Positions 1 through 64,000 of a DNA stretch of 64,000 bases are shown piece after piece. Source of the DNA: Brevinematales bacterium (GTDB taxonomy: Bacteria; Spirochaetota; Brevinematia; Brevinematales; GWF1-51-8); the NCBI GenBank assembly GCA_020059465.1, contig JAGVBZ010000025.1:128913-192912 (forward strand), in the 5' to 3' direction. The notes beneath the pieces are model-generated. The model was not told the origin of the DNA and did not search any database. It worked only from the letters and a program-made list of their open reading frames with translations. Each line of letters opens with the position of its first letter. Position 1 is the stretch's first letter. A program made the position numbers and the translations under genes.

Positions 1-936
1 GAACTTGATAATTTGACCGGGTTTATTTCCGATAAGAAAATCGATTTTATTTTTATCGAGAGCACGTTTACCGGGGAAGTGTATTATTCGATTAAAAAAC
101 TGCTCCATGAGAAAAATATCGCGCATGTCTTTTTCTCGCACAATATCGATTACCGTGATTTTTTCAACCTCTTCAAAGACACCCCGAAATTTTTTTGGAA
201 AATGTACTATCTTTGGGAGGCATTCAAACTTTACCGTTACGAGAGGCGTCTTTATAAGGAATTCCGTCTGATCTACAGTGTGTCCTACGACGAAACCCCG
301 GCGATAAAAAAAATTGTCCCGGATACCGAGGTTATATGGGTGCCCCCGATAATTCCATACAAAGACACCACCCTCTCCGCTCCGCAGAAGGAAATCCTCG
401 AAACACTGAACAAATCCTCCGCAGGGAAAAAAGTGATCCTATTTACGGGGATTATGGATAAGTCGTCGAATATCCGCGCCGCGAGATGGTTCGCGTTACA
501 AGTAATGCCGCATCTCCTGAAAAGCCTGCCCGAGGCCGAATTCTGGATAGTCGGGAAAAATCCCGGCGATCAGGTACTTTCGCTTCAGAGGGGTCATGTG
601 AAGGTTTATGCCAATGTGCCCGAGATCAATCCATATTTTCATCGCGCCGATCTGGTAGTGGTGCCTATTTTCAACAATGCCGGGGTAAAGATAAAACTGA
701 TCGAGGCATTGCATTTCGGAAAACCCGTGGTTTCCACGTCGCCGGGACTGTACGGATCAGGTCTGCACGATATCGTGCCAAAGGCCGATACCCCGCATGA
801 TTTCGCAGATTCCTGCATGAAGGTGCTGACAGGGGTAACCGATATAAAATCCATGTTCGCGGGTTTTGAGGAAATCTATGACAACCGGAAGATTATCGAT
901 GCTATGAATAAAAAAATATCGGGGTTGAAAAAATAA
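1..936 (+). CDS. Glycosyltransferase family 1 (5' end cut by window edge)
   Basis: The reading frame is open to base 1, so the start lies upstream; the TTG at 13 is only the first possible start inside the window. The visible part (about 311 residues) has the C-terminal half of a GT-B glycosyltransferase: a nucleotide-sugar-binding Rossmann segment with VILFTGIMDKSSN, then VWIVGKNPGD-like and KIKLIEALHFGKPVVST, the glutamate-containing donor-binding region of GT1/GT4 enzymes. It probably adds a sugar from an NDP-sugar to a lipid-linked surface glycan in the cytoplasm. It converges on the next glycosyltransferase gene with only 16 bases between. Donor and acceptor cannot be told. Confidence 0.8.
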   Translation, partial: ELDNLTGFISDKKIDFIFIESTFTGEVYYSIKKLLHEKNIAHVFFSHNIDYRDFFNLFKDTPKFFWKMYYLWEAFKLYRYERRLYKEFRLIYSVSYDETPAIKKIVPDTEVIWVPPIIPYKDTTLSAPQKEILETLNKSSAGKKVILFTGIMDKSSNIRAARWFALQVMPHLLKSLPEAEFWIVGKNPGDQVLSLQRGHVKVYANVPEINPYFHRADLVVVPIFNNAGVKIKLIEALHFGKPVVSTSPGLYGSGLHDIVPKADTPHDFADSCMKVLTGVTDIKSMFAGFEEIYDNRKIIDAMNKKISGLKK

Positions 937-952
937 ACCGTCCGATGAGAAG

Positions 953-1900
953 TTATCCGAAAAGAATTCCCAATAAATTCATCCAGTTGCGGATATTCAG
1001 GAATTTCCTGTACTTCCACGCGATACCCGCAGTCCCGAGATGGGAAAAATGCTCTATGTAGTTTTTATAATACCTGATCGCGTCGTTATAAACTTTTTTC
1101 TCATCGCCGGTCAGTGCGAGATTGTCCCGAACCACCGGAAGGCGGGTGCATTGAACCGCAGCATACCGGTAGTTAAACGTGGTCTTTCTATCCTGAAATA
1201 AGCGCGAGAATTTTCTGCCGATTTTCCGGAAAATATTATCATCCGGCCTATTCCCCGCTCCCAAGGTATTCGCGCCGTGCTGACGGTATCTAACAAGAGG
1301 CTCCGGTACGAATACGATCCCGTGCTCGTATGCGGCGCGAACGGCAAACCACCAATCGTGGGCCTTCTCCCCTACCGGGACAGGAAGAGCGCTCGCTAAT
1401 AAATCTTTTCTGAATAGCGATGTGCATCCCGTGACAAAATTCCCCCATACCAGATAGGTACGGAGTTCTCCGTCTGAGGGAACCGCGCGTTTCATGAACG
1501 CGAACATCGATTCCGCTATCGTTTGACCTTCGGCGTCGATCAATTCGGCATCGGAGCAAATCAAGGATTTTTCTCCGATCGACTGAATCAGACGGGAAAT
1601 TTTGCCGGGGAGCCAGATATCGTCCTGATCGGCAAGCGCGATATAATCTCCCGAACATTTTTTTATCGCCTCGGAAAAATTCCCTATAAAACCCAGGTTC
1701 CGCGAGTTCACAGAATACTTTATTTGATGCCGCCGGGCATATTCTTTTAATATATCTTCGGTGCCGTCGGTGGATGCGTCATCGTTTACGACAATTTCAA
1801 TAGGCGAGTAATTCTGCGCCAGAATTGAATCTATCTGTTCTCTCAGGTATTTCTCTCCGTTATAGGTCGCCATTGCGACCGATACCAAGGGATTAGCCAT
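953..1900 (-). CDS. Glycosyltransferase family 2 (rhamnosyltransferase-like)
   Basis: A 315-residue GT-A enzyme. The N-terminus carries VSVAMATYNGEKYL, NDDASTDGTEDIL (residues about 39-51) and the metal-binding stretch ADQDDIW near residue 93, all hallmarks of GT2 sugar transferases that use dTDP- or UDP-sugars. No membrane segment is evident, so it acts at the cytoplasmic face on a lipid-linked oligosaccharide. It is the last gene of a minus-strand run of five (flippase, GT2, GT1, GT2, GT2) starting at 6416. The 11-base gap to the upstream gene suggests one transcript. Exact sugar specificity is unknown. Confidence 0.85.
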   Translation of the reverse strand: MANPLVSVAMATYNGEKYLREQIDSILAQNYSPIEIVVNDDASTDGTEDILKEYARRHQIKYSVNSRNLGFIGNFSEAIKKCSGDYIALADQDDIWLPGKISRLIQSIGEKSLICSDAELIDAEGQTIAESMFAFMKRAVPSDGELRTYLVWGNFVTGCTSLFRKDLLASALPVPVGEKAHDWWFAVRAAYEHGIVFVPEPLVRYRQHGANTLGAGNRPDDNIFRKIGRKFSRLFQDRKTTFNYRYAAVQCTRLPVVRDNLALTGDEKKVYNDAIRYYKNYIEHFSHLGTAGIAWKYRKFLNIRNWMNLLGILFG

Positions 1901-1911
1901 AATCTCCTCTC

Positions 1912-2763
1912 TTAAATTTTTCCAAAACGCCCCTTTTTATAATCCCTGTACCCCCGCCATACCATTTTCAGCTTTTTCATTTTATCTTTTTCGAATAAAA
2001 GAATCTTGACCAATTCTTTCCGGAACGACCGCATATCGCTTTTACATAATCCGGGAAAACTTTTTTTATACCTATCCCACACATAAAAACGGTTCCGGGT
2101 GATATAATACCGCCGGGTATGTGAATGATGGGTCGCCATCCCCTTGAGAAACAGGAAACTTTCCCTCGACGCGTTTCCCAACGGATGCTCCAAAACCGCT
2201 CGGTTTATCCTGATTATGGTATAACCGCACTGCCGGAGCCGCAGGCAGTACTCCCAATCGACATAATCGATGAATAGCTTTTCCTCGAATGGACCGCATT
2301 TTTCATACGCGGCGAGATTGAGAAGATTTCCCGATGTCATTACCGCGTCAGCGAATTCCCATTCCCCGGGGTAAGGCTCCATCCCGGCGAATTGATGGAA
2401 CGGCGTGAAAATCGCCACAGTAGAATTATCGATACCGTTGGCGGTCTCCAAAAACACGGAGTATGAACCCCCGCCGAAACGGCTGTCCTGATCCATGGTC
2501 AGCAGCCATTCCGCCCCGGACTTGGCAGCCTCCATCGCCCCTTTATTCAATGCCCATGCTATTCCTTTGTTCCCCCCCCCGGCGGAATAAACTGCCCCCG
2601 GAATGCCGCCGATTTTACTTTGCATTGAGGGATCTGGCGTATCCGTATTGTCGATTACGTAAAGCTTTTTTACTAAATCGGCGTTGATACGGACATTTTC
2701 CAAAACAGCGTCGTCAGGATAATATAAAACCATTACCCCGCAGGTATTGTTTTTTGTTATCAT
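1912..2763 (-). CDS. Glycosyltransferase family 2 with internal poly-G tract
   Basis: A rhamnosyltransferase-like GT2 of about 283 residues. The start is set at the ATG at 2763, whose bases overlap the stop of the upstream gene (ATGA); longer upstream starts would run through the neighbour's coding sequence and give an arginine-rich, unconserved N-terminus. Motifs: VMVLYYPDD, VIDNTDTPD, GNKGIAWALNKG, then MDQDSRF (DxD). The glycines before NKGIAW are written as nine consecutive G bases, so slippage would shift the frame near residue 64 and abolish the enzyme. It presumably extends the surface polysaccharide; the sugar is unknown. Confidence 0.85.
   Translation of the reverse strand: MITKNNTCGVMVLYYPDDAVLENVRINADLVKKLYVIDNTDTPDPSMQSKIGGIPGAVYSAGGGNKGIAWALNKGAMEAAKSGAEWLLTMDQDSRFGGGSYSVFLETANGIDNSTVAIFTPFHQFAGMEPYPGEWEFADAVMTSGNLLNLAAYEKCGPFEEKLFIDYVDWEYCLRLRQCGYTIIRINRAVLEHPLGNASRESFLFLKGMATHHSHTRRYYITRNRFYVWDRYKKSFPGLCKSDMRSFRKELVKILLFEKDKMKKLKMVWRGYRDYKKGRFGKI
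2572..2580 (-). repeat. Poly-G tract (G9) inside a glycosyltransferase gene
   Basis: Nine C on the plus strand, that is nine G in the coding strand of the GT2 gene, forming three Gly codons. Mononucleotide G tracts of this length in surface-glycan genes are classic phase-variation sites in other bacteria; here that role is inferred. In the given sequence the gene is in frame. Confidence 0.9.
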
Positions 2764-4007
2764 GATAACGATCCCCCGCGGCGGGATTCGATCTCCGCTA
2801 TCTGCTCCATCCCGTTCCGGATAATTTTCTCCCAGATAAACTTTTCCCGCGAAAGCTCTATCGAGCGTTCGTATTTTTCCTCCAGCCGGACCTGCCCTGC
2901 AAACACTTTCTTTAATTCGGACGCAAGCGCGCCGGTATCGCCGGGAGGAATAATGCACCCGATAGTCCCGTCGGCGGTCACTTCCCTCGATGCGCCGGTA
3001 TCGGTCGATATGATATAATTCCCGAAGTAAAGCGCCTCAACCAGAACAATCCCGTAGCTCTCACGGTACGAGGTCATGGTAAATACCTTCGCACGGTTAT
3101 AATAATCGTACAGGATTTTTTTATCGCGAACCGCCCCGGTTAGAATAATTTTCCCGTTATAGTCCGGATTTGCCTCGATCCAATAATCGTAGAATTCCCT
3201 GAAACACGGGTCTATCTCGCCGATAAAAATAATTTTCCAGTCCTTCATGTCTGTCTGTCCCGCCGCCTGCAGGAGCATTTCACAGTTCTTGTTAGGATCG
3301 CCGATCCTCCCGATATTCAGGATAATGTTTTCCTTTTTCCCATACGGCATTATCTGAAAACCCATTTCCGTAATGCCTGCGTCGTCGGCGCCGTTAGGAA
3401 GCAGGAATAACTTATCGGATATCTGATTTGCATACAAACCGTGTGTCCCCAGCAAATCCATCACCCTCGACGTTTCGACGCTGATATAATCCACTGTTTT
3501 GATCAGTGCCCGGTACTTGGAGACGTGAAAGACGGAGTTCCTGAGCTGATCCAGATGCTCCCGCAACGATTTATTCTTTCCTGAAAAAAGCACCCGTTTA
3601 CCGCAAAGTTCATGTTTCCGGTACGCCATCTCCGACATATCCAATTTCAGCAAAACTTTTCCGGCGGGATTGTTTTTTTTATACTCCCGCGCTATCCAAT
3701 AATTGGGAACAGTAATATGGTAAAGGATAAGCATATCGATGCTTTTAGAATTCTCGCGGATATATTTTCGTATGTTTCGGTTCCTGAAATAGGAAACCAG
3801 TCTCGTCAATCCCCTTGACTCGTTGGGAATTTTTATATTTTTTACCCCGCGAAATTCGTCGGGAGCCTGAGAAAAATCGGAGTAATTGACAAACATGCAT
3901 TCGATACCGAATAGGGAGTGCAGGTATACCATAATCATCCCGGTATCCTTATAGAGCATTTCCCATGAGACACCCAGCACGAATACAGCTGCCCGTTTTA
4001 TCTGCAT
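2760..4007 (-). CDS. Glycosyltransferase family 1
   Basis: A GT-B transferase of about 415 residues. I chose the ATG at 4007 (MQIKRAAVF) because a purine-rich site (AGGGGGAGT) lies just upstream; the longer frame would overlap the previous gene's 3' end. The C-terminal half has NIGRIGDPNKNCEMLLQAA, KIIFIGEIDP and ESYGIVLVEALYFGNYIIST with the E-x7-E arrangement that binds the nucleotide sugar. It lies 10 bases after a GT2 gene and overlaps the next GT2 gene by four bases, so the three are probably co-translated. Likely role: assembling the repeat unit of an O-antigen-like or exopolysaccharide chain. Confidence 0.85.
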   Translation of the reverse strand: MQIKRAAVFVLGVSWEMLYKDTGMIMVYLHSLFGIECMFVNYSDFSQAPDEFRGVKNIKIPNESRGLTRLVSYFRNRNIRKYIRENSKSIDMLILYHITVPNYWIAREYKKNNPAGKVLLKLDMSEMAYRKHELCGKRVLFSGKNKSLREHLDQLRNSVFHVSKYRALIKTVDYISVETSRVMDLLGTHGLYANQISDKLFLLPNGADDAGITEMGFQIMPYGKKENIILNIGRIGDPNKNCEMLLQAAGQTDMKDWKIIFIGEIDPCFREFYDYWIEANPDYNGKIILTGAVRDKKILYDYYNRAKVFTMTSYRESYGIVLVEALYFGNYIISTDTGASREVTADGTIGCIIPPGDTGALASELKKVFAGQVRLEEKYERSIELSREKFIWEKIIRNGMEQIAEIESRRGGSLS

Positions 4008-4017
4008 GAACTCCCCC

Positions 4018-4953
4018 TTAGAAATATCGCAGCCGGCGGCATCTTGTGAAAAAAATACGGTTTTCCCTGAAAGAGTATCTTCGTCTGAAAACATCCACAA
4101 ACATTTCGAATATTATGGACGATAGAAAGAAAAATCGGTATAGGAAGTATATGAAGCGGGGGGCATGCTTCCGGTAAAAAAGCATTTTGCTCACATTATA
4201 CATGATTCTTTTGGGATTGGATTCCCTAAAACTTTTTCCCTCGAGATGGATTATTTTCGGCCCGGAAATAATCATCCGTTTCCATCCTGCCAAAAACATT
4301 CTGTACTGCCACTCGACTTCCTCGGAATACATGAAAAAATCCGGATCGAACGCCCCGATATCATCGATGACATCTCTGGAAACAAACATGTCGGCGCCCG
4401 AAACCACATCCGCATCAAATGCATCGAATCCGTCTTCGATATTATGCGAGAAAACAAACGGGGTATTCTTCACTTTTCGTAACCTGATTGCCCGGAGAAG
4501 CTCGCCGAAAAGATGAAACCAGCGTTCCTTAAGTTCCCGCCTGAGATGATGGAACGGCCCATACGAAAGCGAAGGAGTTTCATTTTCATCTAGAAGTATG
4601 GCGCCGATACATCCGATCTTTTCATTAACCCGTGATTCCATAAAATCGAAAAATATCCTCGCGGCGTTATTTAGAAGGATGGTATCCGAGTTGAGAAGAA
4701 ATAGGTACTTTCCTTTGGCTTCCCTTATTCCCATGATGTTCGCATTCCCGAAACCTGCGTTTACGCCGTTTTTTATTATTTTCACTTTCGGAAACTTTCG
4801 CGGAATTTCTTCCATCGAATTGTCTACGGAGGCATTATCGACCAAGATCACTTCGAATTTAATATTTTTCGTCCGTTCGAAAATGGACTTGAGACAATTC
4901 ATAGTAATATTGCAGGTATTATAATTGACGATGATAAACGATACGTCTGTCAA
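4018..4953 (-). CDS. Glycosyltransferase family 2 (RfbF/WbbL-like)
   Basis: A 311-residue GT2 beginning MTDVSFIIVNYNT, followed by LVDNASVDNS, LNSDTILL (DxD region near residue 95) and a later EEVEWQYR acidic motif, the pattern of WbbL/RfbF-type rhamnosyltransferases. The C-terminal 40 residues are aromatic and basic, which may attach it to the membrane. Its start overlaps the flippase stop by four bases (ATGA), indicating translational coupling within the polysaccharide operon. Specificity cannot be deduced. Confidence 0.85.
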   Translation of the reverse strand: MTDVSFIIVNYNTCNITMNCLKSIFERTKNIKFEVILVDNASVDNSMEEIPRKFPKVKIIKNGVNAGFGNANIMGIREAKGKYLFLLNSDTILLNNAARIFFDFMESRVNEKIGCIGAILLDENETPSLSYGPFHHLRRELKERWFHLFGELLRAIRLRKVKNTPFVFSHNIEDGFDAFDADVVSGADMFVSRDVIDDIGAFDPDFFMYSEEVEWQYRMFLAGWKRMIISGPKIIHLEGKSFRESNPKRIMYNVSKMLFYRKHAPRFIYFLYRFFFLSSIIFEMFVDVFRRRYSFRENRIFFTRCRRLRYF

Positions 4954-6416
4954 GCATTCCCTCCATTCCCGCGTGAAAAGAGTCTTTTATAGATCTTTTC
5001 GAAAAGATCGTAGAGTATCTTTTCCTTGAGCAGTAGCAGGATTCCCAAATAGATAACTCCTCCCATACCGCCGAAGATTAATAGACAAAACAATGCCGAA
5101 TCAATAGGGAGTAAACGTAAAAAATACACTGCCGCAGCCATGACGGCCGCCGCAAAAAAGTATTTAAGATTGTTTGCCTTGAAAAGGAATTGCTTAATAT
5201 CCTTGAAGCCGAAAAGTGAGGAAATGATTACCTGCGAAAGATACCCGACCAGCATTCCGACAGCCGCGCCTATACCCTGGAATCTGGGGATGAGAATAAC
5301 CAGCGCGACCGCCTGCACTGCCAGCGATGCGCCCAGGGTAATCAAATACTGCACATCCCGTTTCATACCGACCAGTATCTGCAGAGATGTGATATAGGCG
5401 AAACCAACTAATACCATAGCTCCGGAAAGAACCTGTAAAATCGGAATGGAACCTGTATATTTCTCCCCGCCGATCAGCATAACGATTTCCGGCGCAACTA
5501 AAACCGTCCCTGCAAAGAGCGGTAATGTAAGAAGCAGGTACGCTTTAACAGACAAGTCCATCTTCTCGAAAAACTCCACAAGCCTGTTCTGCGCGAAATA
5601 ATAGGAAACCCTCGGGAGAATCACCCATGACAGGGAATTGGTTACCGAGAGCGCGATAAGTACCACCTTATCCGCCACTCCGTATAATCCGACAATTCTG
5701 TCGGCCTCTGCACCCAGAAGCAATCCCATCAGCGTCTTATCGAGATTGACAACCAGAACAGTAAAAATGTTGATGACGAAAAAGATGCCGATTCCCTTGA
5801 AATGTTCGGTGATTTTCAGTCCCTTCAGGGAAAACTTTACATATTTCCCGCTGAACAGGATATTGATCAAATTCGCCCCGTGTGTAACAATCAGCCAGAA
5901 TAGCGCATATAGAATATAATGTGCAGGTTCGCGGATAAAGACGAAGATCAAGGCAATGAAAACAAGTTTGAATGCAAAATTCCGGATGGTGATGAACTTA
6001 TAATTCTCTAACCCCTGAAAAAGCCAGTCAATCGAAAAAGCATTCAATAAAAGCCCCAGAGAAATAATCCCATATAAGGCCGGGTCAGCTTTCATTTTAT
6101 CTATGAAAAGGAACATAGTTAGAAAAATGACAAACGAGAGGAGAGACGTTATAAAGTTTATGAGCATAATGCCAGAAAACCCTGTATTTAAGGCATCTTT
6201 ATTATCCCGGTTCGCTGATATGATGCGAATTGCATAAAGCGGCGTAATTAAAATCGCGAACATCCCGAAATTCGATGCAAAGGCCTGAGCGAATGTAAAC
6301 TTCCCCAAACCATCCGGGCCTAAAACCCGTGTAATGTAAGGAAAAGTGATGAGAGGGAAAAGCGTATTCAGCACGGTTAACGCAGTATTATAGACGAAAT
6401 TTTTCTTGATTGACAT
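4950..6416 (-). CDS. Wzx-type polysaccharide flippase (PST/MOP superfamily)
   Basis: A 488-residue, highly hydrophobic protein with about 12-14 membrane segments. It opens with the family's typical N-terminus (NFVYNTALTVLNTLFPLI, then YITRVLGPDGLGKF). Such proteins flip undecaprenyl-linked oligosaccharide units from the cytoplasmic to the periplasmic face for polymerisation. It is the first gene of the minus-strand glycan operon 953-6416 and is coupled to the downstream GT2 by a four-base overlap. A Wzy/WaaL-like protein at 9535-10863 would be its natural partner. Confidence 0.9.
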   Translation of the reverse strand: MSIKKNFVYNTALTVLNTLFPLITFPYITRVLGPDGLGKFTFAQAFASNFGMFAILITPLYAIRIISANRDNKDALNTGFSGIMLINFITSLLSFVIFLTMFLFIDKMKADPALYGIISLGLLLNAFSIDWLFQGLENYKFITIRNFAFKLVFIALIFVFIREPAHYILYALFWLIVTHGANLINILFSGKYVKFSLKGLKITEHFKGIGIFFVINIFTVLVVNLDKTLMGLLLGAEADRIVGLYGVADKVVLIALSVTNSLSWVILPRVSYYFAQNRLVEFFEKMDLSVKAYLLLTLPLFAGTVLVAPEIVMLIGGEKYTGSIPILQVLSGAMVLVGFAYITSLQILVGMKRDVQYLITLGASLAVQAVALVILIPRFQGIGAAVGMLVGYLSQVIISSLFGFKDIKQFLFKANNLKYFFAAAVMAAAVYFLRLLPIDSALFCLLIFGGMGGVIYLGILLLLKEKILYDLFEKIYKRLFSRGNGGNA

Positions 6417-6723
6417 GACAGATTATCCCCGTTTTAGAAGCGCGTTATTATACTCCTATCATGTAAAAACCGCAATCAAATCGAAAATTTCCATTCTTCA
6501 TACCGGGCAAATCCCTTAAAAAATATTTCATATTCATAACATGATAATTTCTACATCTCTATTCATCGTTTATATATTTGCGAAACTGCAAACAATACTT
6601 TATAATAACTCGGGTTGTTCAGTATCTATATTTCGTTAACCGTAAACGGTGAATTATTAAAGGTCACTTATTATCCGGTTATGGAAATATGATTTTTACA
6701 CTAATAATTAACCGGAGATTTTT
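6417..6723. other. Divergent intergenic region
   Basis: 307 bases, AT-rich, between the minus-strand flippase operon and the plus-strand methyltransferase. It must hold promoters for both directions, but I see no clear -35/-10 pair. A purine-rich site (ACCGGAGA) precedes the ATG at 6724. No ORF or RNA gene recognised. Confidence 0.5.
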
Positions 6724-7368
6724 ATGGGGCATACGGATAAACCAAACGTATACTACGAGGGGCATCGGCCGGAAATGGTCGATTTTGTGCCGATCGGGTG
6801 TAAACGAGTCCTTGAGGTCGGATGCGGGAAAGGGGCGTTCGGGGCCGCTATAAAGGAACGAAACGGCGCGGAGGTTTGGGGCATTGAAATAATGGAGGAA
6901 TACGGAAAGACCGCGAAGAAACAGTTAGATAAGGTAATGATTGGCGATTTTGAGGTTCTTTTGGAAAAACTCCCGGAAAATTATTTCGACTGCGCGGTAT
7001 TTAACGATTCCCTCGAGCATATGAGAGATCATTATAAAGTATTGACCGAAGTAAAAAAGCGCCTGGTTCCGGGCGGTTATATTTCGGCTTCAATCCCAAA
7101 TTTCCGATTCTATAGAAACATTAAAGAAGTATTGTTTAAGAAAGAGTTCCAGTATATGTCTGCCGGTATTCTGGATTATACACATTACCGATTTTTTACT
7201 AAGAAAAGCATTGTCCGAACATTGAACGAATGCGGGTATGAGATCGTGACGCTTGAGGGAATAAGCGAGGATAAAAACAGAAAACTTCGTCTGCTGAATT
7301 TTCTGCTCTTCGGGTTTCTCAGCGATATGAAATATGTTCAATTCGGACTGACGGCGAAATCGGTATAA
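6724..7368 (+). CDS. Class I SAM-dependent methyltransferase
   Basis: A 214-residue methyltransferase of the Methyltransf_11/23 type. SAM-binding motif I is VLEVGCGKGAFG (about residues 31-42), followed by GIEIMEEYGKTA and the motif IV-like FDCAVFNDSLEHM, with a typical late VPGGYISASIPN. Position inside a glycan locus suggests it methylates a sugar or lipid-linked glycan, or a nucleotide sugar. It starts a plus-strand group with an FkbM methyltransferase and a GT2. The substrate is not evident. Confidence 0.85.
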   Translation: MGHTDKPNVYYEGHRPEMVDFVPIGCKRVLEVGCGKGAFGAAIKERNGAEVWGIEIMEEYGKTAKKQLDKVMIGDFEVLLEKLPENYFDCAVFNDSLEHMRDHYKVLTEVKKRLVPGGYISASIPNFRFYRNIKEVLFKKEFQYMSAGILDYTHYRFFTKKSIVRTLNECGYEIVTLEGISEDKNRKLRLLNFLLFGFLSDMKYVQFGLTAKSV

Positions 7369-7541
7369 AGAAATTTTTTTTCTGCGGGCGCTCGCATCTT
7401 TATTTGATCCGTGCGGCCTGCTTATGATTAAAATTACCCTCCGCCATTCCTTTGACTTTTTTACCCTCCGGTTTTAACCTATATGTCAAAATATAATTAT
7501 AACAATTTGAAAACAAGGAAAACCCGTTCGCAGGAGCGTCT

Positions 7542-8273
7542 ATGATTTCGTTTATCAAACACCTCATTCCAAAATCGTTTTTTCTCCCGATGCAATACAC
7601 TTATTATAAGCTGAGAGGACGCTTGGAAGAAGAAATATTTTTAGTGAAGGATTTCGTCGATAAAGAAAAAATCTCGCTGGATATCGGTGCGAATTTCGGA
7701 TTATTCAGCTTGGTTTTAGGAAAGCTCTGCTCTCATGTCGAGGCTTTCGAGCCTCTTCCGCTTCCTGCCGGGTATCTCTCCGCATACGCAAAACGAAAGA
7801 AGAATATTACTGTTCATCAGATAGGATTATCCGATGCTGACGGCGAGCTTATGCTGAATGTGCCCTGCGACAAAAAAGGAAATTTATTGACAGGCTATGC
7901 TTCGTTCACCCCGATCGACCCTCCGTCGAAGCAGTTTCCGGTTCCGGTAAAAAAGCTGGACGACTTTCAATTCACGAATGTCGGTTTTATTAAAATCGAC
8001 GTCGAGGGGTTTGAGCGTGAGGTATTAAAGGGCGCCGAAAAAACAATTATGCGTGAAAAACCCGTCATTCTTATCGAAATAGAAGAACGGCATTTAAATA
8101 AACGCGACATGTCGGTGAACAATACTTTTCAGATTTTTCAGAAAATGAATTACTCGGGCCAATTCTATCACCAGGGAAAGTTTTTCCCAATCTCGGATTT
8201 TTCAGTCTCCCGGCATCAGCAGGAGGGAGTGTGTTATATCAATAATTTCTTCTTTTTACCAAACGATAAGTAA
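7542..8273 (+). CDS. FkbM family methyltransferase
   Basis: A 243-residue protein with the FkbM signature: SLDIGANFGLFSLVLG (SAM motif I, about residues 46-61), VEAFEPLP, and FIKIDVEGFEREVLKGA (about 148-164), then an acidic VILIEIEERH. FkbM enzymes O-methylate hydroxyl groups of polyketides or sugars, and copies in polysaccharide loci usually cap or decorate glycans. A good ribosome site (CAGGAG) precedes the ATG. Only two bases separate it from the following GT2 gene. A second FkbM gene lies at 19327-20127. Confidence 0.88.
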   Translation: MISFIKHLIPKSFFLPMQYTYYKLRGRLEEEIFLVKDFVDKEKISLDIGANFGLFSLVLGKLCSHVEAFEPLPLPAGYLSAYAKRKKNITVHQIGLSDADGELMLNVPCDKKGNLLTGYASFTPIDPPSKQFPVPVKKLDDFQFTNVGFIKIDVEGFEREVLKGAEKTIMREKPVILIEIEERHLNKRDMSVNNTFQIFQKMNYSGQFYHQGKFFPISDFSVSRHQQEGVCYINNFFFLPNDK

Positions 8274-8275
8274 AA

Positions 8276-9466
8276 ATGGGTAAAACATATATCGTTTTAG
8301 TCAATTTCTTAGGATGGAAGGATACCGTCGAATGCATCGAAAGTCTTTTGCATCTGCGAAACCCGGACTTCCAGATAGTTGTCTGCGAAAACAATTCTCC
8401 GAACAATTCTTTCGAGTATCTGCACGATTGGGCAAAAGGGAAACTGCAGCCCGAATTTGAAACCCCCGAACCATTGCGTTCTTATGTCAATCCGTTGACA
8501 GCAAAACCGCTTCCGGTGATCAGCTACAATCGTGAAGAGGCCGAAAAAGGCGGGAATATCGCGGGGGAAAGAAAAATCGAACAGGAGATCTCCGGCAGAA
8601 AATACCCCGGATATTCCTGCCGCTATCCTATAATACTGATAGAATCCGGGGGAAATCTCGGATTCAGTATTGGAAATAATATCGGAATCGGATACGGCGC
8701 ATCAAAAAAAGATGCGGACTATTTCTGGATACTGAATAACGATATGATCTGCGATCCGGGTTCGCTCGACGCATTGATCGCCGCTGTTGAGAAAGACGAA
8801 TCGATCGGCGCCGCCGGCGGGCGTATCTATGCCTATCATGACCCGGAGATTATCCAATGCCTCGGGGGTACGGACGCATTGACATGGAAATCGACCGGAC
8901 GATGTATCAATGAATTTATCCCGGATTCCAGCGGCTTCGATACGGAATTCGATATCCCCGGGTATGTTCACGGCGGATGCATGTTCTATAAATCCGAAGC
9001 GTTACTCCGAAGCGGAATGTTCGATGAAAATTATTTCATGTGGACAGAGGACGCCGACCTCTCGTTAACGACTAAAAATCTGGGATATCGTCTTATCTAT
9101 TGTCCCGGCGCGCGCATATGGCACAAGGAAGGGGGAAGTACGGTATCGGGAAAAACACTGCGCGTACTGGGAAAAGATAAGCCCTATCAATCGGTAAGCC
9201 GTTTCGTAATAACCGTTTACTACCATCTCCGGAATCATTTATATTTCGTACGTAAATTCTTCCCGGGTAAAACATTCCTTTATTTTCTCACCCGTTCTCT
9301 GCCCTTTGCGGTAAAAAAGACCGCGGCGGTTCTTTTTCTCTACGATTTCAAATGGCGGAGGCTGAAACTTGTTTTCCGGGGATTATGGGACGGGGTATTC
9401 CGGCGAATGGGTAAACGCATCGATCCGTATGAGTACGGAAAAATCCGTGAGAATCGCAGTCAGTAG
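8276..9466 (+). CDS. Glycosyltransferase family 2 with an insertion
   Basis: A 396-residue GT2. The first Rossmann part (YIVLVNFLGWKDTVECIESL, VCENNSPNNS) is followed by about 60 extra polar residues before the usual ESGGNLGFSIGNNIGI segment; such an insertion is not usual in compact GT2 enzymes. The catalytic part has WILNNDM (DxD-like, about residue 159) and FMWTEDADLSL. The C-terminal 90 residues are basic and aromatic, likely membrane-associated. It follows the FkbM methyltransferase after two bases and converges with the O-antigen polymerase-like gene. Sugar and acceptor unknown. Confidence 0.85.
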   Translation: MGKTYIVLVNFLGWKDTVECIESLLHLRNPDFQIVVCENNSPNNSFEYLHDWAKGKLQPEFETPEPLRSYVNPLTAKPLPVISYNREEAEKGGNIAGERKIEQEISGRKYPGYSCRYPIILIESGGNLGFSIGNNIGIGYGASKKDADYFWILNNDMICDPGSLDALIAAVEKDESIGAAGGRIYAYHDPEIIQCLGGTDALTWKSTGRCINEFIPDSSGFDTEFDIPGYVHGGCMFYKSEALLRSGMFDENYFMWTEDADLSLTTKNLGYRLIYCPGARIWHKEGGSTVSGKTLRVLGKDKPYQSVSRFVITVYYHLRNHLYFVRKFFPGKTFLYFLTRSLPFAVKKTAAVLFLYDFKWRRLKLVFRGLWDGVFRRMGKRIDPYEYGKIRENRSQ

Positions 9467-9534
9467 CTGCCGCATGTTCACCGTTTTTGGAGATGTGCCT
9501 AATACGGCGTCACGATCAGGCCGCATCGCGTTTA

Positions 9535-10863
9535 TCAGGCCGGGACAGACGCGCCCTTCCGCTCGATGATCATCATCCTGATCGCGGCTGAAATCATCGC
9601 AATATGCACCCATACATAAGGACGTAAAATATTCTGGTTTTCCAGCAGCATGACAAACCCCACAATAAAGCCGAACAGTAATGGGGTATAGTATTTTCTA
9701 AGCCCGTTATTATATTCTTTTAGAAGCACAAATCGGCTTATCCGAATCATGTAAATAATAAATAATATAAAGCCGATCACTCCAGATGCGGCCAAAACCT
9801 CGAATAAGACGTTTATCCCCTCGTAGGGCTTAACATCGGTATTCGAGTTCACGGGCGCCCCTTCCATTGCAGCGATCCACGGCGCAATTCCTCCCAGCGA
9901 TACTCCGATAACCGGATTCTTTGTAAACACCTCGAAAGTCTTTACCATCGCTCCGATACGGGCTTTAAACGAATTACCCTGGGTGATATCATCTTCAGTC
10001 AGACCTGTATCTCTCAAATAAATGCTAGATGAGGGGTCTTCGGTAATCATTTTCATCCGCAGATCCATCCATGCGAAACTCAGGAAAATGAGCGCCACGG
10101 GAATAGCAAACGTTAAGGATGATGTCAGATCGAACTCCCTTTTTTTTATCTGCCTGACAACCGTATAGATCAGGAATCCGAACAGGAAAACCGCGAACAC
10201 CAGTATTCCGATCCTCGAAGAGCACAGCATGAGCGCGACTACCTCGACCGAGATGATCGCAAACATAAACCATTTCTTCAATCCGGCAGTCTCTCCCTTC
10301 GACAGGAGGAGTATGGTCATAGGAAGCCCGAATAACAGATAGGTGGCATAATACGAGGGTTCGTAACTGAAGCCGTTTATACGCGGCAGGAACGGATGTA
10401 TCCACCATTGGCGTATCCCAACCGGCGGCAGACCGATCTGAGGAGTGATATACTGAACAATCCCGAATACCGCCATGGCGAAAAAACTCAGAATATACAG
10501 CCTCATCACTGTTTTTATATTCCCGGAGTTTATGAGGGTAATGCTGATAAAGATAAAACTGATATTGATTGCAAGCCATACCGCGTATCCGACATTCCGG
10601 ATGATCAGCGGGGTGTTGGGAATAAACAGGAATATCAGCAACGCCCATGCGCCTAAAAATATAAAACCCTCGGGCCAGAAAAATTTCTTCTCTTTTATCC
10701 AATAAATCAGGGACAGCACAGCGCCCATGAAAATAAACACATACATAACCCTCAGATTAAACCCGAGCAAAATAATACTTCCGAATATATCGAATGATGA
10801 AGTAAGAAACACCATGATAAACATGAACGAACTTAAAATACGAAATATCCTGTTTTTCTCCAT
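9535..10863 (-). CDS. O-antigen polymerase/ligase-like membrane protein (Wzy/WaaL)
   Basis: 442 residues with about eleven predicted membrane segments and one large extracytoplasmic loop (about residues 275-345) just before the last helices, containing NPVIGVSLGGIAPW. This topology and the GxSLGG-type motif in the loop fit the Wzy_C/O-antigen ligase superfamily, which polymerises or transfers lipid-linked glycan chains in the periplasm. With the Wzx-type flippase at 4950-6416 it suggests a Wzy-dependent pathway. Polymerase versus ligase cannot be settled from sequence alone. Confidence 0.8.
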   Translation of the reverse strand: MEKNRIFRILSSFMFIMVFLTSSFDIFGSIILLGFNLRVMYVFIFMGAVLSLIYWIKEKKFFWPEGFIFLGAWALLIFLFIPNTPLIIRNVGYAVWLAINISFIFISITLINSGNIKTVMRLYILSFFAMAVFGIVQYITPQIGLPPVGIRQWWIHPFLPRINGFSYEPSYYATYLLFGLPMTILLLSKGETAGLKKWFMFAIISVEVVALMLCSSRIGILVFAVFLFGFLIYTVVRQIKKREFDLTSSLTFAIPVALIFLSFAWMDLRMKMITEDPSSSIYLRDTGLTEDDITQGNSFKARIGAMVKTFEVFTKNPVIGVSLGGIAPWIAAMEGAPVNSNTDVKPYEGINVLFEVLAASGVIGFILFIIYMIRISRFVLLKEYNNGLRKYYTPLLFGFIVGFVMLLENQNILRPYVWVHIAMISAAIRMMIIERKGASVPA

Positions 10864-11059
10864 TAAACACCTTCCGGAAAAATAATAGTCCGATATTATA
10901 AGGTGTTATCAGCAAATACTCAAGCGAAGGGAATACTTCTGGAAAACCCGTTTTTATGGCGTATTGATTGAAAACCGGCACGGCATTGAAATCAGAAACC
11001 TGTATCATTCTATACGGTTTTTAGAAATCTTTTAGTTTATTCCTAAAATTTCCGTTCCA

Positions 11060-11068
11060 TGTTATAAT
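11060..11068 (+). promoter_or_regulatory. Extended -10 promoter for murE
   Basis: TGTTATAAT matches the extended -10 consensus (TG, one base, TATAAT) 29 bases before the murE ATG. No good -35 is visible 17 bases upstream, as is common for extended -10 promoters. Confidence 0.5.
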
Positions 11069-11097
11069 ATTACCCGAAGACTAACGGGAGCCTGTGC

Positions 11098-12582
11098 ATG
11101 CGTCTTACCGGCATCCTTCGCGGTATACCCGTCGAGGGGAAGTTTCCAACCGATATCGAAATATCCGCCCTTGAGAACGATTCCCGCAACTCCGGCCCGG
11201 GCACGCTGTTCGCCGCCGCTTCGGGATATACCGATAACGCGCACGATTTCATACCGGACGCCTACTCCCGCGGATGCCGCGCTTTTATCATCGGCATTGC
11301 TTATTCGGACGAGTTTTGCAGAAGATTCCCGGATGCCGTATTTATTCCGGTTGCGGACATGCGTTACGCTCTCGCCATAAGCGCGAAGAATTTTTACGGC
11401 GACCCGACCGCCCGTTTCCGGCTGATCGGCATCACCGGCACCAACGGCAAGACCACGACCGCGTTCACCGCCTATTCCATACTCCGCAAACTCGGCTGCC
11501 GCGCGGGGCTGATCGGGACAATCGAATACCGCATCAACGACCGAATCGTGCCAGCGACGAATACCACTCCGGACATCCTCGCGCTGAACCGTTTATTTGC
11601 CGAGATGGCCGCCGAGGGCGTGGAATATGTTTTTATGGAGGTTTCGTCGCATTCGCTCGCGCTCGGGCGCGTGCTCGGCCTCGAATTCGATACAATGGCG
11701 TTTACAAACTTCACCCAGGATCATCTCGATTTTCACGGCACGATGGAGAATTACCTGAACGAGAAACTGAAAATTTTCGATCTCCTTCATGCCTCAATAA
11801 AAACTGACAAGGCCGCGCTGATCAATCTCGATATGCCGGTATTTCCGGAAATCAAGGAATATTCCGGGAAACGCGGGGGATATAAATTCAGGACATATTC
11901 GATCCGCGACGGCCGCGCGGATTATTACTCGCGGATTCTCGACCTCAACCCGCGATACACCCATTTCGAACTGAACGGCTCGCGGCTCGAAATCGGGATG
12001 ATCGGCGATCCCAACGTATACAACTACACGCTCGCGTCCGCGATCCTGATCGAGAACGGGTTTCCGCTCGACAGCTTCAGCGGACTACTGAAAACCCTGC
12101 ATACCCGGGGCCGCATGGAACGGGTGCATACCGAGGGCGGGTTCGACATATTTATCGATTACGCGCATTCTCCCGACGGTCTCATCAACCTGCTGCAGAC
12201 TATGCGGAAGGTGGTTCCGGACGGGGGACGAATCATCACATTATTCGGTGCGGGCGGCGACCGGGACAGGACCAAGCGTCCGCTGATGGGACAAGCCGCA
12301 TCGGAATATTCCGATACTGTGGTGGTAACATCCGATAACCCGCGCACGGAAGATCCCGATGCGATCATCCACGATATCCTCCCCGGAATAACAGGCGAGC
12401 ATGAGATTATCCCCGACCGCCGCGAGGCGATCCGTCATTCGATCGATATCGCGCGCCCGAAGGATATCATCGTTTTAGCGGGGAAAGGCCACGAGGATTA
12501 CCAGATTATCGGGAAAACCAAGCATCATTTCAGCGACCGGGAGGAAGCTGAAACATATTTAAAAGAAAAAGGTCTCGCATAG
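11098..12582 (+). CDS. murE: UDP-N-acetylmuramoyl-tripeptide synthetase MurE
   Basis: 494 residues, the usual length. Adds the third amino acid of the peptidoglycan stem to UDP-MurNAc-L-Ala-D-Glu in the cytoplasm using ATP. Visible: N-terminal UDP-binding domain with ENDSRNSGPGTLF, the ATP loop GTNGKTT (114-120), FTQDHLDFHG, and the C-terminal domain with FGAGGDRDRTKR. The residue-selecting motif reads DNPR (413-416), which in characterised MurE enzymes goes with meso-diaminopimelate rather than lysine. GGGAG lies 7 bases before the ATG. neuA follows after 10 bases. Confidence 0.95.
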   Translation: MRLTGILRGIPVEGKFPTDIEISALENDSRNSGPGTLFAAASGYTDNAHDFIPDAYSRGCRAFIIGIAYSDEFCRRFPDAVFIPVADMRYALAISAKNFYGDPTARFRLIGITGTNGKTTTAFTAYSILRKLGCRAGLIGTIEYRINDRIVPATNTTPDILALNRLFAEMAAEGVEYVFMEVSSHSLALGRVLGLEFDTMAFTNFTQDHLDFHGTMENYLNEKLKIFDLLHASIKTDKAALINLDMPVFPEIKEYSGKRGGYKFRTYSIRDGRADYYSRILDLNPRYTHFELNGSRLEIGMIGDPNVYNYTLASAILIENGFPLDSFSGLLKTLHTRGRMERVHTEGGFDIFIDYAHSPDGLINLLQTMRKVVPDGGRIITLFGAGGDRDRTKRPLMGQAASEYSDTVVVTSDNPRTEDPDAIIHDILPGITGEHEIIPDRREAIRHSIDIARPKDIIVLAGKGHEDYQIIGKTKHHFSDREEAETYLKEKGLA

Positions 12583-12592
12583 AGGTACTTTT

Positions 12593-13291
12593 ATGATAGA
12601 AGGTAAACGGGTCATCGGAATCATCCCCGCGCGCGGCGGCAGTAAGGGAATTCCCGGAAAGAACATTCGTCCGGTCGCGGGAAAACCGTTAATTGTATGG
12701 AGCATCGAGAGCGCGAAAAAAAGCGTCTTTCTCGATCATGTCATCGTTTCTACCGATAACGAGAGAATCGCGGAGATCTCGGAGCATGCCGGCGCGGGAG
12801 TGCCGTTCGTACGCCCCGCCGAACTTGCCACCGATACCGCTCGCAGTGTGGACGTGCTGCTGCACGCCGCGGACTGGTTCGCCGAACGGGGACAGCGATA
12901 CGATATCATCGTCTGTCTCCAGCCCACATCCCCCCTGCGCACCGCAATGGATATCGACAACGCGCTGCGGCGGATGTCAGAAAGTTCCGCTCACGCTATT
13001 ATCTCGGTCAGCGAAGCCGAACATCTTCCCCAATGGAGCAATACCCTTCCGCCCGACCTGTGCATGAAAGACTTCCTTCCCCCGGAGGTGATCAATACCC
13101 GCCGGCAGAGCTTTCCGGCCTATTACCGTCTCAACGGCGCTGTGAATATTGCCGATGTGGAATACCTCCGCAGGCGGGAGAGTTTTATCGGAGACGAGTC
13201 CTACGCATATATTATGCCGCGCGAACGTTCGGTGGACATTGATACCGAGTTCGATTTCAAGCTCGCGGAGTACCTGCTGAAGGGAAGATAA
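12593..13291 (+). CDS. neuA: Acylneuraminate cytidylyltransferase (CMP-sugar synthetase)
   Basis: 232 residues, matching short NeuA/PseF/KpsU-like enzymes. It transfers CMP from CTP to a nonulosonic acid. The N-terminus has the CTP-binding loop IPARGGSKGIPGKN (about residues 11-24), GKPLIVWSIESA, and later QPTSPLRT and DIDTEFDF, conserved in the family. No sialic/pseudaminic acid synthase is in the window, so the sugar (neuraminic, legionaminic or pseudaminic acid) is open. Product could decorate flagellin or the surface glycan. Co-transcribed with murE on spacing (10 bases). Confidence 0.88.
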   Translation: MIEGKRVIGIIPARGGSKGIPGKNIRPVAGKPLIVWSIESAKKSVFLDHVIVSTDNERIAEISEHAGAGVPFVRPAELATDTARSVDVLLHAADWFAERGQRYDIIVCLQPTSPLRTAMDIDNALRRMSESSAHAIISVSEAEHLPQWSNTLPPDLCMKDFLPPEVINTRRQSFPAYYRLNGAVNIADVEYLRRRESFIGDESYAYIMPRERSVDIDTEFDFKLAEYLLKGR

Positions 13292-13355
13292 TGATTAATT
13301 TCCTGTAATACTTCCCCGCAAAAAGTGCGTGAACAAATAAAAACCCTCGCGTTTA

Positions 13356-13384
13356 TTGACAAATTCCGCCGAAACGTTTATCAT
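13356..13384 (+). promoter_or_regulatory. Sigma-70-type promoter of the rplU operon
   Basis: TTGACA at 13356-13361, a 17-base spacer and TATCAT at 13379-13384, giving a leader of roughly 55 bases before rplU. Confidence 0.75.
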
Positions 13385-13412
13385 ATACTTCCTGAATTTA
13401 TCGAATACCTTA

Positions 13413-13428
13413 ACGGGCGCATACCCGT
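13413..13428 (+). promoter_or_regulatory. Hairpin in the rplU leader
   Basis: ACGGG, a six-base loop and CCCGT form a small hairpin ending five bases before the AAAGGAG ribosome site of rplU. Its place in a ribosomal-protein leader would suit autogenous control, but the stem is short and this is inference. Confidence 0.35.
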
Positions 13429-13446
13429 GTGAAAAAGGAGAAAACC

Positions 13447-13782
13447 ATGTACGCGATTATCGATATCGGCGGAAAAAGCTATAAAGTCGCAAAGGACGCA
13501 GAGGTCCTGATAGACCTGCGCGAAGCCAAAGAAGGCGATAAGTTGAGCTTCGAGACTGTCACGTTGTTCCGCGACGATAAAGAAATAAAGGTCGGTCAGC
13601 CTTATGTTGCCAAGATGAAAGTCGAGGCGAAGGTAGTCGATCCGTTGGTAAAGGACGATAAGAAAACTGTTTTCAAGTATAAAAACAAGACGAATTACCG
13701 TGTAAAGACCGGGCACCGTCAGAAATATACGTTAATAAAGATCACCGACATCAAAGCGGAAAAAGCGGTGAAAGCCGAGTAA
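13447..13782 (+). CDS. rplU: Large-subunit ribosomal protein bL21
   Basis: 111 residues from the ATG at 13447, chosen because AAAGGAG (13434-13440) sits six bases upstream and bL21 proteins begin MYAIIxxGGK; a GTG at 13429 would add six residues without support. The sequence runs MYAIIDIGGKSYKV, then KVVDPLVKDDK and NYRVKTGHRQKYT near the C-terminus, the region that contacts 23S rRNA. First gene of the conserved rplU-prp-rpmA arrangement, ending in a Lys/Glu/Ala-rich tail. Confidence 0.96.
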   Translation: MYAIIDIGGKSYKVAKDAEVLIDLREAKEGDKLSFETVTLFRDDKEIKVGQPYVAKMKVEAKVVDPLVKDDKKTVFKYKNKTNYRVKTGHRQKYTLIKITDIKAEKAVKAE

Positions 13783-13786
13783 AGCG

Positions 13787-14104
13787 GTGATCGATATTCT
13801 TTTAGAAATAAGAAGAGAATGCCTTTTCGTAAGAGCGCAAGGGCATTCTCTTTTTGATAAAAAAGGGAAGGACTTGGTTTGCTGCGCTGTATCTACCCTG
13901 ATCGAGAGCTGGTATCTGACATGCTACCAACTCGGCGAAGGGCGCTGTGAGGCGAAACGGAAAGACGGGTTTTTCGAGGCGAAGGTCGATAAAAACGAAA
14001 AAAACAACCTGTTTTTCCGGGGCTTATATGTCAGTCTTGTACCTTTGGAGCAACAGTACGAATCCCTGATAAAACTCAGGATGGAGGAAAAAGATGGCTC
14101 ATAA
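13787..14104 (+). CDS. prp: Prp-family ribosomal-processing cysteine protease (YsxB-like)
   Basis: 105 residues lying between rplU and rpmA, the family's characteristic place. The protease signature is present: [18 protein letters not shown] with His20 and Cys32 as the expected catalytic pair. In Firmicutes Prp removes an N-terminal extension from bL27. Here the downstream bL27 has no extension, so the natural substrate, if any, is unclear. The gene overlaps rpmA by 11 bases. The start is likely the GTG/ATG-class codon at 13787, four bases after rplU. Confidence 0.85.
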
Positions 14105-14348
14105 AAAAGCGGGCGGATCCGCCAGAAACGGCCGCGATAGCGCCGCCCAGCGTCTGGGTGTAAAAGTATTCGGCGGCGAAAAAGTAGTTGCCGGAAACAT
14201 AATAATCCGCCAGTGCGGTACCAAGTACCATCCCGGTAACGGTGTGGGCCTCGGAAAGGACTATACCATTTTTGCTTTGAAAGACGGCTTTGTCAAATTT
14301 TCGGAACGTAAAGGAAAAACTCTGGTCAATGTTATCGATCAGGCATAG
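14094..14348 (+). CDS. rpmA: Large-subunit ribosomal protein bL27
   Basis: 84 residues starting [16 protein letters not shown], with the flexible N-terminal tail that reaches the peptidyl-transferase centre, followed by [32 protein letters not shown] lies six bases before the ATG, inside the end of prp. The N-terminus is the short mature-like type without a cleavable leader. Confidence 0.97.
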
Positions 14349-14357
14349 GCGGGTAAT

Positions 14358-14702
14358 ATGACGCAGGAAAAATTAAAGCACTATGAGAAGAAGCTTCTTG
14401 AAATGCAGGAAGAAATTCTTACCAATATAATCGGGGAAACCTCAGATGAGGAAAACCCGTTTCAGGTGGACGGCGATTTAGCCGATAAGGCCGAGGCTTT
14501 CAGTTCGGTCGCGATCAGCGAAGGACTGAGCAGCACCCAAAAGGAGACCCTCGAACTGATCCGCAAAGCGCTTCAACGTATTAAAAACGGTAATTTCGGC
14601 GCATGCCAGGCATGCAATACCGAAATCGAGACCGAACGCTTAGAAGCGATACCATACGCCGAGACCTGTAAAAAACACATGTCGGAAAGCCGATATCGAT
14701 AA
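14358..14702 (+). CDS. DksA/TraR-type zinc-finger protein
   Basis: 114 residues: an N-terminal coiled-coil region, the DxxDxA-like stretch GDLADKAEAFS, then IKNGNFGACQACN leading into a C-terminal zinc finger. DksA-family proteins bind RNA polymerase through the secondary channel and mediate ppGpp effects. The finger reads Cys-x2-Cys-x17-Cys-x2-His rather than four cysteines, which could still bind zinc. It ends the ribosomal-protein operon, directly before a terminator. Whether it is a true DksA or a YocK/TraR-like relative is uncertain. Confidence 0.8.
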   Translation: MTQEKLKHYEKKLLEMQEEILTNIIGETSDEENPFQVDGDLADKAEAFSSVAISEGLSSTQKETLELIRKALQRIKNGNFGACQACNTEIETERLEAIPYAETCKKHMSESRYR

Positions 14703-14704
14703 AT

Positions 14705-14731
14705 AAAAAACCCGCCATAGGCGGGTTTTTT
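14705..14731 (+). terminator. Rho-independent terminator after the dksA-like gene
   Basis: A perfect 12-bp stem (AAAAAACCCGCC with GGCGGGTTTTTT) around a three-base loop, ending in a T run. It begins three bases after the stop codon. Confidence 0.93.
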
Positions 14732-14738
14732 ATTTATC

Positions 14739-15136
14739 CGCCCGTACTATCCGCGTTACCTCGACCATCGAATTCGGGTATCGCTATTCTTTAAAAATTG
14801 TTATTTTGTTTCCAATACATAAGTTCCATTCCATGATGCATCGGGCGGATTTTCTATATGATGTTCGCACCGGTTAATATGGAATTTAAAAAGCCAGTCA
14901 CTCAGCAGACTATAAAATAAACAATGGCTTCCGGGAATTTTCGTTTTTGATAAAGCGCTCACCTTTTTCAAATTCATGCTTTAGGGATTTTTAGCCAGTT
15001 TTTCATCCTTATCACCGAATCACATTGCCGCCTATTACTGTAAATAACATTAATCTTGGGCGGTTCGCAATGAAAAACACTTCGTCAACACATCCTCAAT
15101 GAGTAGGGTAATAGTGATAAAACGATACAGGACTGA
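14739..15136. other. Intergenic region without recognised feature
   Basis: About 400 bases between the terminator and the 3' end of ackA. AT-rich, no convincing ORF, tRNA, repeat or second terminator found. Confidence 0.5.
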
Positions 15137-16336
15137 TTACTGTCCCTTCATTATCTGCTCGGTCTCGAGGGCGATCATCAGTTCTTCGTTGGTAGGCATC
15201 ATAATGACACGTGTTGCGGAATGATCCCCGCTCAGATCGGCCGCGTTACCCCGGATGTTTCGGTTCTTATCGGCGTCCATCCGTATCCCGAAGTTTTCGA
15301 GACCGGCTACGCACCGTTCCCGGATATTCCAATCGTTCTCCCCGATTCCCGCCGTGAAAATAATCGCGTCCACCCGCCCGAGTTCGACCATATACGCGCC
15401 GATATATTTCCGGATGCTCTTAACCAGAACTTCGCGCGTCACCGACGCCCGCTCGTTCCCCTTCATCTCCTCTTCCCAAATAGCGCGGAGGTCGTTACTG
15501 ATACCCGAAAGGCCGATCAGCCCGCTCTTTTTATTGAGGATATCGTTGACCTGTTTCGTGGTCAGGTTTCCCTTTTCCATAATGGTAAAGATGATAGCGG
15601 GATCGATCGAGCCGCAGCGCGTGCCCATCACCACTCCCTCGAGCGGTGTATAACCCATCGAGGTGTCTACCGAACGGCCGTTTTTGACCGCGGTAATACT
15701 CGATCCGTTGCCGAGGTGGCAGGTGATACAGTTGAACTCGTCGAACTTTTTATTCAGGAATTCGGCCGCCTTCATGGCGACATAACGGTGCGATGTGCCG
15801 TGGAATCCGTATCGGCGGATACCGTACTTTTCATAGAACTCGTAGGGGATCGCGTAGAGAAACGCGCTCTTCGGCATAGTCTGATGGAACGCCGTATCGA
15901 AGACGGCGACCTGTGTTTTTTTAGGCAGGACTTCCCTGCAAGCAAGGATCCCCTGCAGGTTCGGGGGGTTATGCAGCGGAGCGATTTCACAGCATTTTTC
16001 AATCGCGCTGATGACACGTTCGTCGATCTTCACCGATCCGGAGAATTCCTCCGCGCCGTGTACGACCCTATGCCCGATCGCGTCGATATCGTCGAGCGAT
16101 CCGATGAAACCGTTGCCGGGATCTTTCAGGTTGTCCAGTACGAGTTTCAGCGCATCGGTATGATTTTTCGCGTCGGCCGATGATTTATTTTTTTCGCCGC
16201 TGCGTCCGGTAAATGTAAATTCGGCACTCTCGCCGATTTTTTCAATCAACCCCTTGGTTATCGCCTGCTGAGTGGATGTGTCAATCAACTGGTATTTTAA
16301 GGACGAACTTCCCGCGTTAATCACTAAGACTTTCAT
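15137..16336 (-). CDS. ackA: Acetate kinase
   Basis: 399 residues from the ATG at 16336 (MKVLVINAGSSSLKYQL), preceded by AAGGAGC; a longer frame adds 12 unconserved residues. Catalyses acetyl phosphate + ADP to acetate + ATP in the cytoplasm. Visible ASKHA-family motifs: NAGSSSLKY near the start, GHRVVHGAEEF, FHGTSHRYV, CHLGNGSSITAV and FTAGIGEN near the C-terminus. It follows metG by 43 bases on the same strand. No phosphotransacetylase is in the window. Together with the VOR operon it points to fermentative ATP formation. Confidence 0.96.
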   Translation of the reverse strand: MKVLVINAGSSSLKYQLIDTSTQQAITKGLIEKIGESAEFTFTGRSGEKNKSSADAKNHTDALKLVLDNLKDPGNGFIGSLDDIDAIGHRVVHGAEEFSGSVKIDERVISAIEKCCEIAPLHNPPNLQGILACREVLPKKTQVAVFDTAFHQTMPKSAFLYAIPYEFYEKYGIRRYGFHGTSHRYVAMKAAEFLNKKFDEFNCITCHLGNGSSITAVKNGRSVDTSMGYTPLEGVVMGTRCGSIDPAIIFTIMEKGNLTTKQVNDILNKKSGLIGLSGISNDLRAIWEEEMKGNERASVTREVLVKSIRKYIGAYMVELGRVDAIIFTAGIGENDWNIRERCVAGLENFGIRMDADKNRNIRGNAADLSGDHSATRVIMMPTNEELMIALETEQIMKGQ

Positions 16337-16379
16337 CTTCAGCTCCTTAGTATTATTTCCCCGGTACCGCACTCCCTAT

Positions 16380-18443
16380 TTAGCTGATCTTTCCCCCGCT
16401 CTCCATATCCCGGTCGGGCGTCAGTAACGACAGTACCGACCTGTCCCCGTTGGACGCCGCAAGGAGCATCCCTTCGGACTTTTCGCCCATCAGCGTCGCA
16501 GGCTCGAGATTATTCAGAATTACAATCTTCTTCCCGACAAGCTGGTCGGCCGGGTAAAACTCCTTGATGCCGGCAAGTATCTGCTTCTCAATATCGCCGA
16601 CCTTCACCTTGAGCTTAATCAGTTTCTTCGATTTCTCAAGCGGCTCGGCATGAATAATCTCCGCCACACGAATATCGAACTTCTTAAATTCGTCTATGCT
16701 GATAAGTGCGGGCGCATCTGTTTTCGCGTTTTCTTCCATTTTTGTCTCACCCTGCTTTTTTAAGTTGGATTTCGCCAAGAGTTTATCAGTTTCCCTTTTT
16801 ATCACATCATCGTCGTATTTCTCGAACAGAATTTCAAGCTCGCCGAGCGTCCGGCCGGGTTGCGCCGATTTCGCGCCGAGAGTATCCCAACGCTCTTCGG
16901 TGATCTTCCCCGGTTCGCCGATCATAACCCAAAGTTTTTCCGCCGAAAACGGCAGTATCGGATACATCGCGATAGAGAGTATCCGGAGCAGATTGACACA
17001 CGCATTCATTACCGTATCGAGGCGCGCGGGATCGGACTTCTTCAGTTCCCACGGCTTCATCTCGTCAAAATATTTATTGCCGAGACGCGCAATATCCATC
17101 AGCTGTTTGACCGCCTCGCGCACTTTGTAGTTCGCAAAATTCGCAGTCATATCTTTAACTATCTCTTTCGCTTTATCAAGTAATTCGTTTTCAGCCTTCT
17201 GATAGACAGCCTTGGGGATTTTATTATCCATCTGGTTGCGGATAAAGGTCAGCGAACGGTTCGCGAAATTCCCGAGAATATTCGCAAGCTCCTCGTTATT
17301 GCGTTCCTGAAACGACTTCCATGAGAAGTCGGCGTCTTTCGTTTCGGGCGCGTTCGCAGCAAGGAAATACCGCAACGGATCGGGGGGAAAACACTCGAGG
17401 TACTCGTTGATCCATATCGCCCAGTTCAGCGACGTCGAGATTTTCTCGCCTTCCAGAGTCAGGTATTCGTTTGCGGGTATGTCATACGGGAGGATATAGG
17501 GCTCGTTCTGCCCCATCAGCACAGCCGGCCAGATTACCGCGTGGAACGGAATATTGTCCTTGCCGATGAAGTGCACCAGCTTAACGTCTTTCCCTTCCCA
17601 GTAGTCGCGCCATTTTTCCGGCTGGCCCATCCTTTCCGCCCACTCGACAGTGGAGGAGATATACCCGATCGGCGCGTCAAACCAGACATAGAGCACCTTG
17701 TTTATCGCCTCGGCTAACGGAACCGGAATGCCCCAGTCGAGGTCGCGTGTGATCGCCCGCTCGTGCAATCCTTCTTTACGTATCCATCCGAGGATAAATT
17801 TCCGCACATTGTCTTTCCAATGTTTGTTCCCTTCGATCCATTGAATGAGACGTTCCTCGAAATCCTGAAGTTTAAGATACCAATGGGTCGTGGATTTGAT
17901 GACCGGGGTAGCGTTGGAAAGCGCACTCCGGGGATTGATCAATTCGAGCGAATTGAGGAGAGAACCGCATTTATCGCACTGATCGCCCCTCGCGCGTTCA
18001 TACCCGCATTTCGGGCATGTCCCCTCGACATAACGGTCGGGGAGGAAACGCTTGGAAACTTCGTCGTAAAACTGCTGTTCTTCTTTTTTCAGGACATGCC
18101 CGTTCTCGTAGAGATCGGTAAAAATTTTACTGGATATTTCATAGTGCTTGGGGCGCGAGGTCCCCGAATAGTTATCGAACGATATCCCGAACTTCGTATA
18201 GCTGTCGTGGATAAGCCGGTGATAACGGTCAACGATCTCGCGGGGAGTGACTCCCTCTTTTTCCGCGCGGATAGTGATCGGCACTCCGTGATCGTCGGTA
18301 CCGGAGATATGAATAACGTCGTCGCCGTTTAAGCGGCGAAATCTCACAAAAATATCCGCAGGCAGGTAAGCACCCGCCATATGACCCAAATGGATAGGCC
18401 CATTCGCGTAAATTAGCGCAGAAGTGACAAGAAATTTAGCCAT
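16380..18443 (-). CDS. metG: Methionyl-tRNA synthetase
   Basis: 687 residues. Class I synthetase with PIHLGHMAGAY (HIGH motif, residues 16-26) and EKISTSLN (KMSKS variant, about residue 335). A zinc-binding knuckle region has CPKCGYERARGDQCDKCG. The last about 110 residues, from ISIDEFKKFDIRVAEI, form the appended tRNA-binding (Trbp111/EMAP-like) domain that dimerises many bacterial MetRS. AAGGAG precedes the ATG. It lies between a CBS-domain gene and ackA on the same strand. Confidence 0.97.
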   Translation of the reverse strand: MAKFLVTSALIYANGPIHLGHMAGAYLPADIFVRFRRLNGDDVIHISGTDDHGVPITIRAEKEGVTPREIVDRYHRLIHDSYTKFGISFDNYSGTSRPKHYEISSKIFTDLYENGHVLKKEEQQFYDEVSKRFLPDRYVEGTCPKCGYERARGDQCDKCGSLLNSLELINPRSALSNATPVIKSTTHWYLKLQDFEERLIQWIEGNKHWKDNVRKFILGWIRKEGLHERAITRDLDWGIPVPLAEAINKVLYVWFDAPIGYISSTVEWAERMGQPEKWRDYWEGKDVKLVHFIGKDNIPFHAVIWPAVLMGQNEPYILPYDIPANEYLTLEGEKISTSLNWAIWINEYLECFPPDPLRYFLAANAPETKDADFSWKSFQERNNEELANILGNFANRSLTFIRNQMDNKIPKAVYQKAENELLDKAKEIVKDMTANFANYKVREAVKQLMDIARLGNKYFDEMKPWELKKSDPARLDTVMNACVNLLRILSIAMYPILPFSAEKLWVMIGEPGKITEERWDTLGAKSAQPGRTLGELEILFEKYDDDVIKRETDKLLAKSNLKKQGETKMEENAKTDAPALISIDEFKKFDIRVAEIIHAEPLEKSKKLIKLKVKVGDIEKQILAGIKEFYPADQLVGKKIVILNNLEPATLMGEKSEGMLLAASNGDRSVLSLLTPDRDMESGGKIS

Positions 18444-18464
18444 AATGTCTCCTTCAGATCGAAA

Positions 18465-18881
18465 CTAGACCAATTTTTCTTTGACAAGCCTCATCACATC
18501 GGACATCGTGATAATACCAGCTACTTTATCCTGATCGTTTAGGATAGGAAGGCTACGGATACCCTTATCCACCATTAAATTCAGAACATCGCGGACATTC
18601 ACTTCCTGATAGACAAAATACGGTTTCTGCCCTTCGATCAGATTTCCTACTGGAATATTTTTTGCTTTTTCAGCCGACAGGAACGCCGTCTTGACAATAT
18701 CGAGTGACGAAAGCACTCCGAGAAGTTTTCCCCCTGATTCATCATCGACTACGATAACACTGTGAATCTTAAGGCGCAACATTTTATCCGCGGCCTTGAA
18801 TAACGGTGTATCCTTAGAAACCGTCTGAGGCTTCGGATGCGCGATTGTCATTACATTCACTTCATCCAATTCATTAGCCAT
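18465..18881 (-). CDS. CBS-domain pair protein
   Basis: 138 residues made of two CBS motifs (about 14-75 and 78-136), including HSVIVVDDESGGKLLGVLSSLDIVKTAF and RSLPILNDQDKVAGIITMSDVMRLV. Tandem CBS domains form a Bateman module that binds adenine nucleotides and acts as an energy or ion-strength sensor. With no attached enzyme it may regulate a partner protein. TAGGAG precedes the ATG; it is 21 bases upstream of metG and likely co-transcribed. Confidence 0.85.
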   Translation of the reverse strand: MANELDEVNVMTIAHPKPQTVSKDTPLFKAADKMLRLKIHSVIVVDDESGGKLLGVLSSLDIVKTAFLSAEKAKNIPVGNLIEGQKPYFVYQEVNVRDVLNLMVDKGIRSLPILNDQDKVAGIITMSDVMRLVKEKLV

Positions 18882-18902
18882 TTTCCGCTCCTATAAATTT
18901 AA

Positions 18903-19187
18903 TTATTCTTGATGGGAAATCCGTGAGAATATCCAAACGAAAAATAATCCCCCGGCGAATGCATAAAAGAAATTAACATGCAGCGGATTATCGATGAACC
19001 ATTTAAAGATGAATTCCAGTTGATATAAAAAGAATCCTCCTAAGACGGCACCGATTATCCCGATAATAATTCCGCCTACAAGATGTCCCAGCATCGGCTT
19101 TTTCAGCACCTTCACAAAGAACAATCCGCAGAGCGTCCCTATTATCACCATAATCAGAATCATAATTATCGTGCCCCAAAAACCCAT
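18903..19187 (-). CDS. Small integral membrane protein
   Basis: 94 residues with three likely membrane helices (about 5-25, 33-56, 70-88). The second is glycine-rich (HLVGGIIIGIIGAVLGGFF), recalling the GlsB/YeaQ/YmgE transglycosylase-associated family, but the match is only by pattern. GGAGG-like bases precede the ATG. It sits 21 bases upstream of the CBS gene. Function unknown. Confidence 0.65.
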   Translation of the reverse strand: MGFWGTIIMILIMVIIGTLCGLFFVKVLKKPMLGHLVGGIIIGIIGAVLGGFFLYQLEFIFKWFIDNPLHVNFFYAFAGGLFFVWIFSRISHQE

Positions 19188-19226
19188 GTTACCTCCACTC
19201 GAACAACATTTTCTGACTTTTTAATT

Positions 19227-19263
19227 ATGGTCACTTTTTATATCCGGTCAAGGAAGTGACCAT
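19227..19263. repeat. Perfect inverted repeat
   Basis: ATGGTCACTT and AAGTGACCAT, 17 bases apart, between the 3' end of the FkbM gene and the start of the small membrane protein gene. It can form a hairpin after the FkbM stop (minus strand), but the following T tract is poor, so it may be a weak terminator or a regulator site. Confidence 0.6.
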
Positions 19264-19326
19264 TGGGCATTTTATTATCAATTATTCCCTGATTTGTTTG
19301 AAGAATCAAGGTTTTTTAGAACTGCC

Positions 19327-20127
19327 CTAATATATCGCTCTGATGAAAGGCAGGCCGTAATAGGTATCTTCCACCGTTATTTTTTCATATCCCACATTGT
19401 GTAAAAACTCAACTACATCGTCCGCAGTCGCCTTCCCGTCCACAACATGCGTCTCGATCAAAAGTGCGGGCTTGCATCGCTTGAGGGTTTCGGCCGCGCC
19501 TTTTAACGCGGGAAATTCGCTTCCCTCGATATCGATCTTGATCAGGTCGAGCCTATCCAGCTTCAGTTCATCCGCCATATCGTCCAACGAGACTACCGGT
19601 ACACGCGCTACCACAAAGCGGCCCTTGTCCTTCTCGACATAATCGGTCTTCCGGAATGACGAGGTATAACCGCCGCCCGAATAAAACTCCAGCCATCCTG
19701 AAGCGTCGAATATTCCTTTATCGACTGCGGTAACATTCTCCGTCCCGTTCAATTCGAGATTCCGCATCAGAATCCCGTAATTCTTCGGGTCGGCCTCGAA
19801 CGCGATCACACGTCCCTTCGGCCCGACTTTTTTTGCCATATATACGGACACCAAACCGTAATGTCCGCCCCAATCCATCGCCACCGCCCCGGGTTCCAAC
19901 GGTTCGTTCAGCAGGTTGCTGATGATCGCATCCGGGTCGAAATCGGCGACACTTTTTATCTCGATACCGTTATTAAATACCGCAGTAAAGATCCCGTTTT
20001 TATAACGGAAATCCCTGAGGGCGCTTTTATAGAACGCCCGGTATCCCATCGCGGAAAGTTTCCATTTCAGGCTTCCGTCGGGCAATACCCTATGAAGCCA
20101 TTTAGCCGCATTTTTCAAAAGCCCCAT
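19327..20127 (-). CDS. FkbM family methyltransferase
   Basis: 266 residues. SAM-binding elements are AMDWGGHYGLVSVYMA (motif I with WGG instead of the usual IGAN), VIAFEADPKNYGIL and LDLIKIDIEGSEFPALKGA, followed by ALLIETHVV. The start codon overlaps the stop of the upstream DUF2723 gene by one base (TGATG), so translation is coupled. The pairing suggests that it methylates a sugar or polyprenol-linked glycan handled by the upstream membrane transferase; this is inference. Confidence 0.85.
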   Translation of the reverse strand: MGLLKNAAKWLHRVLPDGSLKWKLSAMGYRAFYKSALRDFRYKNGIFTAVFNNGIEIKSVADFDPDAIISNLLNEPLEPGAVAMDWGGHYGLVSVYMAKKVGPKGRVIAFEADPKNYGILMRNLELNGTENVTAVDKGIFDASGWLEFYSGGGYTSSFRKTDYVEKDKGRFVVARVPVVSLDDMADELKLDRLDLIKIDIEGSEFPALKGAAETLKRCKPALLIETHVVDGKATADDVVEFLHNVGYEKITVEDTYYGLPFIRAIY

Positions 20128-22070
20128 CAGTTCCCTTCCGTCTCCGCAACGGGGGTTTTAATTCCCGCGATAAACTTCTTCGCGCCCATTGTCAGGTCGA
20201 GTATCGCCTGGTACCCGAACGCGATATATACCGCGATCAGCATGAACACCTGGATATACATCACCTCCTGGAACGACATCGTACGGGGGTCGACCTCGAA
20301 GTTCACGAAGGCAATCATGATGAGGGTGAACACCACCGATGTAAAGAGCGTATAGATAAACCATACGCGCTCTTTCAGCGCCATATATACCAGACCGATG
20401 CCGGCGAAGATCATGTTGATCCAATGGAACTGTTTCACAATCAGCTCCAATACGGCGCTGATTTGCCCGGGGAAGTTCGCTACATTGCTGCCGCCCAAAC
20501 CGTACTGTTTACGCAGCATGTGATTGAAGAGGATATCCATCGACTGGGTGTCGCCCCAACTGAGCGGCTTAGGCTCGGGAAGCGGCGCAACCGCCTGAGC
20601 GCGGACTACCAAATACAGGTAGATCGACATCGCGAAGATAAAGAGCCAGAAACCCTGCATAAATATCTCGAGAAATTTATCAACCCAGTTATTTTCACCC
20701 TTATGGGCGTATTTTGAATAGATCACATATCCCGTGAGAAATACAGGAATCAGAAAGATTGAAAGAATAATCAGATGCGTATCAGGCGACTCCGAGATTT
20801 TCGGGATCAGTCTCGACAAATAAGCCTTTGTCATAAAGATGTACCCGGCTATCAACATCACCCCGATCAGCGCGACAATCACAAAGAACCGTTCTTTCAT
20901 CTGCTTGATAAAATCGGCGGGCCGTTCGGAAATCAGGATCAATAAAGTAATAACTACCAGTACCAACAGCCATGTCAGGATAAACCACATCGGGAGCTGA
21001 TGGTCGGTCAGCGAAAGCCCCATAATAAACGCCAACAGCAATGTGCCCCGTTCCGCAAAATGAAGGGTTTTCTCCTTCCTGAAATAGACCATCTCCTCGT
21101 ACCATAGCACCATAGCATAAAGGAGGGCGGCGACCAGCGCGGCGTTCAGCGCGTAAACCTCTCCGATAACCGCCTGCGACCAATGAGTGGCCGAGAACGC
21201 GAAGAGGATCGCCCCCGCTATCGCGGGTATATGAATGGGGAGCGAGAGATTACCCCTCCCCCGGTTCAGTCCCAGTAATTTTATCAGGAACAGGTAGAAA
21301 AAGAAAACGGCGACCGCTGCGGAAATCGCGGAAAACAGGTTCACCCGGTACGCGATATCGCCGAACGGTAAGAACGTGAAAAGTTTCCCGACTATACCGT
21401 AGAGCGGATATCCGGGAGGATGACACGCCCCCATATCGTATACAGCGGTGGTCAGCTCGCCCGAATCTCCGGCGCACACCGACGGCGATACGGTCTGGAT
21501 ATAACCGATCGCGGTAATCACGAGAAGCATGCCGGCGATAGCCCAGTCGAACCATTTGAACTGGTAAGGTTCGTATCCCTGCGGATAGAGCGAATCGAAC
21601 AGCTTCTCGTCCTTTTTTTCTTCCAGCCGGAACGTTCCGGCATCGCTGAAAGAATCGTGAAGGGCTTGTTTATCGTTGGTAAAGAAGATGGCGACAAATC
21701 CGAACCATCCCGTCACAATCTTCGCCGCGCTCCGTAAAAGCGCTTTGATAAAACTCAGACGCGCGAGGGTTTTATTATCGGCGACATAAATCCCCATCAG
21801 GATTTTCCCGATTGACGCCTGATAGACGGACGATTCCATTAGCGTGAAGTACAGAATAGCAAGCGCACCGTAAACTGTCAGGTAGATCGCCGGTCCTATT
21901 GACGGAATATCGAGCATCAGACCGAATTTAAAATTCGACGAGAGAATCATGTTGACAACAGGGCTTAAAAAGAACAATACCAGAATATCGATAATGACCG
22001 CGAATGCCCGCGATCCGAATCCGGCTCTTTTTGTATCGCTCTTTCCCTGCGGAGGAATTAGGTTAGCCAT
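20127..22070 (-). CDS. RDD domain - DUF2723 (TMEM260-like) membrane protein fusion
   Basis: 647 residues in two parts. Residues about 15-150 are an RDD domain (AGFGSRAFAVIIDILVLFF with conserved Arg and Asp, three to four helices). From about 175 on it is a DUF2723 multi-span protein with AGDSGELTTAVYDMGACHPPGYPLY, the signature of this GT-C-like family related to protein O-mannosyltransferases, which use polyprenyl-phosphate sugars on the outer face of the membrane. DUF2723 proteins usually lack an RDD part. AAGGAG precedes the ATG. Coupled to the FkbM gene downstream. Confidence 0.85.
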   Translation of the reverse strand: MANLIPPQGKSDTKRAGFGSRAFAVIIDILVLFFLSPVVNMILSSNFKFGLMLDIPSIGPAIYLTVYGALAILYFTLMESSVYQASIGKILMGIYVADNKTLARLSFIKALLRSAAKIVTGWFGFVAIFFTNDKQALHDSFSDAGTFRLEEKKDEKLFDSLYPQGYEPYQFKWFDWAIAGMLLVITAIGYIQTVSPSVCAGDSGELTTAVYDMGACHPPGYPLYGIVGKLFTFLPFGDIAYRVNLFSAISAAVAVFFFYLFLIKLLGLNRGRGNLSLPIHIPAIAGAILFAFSATHWSQAVIGEVYALNAALVAALLYAMVLWYEEMVYFRKEKTLHFAERGTLLLAFIMGLSLTDHQLPMWFILTWLLVLVVITLLILISERPADFIKQMKERFFVIVALIGVMLIAGYIFMTKAYLSRLIPKISESPDTHLIILSIFLIPVFLTGYVIYSKYAHKGENNWVDKFLEIFMQGFWLFIFAMSIYLYLVVRAQAVAPLPEPKPLSWGDTQSMDILFNHMLRKQYGLGGSNVANFPGQISAVLELIVKQFHWINMIFAGIGLVYMALKERVWFIYTLFTSVVFTLIMIAFVNFEVDPRTMSFQEVMYIQVFMLIAVYIAFGYQAILDLTMGAKKFIAGIKTPVAETEGN

Positions 22071-22097
22071 TACTATCGCTCCTTAGTTATTCAGAAA

Positions 22098-24809
22098 CTA
22101 TTCGAAATCCGCCATCTTTATATCGAGGATGGTGTACTTTTTCATCTGTCCGTTAAACTCGAAATTAACTTCCTTGCCGACCTTCTTGTCTAAAAGGGCG
22201 CGGCCGAGCGGGGAATGGTATGATATGATCCCCTTCTCGAAATCGACTTCCCATTGGCCGAGGATCTGGTATTCCTCGGTGCCGCCGTCCTGGGTCTGAA
22301 GTTTGACACGAGTTCCGGCGTCGACTATCGAGGTATCCACTTTGTCCCTCTCGAGGATTTTCGCCTGAGTGAGTTCGGCCTCCAGCTTGGACGCGGCGGC
22401 CTTGAGCTGATCCTGTTTCTCGAGCGCGGCCTTGTATTCCGCGTTTTCGCGCAAATCGCCCTTCTCCATCGCTTCGCCGATCGAGGCGCTGTTCTGCGGA
22501 ATCTCCTCGTTCATGATACGCTGGAGTTCACGCTTCTTCGCCTCATACGACAGCCGGGTAACCATGAACGGGTGACGGATCATCACTTTTTCCTGTCCCG
22601 CGGCCTGTTCGAGGTTGGGGTATTTCGCAAGTATCTTATCGATATATTCCTTCTTAATCGAGTCCAGCATGTTATTCGCGGAATAAATCAGCGATAAGAT
22701 CGCGTTGGACTGGGTTTCGTCCGCGCTGATAATATAATTATCCAGCGCTTTCTTCTTCCATAATATATCGTAGACCTGTCCGATCACCTTTTTATTCATC
22801 CCGACATTCGTTTTCGCCTCGACCTCGTTGGTAAGTATGTCGATCAGCGAAAGCAGACGGTAGATAATCTCGCTATCCTTGATCCCGACATGCTCCTTCA
22901 GGGAAGGATACTCGTCTTCGATCAGAAGTCTCGCCACCCACGAGAACAGTTCGGGCTTCTCCTGATAATTGTTCATCGCGGTCATAACGATACGGTTCAG
23001 GATATCGTATTTCTCATAGGTCACCAATTCCTTCAAAATATAATTGTGCATCTTCGTTATAGTGGATTGGAGTATAAAATCGGCGTAACGGTCTTCCCAA
23101 TCTTTCAGCTTATTTCTGATGATATCGAGGAACGAACGCTTGGTTTCCTGATCGATCGATTCGTAGAGACCGACTATATTCTTGATGCCGAAAAGTATCG
23201 ATACGTCGATATCGCTGTCCTTGTGCGATTCGACAACCGCAAACTTGAGTACGATATGCGAGATCAGTTTCCGTTCGGGGGATTCGCTCGACGCATTGAT
23301 AATCTCGTTAAAGTACGAAACCAGAGCGGAAGCGCCGGGCAGATTGATATCTCCTCCGCGTACCACAAAATCGATAAACACCTTCACTTTATTCTCAAAG
23401 TTGGTCGTTTTCTTGAATTTGCGGATCAGCTCGTCCGAGACAGTTTCATCGGTTTCGCGCAGTTCGAGCGCGCCCCTGACAGTCAGACTATGCACCACAT
23501 TATTGCTCTGTTCGATCTCGGCCTTCGCGGTTGTCCACCACCGAATCCATTCCTTCTCGGTCAGCACATCGGGCACAAGAATCGTCTTGACATCCTTAGC
23601 CGCAATCGTACCGTCGTTGCTCTTCAGGATCAGCGTCAGCACCTTGAGCGGATCGTCCGTCAGCATCGCCTTCAGTTCGTCATGGCGGAATTTCTTCCAG
23701 ATATTGATATGCTCGTTATCGAGCACCGTCAGCGCCCGCAATGCGATCTGGAGCGACATTTTATGATCTTTCTTCTTCTCGAAATCGATGGTAACCATTT
23801 CGTTCTGGATATCCTTTACGAGGCCTATCCCCCATGTCTTATGGGAGATATAACGCCCGGTATCGAACGCGATATGCGATTCGAAATTCCGCATCGCCTC
23901 GCGATGGGGTTTCCATGTCTGTCCGATGGCGGACGCTTTGAGATATTTATCGAGTTGGCTGTGTTCGGCGAAAAGATTACGATAGCACTCTTCTATGGCC
24001 TTACGGATACCCTTGTCGTCCGACTTAAAGTCGATGATCAGCTTCAGCACCGTCAATGCGTTCTGGAACTTTCCGTCGCGCATCTGGGGCTTGACTATAT
24101 CCGAGAACGCCATATCCGCGACCTTCATATCGCCCATTACTTCGCGGATTTTCCGCGCGATGCCGATCAGGAGATTCATATCGTCCGGGAAAAGCTTGAT
24201 AATACGGTTCCATAATTCTTCGACCATCTTGACGCTGCGGCTCTTGATGAACCGTTCTATCGCCAGACGGTAATAGAACATCGCTATATCCTTATCGCCT
24301 TCCTTCTCGTAGTACTCGCCGAGAAATTTAGCGTTCGCGGCGTCCTTGCTGTCGATCAGTACGAGACGCTTTTTGACGTTAAACAACTCGTCTTGATCGC
24401 TCTGTTCCTCGTAGATCGATTCCAATGTCTTGAGCGCGAATTTATTTTCGCGGTACGAAAGTATCTTTTCAGCGAGGAATTCCGCGATTTTATACTTTTT
24501 GTTCTCCAGGAACAGTTTGATGATCTGCGGGATATGCGTATCGTCGATAGATGATTCTTCGAGAGAGAGTACGCCGATCACGTAAAGCCCGACTATACTA
24601 TTCTGGGAACTTTTGATATAGTCCTTACACAACTGGCGGAGTTCGTCCTTGAACTGGTCGTCTATAGCCAGACGGATATAGCTGTCCAATTCGACAAAAT
24701 TCCGGACACTATAGCTCTCCACTGTGGCTCGTGTCCATTTTTCCTCTTTTAACTTTTCTTCAATCTCTAAAAGTATGTCGTCCTTTTGTTTTACCGTCTG
24801 CTGTGCCAT
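22098..24809 (-). CDS. greA: Transcription elongation factor GreA with long N-terminal extension
   Basis: 903 residues, against about 158 for ordinary GreA. Only the last about 160 residues, from VTRLSYEAKKRELQRI, form GreA: a coiled coil with IPQNSASIGEAMEKGDLRENAEYKAA (the basic/acidic tip that enters the RNAP secondary channel) and a C-terminal FKBP-like domain with VKLQTQDGGTEEYQILG and YHSPLGRALL. The 740-residue N-terminal part is mostly helical, TPR-like repeats. This layout is known in Borrelia and Treponema. Gre stimulates RNA cleavage in backtracked polymerase; the role of the extension is unknown. Confidence 0.9.
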   Translation of the reverse strand: MAQQTVKQKDDILLEIEEKLKEEKWTRATVESYSVRNFVELDSYIRLAIDDQFKDELRQLCKDYIKSSQNSIVGLYVIGVLSLEESSIDDTHIPQIIKLFLENKKYKIAEFLAEKILSYRENKFALKTLESIYEEQSDQDELFNVKKRLVLIDSKDAANAKFLGEYYEKEGDKDIAMFYYRLAIERFIKSRSVKMVEELWNRIIKLFPDDMNLLIGIARKIREVMGDMKVADMAFSDIVKPQMRDGKFQNALTVLKLIIDFKSDDKGIRKAIEECYRNLFAEHSQLDKYLKASAIGQTWKPHREAMRNFESHIAFDTGRYISHKTWGIGLVKDIQNEMVTIDFEKKKDHKMSLQIALRALTVLDNEHINIWKKFRHDELKAMLTDDPLKVLTLILKSNDGTIAAKDVKTILVPDVLTEKEWIRWWTTAKAEIEQSNNVVHSLTVRGALELRETDETVSDELIRKFKKTTNFENKVKVFIDFVVRGGDINLPGASALVSYFNEIINASSESPERKLISHIVLKFAVVESHKDSDIDVSILFGIKNIVGLYESIDQETKRSFLDIIRNKLKDWEDRYADFILQSTITKMHNYILKELVTYEKYDILNRIVMTAMNNYQEKPELFSWVARLLIEDEYPSLKEHVGIKDSEIIYRLLSLIDILTNEVEAKTNVGMNKKVIGQVYDILWKKKALDNYIISADETQSNAILSLIYSANNMLDSIKKEYIDKILAKYPNLEQAAGQEKVMIRHPFMVTRLSYEAKKRELQRIMNEEIPQNSASIGEAMEKGDLRENAEYKAALEKQDQLKAAASKLEAELTQAKILERDKVDTSIVDAGTRVKLQTQDGGTEEYQILGQWEVDFEKGIISYHSPLGRALLDKKVGKEVNFEFNGQMKKYTILDIKMADFE

Positions 24810-24829
24810 CTTGCGGGTATCCTCCTCAA

Positions 24830-25744
24830 TTAAAAACTGGCAATGGCCTGAAACTCTTTCAGCCTATGGTCGATATCCATGGGAGATATCACATCTATCC
24901 CATCGACGCCGAAACCCTGGACGGAGTACGACGCGACAACAGTAGCATACGCCGCCGCGCGTTTAATCCCGTCTCTATCGAAATCATACAGATTATTTGA
25001 ATCGATATAGCTGACAAACGCCCCAGCGAACGAATCGCCTGCGCCTGTCGGATCGATTACATCTTTAACGGGATACGCGGGCAAGGTGACTAAGAAATCC
25101 CTGCCGAATATCATCACTCCGTGCGAGCCGCGTTTGAGAATCAGAATCTTAAAATTCGGGAGGAATAACGCCTCGGCGGCTTTTATCATATTCTTCTCGC
25201 CGCCGGAAAGCATCTCCGCCTCGCCCTCGTTGATAATAACACCGTCCACATTCTTCATTGCTTCTTTCAGCGCATCGGGAGTGCTCTTGATCCAGTAATT
25301 CATGGTGTCCAAAACTTTCAGCTTACTGGTCTTGCACTGTAAGGCGACGTCCAGCTGGATGGACGGATCGATATTGGCAAGGAAAAGAACATAGTCGCCT
25401 TTTTGGTAAACCTCTGGGACAACGGGTTTGAATTTTGCGAATGCATTGAGTTCGGTAACCTCGGTGATCGCGCTGTCGAAATCCTTGGTATAATACCCTT
25501 TCCAGAAAAACGATTTTTCGCCGGGAAGAATAGATACCCCGTCGATCGCGGACGATTTGCGGCGGATAAATTCCCATTCTGGCTCGCCGAAATCTTCGCC
25601 GACTACGCCAACCAGCCTCGGTTTGGAAAGGAACGCCGCGGCATTCGAAAAATGCGTCAGCGAACCGCCTAATATCCGTTCCTTCGACCCTGACGGCGTC
25701 CGAATACTGTCGTACGCCAAAGAACCTACTGCCACTATTGCCAT
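24830..25744 (-). CDS. PfkB-family sugar kinase
   Basis: 304 residues of ribokinase fold. N-terminal GSLAYDSIRTPSGSKERILGGSLTHFSNAA gives the substrate-binding glycine pair, and DPTGAGDSFAGAFVSY (about 233-248) is the C-terminal PfkB signature with the catalytic Asp and the anion hole. Phosphorylates a sugar or nucleoside with ATP; the substrate cannot be read off. It is 20 bases upstream of greA. The mid-region INEGEAEML is also typical. Confidence 0.88.
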   Translation of the reverse strand: MAIVAVGSLAYDSIRTPSGSKERILGGSLTHFSNAAAFLSKPRLVGVVGEDFGEPEWEFIRRKSSAIDGVSILPGEKSFFWKGYYTKDFDSAITEVTELNAFAKFKPVVPEVYQKGDYVLFLANIDPSIQLDVALQCKTSKLKVLDTMNYWIKSTPDALKEAMKNVDGVIINEGEAEMLSGGEKNMIKAAEALFLPNFKILILKRGSHGVMIFGRDFLVTLPAYPVKDVIDPTGAGDSFAGAFVSYIDSNNLYDFDRDGIKRAAAYATVVASYSVQGFGVDGIDVISPMDIDHRLKEFQAIASF

Positions 25745-25868
25745 TTTACTTCCAAATCCTTTATCGTTTACTTAGTATTTCACAATCTTATTTCATCCCG
25801 CACAGTTTCCTATCAAAACCTTTCCGTCCGGATTGCAACGGCACCGCCCCGCAAAAGCGGCAGGGAGT

Positions 25869-26930
25869 CTAACCGATGTTCTCGTCGCCGCGTGCGTCCC
25901 ATCCGTTGTGCTCATCCAGCAGACTCTGGAAAATCGTACGCGCCCGCTCTTTCAGACGTTTCATCAGAGTCTCGCGTTCGCCCAGTTCGTCAAACAACGC
26001 GATAATCCTGTCGGCTACTTTTCTCGCGCCCTTCTGCGCCTTCATCTGGAATAAGTAATAATCGAAAACCCAAAGGTAGTAATTGATCAGGCGCGGGGTA
26101 ATAATACCGATCACCTTTTTATCAATTTTCAGCGATTTCTCGTATTCCTTAATTCTCTGCTGAAGCTGGAGATAATCGTTATACTCAAGGTTCCGCCGCA
26201 CGGTCAATCCCTTGTAGAGATACCCGTATACCGGTATCCATTCGGCGACCTCGTTGCCGGTAAAGCCGTCCTCGATTATCTTATTCTTCAGCTTCCTGAT
26301 CGGCGTATACCCGATCCCGTCGATATTAATCATCTGAGGGAGGAGATAAAACGCCTCGCCGAACATCACCATAGCGAGTTCGTCGTTTCCGCTCTCGGCA
26401 TACATATCGCCGAGAAGCAGGTATATCCGGATATCGTTATCGTCGCCCGGAAAACTTAGAGCGTACTCGAGGGTCTGGATCGCCTTCTGGTTCTCCCCCA
26501 CCTCGTAAAACGCCTGCCCGAGCATCACCAGACTGTTCCTGTCCTTGCACGGATTGATCCGGTAGTACTCGATCAGCATATCGATAATGGTCCGGAAAAT
26601 ATACGATTTCACCGAACCGATGATCTTCTTATTCTCGACTTTGTTTTCCACGCAGAACTCGACAAAACGGTCCCATTCTTCGAACAGGAGTTCTCCGCTG
26701 TTCCGGTCCTCGCCGAATATCAACGCATCTGCGCGGTTCTCCCAGAATCGGGTGGTTTTCAGCACCTCTTCCAGATCGGTGTCCATAATCTGGTCGGCTA
26801 ATGCGTTAAACGCCATATCTTCCGCGTTAGAGAATTTTCCGTCGCGCAGTTCCAGATATATATCTTTTTTTAATTCCAGAAGGTTTTGTTCCACATGCCC
26901 CTTCTCTATGTCGCTTCCATCATCATGCAC
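25869..26930 (-). CDS. TPR-like helical-repeat protein of unknown function
   Basis: Up to 353 residues, mainly alpha-helical. A recognisable TPR segment is LVMLGQAFYEVGENQKAIQTLEYALSFPGDDNDIRIYLLLGDMYAESGNDELAMVMFGEAF region (about residues 130-190). No signal peptide, no catalytic motif. The GTG at 26930 has a weak ribosome site; a second GTG at 26894 has GAAGG upstream and may be the real start. It lies upstream of the PfkB kinase and greA on the same strand, and may be functionally tied to the helical GreA extension, but nothing proves it. Confidence 0.65.
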   Translation of the reverse strand: MHDDGSDIEKGHVEQNLLELKKDIYLELRDGKFSNAEDMAFNALADQIMDTDLEEVLKTTRFWENRADALIFGEDRNSGELLFEEWDRFVEFCVENKVENKKIIGSVKSYIFRTIIDMLIEYYRINPCKDRNSLVMLGQAFYEVGENQKAIQTLEYALSFPGDDNDIRIYLLLGDMYAESGNDELAMVMFGEAFYLLPQMINIDGIGYTPIRKLKNKIIEDGFTGNEVAEWIPVYGYLYKGLTVRRNLEYNDYLQLQQRIKEYEKSLKIDKKVIGIITPRLINYYLWVFDYYLFQMKAQKGARKVADRIIALFDELGERETLMKRLKERARTIFQSLLDEHNGWDARGDENIG

Positions 26931-27071
26931 CGACGCTTTTTATAACCGCCGTTTTACAAAAACCCGACGAATCTTTTTTATCACGACTTATTAATATGCA
27001 GTACAAATAATAATTGTTCAGAACCGTCCATATTTTAAAGGAAAAACAAAAAAAACGCAAAACATAGACAC

Positions 27072-27101
27072 TTGACGCGCATAAAAAGAGAAGTATATAT
27101 T
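27072..27101 (+). promoter_or_regulatory. Possible sigma-70-type promoter reading into a structured region
   Basis: TTGACG at 27072-27077, an 18-base spacer and TATATT at 27096-27101. It points toward the 3' end of the lytic transglycosylase gene, with no plus-strand ORF behind it. Confidence 0.45.
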
Positions 27102-27106
27102 GCAAT

Positions 27107-27211
27107 GATGAATCCGGGATTCTACTCAGACAGGCATCGGAAAACAGCCTCTGCAGGCGGAGATTTTTCCCATGCTGGCGTGGGCATAACCCTGCGGAAA
27201 AAGGCTACATT
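27107..27211 (+). ncRNA. Candidate structured RNA (unassigned)
   Basis: Behind the promoter-like site lies a stretch with nested complementarity: AGCC pairs with GGCT near the end (about 27145 and 27203), GCAGG with CCTGC inside, and CCCATGC with GCGTGGG at the centre. I do not recognise it as SRP, 6S, tmRNA or a known riboswitch. No T-run terminator follows on this strand. It could equally be the 3' hairpin of the minus-strand transglycosylase transcript or a REP-like element. Confidence 0.3.
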
Positions 27212-29463
27212 AGCGCCTTCACGGTCGAGGATTTAACCTTCAGCGGTTCTGTCTCGTAGATATCCGAATAACGAAAATAATTGCGCAGTATCTTGATAAT
27301 ATAATCCCGCGTTTCTTTATACGGGATAATTTCCATCAGGATCAGTTCGTTATCGGGATTATACCGTTCCTTTGTCTTTTTAATAATCGAGTACCCGCTG
27401 TTGTATGCCGCGATTGCGGTTAAAAATCCGTACGCTTTAATATTGTCGCTGAGATACGCCGTACCCAGCAGAATATTCAGACCGGTATCGTACAAATCGA
27501 CATCCTTCTTACCGAGCAGACTCTGGGACATCCAATTCGCAGTGGCGGGCATAAGCTGCATCAGCCCTTTCGCTCCGACCGGCGATCGCGCCTGAGACAT
27601 ATAAAGACTCTCGCCGCGGATAACCGCATAGATCAGGTTTTTATCGATTTGGTCGTTGACAACACGCGATAACGCCATCTGAACTTCACCGTCAAAAGGC
27701 TGGGGATAGTACAGTTTACGCAGCTCTTTCGGCAGAAAAGCGAAATTGTCATTCAAGGATGAATCGCGGGACTCCTCCCACATGAACGACGCCGCGTAAT
27801 CGAAGCTCCGAAAAGAAATATATTCCCTCAAAATAAAGAACTGCTGCACCAGGGGATCGTTTATGCCGGCGGACGATAGGATCGACTTAGCCTTATCCTC
27901 AAATCCGATTCGCATATAGATCACGAACTTGATATAATTCGGGTTCATCTGGAACGCGCGGATGAGGTCGTCGGTATAGGTGTAGATCGGATTGTAGGCC
28001 TGTTTTGAGATCAGGTCGATAATCTTTTCGCGGAGGATTTCTTTCCCGTAACCCTTCCTGAACGCGAAAAGCACTTTAGCATAGTGAAGCTTTTTATCGG
28101 TATCAGGAGTGGTAATATAGACGTATTCCAGACGGCTCAGGTATTCCTCAAGAGAAATTTTCAGTTCTTTCAGCGCCTTTTGGATATAATCCTTGGCATG
28201 TTCCGCGAAATATCCGTCCGGACGGGCGGCGATCGCTTTTTCGAACTCCTTCAGCGCAGGGTCGTATTTCCCGTAACGATATAAACAGTACCCGTTCCAG
28301 AACGCTATTCCCTTATCGATCACCCCGGGCGTATTTTCCATCCCCAGTTTCACATAGGTTTTCATGGCAATATTCGTGATGTCGGAGTACTTTTTAAACG
28401 CGAGAAGGTTCCGTATCGCAAGGGTCAGGTTTTTCTTCGCGTAATCGATATCGATATCGCCTTCGAGGAACCGTTCATAATATTGAAGGGCGAGCGAGGA
28501 ATTATAATTTTTCAGTCCGGACAACCCGGACAATAAGCCGTAATAGTACGCACCCCGCACTTTGGCGGAATCGCTCTTCAGGCTGCCTGCGGTCTCGGAA
28601 AGGAACGGTTTCATTCCCTCGGCCACCGTTTCGTACTGCGGGTTTTTCGCCAAATGGTCGAGAAGGTCGGCTACGTATGGCTTTTTAGTCTGTGTGACCA
28701 GTTCTAAAAGAAGGGTCTCAGCCTCTTTGGGATGCGGATTAAACTCCGCGATATACTGACCGATCATAGCGGTAGCGTCTTTCAGAAGGCCGAGCCGGTA
28801 GAACATGCCGATAATCTTCAGCTTGCTCTCGCGGGTATAACTCGCCCAGTTCAGCGTGGTCAGCCGTTGATAAAGGTCGGAATAATCTTCGGGGATATAC
28901 GACGCGAGCGAGATGTACTGGGCCGCCGTGACAGGGTTGCCCATCCCGTTGTACTGAAGCGCAAGAGCCATGTAGTACTCGTCGGTACGGTAGCCCTTGA
29001 AGTACGAACGGTACTTCTCCAAAAGCGCGATAGCGTTCACGGGGGATTTCTCGACATTTATCAATCTCTGCGCAAGAACCATTACGGCGTCCGCGCGGGT
29101 AATATTATCTTCCCCGTTGGCGGCCAGATAATTAAGGATGTCCTTCGCTTTCTGGGTATCGCCGAGTTTCACATACGCGGACGCGAGTTTCAGATCGACG
29201 TCTCCTTTAAGAACAAAATCGCCCTCTTTAAGCGTGTTCAGCCCGGTGATCACGTCGAGCACCTCGTTCTGCGAACCGCCGGACTTATCCAGTCTCGCGC
29301 ATAGGTCCTTGAATATTACAAGCTGTTCGTAGTTCTTTTCGATAGTTGAGTCAATTTTGTATTTTTTGCTTTCAAAAGAAAAGACTAAAGCCGACATGAG
29401 AAGAATGGCACTTATCAGGAATTCAATCTTGAGAAACTTCTCCCCGCGGAAGGTACCGAACAT
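27205..29463 (-). CDS. Lytic transglycosylase (Slt70-like) with helical N-terminal domain
   Basis: 752 residues. One N-terminal membrane segment or uncleaved signal (about 12-30), then some 550 residues of helical TPR-like repeats, then a C-terminal SLT lysozyme-like domain: AVIRGESLYMSQARSPVGAKGLM with the catalytic Glu near residue 618, QLMPATA, and AIAAYNSGYSIIKK. Such enzymes cut the MurNAc-GlcNAc bond of peptidoglycan in the periplasm, giving 1,6-anhydro ends. GGAGG stands before the ATG. The final RDYIIKILRNYFRY matches Slt family ends. Confidence 0.9.
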   Translation of the reverse strand: MFGTFRGEKFLKIEFLISAILLMSALVFSFESKKYKIDSTIEKNYEQLVIFKDLCARLDKSGGSQNEVLDVITGLNTLKEGDFVLKGDVDLKLASAYVKLGDTQKAKDILNYLAANGEDNITRADAVMVLAQRLINVEKSPVNAIALLEKYRSYFKGYRTDEYYMALALQYNGMGNPVTAAQYISLASYIPEDYSDLYQRLTTLNWASYTRESKLKIIGMFYRLGLLKDATAMIGQYIAEFNPHPKEAETLLLELVTQTKKPYVADLLDHLAKNPQYETVAEGMKPFLSETAGSLKSDSAKVRGAYYYGLLSGLSGLKNYNSSLALQYYERFLEGDIDIDYAKKNLTLAIRNLLAFKKYSDITNIAMKTYVKLGMENTPGVIDKGIAFWNGYCLYRYGKYDPALKEFEKAIAARPDGYFAEHAKDYIQKALKELKISLEEYLSRLEYVYITTPDTDKKLHYAKVLFAFRKGYGKEILREKIIDLISKQAYNPIYTYTDDLIRAFQMNPNYIKFVIYMRIGFEDKAKSILSSAGINDPLVQQFFILREYISFRSFDYAASFMWEESRDSSLNDNFAFLPKELRKLYYPQPFDGEVQMALSRVVNDQIDKNLIYAVIRGESLYMSQARSPVGAKGLMQLMPATANWMSQSLLGKKDVDLYDTGLNILLGTAYLSDNIKAYGFLTAIAAYNSGYSIIKKTKERYNPDNELILMEIIPYKETRDYIIKILRNYFRYSDIYETEPLKVKSSTVKALM

Positions 29464-29822
29464 GGCAAGCCTCCTCGAAGGTGTATTACCCTATCTCTAA
29501 TAAAATAGGTGGGTTATTTTAACGAATCCTCCCGAAAGAGTCAAATTTAAGGCGCTTTTCTGCGGCGTCTTTTCTGAAAAACGAATTCAATAAATTTTGA
29601 ATTATAATTTCAGTACTTCTATAATATGAGAAGTATTTCCGAACCTTCATGCAGTGCGCTAAAATTTACTATCAAACAGGAAAATACCAAGCTCCTGCAT
29701 GATCCTTTTTTTTCGTGATGGGGCAAACCTGACAGCGCCCGCTTTTTTCACAAAATCGGGGCATTTGGTGACAGATATGCGCCAGATAAGTGTTAGATAA
29801 ACAGACAGGGGAGGATTTAGCT
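29464..29822. other. Divergent intergenic region
   Basis: 359 bases between the minus-strand transglycosylase and the plus-strand membrane protein. AT-rich with TATAAT at 29603-29608 and again at 29620-29625 (plus strand), neither with a good -35. No ORF or RNA gene recognised; holds the promoters of both flanking genes. Confidence 0.45.
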
Positions 29823-30308
29823 ATGGCAGGTTTTGCACATATCGGGATGGGGTTTGCGTTGAAACCCGTTTCCCCGAAGGTTCCGGTCGGAGTACTGATA
29901 GCCGCGGCGATGCTGATCGACCTTATCTGTTTCGCTATGATGGGTTTGGGTATGTCGAGCGAGAGCGTACTGGTATGGTCGCACGGGCTTTTTATATCCG
30001 GCGTCTGGTCGCTGGCCGCGGGGGTCGCTGCGGGATTTATTATGAAAAGCGCGCGCAACGGCATCGTTATCGGGGCGGCGGTATTCAGCCATTGGATACT
30101 CGATTTTATTTCGCACCCGATGGTCGGAGGCGATCTCCAGCCGGATATCCCCTTATTTTTGGAGGGATCGCCAAAGGTCGGGCTGGGACTGTACCGGACA
30201 TTGCCTGCCGCAATCATTACCGATATCGGATTGCTGATTGCAGGGATCGCAATTTATATCTATTACCGCAGGCATCATCAGAAAAACCAGGAATCCCCGG
30301 GGAAGTAA
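29823..30308 (+). CDS. Small multi-span membrane protein (YdjM/DUF457-like)
   Basis: 161 residues from the ATG at 29823, chosen because GGGGAGGA lies eight bases upstream and AGFAHIGMGFAL makes a sensible N-terminus. Four hydrophobic segments. The pattern FAHIGMGF ... DLICFAMMGLG ... VFSHWILDFISHPM resembles the YdjM/DUF457 membrane-bound metal-dependent hydrolase group, which carry His and Asp in membrane helices. The C-terminal tail is basic (YYRRHHQKNQ). Function unknown. Confidence 0.7.
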   Translation: MAGFAHIGMGFALKPVSPKVPVGVLIAAAMLIDLICFAMMGLGMSSESVLVWSHGLFISGVWSLAAGVAAGFIMKSARNGIVIGAAVFSHWILDFISHPMVGGDLQPDIPLFLEGSPKVGLGLYRTLPAAIITDIGLLIAGIAIYIYYRRHHQKNQESPGK

Positions 30309-30356
30309 TCGCCGGCAATATATACGTTACACTTTCTATCAAGAGGAGGCAAATGT

Positions 30357-30881
30357 ATGAAAGCTTATCTTTCTTTTATCTTACTTTTGGCAATTCCGCT
30401 CGCAGGATGCGGTTCTAAGCCCTATACGGTAAAAACAGTAGATAAAAAGGTGTATCCCGTATCCCAGCCGCGGGCGAGCGTATGCATCCTGACCTACGGC
30501 AGCGAATTCAAGCTCAAGCTGACTTCTATACTGGTAACCAACCTGAACGGGGATAAAATCGGCGTCACAGTCGACTCGATCTCCAACTGCGGCGGTTATT
30601 CGCCCGCATCCTATGATGCGGTCATCCTTCTGTCAAGCATCGAGGGGTTTACTCCGCTGAAATTGCCCGCGGATTATATCGTCAAGAACCAGTACGACCG
30701 CAAAATTGTTTATGTTTCCATGTACTACCTATTCGCCGCGCCTTACGGCCACGGTCTCGATTCATCGAAAATCGACGCGATCACATCGGCGTCAACCGGG
30801 GACGATAATGCCCTGAAAGATACTGCGAAGGCAATTTTGGCAAAAGTCGATCGAATTATCATTGCACCGCAGACGGAGTAA
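30357..30881 (+). CDS. Lipoprotein with flavodoxin-like pattern
   Basis: 174 residues. Signal peptide ending in lipobox LAGC (Cys about residue 18), so it is lipid-anchored on the envelope. The mature part alternates beta strands and helices in a flavodoxin-like order (VCILTYGSEFKLKLTSILV, YDAVILLSSIEGF, KIVYVSMYYLF, IDAITSAS) but lacks a clear T/S-x-T-G-x-T phosphate loop. AGGAGG lies seven bases before the ATG. It is directly followed, five bases on, by a true flavodoxin-like gene. Function unknown; FMN binding doubtful. Confidence 0.7.
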   Translation: MKAYLSFILLLAIPLAGCGSKPYTVKTVDKKVYPVSQPRASVCILTYGSEFKLKLTSILVTNLNGDKIGVTVDSISNCGGYSPASYDAVILLSSIEGFTPLKLPADYIVKNQYDRKIVYVSMYYLFAAPYGHGLDSSKIDAITSASTGDDNALKDTAKAILAKVDRIIIAPQTE

Positions 30882-30886
30882 AAAAA

Positions 30887-31354
30887 ATGAAAATCGGTAT
30901 CATAGTGCATTCCAAGACGGGCCACACGCTGTCGGTCGCGCAGAAAATGAGGGAGAGGCTCGCAGCTAACGGGCATTCCGCCGAAATCGAACGGGTTACC
31001 GCCGCCGACGAGAGAGAGTTCGACGCGCGGAATGTACGGCTCAGGACAAACCCCCCGATAGATAAGTACGACGCAATAGTTCTGTGCGCGTTTGTACAGG
31101 GCGGGAGGCTTTCGCCCGCGATGACGGCTTACCTGAACGGGATAAAATCCTTTTCCGGGAAGAAGGCCGCGTGCCTGCTGACCCAGTTTTTCCCGTTCTC
31201 CTCATGGGGAGGGAACCAGACTATCGCCCAGATGACCGGTATCATTCGATCGAAGGGCGCCGAGGTTCCCGGAACCGCCATCGTTCATTGGTCGAGCTTC
31301 CGCCGCGGGAAACAGATCAACGATGCGATAAACAGTATAGGCGCGTTGTTCTAA
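30887..31354 (+). CDS. Flavodoxin family protein
   Basis: 155 residues of flavodoxin fold. The FMN phosphate loop is IVHSKTGHTLSVAQKM (about residues 5-20), followed by YDAIVLCAFVQGGRLSPAM and KKAACLLTQFFPFSSWGG, and a last strand AEVPGTAIVHWSS. No signal peptide, so cytoplasmic; probably an FMN-dependent electron carrier or NADPH-type reductase. It pairs with the upstream lipoprotein gene. Confidence 0.85.
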   Translation: MKIGIIVHSKTGHTLSVAQKMRERLAANGHSAEIERVTAADEREFDARNVRLRTNPPIDKYDAIVLCAFVQGGRLSPAMTAYLNGIKSFSGKKAACLLTQFFPFSSWGGNQTIAQMTGIIRSKGAEVPGTAIVHWSSFRRGKQINDAINSIGALF

Positions 31355-31432
31355 ACCCCGCAATATAAAGAAGCGGTAATTTTTAGTTAAGTTTATAAAA
31401 ATAATAATAGAATACCTGAAAGGAGAAAAAAA

Positions 31433-31642
31433 ATGGAAGCGGAAAAAACCGCATCGGCATTGTTCACGATCGCGATTATCCTTCTCATACTGGGCGGGTT
31501 GACCCTGTTACCCAGTCCCGGCGCGTCCAAAGCGTGTTTGCTCGGATATAAGGCGAAGTGCTCCTTCACTCCGATCTCCACTCTGATCCTGCTTGCGGCG
31601 GCGGGAGTACTGTTTTTCCTCCGTTCACGCATCACGGTTTGA
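31433..31642 (+). CDS. Small membrane protein, conserved-looking
   Basis: 69 residues with two hydrophobic helices (about 8-28 and 47-63) joined by a loop containing two Cys (SKACLLGYKAKCSFTPIS). AAAGGAG precedes the ATG, which supports translation. The C-terminus is FFLRSRITV. I do not recognise the family; function unknown. Confidence 0.65.
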   Translation: MEAEKTASALFTIAIILLILGGLTLLPSPGASKACLLGYKAKCSFTPISTLILLAAAGVLFFLRSRITV

Positions 31643-31673
31643 AGTACAGTTTAATAATTCATAGGAGTAAAAT

Positions 31674-32456
31674 ATGAAAAAAGGTGTTTTATTGTTCGCG
31701 TTTATGCTTGTTTTTATTCAAAGCTGCGGACTTCTTACCATATCCGTCAGTGAAAAACGGGATAGTGTCCCGAAAACGATCACTCTTGCCGAAGGTGTTT
31801 CTCTCGGCGCGACAGGCGCGATCGAATTCTTCGGGTTGGATTTTTTCCCGGCGAGTTTTATCATCGAAGCGAACGGGAAAACAATCTACATCGATCCGAT
31901 AATGGTCGAAGACGGGAAACCCGCCGATTACATCTTTATCACTCACGGGCATCCTGACCACTTGTCCCTGCCTGACATCATGAAGCTGGCCGGTACGAAT
32001 ACGGTTATTATCTGCCCGCGCACGGTTTCCCCGGAGCTTTCCGGGTATACGGTGAAGGAAGTCAAACCAGGCGATATCCTCGATCTGGACGGATTGAAGT
32101 GCGAGGCTGTGCCGGAGTATAACCTGAAGCCCGTATTTCTTTGGATTTTTCCCCATCCCAAGGAAGACCTGAACACGGGATACATCCTCGATTTCGGGGG
32201 AGTACGTGTCTACCATGCGGGCGATACCGACCTGGTCCCGGAATTGAAGGGTCTCAGCAATATCACGGTGATGCTCGTACCGATAGACGGAGACGACCTG
32301 ACAATGAGCACCGAAGACGCGGCTTCGCTGGTCAATTTAGTAAAGCCCGTCATAGCTATTCCGATGCATTACGAGATCGGTAAAACCAACGCGCAGAAAT
32401 TCGCCGCTCTTATCGGTAACGGGATTGATGTCGAAGTCATGCAGATAAACGATTAG
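31674..32456 (+). CDS. MBL-fold metallohydrolase lipoprotein (UlaG-like)
   Basis: 260 residues. Signal peptide with lipobox-like IQSC near residue 18-21 suggests export and lipidation. The metal motif HxHxDH is THGHPDH (His90, His92, Asp94, His95), followed by YHAGDTD (about 180) and a late IPMHYEIG. This is the UlaG/YhfI-type beta-lactamase-superfamily pattern without the long insertions. Export is unusual for UlaG itself, which is cytoplasmic. Substrate unknown. TAGGAG precedes the ATG. Confidence 0.82.
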   Translation: MKKGVLLFAFMLVFIQSCGLLTISVSEKRDSVPKTITLAEGVSLGATGAIEFFGLDFFPASFIIEANGKTIYIDPIMVEDGKPADYIFITHGHPDHLSLPDIMKLAGTNTVIICPRTVSPELSGYTVKEVKPGDILDLDGLKCEAVPEYNLKPVFLWIFPHPKEDLNTGYILDFGGVRVYHAGDTDLVPELKGLSNITVMLVPIDGDDLTMSTEDAASLVNLVKPVIAIPMHYEIGKTNAQKFAALIGNGIDVEVMQIND

Positions 32457-32524
32457 CGCCTTATAAGCTAAGACCGGTTTAGAGTTATGGTGAGCTTCCC
32501 GTATTAAGCGTTTACGCGATGGGT

Positions 32525-32554
32525 TTGACAAATCCGCATGCTTCGCGTTATACT
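32525..32554 (+). promoter_or_regulatory. Sigma-70-type promoter for the 32587 lipoprotein
   Basis: TTGACA at 32525-32530, an 18-base spacer and TATACT at 32549-32554. Confidence 0.65.
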
Positions 32555-32586
32555 GAAAAATAACAAAATTTTCAGGGAGGCGCGGA

Positions 32587-33108
32587 ATGTACAAATCAAT
32601 GCTTATCGTGATGTCATTGTTGTTTTTATCGGGATGCACGCAGGAGAGCGCAAAAACTCCGCCCGAGTATAGCGTTATCGCCGACCAGTTCCTCGGCGTA
32701 TTCCTCAAGCACGCGGAACTTTATCTCATGAACGACCTCGACGGGGATAATCATATGGATGTCGCGGTAGTCGATCAGCGCGATGATAATTCATACGTAC
32801 TCACCCTCTATAAAAGAAACGGTGATAAATGGATTCTCACAAACAGTATTTCAATCGAGAACCACGCCGGGGGCAAACCGGTCACGTTCCAGTCCTATCC
32901 CCAGACGAATCTTGTTCTGCCGATATCCATACCCGATTATAATGATCTTGCCGCACTCGATGTCGACGGTATTCCCGGCAAGGAAATTCTTGTCCCCTAT
33001 GCCGGTACCGCATTCCACGCGATACTGGTCTATAAAGTTTCCAATAATATCATCATGAAGATCGGAGAGTTTAAAAGTAACATCGCGGAATTATCCGGGA
33101 ACGATTAG
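32587..33108 (+). CDS. Lipoprotein with FG-GAP-like segment
   Basis: 173 residues. Signal peptide with lipobox LSGC (Cys about residue 17). The mature protein has LMNDLDGDNHMDVAVVDQRDDNSYVLTLY, which matches the calcium-binding DxDGDxxxD of FG-GAP/integrin-like repeats, and a second LAALDVDGIPGKEILV. Likely an envelope protein with a partial beta-propeller module. GGGAGG precedes the ATG. Function unknown. Confidence 0.7.
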   Translation: MYKSMLIVMSLLFLSGCTQESAKTPPEYSVIADQFLGVFLKHAELYLMNDLDGDNHMDVAVVDQRDDNSYVLTLYKRNGDKWILTNSISIENHAGGKPVTFQSYPQTNLVLPISIPDYNDLAALDVDGIPGKEILVPYAGTAFHAILVYKVSNNIIMKIGEFKSNIAELSGND

Positions 33109-33200
33109 GGATTCTTGGATGAAATAAAGGAAAAACTTCCAGCAATAGAACCATATATGCTAATTTGAATCTAATTCATATACCGGTTAAAGGAGATTAC

Positions 33201-34916
33201 ATGCATACTCTTCCTAAAATCATCAGACTGGCGGTTATCTTCATATTTCTCATTCTAAATATAGGGTTCCCCGCGCCGCCGAAAATCCAGATTTCGGTCG
33301 ACCCGAAGGAAATCGGAGTCAACGAACAATCGAAGATCACGATCACTATCGACCGGAAGGCTGACGATATTGCAGCTCCAAAATCCAACGCATACGGGCT
33401 TAAAGGCCCGATGGTCAGTACGAGCTTTTCCGTCAATAATATCAATGGTCTGATTACGCAGACTGTGTCGATAGGGTATACATTTGTGTTCGTACCGAAA
33501 ACAAAGGGGACGATCAAAGTCGGCGCGTTTTCGATACTGATCGACGGAGAGACCTATAAGACCAAACCGTTTGAGATCAGGGTCGTGCAGGCTTCCGCGC
33601 AGTCCGGTCCGGTTTCCGGCAAAAACCCGTTCGAAATACTCGACCAGATTTATAAAAACAACAAGCCGAAGATACCCGAGGTATTCTTGAAACTGATTCC
33701 CGCAAAAAACGGTGTGTTTCAGGGGCAGCCGCTGATACTCGACGCGATCGTATTTTCATCGACCAAGGAGATTCTCGATGGGCAGTATGTCGAGACCGCG
33801 CCTATCCGCGCGGATAAACTGCTCATAATCGACCTCACGTCCTATCTATCGAACAACGATTTCTTCGGCGTCACTATCGGCGGCGAACAGTATTACGGTA
33901 AAATTATCAAACGATATATCGCCTACCCTATCGAGACTGGCACATTAGGGATCATGCCCCCGCAGATCGTAGCGATCACCTCCTACGGGCACCTTCGTCT
34001 GACGGCCGAGAATATCGGCGTCGATTCTTTTAAAATTTCCGACGATGCGGGATTATCCTATATCGGGGATTTGGATGTCCGCCTGAGCGTTTCCACCAAC
34101 GTGATTGCGGTCGGTAAGATGCTCGAAGTCACACTCCGGATGGAGGGGAACGGCAACCTGAAGCTTCTGGCCAATACTTATAAAAACCTGACGGTTCCCG
34201 GGCTTTTTATCTCCACACCCCAGACGACGACAGGATTTAAGGAGTGGCGGAACGGACTGCCGTGGTTTGTCCAGACGGTGAAGTACAATATACTCGCTCA
34301 GAAACCGGGAGAATTCAATGTGCCCGGACTGAAGCTGTCGTACTATAATCTTGACCTGATGCCGAAAAAAGCCGAGCTGCCGGAATTCCGGTTCAGCGTC
34401 CTCGAAAGGGCCGGAGGCTCGGCGGAGATACGCTACTTCGCGCCGAAACCGCTCGACGGGCTTACGGACAGGAACGGCAGCCCCCTGTCCCCGTTCGTAT
34501 GGGCGGTTATTATCATATTCGGGATTCTCCCCGTACTCTCACGCTTCTACGGACTGCATATGCGGAAGATGTCGTCCGATACGGGCTACTCCCGCAGGTT
34601 CCTCGCAAACAGCCGTCTATCAAAGTACCTGACGGATTCCCGCGAGAACCTCAAGAACCGCCGTTACAAGGAATTCTACCTCGCCCTGCAGAAGGGTCTC
34701 TTCTATTATATCACCGATAAACGCGGCCTGCCCGCCGGATTAAAATTCAGCGAGATACTGGACGCACTGAAGATGAAGGATTTGCCCGAGGATACGTTAA
34801 CGGACCTGAAGGAGATTTACGACGCCTGCAGCCGGAACGCGTACTCCGGGACGACCGACGAGAAATCGGTGGACGAGGTGCTCGAGATGGCGATGCGGTT
34901 GTTCGGGAAGATATAG
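33201..34916 (+). CDS. batD: BatD family protein
   Basis: 571 residues from the ATG at 33201, where AAAGGAG stands upstream. A signal peptide (LAVIFIFLILNIGFPAPP), then a large beta-rich periplasmic region with several Ig-like modules (IQISVDPKEIGVNEQSKITI; LKLIPAKNGVFQGQPLILDAIV; LDVRLSVSTNVIAVGKMLEVTL), a membrane span at about residues 445-465, and a cytoplasmic helical tail. This is the layout of BatD, named for aerotolerance in Bacteroides. The usual partners MoxR, BatA and BatB are not in the window. Confidence 0.85.
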   Translation: MHTLPKIIRLAVIFIFLILNIGFPAPPKIQISVDPKEIGVNEQSKITITIDRKADDIAAPKSNAYGLKGPMVSTSFSVNNINGLITQTVSIGYTFVFVPKTKGTIKVGAFSILIDGETYKTKPFEIRVVQASAQSGPVSGKNPFEILDQIYKNNKPKIPEVFLKLIPAKNGVFQGQPLILDAIVFSSTKEILDGQYVETAPIRADKLLIIDLTSYLSNNDFFGVTIGGEQYYGKIIKRYIAYPIETGTLGIMPPQIVAITSYGHLRLTAENIGVDSFKISDDAGLSYIGDLDVRLSVSTNVIAVGKMLEVTLRMEGNGNLKLLANTYKNLTVPGLFISTPQTTTGFKEWRNGLPWFVQTVKYNILAQKPGEFNVPGLKLSYYNLDLMPKKAELPEFRFSVLERAGGSAEIRYFAPKPLDGLTDRNGSPLSPFVWAVIIIFGILPVLSRFYGLHMRKMSSDTGYSRRFLANSRLSKYLTDSRENLKNRRYKEFYLALQKGLFYYITDKRGLPAGLKFSEILDALKMKDLPEDTLTDLKEIYDACSRNAYSGTTDEKSVDEVLEMAMRLFGKI

Positions 34917-35137
34917 GGGTATTTTTAATCCCATTCCACACAGATGGTTCGACATCCCGCGAAGAACGCGGGACAAGCGCTCACCACAAGTTACACGGAT
35001 TACGCAGATTCCCGCGGATAAAAACTGCGGTGCGAAGGCGCAAGACATTGACCATTTAAGTCGCAGACCGCAAGTCGCTATCGCTTTTTAACCTTCCACT
35101 TCCCACTTGTCACTTGTAACTTGTCACATGTCACTCA
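34917..35137. repeat. Intergenic region with dispersed-repeat-like fragments
   Basis: 221 bases. Contains a hairpin TCCCGCG-loop-CGCGGGA (34955-34973) and a low-complexity stretch of alternating ACTTGTCAC/TAACTTGTCAC words (35104-35132). Related words in reverse orientation occur near 44980-45010, so these look like members of a dispersed repeat family. No ORF supported. Confidence 0.5.
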
Positions 35138-35854
35138 TCAGTACTTCTTGAACCATTTATCGAAACGGATTCTCCAGCATTTGAACAGCGCCTCGTTGAC
35201 AATCCCGCCGCTCATCTTGGTCGAGCCATGCGAACGGTCGCGGAAAATGATCGGCACTTCCTCGACGGTAAATTTCTTGAATACCGTCTTGGCCTTCATC
35301 TCTATCTGGAACGAATAGCCGTTAGAGGTGATCAGGTCGAGGTTCAGCCCCTCGAGCACCCTGCGGGTGTAAAGGTTGTACCCGCCGGTGAGGTCGGTAA
35401 GTTTCACCCCGGTGGCGAAACGCGCGTAGGAGTTGCCCATCGCGCTCAGGATGAGGCGTTTCATGTCCCAGTTCAGCACACGTACCCCGTGGATATAGCG
35501 CGAGCCGAACACCGCGTCCTTTCCGTTCCGCATAGCGGCGATCAGGAGGCCGAGTTCGTCGGGGGAGTGCGAAAAATCAGCGTCCATCTCGATCACATAA
35601 TCGAACCCGTTCTCGATCGACCACCGGAACCCCGCGATATACGCGCGACCGAGGCCGGACTTTTTCTCCCGTTCGAGGATATGTACTTTTTTGTTCTTCT
35701 TCATCATATCCTTGACCGCTCCGGCGGTACCGTCGGGGGAGTTATCGTCGACGACCAATACCTCAAGCTCCTTGTCCTGCTTGAGGATTTCCGGGATGAT
35801 CCGGGTGATATTATCGAGTTCGTTATAGGTAGGGATGATTACGAGACCTTTCAA
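35138..35854 (-). CDS. Dpm1-like polyprenol monophosphomannose synthase (GT2)
   Basis: 238 residues, all GT-A, without C-terminal membrane helices. Motifs: VIIPTYNELDNITRII, LVVDDNSPDGTAGAV, KSGLGRAYIAGF, EMDADFSHSPDEL (DxD) and VEEVPIIFRDRSHGSTKM, the Dpm1 set. These enzymes join a sugar (often mannose from GDP-mannose) to polyprenyl phosphate at the inner membrane face, giving the donor for GT-C transferases. The DUF2723 protein at 20127-22070 could be such a user; the link is inferred. Confidence 0.88.
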   Translation of the reverse strand: MKGLVIIPTYNELDNITRIIPEILKQDKELEVLVVDDNSPDGTAGAVKDMMKKNKKVHILEREKKSGLGRAYIAGFRWSIENGFDYVIEMDADFSHSPDELGLLIAAMRNGKDAVFGSRYIHGVRVLNWDMKRLILSAMGNSYARFATGVKLTDLTGGYNLYTRRVLEGLNLDLITSNGYSFQIEMKAKTVFKKFTVEEVPIIFRDRSHGSTKMSGGIVNEALFKCWRIRFDKWFKKY

Positions 35855-36112
35855 GCGGCGCTCCTTTTTTTAGTCTTATATTGTATCATATACGAGTAAA
35901 ATTCTCAATTGCCGGTTATAAATATTAGAAAAAAGCGGAAGATAACATGTTTAAGTCTACTGCTAAAATATAGTACAAATACCATTCACTCTAAACAGCG
36001 GATACGCGAATCGAAGGAAAAACTATAATTCGTTTGCCGCAAACACCGCCTCACGGGTAAAATACTTGCCGAACTGACGATTATCGGTTATCCTATACGT
36101 TAGGAGGAATCT

Positions 36113-38023
36113 ATGAGACTGCGTGTAATCATCGTACTGGCAACGGTATTCGCATCGGCGGCGTTCGCCGTAACCTCGAAATATATTTCCGATTATAAAT
36201 TCAACGATGTCGCGAGCTATCAGATATCCAACGTCTGCCTGCTCCAGAACGGCGGATTGGAACTCGCGCATGCATACCAGTCGGTCTATAAAACCGAACG
36301 TCTGATCTGGAGTCTCGCGCAGTTCGGGAACGGGTATCTCGTCGGGATCGGAGATTCCGCGCGTCTGATTACAGTACAGGGCGGGGTTGTAAAAGAAGTG
36401 TACTCGTCGCCCGATTCGCTGTTCTTCAGCGATATTGCGGTTATTTCTACCAATATCTATCTCACTTCCATCCCCTACGCCGAAGTCGTCGTGCTCGACC
36501 ATAAATTTCAGCAGAAAAAGAAAATTCCCCTGAAGAATAATTATGCATGGAAAATAATACCGGCTGCTCAGGGATTTTATATCCTCGCGGGCGATCCCGC
36601 AATGGTGTACTACTTCGAGAACCAGCAGGAAAAATTTTCGGTCACGCTGCCCTACGAGAATAATATCATATATGGAAAGATGATTAACGATACCCTGTAC
36701 TTCTGCGGCGAAAAAGCCCTGTACCGTCTCGACGGGCAAAAAGCTGTCGCGATGATTTCGTTCGATAACGCGGTCACCGGGTTCGATTTTTTCGACGGGT
36801 ATATCTATATTACCACATCCAGCAAAGACTTATATATGGAATACAACGCCCAGAAGGCCCAGCAGAATAAGGGCCAGAATTCCGACCAGAATACGTCAAG
36901 CGCGCTGTACCGGATTCATCCCAACGGCGCGTTCCAGAAAGTGTTCGAGAAAAGCGGTCTCCGTTTTATCGCGGTATCCCACCTGAAGAATTCCCTGATT
37001 ATCGGCACCGACGAGCGGGGCGGGTATTTCGAGATCAGTCCCGATTATACCACAGTGAAATTCACGTCGCTCGGTAAGGGCAAGTTCCTGAAATTCCTCG
37101 AGGGGAGCGACGGCCTCTACGCGGTGCTGCTTTTGCCGTCGGAGATCGTAAAAATTGAGGACAGTTACGCTAAAGAGGGATACTATATTTCTGATATTTT
37201 CGACGCCGGCAATGTCTCCGAATGGGGCACGCCGATTATCGAAAAAAATCTCCTGCCCGGTACGGACATGTCGTACTTTTTCCGTTCCGGCGCGGTCGAT
37301 GAAACCGATTACTGGGGTAACTGGATGCCCCTGAAGGGAAAGATTTCCTGCGCCCCCGCGCGTTATATCCAGTATAAAGTCATCCTGAAGTCCGACGGTA
37401 AATTTACCCCCTTCCTGAACGAGATGAATATCCCGTATGTAGAATGGAACTTACCGCCCGTGTTTAAAAGTATTTCTTATAAGTATTCCGACCTGATCGT
37501 CTCGGTCAAATGGGAAGCGTCCGACCCGAATAACGACGATCTGGTTTACGACGTCTATATCGCGAGGGGCGAGAACGGCTGGGTCAAGATGAACAACTCT
37601 CCCCTGAAAAGCTCGTCGTTCGATCTGGAGTATAAGGCGTTCCCCGACGGGATCTACCGCGCGAAGGTGGTCGCGAGCGATATAAAATCCAACCCGATGT
37701 CCGGCGGAAAGACGAATATCATTATCGGGGAGAATTTCTATATCGACAGCGCCCCGCCCGTAGTGCAGATTACCGATGTGAAAAAGGACGGGTTCTATAC
37801 TATATTTACGGTCACCGCAAAAGACGCTCTTCTGCCGATATTCAGGGCGAAGTATTCCGTGAACGGCGGCGAATGGATAGGCATACTTCCCGACGACGGT
37901 ATCCTCGATTCCAAGACCGAAACATTCACCGTAAAGCTGATCATCGCGCCGCCGGCGTTCGTGCAGTTCTATGCCGGGGACGTGATCGGGAATACCTCAT
38001 CCGACGGGATGCTGATAAAATAG
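36113..38023 (+). CDS. Exported propeller-like protein with C-terminal fibronectin-III-like part
   Basis: 636 residues. Cleavable signal peptide (IIVLATVFASAAFA). Residues about 50-370 consist of short beta repeats with spacing like a WD/NHL beta-propeller (IWSLAQFGNGYLVGIGDSARL, DIAVISTNIYLTSIP, LYRLDGQKAVAM, LIIGTDERGGYFEIS). Residues about 440-545 resemble a fibronectin-III or cadherin-like module (VSVKWEASDPNNDDLVYDVYI), and the end has a further Ig-like stretch. Probably secreted or surface-exposed; function unknown. TAGGAGG precedes the ATG. Confidence 0.7.
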   Translation: MRLRVIIVLATVFASAAFAVTSKYISDYKFNDVASYQISNVCLLQNGGLELAHAYQSVYKTERLIWSLAQFGNGYLVGIGDSARLITVQGGVVKEVYSSPDSLFFSDIAVISTNIYLTSIPYAEVVVLDHKFQQKKKIPLKNNYAWKIIPAAQGFYILAGDPAMVYYFENQQEKFSVTLPYENNIIYGKMINDTLYFCGEKALYRLDGQKAVAMISFDNAVTGFDFFDGYIYITTSSKDLYMEYNAQKAQQNKGQNSDQNTSSALYRIHPNGAFQKVFEKSGLRFIAVSHLKNSLIIGTDERGGYFEISPDYTTVKFTSLGKGKFLKFLEGSDGLYAVLLLPSEIVKIEDSYAKEGYYISDIFDAGNVSEWGTPIIEKNLLPGTDMSYFFRSGAVDETDYWGNWMPLKGKISCAPARYIQYKVILKSDGKFTPFLNEMNIPYVEWNLPPVFKSISYKYSDLIVSVKWEASDPNNDDLVYDVYIARGENGWVKMNNSPLKSSSFDLEYKAFPDGIYRAKVVASDIKSNPMSGGKTNIIIGENFYIDSAPPVVQITDVKKDGFYTIFTVTAKDALLPIFRAKYSVNGGEWIGILPDDGILDSKTETFTVKLIIAPPAFVQFYAGDVIGNTSSDGMLIK

Positions 38024-38033
38024 GCCGGATAGG

Positions 38034-38062
38034 TTGACATTTAACCTGTTTTTTATTATACT
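38034..38062 (+). promoter_or_regulatory. Strong sigma-70-type promoter for hydG
   Basis: TTGACA at 38034-38039, 17-base spacer, TATACT at 38057-38062, about 28 bases before the hydG start. Confidence 0.82.
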
Positions 38063-38090
38063 GTATTAATAGGAATATGGGAGATTTTTA

Positions 38091-39584
38091 ATGACCACGG
38101 CTGAAACGGAGTTCCTTTCGAGAACCATTAAACGCGACGAGATTGACAATTATCTGATCGGGGGAAAGGATTTTATAGACGACGCCCTGATCGAACGGCA
38201 GATCGCGGCAGGCGCGAAGCCTCAAAAATCGCGTGTACGGGAGATTATCTCGAAAGCTATGTCTATCGAACGTCTCGACCCCGAAGAGACCGCCGCCCTT
38301 CTGAATGTCGAGGACGAGGAGTTATGGGAAGAGATGGCTCGCGCGGCGGGCGATATCAAACGAAAGGTTTACGATAACCGTATCGTCACCTTCGCGCCGC
38401 TCTACTGCAGCAATCATTGCGTCAACAACTGCCTGTACTGCGGATTCCGAACGGATAACACCCGCGAGCGCCGCCGGAAACTGACTCTCGGCGAAGTACG
38501 CAAAGAAGCCGAATCGCTCTGCAAGATCGGGCATAAGCGCCTCATCATGGTGTACGGCGAGCATCCCAGCTCCAGCGCGGACTATATCGCCGATACGATC
38601 AAGGCAGTTTACGATGTGAAGGTGCCCGCGCGTAACGGTTTCGCGCAAATACGACGCGCCAATATCAACGCCGCCCCGATGTCGGTCGAAGACCTGAAGA
38701 AACTGTGGAAAGCGGGTATCGGGACATATCAGGTCTTTCAGGAAACCTATCATCATAAACGTTATTCCGAGCTTCACCCGTCCGGCATAAAAGCGGACTA
38801 TAAATGGAGGCTTTACGCACTGCACCGCGCGCTTGACGCGGGTATCGACGACGTCGCTATCGGCGCGTTATTCGGCCTGTACGACTGGCGTTTCGAGGTC
38901 ATGGGTATGGTCTATCACGCGATCGACCTCGAGAACCGTTTCGGCATCGGCCCGCACACCATCTCGTTCCCGCGCCTCAATCCGGCGGAGGGCACGGATA
39001 TCTGCGATAATTCTCCGTACATGGTTTCGGACGACGATTTCCGTAAGCTTGTGATCGTGCTCCGGCTGTCGATCCCCTATTCGGGAATGATTATCACCGC
39101 GAGGGAATCCGCCGAAATGCGCCGGAAGATCATCCCGCTCGGATGCACCCAGACGGACGCGTCCACACGTATCGGGATCGGTGCATACAGCGAAGCGGCA
39201 GAGGATCAGGAGTCCGACCGCCAACAGTTCATGCTCGGCGACACCCGCAGTCTGGACGAGGTCGTCCGCGAATTCACCCGGATGGGGCTGATCACATCGT
39301 TCTGCACCGCGGGATACCGCTGCGGGCGCACCGGCGATAAGATCATGAAACTCCTGAAATCGGGCGTCGAAGGAAAATTCTGCAAATTGAACGCGGTACT
39401 CACATACAAAGAATGGATAGACGATTTCGCGAGCAAGGAAACCCGTGCGGCGGCGGAAGAAATTATACAGAAGGAAATAGAGCAGATCAAGAACGATCCG
39501 TTTTACCGGAATAAAAAATTGCTCTCGACTTTTGACGATTACCTCGGCAGGATAACGAATGGCGAACGGGATCTCTATATCTGA
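38091..39584 (+). CDS. hydG: HydG-type radical SAM tyrosine lyase (variant auxiliary cluster motif)
   Basis: 497 residues, full HydG length. The radical SAM motif is CVNNCLYC (Cys110, Cys114, Cys117), then HKRLIMVYGEHPSSS, RRANINAAPMSVEDL, GTYQVFQETYHHKRYSELHP and GIGPHTISFPRL, all as in HydG, which cleaves tyrosine and makes the CO/cyanide ligands of the [FeFe]-hydrogenase cluster. The C-terminal auxiliary-cluster motif CX2CX22C is altered: Cys405 and Cys431 are present, but the middle position 408 is Gly, with a Cys at 411. hydE, hydF and a hydrogenase are not in the window. Overlaps the next gene by 26 bases. Confidence 0.88.
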   Translation: MTTAETEFLSRTIKRDEIDNYLIGGKDFIDDALIERQIAAGAKPQKSRVREIISKAMSIERLDPEETAALLNVEDEELWEEMARAAGDIKRKVYDNRIVTFAPLYCSNHCVNNCLYCGFRTDNTRERRRKLTLGEVRKEAESLCKIGHKRLIMVYGEHPSSSADYIADTIKAVYDVKVPARNGFAQIRRANINAAPMSVEDLKKLWKAGIGTYQVFQETYHHKRYSELHPSGIKADYKWRLYALHRALDAGIDDVAIGALFGLYDWRFEVMGMVYHAIDLENRFGIGPHTISFPRLNPAEGTDICDNSPYMVSDDDFRKLVIVLRLSIPYSGMIITARESAEMRRKIIPLGCTQTDASTRIGIGAYSEAAEDQESDRQQFMLGDTRSLDEVVREFTRMGLITSFCTAGYRCGRTGDKIMKLLKSGVEGKFCKLNAVLTYKEWIDDFASKETRAAAEEIIQKEIEQIKNDPFYRNKKLLSTFDDYLGRITNGERDLYI

Positions 39585-39873
39585 CCGGATCAGGGGTATC
39601 CTGACGTCGGGGGGCGGCCTGAAAGAAGTATTGGACGATACATGGACGCTCGTGGAACGGGAATACGGCATCCGGGTACAGTTCTGCCGGATCTTCGGGA
39701 AACGGTGGTCGTATTTTTCCGGGCCGGATGACGGGGATGCGGTGGTCGCGTCGCAGCGGATCGAACTGCTGCCGGGCTGGGGAATTATTTCTGACGGACA
39801 GTTCGACCCCCGGGAGGATTGGGAAAAGTTTCTTAAAGAGGTTGCCTCTTGCCTGCGGAATCATTTAAAATGA
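39559..39873 (+). CDS. Small unknown protein translationally coupled to hydG
   Basis: 104 residues starting inside the last codons of hydG (26-base overlap), with CAGGA upstream of the ATG. It contains two Cys (positions about 43 and 98), Trp-rich pieces (KRWSYFSGPDDGD, LLPGWGIISDGQFDPREDW) and no signal peptide. I do not recognise the family. Overlap implies co-translation and hints at a shared role with the HydG-like enzyme. Confidence 0.6.
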   Translation: MANGISISDRIRGILTSGGGLKEVLDDTWTLVEREYGIRVQFCRIFGKRWSYFSGPDDGDAVVASQRIELLPGWGIISDGQFDPREDWEKFLKEVASCLRNHLK

Positions 39874-39875
39874 TT

Positions 39876-39904
39876 TTGACATTTTTTATGTTTCCCGTCA
39901 TAAT
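39876..39904 (+). promoter_or_regulatory. Promoter for the ferredoxin/VOR operon
   Basis: TTGACA at 39876-39881, 17-base spacer, CATAAT at 39899-39904, leaving a leader of about 130 bases before the GTG start at 40039. Confidence 0.6.
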
Positions 39905-40038
39905 ACGTTAAATTAATTTTGTTATTTTTATTTGTTTTCCCCCCTCTTTCGGGCGTGTTTTATTTATGGAGTTCGTTTTTTTGATATATTTGTCAAAAGA
40001 ATAAAAACATGCCGTCTTGGAATGCTATCGGAGGATTT

Positions 40039-40254
40039 GTGAAATTTATTGTTGAGGTCGATACCGAGAAATGTAAAGGCTGTAGCCTTTGCGTGGAAGT
40101 GTGCCCAAAGGACGTGTTGGTTATCAGCCACGATGTGAACCAGATGGGATGGCTTTATGCGGAAACCCGTAATCCCGGCCAGTGTACCGGGTGTAAGCAA
40201 TGCGCATTGATCTGTCCCGATGCGGTGATTCGGATCACTAAGGAGTCCGAGTAA
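40039..40254 (+). CDS. vorD: 2-oxoacid:ferredoxin oxidoreductase, ferredoxin-like delta subunit
   Basis: 71 residues from the GTG at 40039, fixed by GGAGGA ending four bases upstream; a longer frame starting at 40009 adds ten unconserved residues. Two [4Fe-4S] motifs: CKGCSLCVEVCPKD and CTGCKQCALICPDA. Electrons from the oxidative decarboxylation pass through these clusters to free ferredoxin. Its stop overlaps the next start by one base (TAATG). Order delta-alpha-beta-gamma is typical for VOR/KOR operons. Confidence 0.88.
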   Translation: MKFIVEVDTEKCKGCSLCVEVCPKDVLVISHDVNQMGWLYAETRNPGQCTGCKQCALICPDAVIRITKESE

Positions 40255-41312
40255 TGGCAAAACAAATGCTGATGAAGGGCAACATCGCTCTCGCGGAAGG
40301 GGCGGTAATCGCAGGATGCAGGTACTACTTCGGATACCCGATCACCCCTCAGAATGAAATTCCGGAATATATGGCAACCCGTCTGCCCGAGGTCGGCGGA
40401 GTATTTGTACAGGCCGAGAGCGAACTGGCGTCGATCAATATGCTGCTGGGCGCGGCGGCTGCCGGCGCGCGCGCGATGACTACTACCTCCTCACCGGGCT
40501 TCAGCCTGATGCAGGAGGGTGTCTCCTATCTCGCGGCATGCCACCTTCCCTGCCTGATGGCAAACGTACAGCGCGGAGGCCCCGGCCTCGGAAATATCGC
40601 GGCAAGCCAGGCGGATTATTTCCAGGCGGTCAAGGGCGGCGGTCACGGGGACTACCGTCTCATCGTACTCGCCCCCAACTCTCCCCAGGAAATGATGGAT
40701 TTCGCTATCCTCGGATACGAACTTTCCGATAAATACCTCGTTCCCGCGTTGATACTGTCCGACGGTGTCATCGGCCTGATGATGGAATCGGTGACTGTCC
40801 GCGACGATTATGTCCCGAAACCTCCCGAGAAACCGTGGGCGCTGACCGGATGCAAGGGTCGCAAGAAGAACGTGATCCGGTCGCTCTGGCTCGACGAAGA
40901 CGGGGTGATTATCAATAATAAAAAACTGCAGGCTAAATACCGTGAGATAGAAAAGAACGAAGTCAGATACGAAGAATACATGACCGATGACGCGGATGTA
41001 ATCGCGGTCGCATACGGCCTTTCATCGCGTATCGCCCGTACAGTAGCCGAAAATATGCGTAATGAGGGATTAAAAGTCGGGGTGATCAGGCCTATCACTC
41101 TTTATCCGTACCCATACCTCCGTATCGCCGAACTGGCCTCACGGGTAAAATCGATGCTTGTTGTCGAAATGTGCGCCGGTCAGATGGTCGAGGATGTTCG
41201 TCTCGCTGTCAACGGTAAGGTGCCGGTAGAGTTGTACGGTATGCCGGGAGGAGAATTCCCTGAGGAATCGGAAGTTTACAGCCGGCTGAATGCTTTATTA
41301 AAGCGAGGGTAA
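40254..41312 (+). CDS. vorB: 2-oxoacid (3-methyl-2-oxobutanoate type):ferredoxin oxidoreductase alpha subunit VorB
   Basis: 352 residues. Carries the pyrimidine-binding and domain III elements of the OFOR alpha chain: MKGNIALAEGAVIAGCRYYF, GYPITPQNEIPEYM, VFVQAESELASINM, TTTSSPGFSLMQEG and NVQRGGPGLGNI, plus QADYFQAVKGGGHGDYR. This pattern fits VorB (branched-chain 2-oxoacids) better than pyruvate enzymes, although 2-oxoglutarate (Kor) cannot be excluded. Reaction: 2-oxoacid + CoA + oxidised ferredoxin to acyl-CoA + CO2 + reduced ferredoxin. Confidence 0.92.
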   Translation: MAKQMLMKGNIALAEGAVIAGCRYYFGYPITPQNEIPEYMATRLPEVGGVFVQAESELASINMLLGAAAAGARAMTTTSSPGFSLMQEGVSYLAACHLPCLMANVQRGGPGLGNIAASQADYFQAVKGGGHGDYRLIVLAPNSPQEMMDFAILGYELSDKYLVPALILSDGVIGLMMESVTVRDDYVPKPPEKPWALTGCKGRKKNVIRSLWLDEDGVIINNKKLQAKYREIEKNEVRYEEYMTDDADVIAVAYGLSSRIARTVAENMRNEGLKVGVIRPITLYPYPYLRIAELASRVKSMLVVEMCAGQMVEDVRLAVNGKVPVELYGMPGGEFPEESEVYSRLNALLKRG

Positions 41313-41314
41313 TT

Positions 41315-42064
41315 ATGGAACAGACAATAATATACGATCGCCCGTCGAGTATGGTGGACTTACGTCTGAACTACTGCCCGGGATGCGGGCACGGGACTGT
41401 TCACCGGTTGATCTGCGAAGCGATAGACGAGTTGGATGTCAGGGAACGAACGATTGTGATAGCGCCGGTGGGATGCGCGGTTAACGCATACGATTACTTC
41501 AATTTCGATGCATGCGAGGCCGCACATGGGCGCGCCGCCGCTGTCGCTACCGGTATCAAACGGGTACATCCCGATAAGCTTGTCGTCTGCTATCAGGGGG
41601 ACGGCGATCTCGCGTCGATCGGTATGGGAGAAACTATTCACGCCGCGAACCGCGGGGAAAATATCACCGTAATTTTCATTAATAACGCGAATTACGGGAT
41701 GACCGGGGGACAAATGGCCCCCACTTCATTGGTCGGACAGATCACCACTACGACGCCCGGCGGACGCAATCCCTCGACCGACGGTTTCCCCATCCGGATG
41801 GCGGAATTGATCGGGTCGTTCCCGGCGGTAAAATACTCGATACGAACGACAGTTGCGGATGTGCGCGGAGTTCGAGAGACTAAGAAGGCGATTAGAAGAG
41901 CGTTCGAACTTCAGCTTGACGGGAAAGGATACAGTTTCGTCGAGGTATTGGCGAATTGTAATACAAACTGGAAAATGACCGCTGTGGAATCCAATAAATA
42001 TATCACAAGCGAACTGGTTAACTCTTTTCCGCTCGGCGTGATTAAAGACGAATATAAGGAATAG
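41315..42064 (+). CDS. 2-oxoacid:ferredoxin oxidoreductase beta subunit (TPP-binding)
   Basis: 249 residues. Binds thiamine diphosphate through GDGDLASIG and the following NN (FINNANYGM), with a CPGCGHG motif near residue 22 for the proximal [4Fe-4S] cluster (further Cys at VGCAVNAYD and NCNTNW). Follows the alpha subunit after two bases. The GGQMAPTS stretch is typical of VOR/KOR beta chains. Confidence 0.93.
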   Translation: MEQTIIYDRPSSMVDLRLNYCPGCGHGTVHRLICEAIDELDVRERTIVIAPVGCAVNAYDYFNFDACEAAHGRAAAVATGIKRVHPDKLVVCYQGDGDLASIGMGETIHAANRGENITVIFINNANYGMTGGQMAPTSLVGQITTTTPGGRNPSTDGFPIRMAELIGSFPAVKYSIRTTVADVRGVRETKKAIRRAFELQLDGKGYSFVEVLANCNTNWKMTAVESNKYITSELVNSFPLGVIKDEYKE

Positions 42065-42067
42065 TCT

Positions 42068-42604
42068 ATGATAGAACGGATAATTATTTCGGGTTTCGGC
42101 GGTCAGGGAGTGCTGTCGGCGGGGTTGATGCTCGCCGAATCGGCGGTACATATCGGGCTTGAAGCGACGTTCATGCCGTCCTACGGTATCGAAATGCGCG
42201 GCGGTACGGCAAACTGCCATGTGATTATCTCCGATAAAAAAATCGGTTCGCCTATTATCAGCGAAGCGGACTCGTTAATCGCGTTCAATGAACAGTCCAT
42301 TCTTAAATTCGCAGCGCGTGTCCGCGATAAGGGGCTGATCATGCTCAATTCCTGCGTTGTTCAAAAAGACTACGATTTCCCCGGACGGAAGGTGGTAATG
42401 GTTCCGATGGAGTCCATGGCGATTGATTCTTTAGGGAACCAGAAAATGGCGAACGTCATCATGATCGGAAGGTTTATCCGTGAGAAGGCGTTTATCACGC
42501 TCGACGAACTCAAACGTGTCATCAACGAAAAATTCCTGAAGAAGGGCGAAAAAGTCGTCAACCTGAACTATCAGGCATTGGAGATCGGCTATCAACTGCA
42601 GTAA
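42068..42604 (+). CDS. 2-oxoacid:ferredoxin oxidoreductase gamma subunit
   Basis: 178 residues. Begins IERIIISGFGGQGVLSAGLMLAESA (the CoA-binding GxGGQG motif), then PSYGIEMRGGTANCHVIIS and SLIAFNEQSILKF. Completes the four-subunit enzyme and is followed by a strong terminator. It lies three bases after the beta subunit. Confidence 0.93.
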   Translation: MIERIIISGFGGQGVLSAGLMLAESAVHIGLEATFMPSYGIEMRGGTANCHVIISDKKIGSPIISEADSLIAFNEQSILKFAARVRDKGLIMLNSCVVQKDYDFPGRKVVMVPMESMAIDSLGNQKMANVIMIGRFIREKAFITLDELKRVINEKFLKKGEKVVNLNYQALEIGYQLQ

Positions 42605-42618
42605 TCTAATCGCGCAAT

Positions 42619-42653
42619 AACCGGGCTGTTCGTAGCGGACAGCCCGGTTTTTT
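42619..42653 (+). terminator. Rho-independent terminator after the VOR operon
   Basis: 11-bp stem AACCGGGCTGT/ACAGCCCGGTT (42619-42629 and 42639-42649), nine-base loop, followed by a run of T. Confidence 0.93.
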
Positions 42654-42729
42654 ATTAAAGCCATGCGATAAAGCTTGATGGAAGTCGATTTTTTTTGTAT
42701 ATTTTACTATAATGTAACCGGGGATAAAA

Positions 42730-43431
42730 ATGCCTATTCGGGACAATATACGCACCGTTTTGGAAAGAATTGAAACTGCCCGGTTCCGCACAGGGACGAC
42801 CGGGCCGATCACCCTGGTCGCTGTTTCCAAGACCCGCCCGTCGGGCGATATTGCCGAGGCGGTCTCTGAGGGACTTACCCATATCGGCGAGAACCGTGTG
42901 CAGGAAGCGGAGAAGAAGTTCGCCGAGATACCCGACGTCCGGTTTATCCGTCATCTCCTCGGGCATCTGCAGGAGAATAAAGCGAACAAGGCCGCGGCCG
43001 TATTCGACTGGATACAATCCCTCGACGATTTGGATACGGCGCGGAAACTCGACCGGCGCGCGGGAGAACTCGGGAAAAAGCTCGATGTCCTGATCGAGGT
43101 AAAAACGTCCGACGAGGCGACCAAAACCGGGATCGCGCCGGAAACTGCCGCCGACTTCACGGGCGCGGTACTCGAGATGGCGAACCTGTCCCCCCGCGGA
43201 TATATGACTATCGCCCCGTTTACCGACAACGAGAAGCAGGTGCGGGGGGCGTTCGCGCTCCTGTATCATACCGCCGAGAAGATGCGCTCGGAATACCGCG
43301 GCGCGGCGCTCGACGTGCTCTCGATGGGGATGACAGACGATTTCGAATGGGCGATCGCCGAGGGTTCGAATATGGTACGTCTGGGGCGGATCATTTTCGG
43401 CGAACGGAATTATGATAAAACGGAGGAATAA
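42730..43431 (+). CDS. yggS: YggS-family PLP-homeostasis protein
   Basis: 233 residues, single-domain PLP-binding alanine-racemase fold. The PLP lysine lies in LVAVSKTRPSGDIAEA (about residue 36), followed by HIGENRVQEAEKKF, HLLGHLQENKAN and late SMGMTDDFEWAIAEGSNMVRLG, which binds the phosphate. It keeps free PLP and branched amino-acid pools balanced. A TATAAT at 42708-42713 is a likely -10. The next gene, proC, overlaps its stop by one base. Confidence 0.93.
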   Translation: MPIRDNIRTVLERIETARFRTGTTGPITLVAVSKTRPSGDIAEAVSEGLTHIGENRVQEAEKKFAEIPDVRFIRHLLGHLQENKANKAAAVFDWIQSLDDLDTARKLDRRAGELGKKLDVLIEVKTSDEATKTGIAPETAADFTGAVLEMANLSPRGYMTIAPFTDNEKQVRGAFALLYHTAEKMRSEYRGAALDVLSMGMTDDFEWAIAEGSNMVRLGRIIFGERNYDKTEE

Positions 43432-44243
43432 TGAAACTTAGCATAATCGGATGCGGCAATATGGGCGCCGCTATTATCGGGGGAATAATCAAATCGGGGA
43501 CGACCGCACCCGGGGATATCGCGGTGTTCGATATCGACGGCGCGAAAGCGGACAGGCTCGCGAAGGAGTTCGGCGTATCCCGTAAGGACAGCGTACGCGG
43601 CGCAGTCGAAGGCGGGGATATTGTCATTATCGCGGTCAAGCCGCAGGATGTCGAGACGTTCCTCGCGAAACATAAGGACATACTTAACCGCGCCGGGAAG
43701 ACTGTTATCTCCATCGCGGCGGGACTGAAGACCGGACTGTTCCGTAAATATTTAGATAAAGCGCTGATCGTGCGGGTGATGCCGAATACGCCGATGCTCG
43801 CCGGAGAGGGCGCGGCGGGGATATACTTCGCCGAGGGATTCGAGCCCGCGAAGAAGCCCGATGTGATCAGGATATTCGAATCGTGCGGGATAGCGGAGGA
43901 AGTCTCCAAGGAGGAACTCCTCGACAGCGTCACCGGGCTGTCGGGTTCCGGGCCCGCGTATGTCTATATGTTTATCTCGGCGCTCACCGACGCGGGTGTA
44001 CAGGAGGGGCTTCCACGCGCCGCCGCGAAAAAGCTCGCGGCTCAGACTGTTCTCGGCGCGGCGAAACTCGCCCGTGACGAGATCGATAAAGGGACGCATC
44101 TCGAGGAACTGAAGGACAGGGTGATGTCGCCCGGAGGGACTACCGCGGCAGGAGTACACGCCCTCGAGAAGGGATCGTTCCGGGCTGTAGTGATGGATGC
44201 GGTACGCGCGGCAACCGCGCGTTCACGCGAAAAGGGAGCTTAA
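43431..44243 (+). CDS. proC: Pyrroline-5-carboxylate reductase
   Basis: 270 residues. Reduces 1-pyrroline-5-carboxylate to proline with NAD(P)H. N-terminal Rossmann loop SIIGCGNMGAAIIGGI, then VMPNTPMLAGEGAAGIYF and the C-terminal dimerisation helix region LSGSGPAYVYMFISALTDAGV and VMSPGGTTAAGVHALE, all characteristic. Middle member of the yggS-proC-yggT-yggU cluster seen widely in bacteria. Confidence 0.96.
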   Translation: MKLSIIGCGNMGAAIIGGIIKSGTTAPGDIAVFDIDGAKADRLAKEFGVSRKDSVRGAVEGGDIVIIAVKPQDVETFLAKHKDILNRAGKTVISIAAGLKTGLFRKYLDKALIVRVMPNTPMLAGEGAAGIYFAEGFEPAKKPDVIRIFESCGIAEEVSKEELLDSVTGLSGSGPAYVYMFISALTDAGVQEGLPRAAAKKLAAQTVLGAAKLARDEIDKGTHLEELKDRVMSPGGTTAAGVHALEKGSFRAVVMDAVRAATARSREKGA

Positions 44244-44244
44244 T

Positions 44245-44532
44245 ATGCAATTCTGGATACTATTTCTGCAATTCCTCGCGTTCGCGCTCCAGTGCTACAG
44301 CTGGATATTTATCGCCTATATCCTGCTCAGGTGGTTCCCGGTCAACCGCGAAAACCCGATCGTCCGGTTTATCTCCGGGCTGGTCGAACCTGTCTATATG
44401 GGCATACTCAAGATTCTGCCGCCGCTCAGGATCGGTATGTTCGACCTGTCGCCTTTCTATATGCTGATCATCCTCAACGTGCTGAGTTTTGTGATCGAGC
44501 GTATCCTTGTTTCCATCGCAGGCGGCGGATGA
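44245..44532 (+). CDS. yggT: YggT family membrane protein
   Basis: 95 residues from the ATG at 44245 (MQFWILFLQFL), with GGGAG six bases upstream. Two membrane helices flank the conserved SWIFIAYILLRWFPVNRENPI and LVEPVYMGILKILPPLRIGMFDLSP, as in YggT proteins linked to osmotic stress and envelope or division functions. The stop overlaps the next start (ATGA). Confidence 0.9.
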   Translation: MQFWILFLQFLAFALQCYSWIFIAYILLRWFPVNRENPIVRFISGLVEPVYMGILKILPPLRIGMFDLSPFYMLIILNVLSFVIERILVSIAGGG

Positions 44533-44816
44533 TTGCCGAAAAAAACGGGGCGGTAACCGCCGATATCAGGGTCGTACCCCGCAGTAAGCACGCGGCGGTC
44601 GAACTGGACGGCGAGAGAATCACCGTGCGGATCACAGCGCCCCCCGTGGACGGCAAGGCCAACGACGCGGTAGTCGCGGAGCTGTCCGGGATAATGGGAA
44701 TCCCCAAGCGGGATATCTCCATCCTGCGTGGACAGACGTCGAGGAGTAAAACAATCGAAATCAGGGGGCTCGGGAAGGACGCACTGATCGCCCGCCTCGG
44801 GCAGGCTAGTCGATGA
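44529..44816 (+). CDS. yggU: DUF167/YggU family protein
   Basis: 95 residues from the ATG at 44529, overlapping the yggT stop by four bases. Contains ITAPPVDGKANDAVVAELS and ISILRGQTSRSKTIEIRG, the family signature. Small alpha/beta cytoplasmic protein of unknown function that follows yggT in many genomes. Confidence 0.9.
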   Translation: MIAEKNGAVTADIRVVPRSKHAAVELDGERITVRITAPPVDGKANDAVVAELSGIMGIPKRDISILRGQTSRSKTIEIRGLGKDALIARLGQASR

Positions 44817-44920
44817 GCCGCCCCATTATCAAAATCATCACAAACTATATAAAAATACCGTCAATCAAACCACCAGATTCTTGGCTATATATTGAGAGGT
44901 GAAATACAATTCGGGTATAC

Positions 44921-45083
44921 AAATTGGGGAAATCGCTGAAAAGGATGGTTTTTCTATCCTTAATATCCCTAATTCAGTGAAAAGTTACAGGTAGAAAGTG
45001 ACAAGTAAAAGGCTTGGGAAATAATATAGATAACATATTTGCTGAAAAGCAGGGGGTTTCTATCCGAATTATCCCTAATAGAA
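44921..45083 (+). repeat. Two partial copies of the 45-kb direct repeat
   Basis: 44921-44980 and about 45014-45083 each carry the 3' part of the repeat found in full at 45118 and 45361: a GCTGAAAAG word, a G/T-rich stretch, then TATCC..TATCCCTAAT. The first copy matches the last unit best (TATCCTTAATATCCCTAAT). Short ORFs reading ...IFAEKxG... arise from the repeat and are not taken as genes. Confidence 0.75.
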
Positions 45084-45117
45084 CGGCCGATATAATGCGG
45101 AAAGAGTTAAAGCCGTC

Positions 45118-45540
45118 CACGAATATACACGAATTAGCACGAATATGGGAGTATCAATACTTTCATTCGAGTTCTTTCGCGTGTATTCGCGGATAAAACC
45201 GAAAATCATGAGAACGATGACGGTGTGGGGGAACGCATTAATGATATTTTTACTGAAAAGGGGGTATTTTATATCCCTTTTATCCCTAATTGGGTGAAAT
45301 ATAAAAAAAAGGCAATAATAGAGAAAGGGAAGAAGCTATCCACGAATGAACACTAATCGACACGAATACACACGAATTAGCACGAATATGGGAGTATCAA
45401 TACTTTCATTCGAGTTCATTCGCGTGCATTCGCGGATAAAACCGAAAATCATGAGAACGATGACGGTGTGGGGGAACGCATTAATGATATTTTCGCTGAA
45501 AAGCGGGGTTTTTCTATCCTTAATATCCCTAATAGAGTGA
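45118..45540 (+). repeat. Two near-identical 180-bp direct repeats
   Basis: 45118-45296 (179 bp) and 45361-45540 (180 bp) begin CACGAATA.ACACGAATTAGC and differ at only a limited number of positions, mostly in their last 50 bases. They are separated by 64 bases and end just before an AT-rich nucleotidyltransferase gene. No coding frame is preserved between copies in a convincing way. Confidence 0.88.
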
Positions 45541-45605
45541 CCGGTAAACAGAATGGGGATAGGCGGGGCTTTAAAACAAGTTCGATAATCCTCAAAGGAG
45601 AAATA

Positions 45606-46394
45606 ATGACAAAAGAACAGTCCGAGACAATCAGACAAATTCAATTATCGGCAGAATCTGACCTATCAATTCTGGGAGTTATTCTATGCGGTTCTCTGGC
45701 AAAAGCGACCGGTACCGCACAATCTGATGTCGATGTCATTGTAGTTGTTTCCGATGAAGTGTACGATCAAAAAAAAGTAAATAAAGACTTTTTCTGGGGC
45801 ACGGATTTTGATAACGATAAATTCCCCGTGGAGGTCGACGGAAAAATTGTTCCGAAGGAATTTCTGGAAAAAGTAAAAATTCAAGGTAATGAAAGCATTA
45901 AATACACATTATACTTTTCTGAGGTTATCTTTTCCAGAGATTCGGAGATTGATTTAATGCTAGAAGAAATAAAAAGCTCCATTAAGAATGGAATTTCCCA
46001 GAAAGACATGAAAATAAAAAAATTCTATTCTATGATGAAATCATCTCGATTCAGTTTCGAAAGCGAATCAGATAATACATTCTTAAAACACAAACTAATT
46101 CACGATACTGTCTATTATGCCTGCCGTTTGATACTTACCATGAATGACAGATTATTTCCATGCGTAAAAAACATGTTTAAAGAAATTGAAACATGCGGTA
46201 GAGTACCGGAGAAATTTTTCTCAACAATCGATAGATTATTACTCAGTTACTCTGAAGAAGCCCTTCGTATATTTTATGATATCATGGATAACTTTTCAAA
46301 AAACATTCATTTCGACAATCGTATTAGAAAAGGATACGTCATTGAGAACGAATTATTCTGGTTTCATAATATCATACCTTTCTACTTTATATAA
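45606..46394 (+). CDS. Nucleotidyltransferase-domain protein (AT-rich, repeat-adjacent)
   Basis: 262 residues from the ATG at 45606 (AAAGGAG upstream). N-terminal Pol-beta-type nucleotidyltransferase: GVILCGSLAKATGTAQSDVDVIVV, giving G-S and DxD metal residues. The C-terminal half is helical (YYACRLILTMNDRLFPCVKNM), as in stand-alone or aminoglycoside-type transferases with a HEPN-like helical partner domain. It is visibly AT-richer than its neighbours and directly follows the direct repeats, which suggests horizontal acquisition. Substrate (small molecule, tRNA or protein) unknown. Confidence 0.8.
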   Translation: MTKEQSETIRQIQLSAESDLSILGVILCGSLAKATGTAQSDVDVIVVVSDEVYDQKKVNKDFFWGTDFDNDKFPVEVDGKIVPKEFLEKVKIQGNESIKYTLYFSEVIFSRDSEIDLMLEEIKSSIKNGISQKDMKIKKFYSMMKSSRFSFESESDNTFLKHKLIHDTVYYACRLILTMNDRLFPCVKNMFKEIETCGRVPEKFFSTIDRLLLSYSEEALRIFYDIMDNFSKNIHFDNRIRKGYVIENELFWFHNIIPFYFI

Positions 46395-46443
46395 AATTTG
46401 CACAAGCAGAATAATTACTTTATGGCGAATAAATTAGCCCGTC

Positions 46444-47241
46444 CTAATCGATCAGCCGGCGCTTCATCAACGTCACCGCGAGCCATGTGAAAACCACCGA
46501 CGATACGATGATATAGACCGCGCTGATCCAAAGATCCGGGGGGTAGCTGTTCGCGGCGAACGCGCGCGCGACGCGGATGCAGTGCGTGAGCGGTACAGCC
46601 TCGGCTAACGGCCTGACGATCGCCGGCAGGTCGGATACCGGGAAGAACACCCCGCAGAAGTAGAACATCGGCGACAGAAGCCCTGTGAAGTAAAAATTGA
46701 AATGGTTGATATTTCCGGTGATCGACGTGATGCACATCGACAGCCCGCCGAATATGATGCCCGTGAAGAACCCCACGCCGATACTCAGGAGCGGGGTAAG
46801 GTTGCCGAACGAGAAGTGGATAACGTCGAAGATGAACAATATCAGCAGGACGCAGAACGTGAAGAACGCGCCCTTTGTGCCCGCCCATATGATTTCCCCG
46901 GTCACGAGGTTTTTATAGGATACCGGAGACGAGATCATCCCGTCGTATGTCTTGTCGTATTCGAGCCGGATGAACGTCCCGTAGGTGCATTCGAACGCCG
47001 AGGTCATCATCGCGCTCGTCATCAGGAGTCCGCTCCCCATATAGGTCAGGAACGGCAGCCCCTCCATCGGGACGAGGTATTTCGCGAGGCCAAGCCCGAT
47101 CCCCGCGAGGAACAGCAGAGGCTCGAACATCGGGGGGATAGCGTTCGATATGAACGAACTGCTGTACACCCTGAAATGGCGGTACCAGACGCTGAATATG
47201 CGCTGTAATAATGACGGGATTCTCACTTCGGCTTTTACCAT
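46444..47241 (-). CDS. ABC-2 type transporter permease (NodJ-like)
   Basis: 265 residues, six membrane helices, with the ABC-2 pattern PPMFEPLLFLAGIGLGL, FECTYGTFIRLEYDKTYDGMISSPVSYKNLVTGEI and the late FYFTGLLSPMFYFCGVFFPVSDLP. Such permeases export polysaccharides, lipids or drugs together with an ATPase. No ATPase gene is adjacent; both neighbours lie on the other strand. The ATPase must be elsewhere, or the gene is a remnant of a moved operon. Confidence 0.87.
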   Translation of the reverse strand: MVKAEVRIPSLLQRIFSVWYRHFRVYSSSFISNAIPPMFEPLLFLAGIGLGLAKYLVPMEGLPFLTYMGSGLLMTSAMMTSAFECTYGTFIRLEYDKTYDGMISSPVSYKNLVTGEIIWAGTKGAFFTFCVLLILFIFDVIHFSFGNLTPLLSIGVGFFTGIIFGGLSMCITSITGNINHFNFYFTGLLSPMFYFCGVFFPVSDLPAIVRPLAEAVPLTHCIRVARAFAANSYPPDLWISAVYIIVSSVVFTWLAVTLMKRRLID

Positions 47242-47398
47242 AATTTCCTCCGGGGAAATATTATAGATTCAAGTTAAAACTTTGTCAAAAACACGCTCTG
47301 CGCGGGAAAGTCGGGAGCGGCGAATCATTCGATTGCGGTTTAATAAAAAATAACTGCTCACTAAAGTAACCGTTTTATAGTTTTTTAGTATATTATCT

Positions 47399-47427
47399 TT
47401 GACACCATCATATTAACAATTTATAAT
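47399..47427 (+). promoter_or_regulatory. Perfect consensus sigma-70 promoter
   Basis: TTGACA (47399-47404), 17 bases, TATAAT (47422-47427). It overlaps the ATG at 47426, which shows that the downstream ATG at 47450 is the true start of the acetyltransferase. Confidence 0.9.
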
Positions 47428-47449
47428 GATATGGGTTTATGGAGGAGAG

Positions 47450-47935
47450 ATGACCGAAATTAAAAAAGCGGCCAGCGACGAGGATCGTTTGGTTTGTGTT
47501 GAGATTCTGAAAGAGTCGTTCGAATCGGTCGCCGAACAGTTCGGGTTGACACGCGAGAACGCCCCCTCAAACGCGGCGTTTATCACTATCGAACGTCTGA
47601 CACGCGACTGCGGCAGCGGTCTCGATATGTTTATCCTGTATGAAGACGGGGTTCCGGCAGGTACGGTCGGGATAAAGAAGACGATCGATGGGGATTTTTT
47701 CCTCGAGAAGCTCGGCGTCATCACCGAATACCGTCATAAGGGATACGGTAGAGAACTGGTCATGTTTGTCGAGGAAACAGTCAGATCGCTGGGCGGAAAG
47801 AAAATCAAGATCGGTATTATCGACGAAAATTCCAGACTGAAGAAATGGTATACCCGGCTCGGATTCAAGCATACCAGTACGAAGGTCTTCGAGCACCTAC
47901 CGTTCGCCGTGGGGTATATGGAACTGACTTTATAA
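47450..47935 (+). CDS. GNAT family N-acetyltransferase
   Basis: 161 residues. Acetyl-CoA-binding motif EYRHKGYGRELVMFV (R-x-x-G-x-G), preceded by FFLEKLGVI and followed by KIKIGIIDENSRLKKWYTRLGF. Start at 47450 because an upstream ATG lies inside the -10 box and GGAGG precedes 47450. Substrate unknown. The 3' end overlaps the end of dxr by six bases in convergent direction. Confidence 0.88.
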   Translation: MTEIKKAASDEDRLVCVEILKESFESVAEQFGLTRENAPSNAAFITIERLTRDCGSGLDMFILYEDGVPAGTVGIKKTIDGDFFLEKLGVITEYRHKGYGRELVMFVEETVRSLGGKKIKIGIIDENSRLKKWYTRLGFKHTSTKVFEHLPFAVGYMELTL

Positions 47936-49060
47936 CCCTATCAATTCCCCGCACCTGACACGCACCCGCCAGTCGGTTTCCATGATCGTCTCCAGATCGG
48001 GAGTCGGCACGTTCGCCACACCATCGAGCGCCTTCATCACAAGCTCCGGGATTTTGTCGAACCGTACTTTCCCCTCGAGAAACGCGTTCACCACAGTCTC
48101 GTTGGCGGCATTCAATGAGGCGGGCATCACTCCCCCCTCCCGTCCCGCATCATACGCGAGTTTCAGGAGCGGAAAACGTTCCAGATCCGGCTCGCGGAAA
48201 TCGAGCGATACGCCCGGCAGTTCCAGCTTAGGGTTCGTCTCGGGCGGCGTCTCCGGGAAGAACATCGCAAGCGAGATCGGGATACGCATATCGCTGGGCG
48301 ACGCCGACATATACAGCGTCCCGTCCGATCCCCTCACCATCCCGTGCACCAGCGACTGCGGGTGAATGACGACCTTGATTTGATCATAACCCATCCCGAA
48401 AAGATGATGCGCCTCGATCACCTCGAAGCCCTTATTCATCAGTGTCGCGCTGTTCACTGTGATATACTGTCCCATCTCCCATGTAGGATGGTCGAGCACC
48501 TGTTCGAGCGTGACACTATCGTCGACCGGTTTATCGCGGAACGGCCCCCCCGACGCGGTCAGGGTTATCTCCGCAACCGTACCGGGATCGAAACGGGTCA
48601 GGAGATTGAACACGGCGTTATGCTCGCTGTCGAGCGGGATCAGTTCGTTACCATAAGCGGCGGCTTCCCGCATGATGATATCTCCCGCGCATACGATGGA
48701 TTCCTTATTCGCGGTCAGGAGCCGCTTACCGGAACGGATTGCCGCCAGAGAGGGATACAGCCCTGCCGTACCGGCGATCGCCATAATCGCGGTATCCGCG
48801 TCGTCCAACGCCGCAAGGTCTTCGAGACCCCCGCCCCCGGACAGGAATTCGACATCCGGATAGCCCGCCGTAAAATCGGGATTCTCCTCGCGCAGGCATA
48901 CGACCTTCGGACGGAACTCGCCGATAATCTCGGCAAGCCTCGGGATGTTTCCCCATCCGCTTACGCCGGCCAGTTCGAACCGCTCAGGAAATTTCCGGAT
49001 TACATCGAGAGCAGACCCTCCGATCGAACCTGTGGCGCCGAATAATACCAGTCGTTCCAT
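47930..49060 (-). CDS. dxr: 1-deoxy-D-xylulose 5-phosphate reductoisomerase
   Basis: 376 residues. Converts DXP to MEP with NADPH in the isoprenoid pathway. NADPH loop LVLFGATGSIGGSALDVIRK at the start, GTAGLYPSLAAIRSGKRLLTANKESIV, IPLDSEHNAVFNLL, and TLTASGGPFRD with catalytic-region residues. The motif LDSEHNA is a little different from the more usual VDSEHSA. It supplies polyprenyl precursors used by the peptidoglycan and glycan pathways. Confidence 0.95.
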   Translation of the reverse strand: MERLVLFGATGSIGGSALDVIRKFPERFELAGVSGWGNIPRLAEIIGEFRPKVVCLREENPDFTAGYPDVEFLSGGGGLEDLAALDDADTAIMAIAGTAGLYPSLAAIRSGKRLLTANKESIVCAGDIIMREAAAYGNELIPLDSEHNAVFNLLTRFDPGTVAEITLTASGGPFRDKPVDDSVTLEQVLDHPTWEMGQYITVNSATLMNKGFEVIEAHHLFGMGYDQIKVVIHPQSLVHGMVRGSDGTLYMSASPSDMRIPISLAMFFPETPPETNPKLELPGVSLDFREPDLERFPLLKLAYDAGREGGVMPASLNAANETVVNAFLEGKVRFDKIPELVMKALDGVANVPTPDLETIMETDWRVRVRCGELIGL

Positions 49061-49069
49061 TATGCCCCC

Positions 49070-49480
49070 TTAATCCCATACCGAGAAGCTTCGGGATAGT
49101 TCGTCATAGAATATGACTCCGTCCGTGCGGAATGAGTAGCGGTAGGTGAAAAAAAGCTTCAGTCTTTCCTTCTCGTCGGAATCCCCCGCGAACAGGCATG
49201 CGTACTTCCGGTTCCCCTTCCTGGCGAGGAAGTCCGCCTTCAGTGAGCACGCTTTTTCATGGTCGTCGATATAGAAGTGGAATTCACGGGATACCGTATG
49301 ACGGAAAACCTCGAAGCCCGCATGACGCAGTTTATACCAAAAAAACCTCCTCTCCTTTGGAAGGGAGAGAAGGCTTTTTAAAATTCGTTTTTTTTCCAGA
49401 ATTTTAATGCCGAGCCAAAGCCCGCCTGCCCCGCATACCAGAATAAACCCGGCAAGGGCAAGTAGAAAACGCGAACCCAT
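49070..49480 (-). CDS. Membrane-anchored protein with nuclease-like pattern, unknown function
   Basis: 136 residues. One N-terminal membrane helix (LLALAGFILVCGAGGLWLGI), then a basic region and KADFLARKGNRKYACLF, which resembles the D-x(n)-E-x-K strand order of PD-(D/E)xK nucleases but without the Glu and Lys, so a degenerate or non-catalytic fold at best. The start overlaps the STAS gene stop by one base (TAATG). Gene is between dxr and STAS. Family not recognised. Confidence 0.55.
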   Translation of the reverse strand: MGSRFLLALAGFILVCGAGGLWLGIKILEKKRILKSLLSLPKERRFFWYKLRHAGFEVFRHTVSREFHFYIDDHEKACSLKADFLARKGNRKYACLFAGDSDEKERLKLFFTYRYSFRTDGVIFYDELSRSFSVWD

Positions 49481-49815
49481 TAGTTCGTCATGACTTTCGC
49501 GGCATCGTCCACACTATTGATAATTTCGAAAAGACCGTCCAATTCGACGATCTTCAGGGTCTTAACGACATTCTGGCTGAGATTGCTGAGTATTAAACGC
49601 CCGCTGATATCCTTCAACTGGCGCAACGTGGCGATAAAGACGCGAATCCCGCTGCTGCTGAGGTAATGCACATCGCCGAGATCGAATATAAATAATTTAC
49701 TTCCATTGTTTATATGTGTATTGATGACCTCTTCTAATTCGAGGGCTTGATTTATTTCAAGGCGGCCGGAAACGCGCAGAATAATGATGTCACCTCTTTT
49801 TTCGGCATCAATCAT
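49480..49815 (-). CDS. STAS-domain anti-anti-sigma factor-like protein
   Basis: 111 residues from the ATG at 49815; the upstream ATG at 49827 overlaps the GGAGG that serves 49815. SpoIIAA-like fold with FIFDLGDVHYLSSSGIRVFIATL, the serine in SSG being the usual phosphorylation site. Such proteins bind and release an anti-sigma kinase or phosphatase. No kinase partner is present. It overlaps the membrane protein gene at its 3' end. Confidence 0.85.
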   Translation of the reverse strand: MIDAEKRGDIIILRVSGRLEINQALELEEVINTHINNGSKLFIFDLGDVHYLSSSGIRVFIATLRQLKDISGRLILSNLSQNVVKTLKIVELDGLFEIINSVDDAAKVMTN

Positions 49816-49908
49816 ACCATCCTCCATTGCAAACTTTATATCATAAATATAATAAAAGGAATCGGGAAAATTGTCAATCTTGCACCGGAAATTATTAAGC
49901 TGATAATA

Positions 49909-50268
49909 CTATTCGGCTTTCCCTACAGTCATCTCGCAGTTGCCCTCGAAGACAACCCCGTCGGCGATTTTCAGCTTGGGCGTTTTTATATCGCCGTAAA
50001 GTTTCGCTGTGGTCAGAAGCTCCAGACGTTTTCTCGCCGTGATATTCCCGCGGATCTCCCCGCCGATAATCACCTCGTCGCAGTAAATATCGCCTTCCAT
50101 CTTGCTGTCGGGACCGATGACCAGCAGACCTTTCGCGTCCACAGTCCCGTGATATTTCCCGTCTATTCGCAGTGATTCCTTAAACTTCATCGTTCCGTCA
50201 AAAAATGTATTCCCGCTCAACGTTGTTTTCGTTAGAAAATCGCGGTAGGGATCAATCGTCTGAGCCAT
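49909..50268 (-). CDS. Bactofilin
   Basis: 119 residues. The central beta-helix has short repeats IDGKYHGTVDAKGLLVIGPDSKMEGDIYCDEVIIGGEIRGNITARKRLELLTTAKLYGDIKT in the bactofilin pattern of alternating hydrophobic positions. Bactofilins polymerise into filaments that help cell shape, motility and morphology in spirochaetes and others. It sits downstream of csrA and the TPR gene. A flexible N-terminus (MAQTIDPYRDFLTK) is usual. Confidence 0.9.
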   Translation of the reverse strand: MAQTIDPYRDFLTKTTLSGNTFFDGTMKFKESLRIDGKYHGTVDAKGLLVIGPDSKMEGDIYCDEVIIGGEIRGNITARKRLELLTTAKLYGDIKTPKLKIADGVVFEGNCEMTVGKAE

Positions 50269-50292
50269 ATCAAATCCTCCAAAAATCTTATA

Positions 50293-50514
50293 TTATTTTG
50301 TAGTCATCACGAAAACGCCGTCCCAATTTTCCGGGGGCGGTGTTTTCATAAAATGATCGCAGCGATCCATATAAAGCTGCGCGGGGCCGTCGTTCGGAAC
50401 AAACTCAAGGCATTTTTTAAAATATGCCTTCGCCTCCTGAAATTTTCTCTGCTTGTAAAGTTCGAGACCCTTGTTGTAATAGGGCAGCATATCAAGCTTT
50501 TCCTTGGCAACCAT
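50293..50514 (-). CDS. Small TPR protein with adenylate-cyclase-like tail
   Basis: 73 residues. One TPR unit (YYNKGLELYKQRKFQEAKAYFKKCLEFVPNDGPAQLYMDRC) followed by HFMKTPPPENWDGVFVMTTK. From memory this closely resembles the C-terminal end of spirochaete class III adenylate/guanylate cyclases, but here it stands alone without a cyclase domain. Well supported start (GGAGGGACAG before ATG). Likely a protein-protein interaction adaptor. Confidence 0.75.
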   Translation of the reverse strand: MVAKEKLDMLPYYNKGLELYKQRKFQEAKAYFKKCLEFVPNDGPAQLYMDRCDHFMKTPPPENWDGVFVMTTK

Positions 50515-50529
50515 CTGTCCCTCCTATCC

Positions 50530-50763
50530 CTACTCAGTTTTCTTCTTCATTACATCTTTCAGGGCGTCCACCTTAGACGCGGTTAGCGCGGCGGCCTGGT
50601 TTTCCTTCTGGATCTCGTCGTAGATCTCCATCCGGTATATCTTGACTTCCTTGGGCGCAACAATACCCAGCTTGACCTGGTCGGGCTTCAGGCTGACTAT
50701 TTTTATTACTATGTCGTCGTTGATTATAATCGACTCGTTTTCCTTTCGGGATAAAACCAGCAA
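50530..50763 (-). CDS. csrA: Carbon storage regulator CsrA
   Basis: 77 residues from the TTG at 50763, giving the family start MLVLSRKENESIIIND; upstream codons would add an unconserved segment, and GGAGG is eight bases before the TTG. RNA-binding regulator that masks ribosome sites, for example of flagellin mRNA. Core KPDQVKLGIVAPKEVKIYRMEIYDEI is clear, and the C-terminal extension is longer than in E. coli CsrA. FliW, encoded directly upstream, is its known antagonist. Confidence 0.93.
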   Translation of the reverse strand: MLVLSRKENESIIINDDIVIKIVSLKPDQVKLGIVAPKEVKIYRMEIYDEIQKENQAAALTASKVDALKDVMKKKTE

Positions 50764-50797
50764 TGGCGTTTCCTCCCACCCCAATCTTTAAACGGAA

Positions 50798-51280
50798 CTA
50801 TGCCTTGCTCCCGTTCAGCGACACCTTATCATCCGATTTTCCCTCGGTTTCCTTGGTCTGGAATACGAGGTATTTCGTACCATATTCGTTCTTGTTCGAT
50901 ATGCCCTGTATTCCAAAACGCTTCGTTGCGTTGATTACCAGTGGGCCGAGAATATTCATTGTCATCTTGGCGGGGTCTTCGGGTATATTCACGATTACGT
51001 AGTCAAGCACCTCATCCCCTTCGGAAATCTGAAGCTGCTGCATATCCGATTCGTCGATCTTCAGTTCATAGTCGGACATAAACATTCTGGGATTGATAAC
51101 TATAAAAGCAACATTGGTCTCTTCCTTACTCTGGAGCCAAAAAAACCCCGGAAGGTCCTGTATCTCGAGAAGATAAAAAAGATGATAGTCCTCGAACCCC
51201 AAGATCGGTCCGACGAAGTCGATTGCGCTGTTTTCAGGAACTTCGATCTCGCCGTATGCCTTCGTTACAATCTTCTCCAA
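50798..51280 (-). CDS. fliW: Flagellar assembly factor FliW
   Basis: About 160 residues. TTG at 51280 is preferred: GGAGG lies five bases before it, whereas a longer start at 51292 overlaps that site. Pattern AYGEIEVPENSAIDFVGPILGFEDYHLFYLLEI and NPRMFMSDYELKI is FliW. It binds CsrA and relieves repression until flagellin accumulates. Gap of 34 bases to csrA. Confidence 0.9.
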   Translation of the reverse strand: MEKIVTKAYGEIEVPENSAIDFVGPILGFEDYHLFYLLEIQDLPGFFWLQSKEETNVAFIVINPRMFMSDYELKIDESDMQQLQISEGDEVLDYVIVNIPEDPAKMTMNILGPLVINATKRFGIQGISNKNEYGTKYLVFQTKETEGKSDDKVSLNGSKA

Positions 51281-51342
51281 ACTCTCCTCCAAGTTTTACA
51301 CTATATACTTTATTATTAATCCCCATTTTTAGCAAGTTTTAT

Positions 51343-51370
51343 AAAAAAGCATAGAGAGTTATCTCTATGC
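51343..51370 (-). terminator. Rho-independent terminator after flgL
   Basis: Stem GCATAGAGA/TCTCTATGC (9 bp) with a short loop and a T run on the minus strand, directly downstream of flgL. It may separate the flgN-K-L transcript from fliW-csrA, or be partial. Confidence 0.85.
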
Positions 51371-51381
51371 TCACAACTTTT

Positions 51382-52632
51382 TTATCTAAGAAAATCCAGC
51401 AAACTTTTCGGCATCAAACGCGCTCCGATGTTGAGCGCCACGTCATGAGAAAATTCCAGCATCTTCATCTCCATCACCGCCTGCGTAATATCGGTGCCGA
51501 TCGTTTTTTTATGAATATCTGCGATATAAACCTGTTCGCTCGACAGCCGTTCCTGAACTGTCTGCATCCGCATTTCTACAGCGCCCAAACTCGCGCGGTA
51601 CTTCAGGATATTGTCCATCGCCATATCGATCCCGCCAAGCACCTGCCCGCCGATAGCGAACTGGTCGTTCTTGATCAGCGCCTCGCGGAAATCCACTATC
51701 ACGTCGAATACGCTTCCGGAGAACATTTTTGCGGACGGTGAAAGGTTGTTCGGGGGCTGAGAACCGGCGTCGATGATGCCGAGATTCTGCAGTACCGAGC
51801 CGCCGCTCGTATCCATGAGGGTCAGCTGATGGGGGGTCGTCGATTCGAGGGTGAAATAGCTCGCGCCGTTATGGGTAAACACCCCGGCTTTAACCGCGGC
51901 GCCGGAATCGTTGATCTTTTTCGCGATCACATCGAGCGAATCCCCTTGATTGATCGCTATATCTATCCCGTCCACAGAAATTTTAGAATCGTTCGGCGCG
52001 GTATATCCCGTCGACGGCAGTGTCGGCATGATCAGGGAATCATACGCCCAGAAAAGCTGGTTGCCCGGGTGATTGACATGTACGTTCTCGTTCTGCTCGA
52101 TCTGCATAATCTGGCTCTGGTTGTTGCCGATATATTTCACATCGCTGACAAACTGGTCGCCGGTTTTCGGGTCGGTGATGGTGTACTGCTTAAACGGCAC
52201 ATCGCCGACAAACGTTCCGCCGAACATGGGATCGCCCTTATAGGACGAGTTTCCGATCGCCACCAGTTCGCGGATCAACTGGTCGACTTCCATCGCGGTA
52301 ATTTGGCGTTCTTCCTGTGAATAAATTCCGTTCGCCATCTGCACAGCAAGTTCCCGGATCCGCTGTAGTATTTCGGTCGCGCTCCCGAGCTTGCCGTCCA
52401 CATAATCCAGCTTAGCCGTGGCGTTCTGTATCAGTTTGCCATAAGTATCTATCTCTTTCAGTCGGCTGTCGTAATCCATGAAGTTTACCGTCGCCGTCGG
52501 ATCGTCGCTGGGAAGATTAATTTTAAACCCGCTCGTAAGCTGGTTCTGCACCTTTCCAAGTTCCGCTTCCTTCTTCAGCGTGTTAAACGTGAATTGGTTA
52601 GCCATCGCTATCTGAGAAATCCCTGCTGCCAT
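51382..52632 (-). CDS. flgL: Flagellar hook-associated protein FlgL (HAP3)
   Basis: 416 residues. N-terminal helical flagellin-like domain: QFTFNTLKKEAELGKVQNQLTSGFKINLPSDDPTATVNFMDYDSRLKEID; the C-terminus again carries a coiled-coil-like pattern (ASLGAVEMRMQTVQERLSSEQVYIADI). It connects the hook to the flagellar filament. GGAGGAGATT precedes the ATG. In the flgN-flgK-flgL order. Confidence 0.93.
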   Translation of the reverse strand: MAAGISQIAMANQFTFNTLKKEAELGKVQNQLTSGFKINLPSDDPTATVNFMDYDSRLKEIDTYGKLIQNATAKLDYVDGKLGSATEILQRIRELAVQMANGIYSQEERQITAMEVDQLIRELVAIGNSSYKGDPMFGGTFVGDVPFKQYTITDPKTGDQFVSDVKYIGNNQSQIMQIEQNENVHVNHPGNQLFWAYDSLIMPTLPSTGYTAPNDSKISVDGIDIAINQGDSLDVIAKKINDSGAAVKAGVFTHNGASYFTLESTTPHQLTLMDTSGGSVLQNLGIIDAGSQPPNNLSPSAKMFSGSVFDVIVDFREALIKNDQFAIGGQVLGGIDMAMDNILKYRASLGAVEMRMQTVQERLSSEQVYIADIHKKTIGTDITQAVMEMKMLEFSHDVALNIGARLMPKSLLDFLR

Positions 52633-52653
52633 AATCTCCTCCTTGAGACGCGC

Positions 52654-54555
52654 TTACGCGCCCATCCTCATTAAAGTATCCAGCATCCGGTCGAAAACCG
52701 ATACGAGTTTCGCCGAGGCGTTGTACCCGTGCTGGAAGGTTATCATTTTGGTCATCTCCTCGTCTACGTTAACACCGCTCGTCCTTTCCTTGAGCGAAAC
52801 GAGGTTCTGAACCACCCCCTCATTTTTACCGAAATTCACCTGCGCCGTTTCGGAACGAGTCCCGAAATTGCCGATGACTGTCTGAAAAAAGTCCCCGAAT
52901 GTCGATTGGGTCTCCACCATTACTTTCGAGAAACGAAGATCCATCATCGCGAGGACATTCCTGTTGTCCGCGAGGCCGTTCATGATATTCGGTTTACCGT
53001 CGCCGGTTGTATCGATACCCTTCGCCGCGGCAATCGTCTGCGGGTCGGCGAGAATTTTATTGTCAAGCGCCATCCATCCCGCGGCGTTTTCCTGCGGGGT
53101 GAACGATATATTATGCGCGGGCGAGATGAATTTAGCGATGCCGTTGACATTCTTATAATCGAATGCGTTCTGCGCCCCCGAACCGGATAAAAGTCCCGCG
53201 ACCCCGGAGAGAAGATTTCCGCTGTCTTCGATATGACGAATGACAAACTCGGGGAAATTGCTGTCGCCGGGGAAACGCGCCTTGAGGCTTAGTTGTCCCT
53301 TGGGGTTCAGGTAGGCCGACACCCCCGCCTGAGACTGGTTGATCTTATCCATGATATTCTGGACAGTATCTGTCGCCTGATAATCGATAATAATATCCGG
53401 GCCGCCCTGTTTGGCGGGACCGAAGTTCAGGGAACCGCCGCCGCCCGCAAGGGTGTTTTTCTCAAGCACCTGAGTGCCGCTCACTTTAAAAATCGCGGTG
53501 CCGTCTACAATCCCGTCGTTCGTGAAATCGTAATCGCCGTTAGCGTACGGGGAGAGAGGAATCTCCTTAAAATAATTAACGCCGGTCGCCTTGTTAAGGC
53601 CGTATCCGTCCTTATGCACCTCGTTGAACGATTCTGTAATATTGACCGCGAGCGAGTTGAGGTTATTAAGCGCGGTCTGCAGATCGTCGTCGCGCGCGGA
53701 AATCAGGCCGCCGAGATACCCCTCGCCGAGTTTCACCATCCGGCCGTCGCCCCATTTTATATCGATATAGCCCTTATTGTTCGGGTTCGCCACACCGTTG
53801 ATATGATTGACCAACGGCCCCTGCACGAGGTTCTCGGAGCCGAGATAAATAATGACTTCTTTATTGTTCTTACGCTCGACCTTGATCTCGACGATCTTCG
53901 AGAGCTTATCGATCAGGAGGTCGCGTTTATCGTAGAGATCGTTCGGATAGTCTCCGAGCGCCTCGGACTTCACGATCTGGACGTTCAGCTTTGCAATCTC
54001 GTCCGCCATCGCGTTGACCTCGGCGACCTTATCGATCGCGAGCATATTCGCCTGATTCTGGATACTGGACAGCGAGTTATACACATGGTTTACGGTATCG
54101 GTCAAAGCTTTGGTACGCTCGATGAGTTCGTAACGCGCCGCTATCTCGGTCGGATCCTGCGCGACTTTCGACATCCCGTCCCAGAACGCATCCAACGCAG
54201 TACGGATATTCGGCTTGCCGGGCTCGTTCATAATCATCTCGACCTGATGAAGGAAATCCTTCTTGGCCTCCCAATACCCAAGCCCGCCCTTCTCGAAGAA
54301 TATCTGATCGTCGATCATTACATCTTTCACACGCTGGATATCCTGTACCACCACCCCGGTACCGATCTGCCCGGCCTGCATAGGATGATTGGCCGACGGT
54401 TCGTAGATCGGGTGAAACGTCGTGTTGTTCACTTTTTGTTTCGAGTATCCGGGAGTATCTATGTTTGACAGGTTATGGGCGATCGTGTCCATTCCGATCG
54501 AATTCGCCGCAAGCCCTTTCTTTCCGACTTCAATCCCGTGAAATGTGGATAACAT
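52654..54555 (-). CDS. flgK: Flagellar hook-associated protein FlgK (HAP1)
   Basis: 633 residues. Starts MLSTFHGIEVGKKGLAANSIGMDTIAHNLSNIDTPGYSKQKV, the rod/hook-family N-terminus, with a conserved C-terminal helix (VDEEMTKMITFQHGYNASAKLVSVFDRMLDTLMRM). The central domain has FlgK-like features and some repetitive beta segments. Forms the first hook-filament junction in the periplasm in spirochaetes. Gap of 21 bases to flgL. Confidence 0.95.
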   Translation of the reverse strand: MLSTFHGIEVGKKGLAANSIGMDTIAHNLSNIDTPGYSKQKVNNTTFHPIYEPSANHPMQAGQIGTGVVVQDIQRVKDVMIDDQIFFEKGGLGYWEAKKDFLHQVEMIMNEPGKPNIRTALDAFWDGMSKVAQDPTEIAARYELIERTKALTDTVNHVYNSLSSIQNQANMLAIDKVAEVNAMADEIAKLNVQIVKSEALGDYPNDLYDKRDLLIDKLSKIVEIKVERKNNKEVIIYLGSENLVQGPLVNHINGVANPNNKGYIDIKWGDGRMVKLGEGYLGGLISARDDDLQTALNNLNSLAVNITESFNEVHKDGYGLNKATGVNYFKEIPLSPYANGDYDFTNDGIVDGTAIFKVSGTQVLEKNTLAGGGGSLNFGPAKQGGPDIIIDYQATDTVQNIMDKINQSQAGVSAYLNPKGQLSLKARFPGDSNFPEFVIRHIEDSGNLLSGVAGLLSGSGAQNAFDYKNVNGIAKFISPAHNISFTPQENAAGWMALDNKILADPQTIAAAKGIDTTGDGKPNIMNGLADNRNVLAMMDLRFSKVMVETQSTFGDFFQTVIGNFGTRSETAQVNFGKNEGVVQNLVSLKERTSGVNVDEEMTKMITFQHGYNASAKLVSVFDRMLDTLMRMGA

Positions 54556-54574
54556 GCTGTCCTCCTACCGAACG

Positions 54575-55078
54575 TCAGGCAATCCTATTAATGATATGGA
54601 GGTTTTTATGCCCCTCGCCCCGTTCCCGGTAATTATATGTTTCTGTAACCGCACCGCGGTTCGCAAAGTTTAACGTAAAATTGATGATATTCAAATTCGA
54701 TTGTATCATGCGGGAATTTTCACGCATTGTGGTTTCCATCTTTATCGTACGGCTCTTGATGCTCTTCCGAAGCCGTTGGAATTCTTCCTGCTTATCGGGA
54801 GGAAAATGGGCGATCAGTTCGCTGAGCGGCACCGACAAATCGATGCCGAGTTCCCGCGTCAGTCTGCCGATTGAGACGGCTCTTTTCTTGTCGAGCGCGT
54901 CCATCTGCTGCACAAGGATATCCTCCTCGGAATTAAGCTGCATCAGCTTCTTGATATCAACCTGCTTCAGAGCGTCGAATTTCTGCTCCTCGAACGCCGC
55001 AAGCGATTCGATAACCGATGCGATATTGTTGAGTATCGTTTCCAATCCCGCGAGTTCCTTCATCCATTCTGCCGACAT
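54575..55078 (-). CDS. flgN: FlgN-family flagellar chaperone
   Basis: 167 residues, almost all helical, with MLSAE-WMKELAGLETILNNIASVIESLAAFEEQKFDALKQVDIKKLMQLNSEEDILVQQMDALDKKRA, the FlgN pattern. Chaperones FlgK and FlgL for type III export. First gene of the operon, 19 bases before flgK. Its promoter is sigma-28-like. Confidence 0.82.
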   Translation of the reverse strand: MSAEWMKELAGLETILNNIASVIESLAAFEEQKFDALKQVDIKKLMQLNSEEDILVQQMDALDKKRAVSIGRLTRELGIDLSVPLSELIAHFPPDKQEEFQRLRKSIKSRTIKMETTMRENSRMIQSNLNIINFTLNFANRGAVTETYNYRERGEGHKNLHIINRIA

Positions 55079-55123
55079 ATTATCCCTCCTTGGAATATTC
55101 AGACATCCCTGTCTCTCTTCATT

Positions 55124-55150
55124 TATCGGCGTATTACGAAAAAGTTGTAG
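55124..55150 (-). promoter_or_regulatory. Sigma-28 (FliA)-like promoter for flgN-flgK-flgL
   Basis: Minus strand reads TACA, 15 bases, GCCGATAA. The -10 is a perfect match to the GCCGATAA consensus of FliA promoters and the -35 fits TAAA at three of four bases. It ends 46 bases before the flgN ATG. Confidence 0.65.
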
Positions 55151-55216
55151 GATTCGCGGGATAATTCAAGTTCTTTAGTTCCGTATCGCTATCTGTATCG
55201 CTATCCAGTAATTCTA

Positions 55217-55245
55217 TTGACAAAAACCTTTTCCATATCTACAAT
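55217..55245 (+). promoter_or_regulatory. Sigma-70-type promoter for the methyltransferase at 55272
   Basis: TTGACA (55217-55222), 17-base spacer, TACAAT (55240-55245). Confidence 0.8.
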
Positions 55246-55271
55246 ACTTGATATTTCTTTAGGAGCATACT

Positions 55272-55877
55272 ATGACGTTTTTCGACTACTTCCAGTTCAT
55301 ATTTCTCATTACGTTTTTTGTGATTTTTATCGGGCGAAGCATTCTCTTATTCGTCTCCCAAAAAATTAATCCATTCGTACTGGGCGTGGGGAAAAAGGGA
55401 ATCCGGAAATTTTTGGAATATTTTCTACTCCCCGGCCTAACATACTGGGCATTTGAAATCGTTAATGTTTCCCTTCATTTGAACATTCCCATTCTTCCTA
55501 ACTTGCTCACAGCGCCCCTATTCGATAGTATTTATACAGGGATTGCGGGATGCGCGCTTATGGTTCCGGGTCTCGTACTTTTTATCCTGTCGCTCGTTAA
55601 TTTCGGGAGTTCGTGGCGTGTCGGGGTGGATGTAAAAACTAGCGGCAAACTGGTAACGTCCGGGGTATTTTGCGTAACCCGTAATCCGATTTTCGTATTC
55701 CTCGACCTCTACTTCATCGGGACATTCCTTATCAACGCATCTCTGTTTTTCCTGATTTGTTTAGTGATCATCATCCCGGCAATGCATTTCCAGATACTTG
55801 AGGAGGAAAAATTCCTAGAGAGCAAGTATCAGGACGAATACCGAGAATATAAGAAAAAAGTACGCCGATATATATAA
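55272..55877 (+). CDS. ICMT/PEMT-like membrane methyltransferase
   Basis: 201 residues with four to five membrane helices. The C-terminal core is SAM-dependent ICMT-like: SSWRVGVDVKTSGKLVTSGVFCVTRNPIFVFLDLYFIGTFL and FQILEEEKFLESKYQDEYREYKKKV. The family methylates isoprenylcysteine in eukaryotes, and phospholipids or other membrane molecules in bacteria. AGGAGC precedes the ATG. Two bases separate it from the GNAT gene. Confidence 0.85.
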   Translation: MTFFDYFQFIFLITFFVIFIGRSILLFVSQKINPFVLGVGKKGIRKFLEYFLLPGLTYWAFEIVNVSLHLNIPILPNLLTAPLFDSIYTGIAGCALMVPGLVLFILSLVNFGSSWRVGVDVKTSGKLVTSGVFCVTRNPIFVFLDLYFIGTFLINASLFFLICLVIIIPAMHFQILEEEKFLESKYQDEYREYKKKVRRYI

Positions 55878-55879
55878 CA

Positions 55880-56347
55880 ATGCAGTACCGGCTAGCTGTT
55901 CCCGGCGAATATCCCGAAATACTCGCCCTGCAAAAACTCGCCTATATCACCGAAGCGGAAATCTACGGCGATTATACGATACCGCCCCTCACACAGACAT
56001 TGGAGGAAATGAAGACCGAATGCGCCGTAAAAACCGTTCTGATCGCGGCCGAGAACGGGGTAATTGTCGGTTCGGTGCGGGCGCACATCGATCAGAACAA
56101 CGTCTGCCAAATCGTCCGTCTAATGACCCATCCCGATTATCGCGGGAAGGGAATCGCCAGCGAACTGATGCTCCGGATCGAACGCGAGTTTCCCGGAGCA
56201 GAGCGCTTCGTACTATTTACAGGAGAAATGAGCCGGTATAATATCCGGCTCTATGAGCGTCTTGGATACCGCATCTATACCACAAAACCTCTCAACGATA
56301 AAATCAGCCTGGTATTTATGGAAAAAACCCCGAATCGCCCTGCCTAA
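55880..56347 (+). CDS. GNAT family N-acetyltransferase
   Basis: 155 residues. Acetyl-CoA motif HPDYRGKGIASELMLRI (about residues 77-94) and MSRYNIRLYERLGYRIYTT near the C-terminus. Substrate unknown. Co-transcribed with the preceding methyltransferase judging by two-base spacing. Confidence 0.88.
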   Translation: MQYRLAVPGEYPEILALQKLAYITEAEIYGDYTIPPLTQTLEEMKTECAVKTVLIAAENGVIVGSVRAHIDQNNVCQIVRLMTHPDYRGKGIASELMLRIEREFPGAERFVLFTGEMSRYNIRLYERLGYRIYTTKPLNDKISLVFMEKTPNRPA

Positions 56348-56392
56348 ATCATATCCCGCCGCCGAATTGTTGCCAATAAAAGGATTTCTCTC

Positions 56393-56420
56393 TTGACTAA
56401 ACCATTCCTTTGTCTATAAT
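56393..56420 (+). promoter_or_regulatory. Sigma-70-type promoter for the acyl-CoA synthetase
   Basis: TTGACT (56393-56398), 16-base spacer, TATAAT (56415-56420). Confidence 0.78.
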
Positions 56421-56458
56421 TAATGGTCTTTGTTTTATATATTTTTGGAGGTGTCCTT

Positions 56459-58192
56459 ATGGAAATCAAAACTATGCAGGAGTATCTGAACTACATCGGG
56501 ATATACGGCAATAAAACCGTGAGCCAGATGAAAGGAGCGAACGATCAGTACGAGAAATTCAGCTATGACGACCTGAAACGGAACGCGAAGCTGGTTTCCG
56601 CTTATCTCGAGCGGGTTAAACATATCGGAAAAGGCGGGTTTGCCGCGATTTATTCGGAAAATCGCCCGGAATGGATGATGACCTATTTCGGAATCGTGTT
56701 TAACGGCGTATGGGCGGTTCCGCTTGACGCGCGTCTCACCGACCGGGAAGTAAAAAACCTTGTGCTCGATTGCGGGGTACGTGTGTTGTTTGTTTCCAAA
56801 GCCTGCTACGATAACCTGACAGCCGAACCGGAAGTTATGTCCCATATTCAGGAATTTATCATCTTCGACCCAACGGAAGAAATGCTGAAAAATAAGAAAA
56901 TCAAGAGTTTCGAATCGATCATGGAGGAGGGCCGGAAGTACGAGATAAAGCCTCATCCGATCAAACCGCAGGATGTCGCCTCGCTGATCTATACGTCCGG
57001 GACAACCGGAAAACCGAAAGGGGTTTTACTAACCCACGCCAATTTCGCGTCGCAGGCAAATTCCCTTCCGCTTGCCGTACCTCTCACTTCGGAGGATAAC
57101 CAGCTCAGCGTTCTCCCGCTTCATCACACCTTCGAGTTCAGTGTTGAACTCGCGGTGATGTTCAAAGGGGGGACTATAACCTACGCCGAATCGCTTAAGG
57201 CGAATAAAATGCTCGCAAATGTCGCCGAGACGGGCGTTTCCGTAATGGTCGGCGTACCGCTCCTGTTTGAGAAAATCTTCGAGGGAATAATGCGGAATAT
57301 CCGCGCCCTGCCTTTTCCTACCCGTCAGATCGTCATGCTCCTTTTTGGGATCGCAGGCGCGCTGAGTAAACCTACGGACGGGAAATCGGGCAAAAAGATG
57401 ATGGGTATGATCCGTAAAAAAGCTCATCTGGATAAAGTAAAATTTATGATATCCGGCGCGGCTCCTTTGAGCCAGAAGGTGGCTGACGGATTTAAGACGC
57501 TCGGATTTAATCTGCTGAACGGGTATGGATTGACCGAATCCTCGCCGGTCGTATCGGTAAACCGTCTCGATAAAAAGATACGGAATGAAACGGTGGGTAT
57601 GGCGATCAAGGATGTTGAAGTCTCGATCGCCTCGCCGGATATCGAAGGAAACGGCGAAGTCCTCGTGAGAGGCCCCAATATTATGATGGGATACTACCGG
57701 AACAAAAAAGCCACCGACGAGGTGATCGATAAGGAAGGTTGGCTGCATACGGGAGATATCGGAAAACTGGACACTGTCAACGGCGACGTATACCTTCATA
57801 TCACCGGGAGAAGTAAAAATATTATTGTTACCAAGGGCGGGAAGAATGTTTACCCGGAGGAGATCGAGGAAATAATCAATAACTGCCCGAGTGTCCTCGA
57901 ATCGCTGGTAATCGGGGTACCGGAAAGCCAGGACAGCAAGGGTGAAAATATATATGCGTTTATAGTCCCGAACTACGAATATTTCGATACCCTTGCAAGC
58001 ACGCAGGGATTCAAGAATACCGAAGAAAACATTGCGAAACATATTGACAAGGAAGTGCGCGAGGCAAACCGGCAGATGAGGGATTACCAGAAGATACAAG
58101 GTTTCCGTATCCGCCGGGAGGAGTTCGAGAAAACGTCCACCAAGAAAATAAAACGCTACCTGTTCTCCGGAAAGGACTACATGAACACATAG
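56459..58192 (+). CDS. AMP-binding long-chain acyl-CoA synthetase-like protein
   Basis: 577 residues from the ATG at 56459, with GGAGG seven bases before it. ANL superfamily: LIYTSGTTGKPKGVLLTHANF (P-loop-like AMP motif, about residue 177), GYGLTESSPVVSV, GWLHTGDIGKLD, and a C-terminal subdomain with ITGRSKNIIVTKGGKNVYPEEIEE. Activates a fatty acid to acyl-AMP and acyl-CoA. Substrate chain length unknown. Confidence 0.9.
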   Translation: MEIKTMQEYLNYIGIYGNKTVSQMKGANDQYEKFSYDDLKRNAKLVSAYLERVKHIGKGGFAAIYSENRPEWMMTYFGIVFNGVWAVPLDARLTDREVKNLVLDCGVRVLFVSKACYDNLTAEPEVMSHIQEFIIFDPTEEMLKNKKIKSFESIMEEGRKYEIKPHPIKPQDVASLIYTSGTTGKPKGVLLTHANFASQANSLPLAVPLTSEDNQLSVLPLHHTFEFSVELAVMFKGGTITYAESLKANKMLANVAETGVSVMVGVPLLFEKIFEGIMRNIRALPFPTRQIVMLLFGIAGALSKPTDGKSGKKMMGMIRKKAHLDKVKFMISGAAPLSQKVADGFKTLGFNLLNGYGLTESSPVVSVNRLDKKIRNETVGMAIKDVEVSIASPDIEGNGEVLVRGPNIMMGYYRNKKATDEVIDKEGWLHTGDIGKLDTVNGDVYLHITGRSKNIIVTKGGKNVYPEEIEEIINNCPSVLESLVIGVPESQDSKGENIYAFIVPNYEYFDTLASTQGFKNTEENIAKHIDKEVREANRQMRDYQKIQGFRIRREEFEKTSTKKIKRYLFSGKDYMNT

Positions 58193-58325
58193 GAATAAAA
58201 GTTTGATATAATTAATCATTCCGGATATAATAGTAGCCAAGACAGCATCGGAAATAGAGGGGAATCGGCTATTCTTATCGGTTTGGCCAATCTCCTCGTC
58301 TCCGGCTAGTTTTTAAGGAGCCCGA

Positions 58326-59072
58326 ATGATTCCGCTGCCCGTGAAATTTTTCGGTTTGAAGGTGACCCCGATCGACCGTGAGACGCTTCGGGAGCACCTG
58401 ATTCAGACACTGTTCGAGAAAGGGAAATTCAGGGTCATCATCCTCGACGAGAAAAAGCTGTTTCATACTATTTTCGACAAAGATTTTCGGGAGGTTGTCA
58501 ACAGCGCCGAGATAGTGCTCTGCGCGTCGCAAACCGTCCGTTGGGTCGCGAAATTATTCACGAAAAAGAAAGTCCCGATAATCTTACCGGTAACCCTTGT
58601 GCTCGATCTGCTTCGCGCGTCGGAGGAAATGAGTTATACTATATTCCTATTCGGCGGCACCCGCCAGATCAGCAGCCTGACGTTGAACGTTATCCGTAAA
58701 TCGTTCCCTCAGGTGCGGATTGTCGGGAATTACCCGTCGAATATCTCCTCTGAGGAGCTGGATAATGTCCAGATTGCAATCCGTAAGAGCGCGCCGCAGA
58801 TATTTTTCGCCGGATTGGGCGGCGGTAAGAAACAGGAGCTTTGGCTGACGGAACAATCGCCGAACCTTACCAATTCGGTAGTGGTCGGGGCCGACGACGC
58901 GTTCCGGGTAATAGCAGGGCGCCAGCAAATGCCCCCGATATGGGTGCAGAAGAAAGAATGGACGGGGGTTTACCGTATCCTGAGAAACCCGTTTAACTTC
59001 GCAAGATTATTCAGAATTTTTATTATATTTGTCGTCAGCCTATACCGGAAAATCTTCCGCAGGGAAACCTGA
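58326..59072 (+). CDS. GT26 (WecG/TagA/CpsF)-like protein with altered catalytic motif
   Basis: 248 residues. Matches the WecG/TagA fold by pattern: LFGGTRQISSLTLNVI, IFFAGLGGGKKQELWLTEQ (usual GLGxPKQE) and IWVQKKEWTGVYRILRNPF. The usual catalytic ADG motif after strand beta2 is missing: the region reads NSAEIVLCASQTVRW, so the Asp base is not visible. It may be inactive or use another residue. AAGGAG precedes the ATG. Its stop overlaps the mtnA start by one base (TGATG). Confidence 0.75.
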   Translation: MIPLPVKFFGLKVTPIDRETLREHLIQTLFEKGKFRVIILDEKKLFHTIFDKDFREVVNSAEIVLCASQTVRWVAKLFTKKKVPIILPVTLVLDLLRASEEMSYTIFLFGGTRQISSLTLNVIRKSFPQVRIVGNYPSNISSEELDNVQIAIRKSAPQIFFAGLGGGKKQELWLTEQSPNLTNSVVVGADDAFRVIAGRQQMPPIWVQKKEWTGVYRILRNPFNFARLFRIFIIFVVSLYRKIFRRET

Positions 59073-60115
59073 TGTCTTACGTTCCGGTTATACGCCATTT
59101 ATACCTCGAAGGCCGCGAACTTGCGATCCTCGACCAGCGCGCCCTGCCGTCGGAAGAACGCATCATGCGCCTAAAGAACGCGGAGCAGGTTTACGGCGCG
59201 ATCAAGTCGCTTGCGGTACGCGGAGCACCTGCGATCGGTATTGCCGCGGCTTACGGGATATACGTCCACTTGGCTAACAAAGATTTGTTCACAATAGACG
59301 AAGCGCTCGAGGCGGTAGATTTACTTAAATCCGCTCGCCCCACTGCATACAATCTATTCTACACACTCGCACGGCAGGAAAAAATCATCCGCAGCGGGAA
59401 AAGCCCCGGACTTATCCTTGACATGCTTTTCACCGAGGCCAAGCGGATACATGACGAGGACCTCGAACAAAGCGCTCGGATGGCCGGGTTCGGCGCGGAA
59501 TTAATCAGGGACGGCGATGGAATTATCAGCCATTGCAACGCGGGGGGACTGGCCACCGGCGGCAACGGGACATCGGTCGCGCTGATTTACGAAGCGCACC
59601 GCGCGGGCAAGCGGATAAAAGTCTATGTGGACGAAACCCGGCCATTACTGCAGGGCTCACGGCTGACCGCATGGGAACTCGAAAAGGCGGGGGTGCCCTA
59701 CGAGATTATTACCGACAGCATGGCCGGAACCGTAATGCAGAGCGGGAAAGCAAACATTGTATTGGTCGGCGCAGACCGGATCGCGCTGAACGGGGATTTT
59801 GCGAATAAGATCGGGACTTACAGTCTCGCGGTACTGGCGAAATATCATGGAATACCGTTCTATACGGTTGCCCCGGTTTCCACATTCGACCCGGATACCC
59901 CGGACGGGAAATCGATACCGATAGAACAGCGCGACCCTATCGAGGTGCTCGAATTCGCGGGAATACGCACCGCTCCGGGCGGCGCAAAAGCGTACAATCC
60001 GGCGTTCGACGTAACCCCGTCGGAACTGGTTTCAGGGATCGTATGCGACAGGGGATTGATTTCCTGTCCGTATGATGAAAATATAAAAATAGTAGTAGAT
60101 CGGGAGCAGAAATGA
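59072..60115 (+). CDS. mtnA: S-methyl-5-thioribose-1-phosphate isomerase
   Basis: 347 residues. Converts MTR-1-P to methylthioribulose-1-P in methionine salvage. Substrate elements AVRGAPAIGIAAAYG, the catalytic Cys in SHCNAGGLATGGNGT (about residue 153) and VGADRIALNGDFANKIGTY, with the Asp near residue 230. Related eIF2B-fold proteins share part of this. It overlaps genes on both sides (one base and four bases). Confidence 0.93.
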   Translation: MSYVPVIRHLYLEGRELAILDQRALPSEERIMRLKNAEQVYGAIKSLAVRGAPAIGIAAAYGIYVHLANKDLFTIDEALEAVDLLKSARPTAYNLFYTLARQEKIIRSGKSPGLILDMLFTEAKRIHDEDLEQSARMAGFGAELIRDGDGIISHCNAGGLATGGNGTSVALIYEAHRAGKRIKVYVDETRPLLQGSRLTAWELEKAGVPYEIITDSMAGTVMQSGKANIVLVGADRIALNGDFANKIGTYSLAVLAKYHGIPFYTVAPVSTFDPDTPDGKSIPIEQRDPIEVLEFAGIRTAPGGAKAYNPAFDVTPSELVSGIVCDRGLISCPYDENIKIVVDREQK

Positions 60116-61284
60116 GTATCTTCGGCGGAAAGAAACGGCTCAATCTGGGAGTCATTATCGGCAATACTTACGGAGGATTCCTCTCGTTCGACGAGTATGT
60201 CAATCACTTCCTGCTTCCGTTCTCGCCCCGTTTCCGAACCATCGACTTCGCGATCTCGACACTGAACTCGGTCGGCGTCAAAGATTTCCTCGTATTCGCC
60301 GATAAGGATAAAGAAATTATCGCGCGTTACCTGATGAACAGCTGGCCGTTCCTAGATTTTTACGTATTCGATAAAATCGACCTCAAGACCGAGTTTGTGG
60401 AGTTTTTCGAGGAGTATTCCAAGCAGAACCAGACCAGTATGGTCGGCATAACCCACGGCGGATTTCCGGTATGGTTCAATCTCCAGCACTACCATCAGCA
60501 ATATGCAAAACATAAATACACGGCCCTCCGGTGGGGTGAGGGAAAAAACGCCGCGTATCCGCTTATGGTTCTCGACAAAGGTCAATTCGTAAAAAAGATG
60601 ATCTCGATTATAGAAAAAAACGACATGATTATCAATGTTCCTAAGCTGCATCAGGAGATCGATCCGGATATGCCGATTGTGGACATTTCCGACGGTTATG
60701 TCATTCCGATAAAAAACATCTCCGAGTATTATAAACTGCATATCAATATGATCGACCAGTACCTCGAATACGACCATTTTAACGCTTATGTGCCGATCCG
60801 GGGAGATAAAGCACGGCTTGTCCCATCTACCATCGCGCGCGGCGCATATTTTCTGCACTCCATAGTCGGCGAAAATTCCGATGTATCGGGTAAAATTCAG
60901 AACTCCGTGATTTTTTCCAACGTCCGTGTCGCGCCGACGGCCGTCATTAAAAACTCCATCATCCTTCCCGGTAACCATATCGGGGCCGGCGCGGTCATCC
61001 AGAATACAATAGTCGACGAGTTTTCCGGCGATAACTCGATTCCCAATATCGAACGGAATGTCGTTATCGGCAATCCGAAACCGTCGCAGAAAAACGAAAA
61101 CTACCCCGGTATCCTGAACTTCGGGGTGACGCTGATCGGGAAGGACGCGGTAATCCCGGCGCGCACCGAAATCGGCGGGAACTGCTATATCGAGAGCTTT
61201 GTAAAGCCCGGTAAAATCAGCGCACTCCGCTCTATCCCCGACGGAAAATCAGTCCTCCACGACGAAGAACCGTCTCCCCAATAG
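60112..61284 (+). CDS. glgD: GlgD-like protein (ADP-glucose pyrophosphorylase regulatory-type)
   Basis: 390 residues: a nucleotidyltransferase-fold domain then a left-handed beta-helix (about residues 260-370, SIVGENSDVSGKIQNSVIFSNVRVAPTAVI). The loop is MSIFGGKKRLNLGVIIGNTYGGFLSFDEYV, without the GGxGTRL phosphate loop of catalytic GlgC, and the usual catalytic Asp positions are not seen; this resembles GlgD regulatory subunits. ATG overlaps the mtnA stop by four bases. The 3' end is the first copy of a 64-bp tandem repeat. No glgC nearby. Confidence 0.8.
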   Translation: MSIFGGKKRLNLGVIIGNTYGGFLSFDEYVNHFLLPFSPRFRTIDFAISTLNSVGVKDFLVFADKDKEIIARYLMNSWPFLDFYVFDKIDLKTEFVEFFEEYSKQNQTSMVGITHGGFPVWFNLQHYHQQYAKHKYTALRWGEGKNAAYPLMVLDKGQFVKKMISIIEKNDMIINVPKLHQEIDPDMPIVDISDGYVIPIKNISEYYKLHINMIDQYLEYDHFNAYVPIRGDKARLVPSTIARGAYFLHSIVGENSDVSGKIQNSVIFSNVRVAPTAVIKNSIILPGNHIGAGAVIQNTIVDEFSGDNSIPNIERNVVIGNPKPSQKNENYPGILNFGVTLIGKDAVIPARTEIGGNCYIESFVKPGKISALRSIPDGKSVLHDEEPSPQ

Positions 61285-61422
61285 CCGCCGAGGACAAGTC
61301 CCCGACGGAAAATCAGTCCTCCACGACGAAGAACCGTCTCCCCAATAGCCGCCGAGGACAGGTCCCCGACGGAAAATCAGTCCTCCACGACGAAGAACCG
61401 TCTCCCCAATAGCCGCCGAGGA
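61236..61422 (+). repeat. 64-bp tandem repeat, three copies
   Basis: Copies at 61236-61299, 61300-61363 and 61364-61422 (last one lacks about five bases). Each starts CCCCGACGGAAAATCAGTCC and ends with CCGCCGAGGACA. Only one or two positions differ. The first copy lies inside the 3' end of the GlgD-like gene and includes its stop codon; 64 is not a multiple of three, so the later copies do not extend the frame. Confidence 0.93.
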
Positions 61423-61868
61423 ATTGGTTCGGCGGGCTCGCCATGACACGCATCATTTTCATCACGGGCTAAGGCGACATAGCCTCCATACAATAAACAC
61501 TGGGACACCCTCCGACTCGCTCAGGGTGACTTTATCCGGTCACGGGCTAATAAAATAATTTATAGGCAGAACCAAAAACACGAAAAAATGGGGTTTTGTT
61601 TAAAATAAGAGAAATTGCCCTGTCATTGCGAGTTTAGCGAAGCAATCTGTTTTTATACCTAAAAACAAATTTCACAGACTGATTCTGCCACACCTCAGAA
61701 ATTTATTGTATCGCGCATAATACTGCCGTATTCTATTCTGAAGACCGATTTTTAATTCATTACGATCAAGTTTTTAGAAGTGCCCTTATTACAAAATTCC
61801 GTATCCGTATTATTGCCATACCGTTACCTTTACAGAATCGCCTCGTAATATTTTCATACCCCTTTCTC
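61423..61868. repeat. Intergenic region with dispersed-repeat-like words
   Basis: About 450 bases without ORF. Contains a stem CACCCT/AGGGTG around CCGACTCGCTC (about 61506-61528), and the CATTGCGAG...GCGAAGCAATCT word (about 61624-61649), both patterns I associate with dispersed repeats in many bacterial genomes. Nothing else recognised. Confidence 0.6.
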
Positions 61869-61897
61869 TTGATACCGTCAGCTTTTTGCGTTATGAT
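61869..61897 (+). promoter_or_regulatory. Sigma-70-type promoter for the CsgG-like gene
   Basis: TTGATA (61869-61874), 17-base spacer, TATGAT (61892-61897). Confidence 0.72.
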
Positions 61898-61922
61898 ATA
61901 GTATAAAAAATCGGAGGATTTG

Positions 61923-63101
61923 ATGAAACGTATTTTATTCGCGGTTATATTGACCGCCGCGATCGCAGGAATTTCGTTCGGAAAGGACGTAGTTTCGGTT
62001 CTCTACTTTGACAACACCACTGGAAATAAAAGTTTCGAATGGCTCCGCAAAGCTATCGCGGATATGCTGATCACCGATATTTCCGAATCATCGGAAATCG
62101 AGGTGGTCGAACGCGAGAATATGCAGAAGATAATCGAGGAACAGAAACTTTCCCTCGCGGGACTGGTCGACGAGGATCAGGCGATTAAGATCGGGCAAAT
62201 GCTGAACGCGAAAAAAATGATATACGGCGCGTTTATCATCAGCGGGAACAATGTGCGTATCGACGGTAAAATCACTGATACCGAGACCGGAAAAATCCTC
62301 GCGACTTTCTCCTCGTCGGGGATAGTGAAAAATATCCTGGGCCTCCAGAACGAACTTGCCGGTAAGGCTCTTACCGCGATGGGAATAAAGAAACCTCCGG
62401 TACTATCTATTCCCCAGGCATACGCGTTCGAAGCGGTAAAGACCTATTATGAGGGACTCGACCTGCTCGACAAGGGTATCGCGGACGAGGCGCTCAAAAA
62501 ATTTCAGGAGGCCAGCAAATACGATCCTTCATACCTGAAACCGTACGCCGGTATCGAGGAATCATATAAGTTTCTCAAGGACTTTAAGATGATGCGCTAT
62601 CAGAAAGAGATCAACGATCTTTACTATAAGATTCACCAGATGGAAGTGCGCCTGAACGATTCCAAGTGGATGACGTTCGGCGATCTCGTGATGAATTCGG
62701 ATTATATGCAGCTCAGTAAAAAGGACTCCGATGCGGCGTTCAAGAAGTATTATGCTTATTACCAGGGCGACACTCCCGCACAGCTCACATGGAATCTCCA
62801 AAACGCGGTGATGGAACTCGGCGGGTTGTATGAAGAATACTTCGGGGATACCAATAAGGAAGCCGCGCTGTATCAGGAAGTCATCAATATCTCGGACAAG
62901 TCCGCCCCGAAATTTAAAAAAGATAAATTTCTGCCGGAAATCCTGTACCAGAAACTACTCGCCCTCACTTATCTAAAAAGATGGGCCGAGGTGAAGACTC
63001 TCTGCGAAGACCTGATGGTGAATTTCTCGGATTACCGCATGATGTGGGCGGTGGAAAGTATGTACGAAAGAGCGCTGGAAGCCCTCAAGAAGAAAAAATA
63101 A
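61923..63101 (+). CDS. Exported CsgG/FlgO-like and helical-repeat protein
   Basis: 392 residues from the ATG at 61923 (GGAGG five bases before). Signal peptide (ILFAVILTAAIAGISFG). Residues about 22-150 carry the CsgG-like pattern VVSVLYFDNTTGNKSFEWLRKAIADMLITDISESSEIEVVERENMQKIIEEQKLSLAGL and AKKMIYGAFIISGNNVRIDGKITDTETG. The rest is helical, TPR-like (YYEGLDLLDKGIADEALKKFQEASKYDPSYLKPYAGIEESY). Probably a periplasmic or envelope protein; CsgG homologues form outer-membrane pores, but the lipobox is absent here. Confidence 0.75.
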   Translation: MKRILFAVILTAAIAGISFGKDVVSVLYFDNTTGNKSFEWLRKAIADMLITDISESSEIEVVERENMQKIIEEQKLSLAGLVDEDQAIKIGQMLNAKKMIYGAFIISGNNVRIDGKITDTETGKILATFSSSGIVKNILGLQNELAGKALTAMGIKKPPVLSIPQAYAFEAVKTYYEGLDLLDKGIADEALKKFQEASKYDPSYLKPYAGIEESYKFLKDFKMMRYQKEINDLYYKIHQMEVRLNDSKWMTFGDLVMNSDYMQLSKKDSDAAFKKYYAYYQGDTPAQLTWNLQNAVMELGGLYEEYFGDTNKEAALYQEVINISDKSAPKFKKDKFLPEILYQKLLALTYLKRWAEVKTLCEDLMVNFSDYRMMWAVESMYERALEALKKKK

Positions 63102-63117
63102 ACTGGATATGCGGATT

Positions 63118-64000
63118 CTATAGAGGCTGATTGCGTTTATTCTGCAGCTCGCGATTTCGGCGGACCATCGCCATCTTCTCCTCGATTTTCCGGATATCGT
63201 GGCATACTATCTTTCCGTTCTTTACCCCGAATGTCGTCTTGTCCAATTCCATGATACTCCGCAGCGCGCTGAATCCGTTGGTGTTATTTTCAAGCCCTGT
63301 GAACTTGAGCATATCGTCGAACCCGACGTCGAACATGTACGGCCCGCCCCCGGCGATATTCACACGTCCCTTCATAATAAGGATATAGAACGCATCATAC
63401 AGTCGGGTTTCAGGGTCGGCGATCAGCATGTTTGTGATGTGGCGGTGGATAAACCAGATACGCTCCGAGAGTAAGGTGATAATTTTAGTGGCGATCTGAG
63501 GGTGGTTGGAGACGATGCTTACGAAGTTCTCGCGGCTGACAGCCATCAGCTTGACTTTTCCCGACGCTACAGCCGTCGCGTTCCGGGGTTTATTCTCAAG
63601 AATAGCCATCTCGCCGAAAATGTCTCCCGGTTTCAGGATATTCAGAAGCACTTCCTGTTTATTCTCGATCTTCGATATTTTTACTTCGCCTTCCTGAATG
63701 ATATACAGCATATTCCCAAGCTCATGTTCGAGAAATATTATCTGCGAATCTTCGTAATAATAAATATAATTATCTACCCGGCGCGGTTCAAGGTGCAGCT
63801 TATCCCGGTGATTGGTGATAATTTTGGACAGTTTCGACTTCGCGATGGGAATATAATTCCCCTCGGGATTATGCCTGATATACTGATAGAACGCATACGC
63901 CGCGTGATTGAATTGCATCTTCTTCGAAGCGTAATACTCGCCCAGATCGTACAGGTGTATCGGATTCTCGGCGGTATAGGATTTCAGGGAAAGTTCTGTC
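63118..64000 (-). CDS. Cyclic-nucleotide-binding (Crp-like) protein with TPR-like N-terminus (5' end cut by window edge)
   Basis: The frame is open to base 64000, beyond the ATG at 63918, and reads through ...YDLGEYYASKKMQFNHAAYAFYQYIRHNP, a TPR-like helical start, so the gene continues past the edge. At least 294 residues. The cNMP domain has ENKQEVLLNILKPGDIFGEMAILENKPRNATAVASG, the beta-roll with a phosphate-binding loop (GEMAIL, RNATA). A C-terminal helical part (VGFDDMLKFTGLENNTNGF, IRKIEEKMAMV) could be a helix-turn-helix-like region. Either regulator or signalling protein; ligand likely cAMP or cGMP. Confidence 0.8.
   Translation of the reverse strand, partial: TELSLKSYTAENPIHLYDLGEYYASKKMQFNHAAYAFYQYIRHNPEGNYIPIAKSKLSKIITNHRDKLHLEPRRVDNYIYYYEDSQIIFLEHELGNMLYIIQEGEVKISKIENKQEVLLNILKPGDIFGEMAILENKPRNATAVASGKVKLMAVSRENFVSIVSNHPQIATKIITLLSERIWFIHRHITNMLIADPETRLYDAFYILIMKGRVNIAGGGPYMFDVGFDDMLKFTGLENNTNGFSALRSIMELDKTTFGVKNGKIVCHDIRKIEEKMAMVRRNRELQNKRNQPL

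Follow-up and report, generated by a model that had tools for sequence, protein, structure and literature searches.

A widespread branch of HydG in which an auxiliary-cluster cysteine has shifted and the substrate pocket is remodelled

The hydG gene in a 64,000-nucleotide stretch of a Brevinematales bacterium (the window) belongs to a genuine, widespread and functional branch of HydG in which one cysteine of the auxiliary cluster has shifted and the substrate pocket has been remodelled. By the textbook account, HydG makes the CO and CN- found in [FeFe]-hydrogenases. Two of its features have been regarded as invariable, namely the CX2CX22C motif of its cluster and the pocket that binds the tyrosine phenolate, and neither is universal. 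A clade found across many phyla of anaerobes, often as the sole HydG, departs on both, and its S. wolfei member works in E. coli. The single clade marked by Asp356, the pocket change and the coupling to a small partner gene, orf104, are new here, although they may have been described earlier outside the open-access literature.

The shifted cluster cysteine

The features of the gene, all on the forward strand, are as follows.

38091..39584 (+): hydG, CX5CX19C variant, 497 aa (translation, profile, structure model)
38418..38441 (+): radical SAM CX3CX2C, Cys110-114-117 (translation; invariant in the clade alignment)
38670..38672 (+): codon for Ala194, where most canonical HydG have Ile; adjoins Asn193 in the substrate site
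38916..38918 (+): codon for His276, counterpart of the histidine of the dangler iron (alignment; invariant in 241 HydGs)
39099..39101 (+): Ala337 codon, in place of the phenolate-binding Thr (ThiH T299) (alignment)
39156..39158 (+): Asp356 codon, in place of the phenolate-binding Ser (ThiH S318); clade marker
39303..39305 (+): codon for Cys405, the first cysteine of the cluster; invariant
39312..39314 (+): codon for Gly408, where canonical HydG has its middle cysteine
39321..39323 (+): codon for Cys411, putative ligand in place of the missing cysteine
39381..39383 (+): codon for Cys431, the last cysteine of the cluster; invariant

The original prediction described a HydG homologue with its radical SAM cysteines and overall HydG pattern intact. 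The translation agrees on Cys110, Cys114 and Cys117, and the pattern is confirmed by the HydG equivalog TIGR03955 (NCBIfam), which the protein matched at 465.5 bits versus a cut-off of 312.15. With the ThiH profile TIGR02351 it scored 275 bits, below the cut-off of 380. Its best solved relatives were HydG from T. italicus and C. hydrogenoformans (4WCX and 4RTB). The AlphaFold model (mean pLDDT, 91.6) has the HydG fold including the C-terminal domain and fitted 4WCX (TM, 0.89/0.97; rmsd, 1.6) better than it fitted ThiH. The cluster loop, residues 407 to 413, was the sole part with a pLDDT of <50. The counterpart of His276 in 4WCX has chain index 266, and we take it to be the histidine ligand of the dangler iron.

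In the translation, the C-terminal motif reads C405-T-A-G408-Y-R-C411-GRTG...C431, so that the CX2CX22C of characterised HydG is absent and CX5CX19C stands there instead. These four numbered residues align with C394, C397, M400 and C420 of 4WCX (chain index). Since Gly408 falls on the middle cysteine of 4WCX, that cysteine is absent here and another stands three positions further on, just as had been predicted. This replacement marks a divergent HydG lineage as opposed to a canonical HydG. The solved enzymes 4WCX and 4RTB share with the window protein the full-length fold, CX3CX2C, the first and last cluster cysteines, the dangler histidine and the amino/carboxyl end of the substrate site, but they have the middle cysteine at 408 and a Thr/Ser/Ser phenolate crown.

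A scan of 84,980 genomes returned 551 relatives of the window HydG, of which the best 80 were kept. Among these best 80, 79 carried CTAGYRCGRTG or CTSGYRCGRTG and the remaining one CTADYRCGRTG, so a clade with Gly408 and a cysteine three residues on does exist. One locus among the relatives (L020) is frame-broken. The CX5CX19C spacing recurs in Spirochaetota, Bacillota, Bacteroidota, Omnitrophota, Thermotogota and further phyla, also in complete genomes. A sequencing error at the glycine codon, or close homologues with a canonical cysteine, had been named as ways in which the prediction could fail; neither was borne out, as the relatives share the motif. We found no evidence in support of an error or an isolated pseudogene, and the identical residues in relatives of many phyla and in complete genomes already refute that explanation, to which we give practically no credence.

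In the open-access literature, this spacing has been named once before, as C-x(5)-C-x(19)-C in one sentence on C. autoethanogenum CLAU_RS03260 (PMC9431212), which the window protein resembles in this respect. That report gives the spacing only and mentions neither pocket nor partner gene for CLAU_RS03260. Annotation searches requiring CX2CX22C would miss HydG in many H2-metabolising bacteria.

The middle ligand across 241 HydGs

We compared 241 HydGs, with relatives picked partly by similarity to the window protein. Cys405 and Cys431 were invariant (241/241), while Cys408 was present in 126 and absent in 115. Position 408 in those 115 was occupied by Gly (104) or Asp (11), and Cys411 was found in 104 of them. 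The other forms had, instead of Cys408 or Cys411, a cysteine at 416 (L267 and L270), 420 (L202 and L210) or 425 (L214 and L219). The last two, from genomes G251 and G341, read CTAGYRIG with Cys425 as the only one left, and their hydG adjoins a HydE gene. HydA and HydF were still present in the checked genomes of these odd forms (L214, L219, L202, L210 and others). Three HydGs (L188, L264 and L285) had both Cys408 and a second loop cysteine.

A rule that every HydG without Cys408 keeps another loop cysteine held for 101/101 in our first set but for 110/115 in the wider one. The five exceptions (L309, L310, L312, L313 and L321) keep no cluster-region cysteines besides Cys405 and Cys431; all five adjoin orf104, and two of the five sit between hydA and hydE. 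Because these proteins are encoded in hydrogenase-type operons or next to orf104, a third cysteine is not strictly required, which counts against our preferred explanation. We also considered Cys352 as an alternative ligand, which was common (65/115 without Cys408) but not general.

A third loop cysteine that wanders among 411, 416, 420 and 425, and that five HydGs lack altogether (two of the five encoded between hydA and hydE), could mean that the clade has a degenerate second cluster, with CO and CN- released without a stable three-cysteine cluster or with a non-cysteine third ligand. However, the first and last cysteines never vary, a third loop cysteine is nearly always kept, and the second cluster is essential in characterised HydG (PMC9431212). 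We therefore regard degeneracy as unlikely. For the window protein, rearrangement of the cluster via Cys411, which had been proposed at the outset, is still the best reading, and the conservation of Cys405 and Cys431 along with the frequency of Cys411 make the latter a likely [4Fe-4S] ligand. The original proposal is supported in part, namely as to the rearrangement, with the ligand role read from these conservation patterns; the pocket change and orf104, described below, lie beyond it. These natural variants could help to establish which ligands are needed by the cluster that builds the synthon.

All 115 HydGs without Cys408 had Asp356, and all 116 Ser356 HydGs had Cys408; Asp356 and Cys408 occurred together in ten. 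On a tree built without the 356 and 408 columns (a quick tree with SH-aLRT only), Asp356 arose once (65-row clade; SH-aLRT, 99), and the state of Cys408 changed at least five times, all within the Asp356 clade. Taken together, all 115 HydGs without Cys408 fall in one Asp356-marked clade, a new finding here. The perfect covariation with loss of Cys408 raised the idea that Asp356 itself binds iron in the second cluster, to which we give little weight as this residue aligns with ThiH Ser318, a residue of the tyrosine pocket. As a separate observation, position 245 (window positions 38823-38825) changes from Asp to His in 110/115 HydGs without Cys408 versus 5/126 with it.

The substrate pocket

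In ThiH, a crown of Thr299, Ser318 and Ser321 binds the tyrosine phenolate; a published study calls this site strictly conserved across both ThiH and HydG (PMC9046217). We carried the roles of the pocket residues over from ThiH via the alignment, in which HydG position 337 corresponds to Thr299 and 356 to Ser318. The window protein has Ala337, Asp356, Thr359 and Arg344 and thus departs from the Thr/Ser/Ser/Arg phenolate site of that study. Thr337, Ser356, Ser359 and Arg344 were each found in 116/116 Ser356 HydGs. In the Asp356 clade, Thr337 was found in 0/125 and Asp356 in 125/125, position 359 was Ser or Thr, and Arg344 was kept in 110/125. R338, E157 and H276 were invariant in all 241 HydGs, and N193 was present in 125/125 of the Asp356 clade.

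With the backbone-binding residues kept and the crown changed, we conclude that the side-chain end of the pocket is rebuilt and the amino-acid backbone end retained. As Ala337 and Asp356 replace two of the three phenolate-binding hydroxyls, phenol recognition is changed, and perhaps the substrate too. The ThiH of the window's own genome retains the Thr/Ser/Ser crown. ThiH (2-iminoacetate synthase; PDB 7PD1) resembles the window protein in its radical SAM barrel and amino/carboxyl-binding residues, but it has no C-terminal cluster segment, its residue at position 193 is Glu, and its crown is intact.

Our preferred explanation, which we consider quite probable, is that the clade would have arisen once via the rebuilt side-chain end of the pocket (Thr337 to Ala and Ser356 to Asp), and that within it the middle ligand of the second cluster would have become movable. 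In the window HydG, Cys405, Cys411 and Cys431 would most likely hold the [4Fe-4S] cluster, and His276 would be placed for the dangler iron.

As for the substrate, we lean slightly toward tyrosine, which on sequence grounds may still be used, bound as a neutral phenol to Asp356. The rest of our explanation is also compatible with a less probable alternative, that the clade draws CO and CN- from an amino acid other than tyrosine, e.g., tryptophan. The indole NH would bond Asp356 in a pocket widened by Ile194 to Ala, Leu215 to Val and Thr337 to Ala, and maturation would still work, dehydroglycine being the common product. All three crown positions are changed or relaxed in the clade versus 116/116 conserved elsewhere, with the amino/carboxyl holders kept, and the genome has its own ThiH with an intact crown, all of which favor a switch. 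However, Asp can also accept a bond from a neutral phenol, Arg344 is retained in most of the clade, some pocket-region changes go to larger residues (V293F), and we found no open-access paper reporting another substrate. We consider the switch rather unlikely, and tyrosine remains our preferred substrate. With this clade one could learn whether CO and CN- come from tyrosine alone and what a partner gene that had been overlooked contributes.

Hydrogenase maturation and the partner gene orf104

The original prediction had also suggested that the protein acts only as a ThiH-like tyrosine lyase, making dehydroglycine for a non-hydrogenase purpose, and in the window hydG indeed has no neighboring hyd gene save orf104. 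The genome (3.19 Mb; 96.6% complete), however, encodes two large hydrogenase proteins (595 and 608 aa) plus a weaker, sensor-like third, HydE (330 bits), HydF (560 bits) and a separate ThiH, and the window HydG is its only HydG. Thus hydE, hydF and hydA, proposed as genes to look for elsewhere in the genome, were all found. A second HydE-like radical SAM protein (G000:C36:52823-53752, L221; 443-aa frame) scored 245.6 bits versus a cut-off of 254.6 and also occurs in the close relative G002.

In Caldanaerobacter subterraneus the variant is the only HydG, and the subspecies tengcongensis of this bacterium has an active NADH-dependent [FeFe]-hydrogenase (PMC4694547). In 46/50 genomes with the variant, no second HydG exceeded the cut-off; HydA did so in 44 of these 50, HydE in 48 and HydF in 41. 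The complete genome of Athalassotoga saccharophila (G022) has one each of HydA, HydE, HydF and HydG. Typical operons in relatives are hydA-hydF-hydG-orf104-hydE and hydA-hydG-orf104-hydE-hydF.

To our knowledge, E. coli has no HydE, HydF or HydG. Losey et al. (2017) describe an S. wolfei maturation fragment of HydE, a 348-bp ORF without domains and HydG, which with hydF in E. coli yielded recombinant Hyd1ABC with 94.5 U/mg of H2-dependent NAD+ reduction (PMC5626996). The same plasmid also matured S. aciditrophicus HydAB (PMC7311640). Four of the primers of PMC5626996 occur exactly and properly placed in L316, on a 2,936,195-base contig of genome G359, which we assigned to S. wolfei via these matches. 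The gene order there is hydG-orf104-hydE, and the HydG (SWOL_RS05190) has the sequence CTADYRCGRTGGCFM...C, a CX5CX19C motif in which residue 408 is Asp; it also has Ala337 and Asp356, and falls in the Asp356 clade on our tree. The motif goes unmentioned in the passages of PMC5626996 consulted here.

Because the S. wolfei genes gave active hydrogenase in a host without HydE, HydF and HydG, we conclude that a CX5CX19C HydG is competent. This protein is a close but not identical test case. It shares the spacing, Ala337, Asp356, a neighboring orf104 and the clade with the window protein, but differs in Asp408, an extra Cys417, Ser at 359 and the adjacent hydE. By analogy with this clade member, the one for which maturation is published, the window protein itself would almost certainly function as a HydG. 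A sole HydG alongside HydA, HydE and HydF, the operons of relatives, the separate ThiH with its intact crown and the S. wolfei maturation all contradict the lyase-only proposal, which we now consider highly improbable.

The partner gene directly overlaps hydG.

39559..39873 (+): orf104, small partner gene, 104 aa, overlaps the hydG end by 26 bases

It had no family match in Pfam or NCBIfam. Its model (pLDDT, 81) gave weak fold matches, mostly to GAF-containing proteins (best E, 6e-3), and its N-terminal conservation is partly due to the overlap with hydG. With no conserved cysteine, it is not a likely cysteine-ligand donor. In the first set, in which many stretches were short, an orf104 homologue lay 3' of hydG in 49/101 loci without Cys408 versus 0/119 others; canonical hydG loci have no adjoining orf104. 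In a Bacillota sample, 27/398 genomes had orf104, and 16/17 extracted places directly adjoined an Asp356-clade hydG, two of the 16 with Cys408. A stricter rule, that orf104 occurs only by HydGs without Cys408, therefore fails for L308 and L311, which have Cys408 with Asp356. In genome G520, a gene resembling orf104 is located apart from hydG. We also rejected orf104 as S. oneidensis HydX, encoded between hydG and hydE, due to size (104 aa versus 23.9 kDa; PMC4694547).

Taken together, orf104, an undescribed and weakly GAF-like small protein, is coupled to the Asp356 clade, which is new here. The 348-bp ORF on the S. wolfei maturation fragment belongs to its family and was co-expressed with HydG throughout that work. 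We believe that orf104 is probably an accessory of maturation. A broader proposal, in which the whole clade would take CO and CN- from a non-tyrosine amino acid (tryptophan being the best guess), with auxiliary-cluster ligands that are relocated or only in part cysteines and a dedicated GAF-like helper, is unlikely, slightly more so than the substrate switch by itself. Upstream of hydG, positions 36113-38023 (+) encode a 636-aa protein with no match in Pfam or NCBIfam, which among the fetched loci occurs only in the two closest relatives (L001 and L002).
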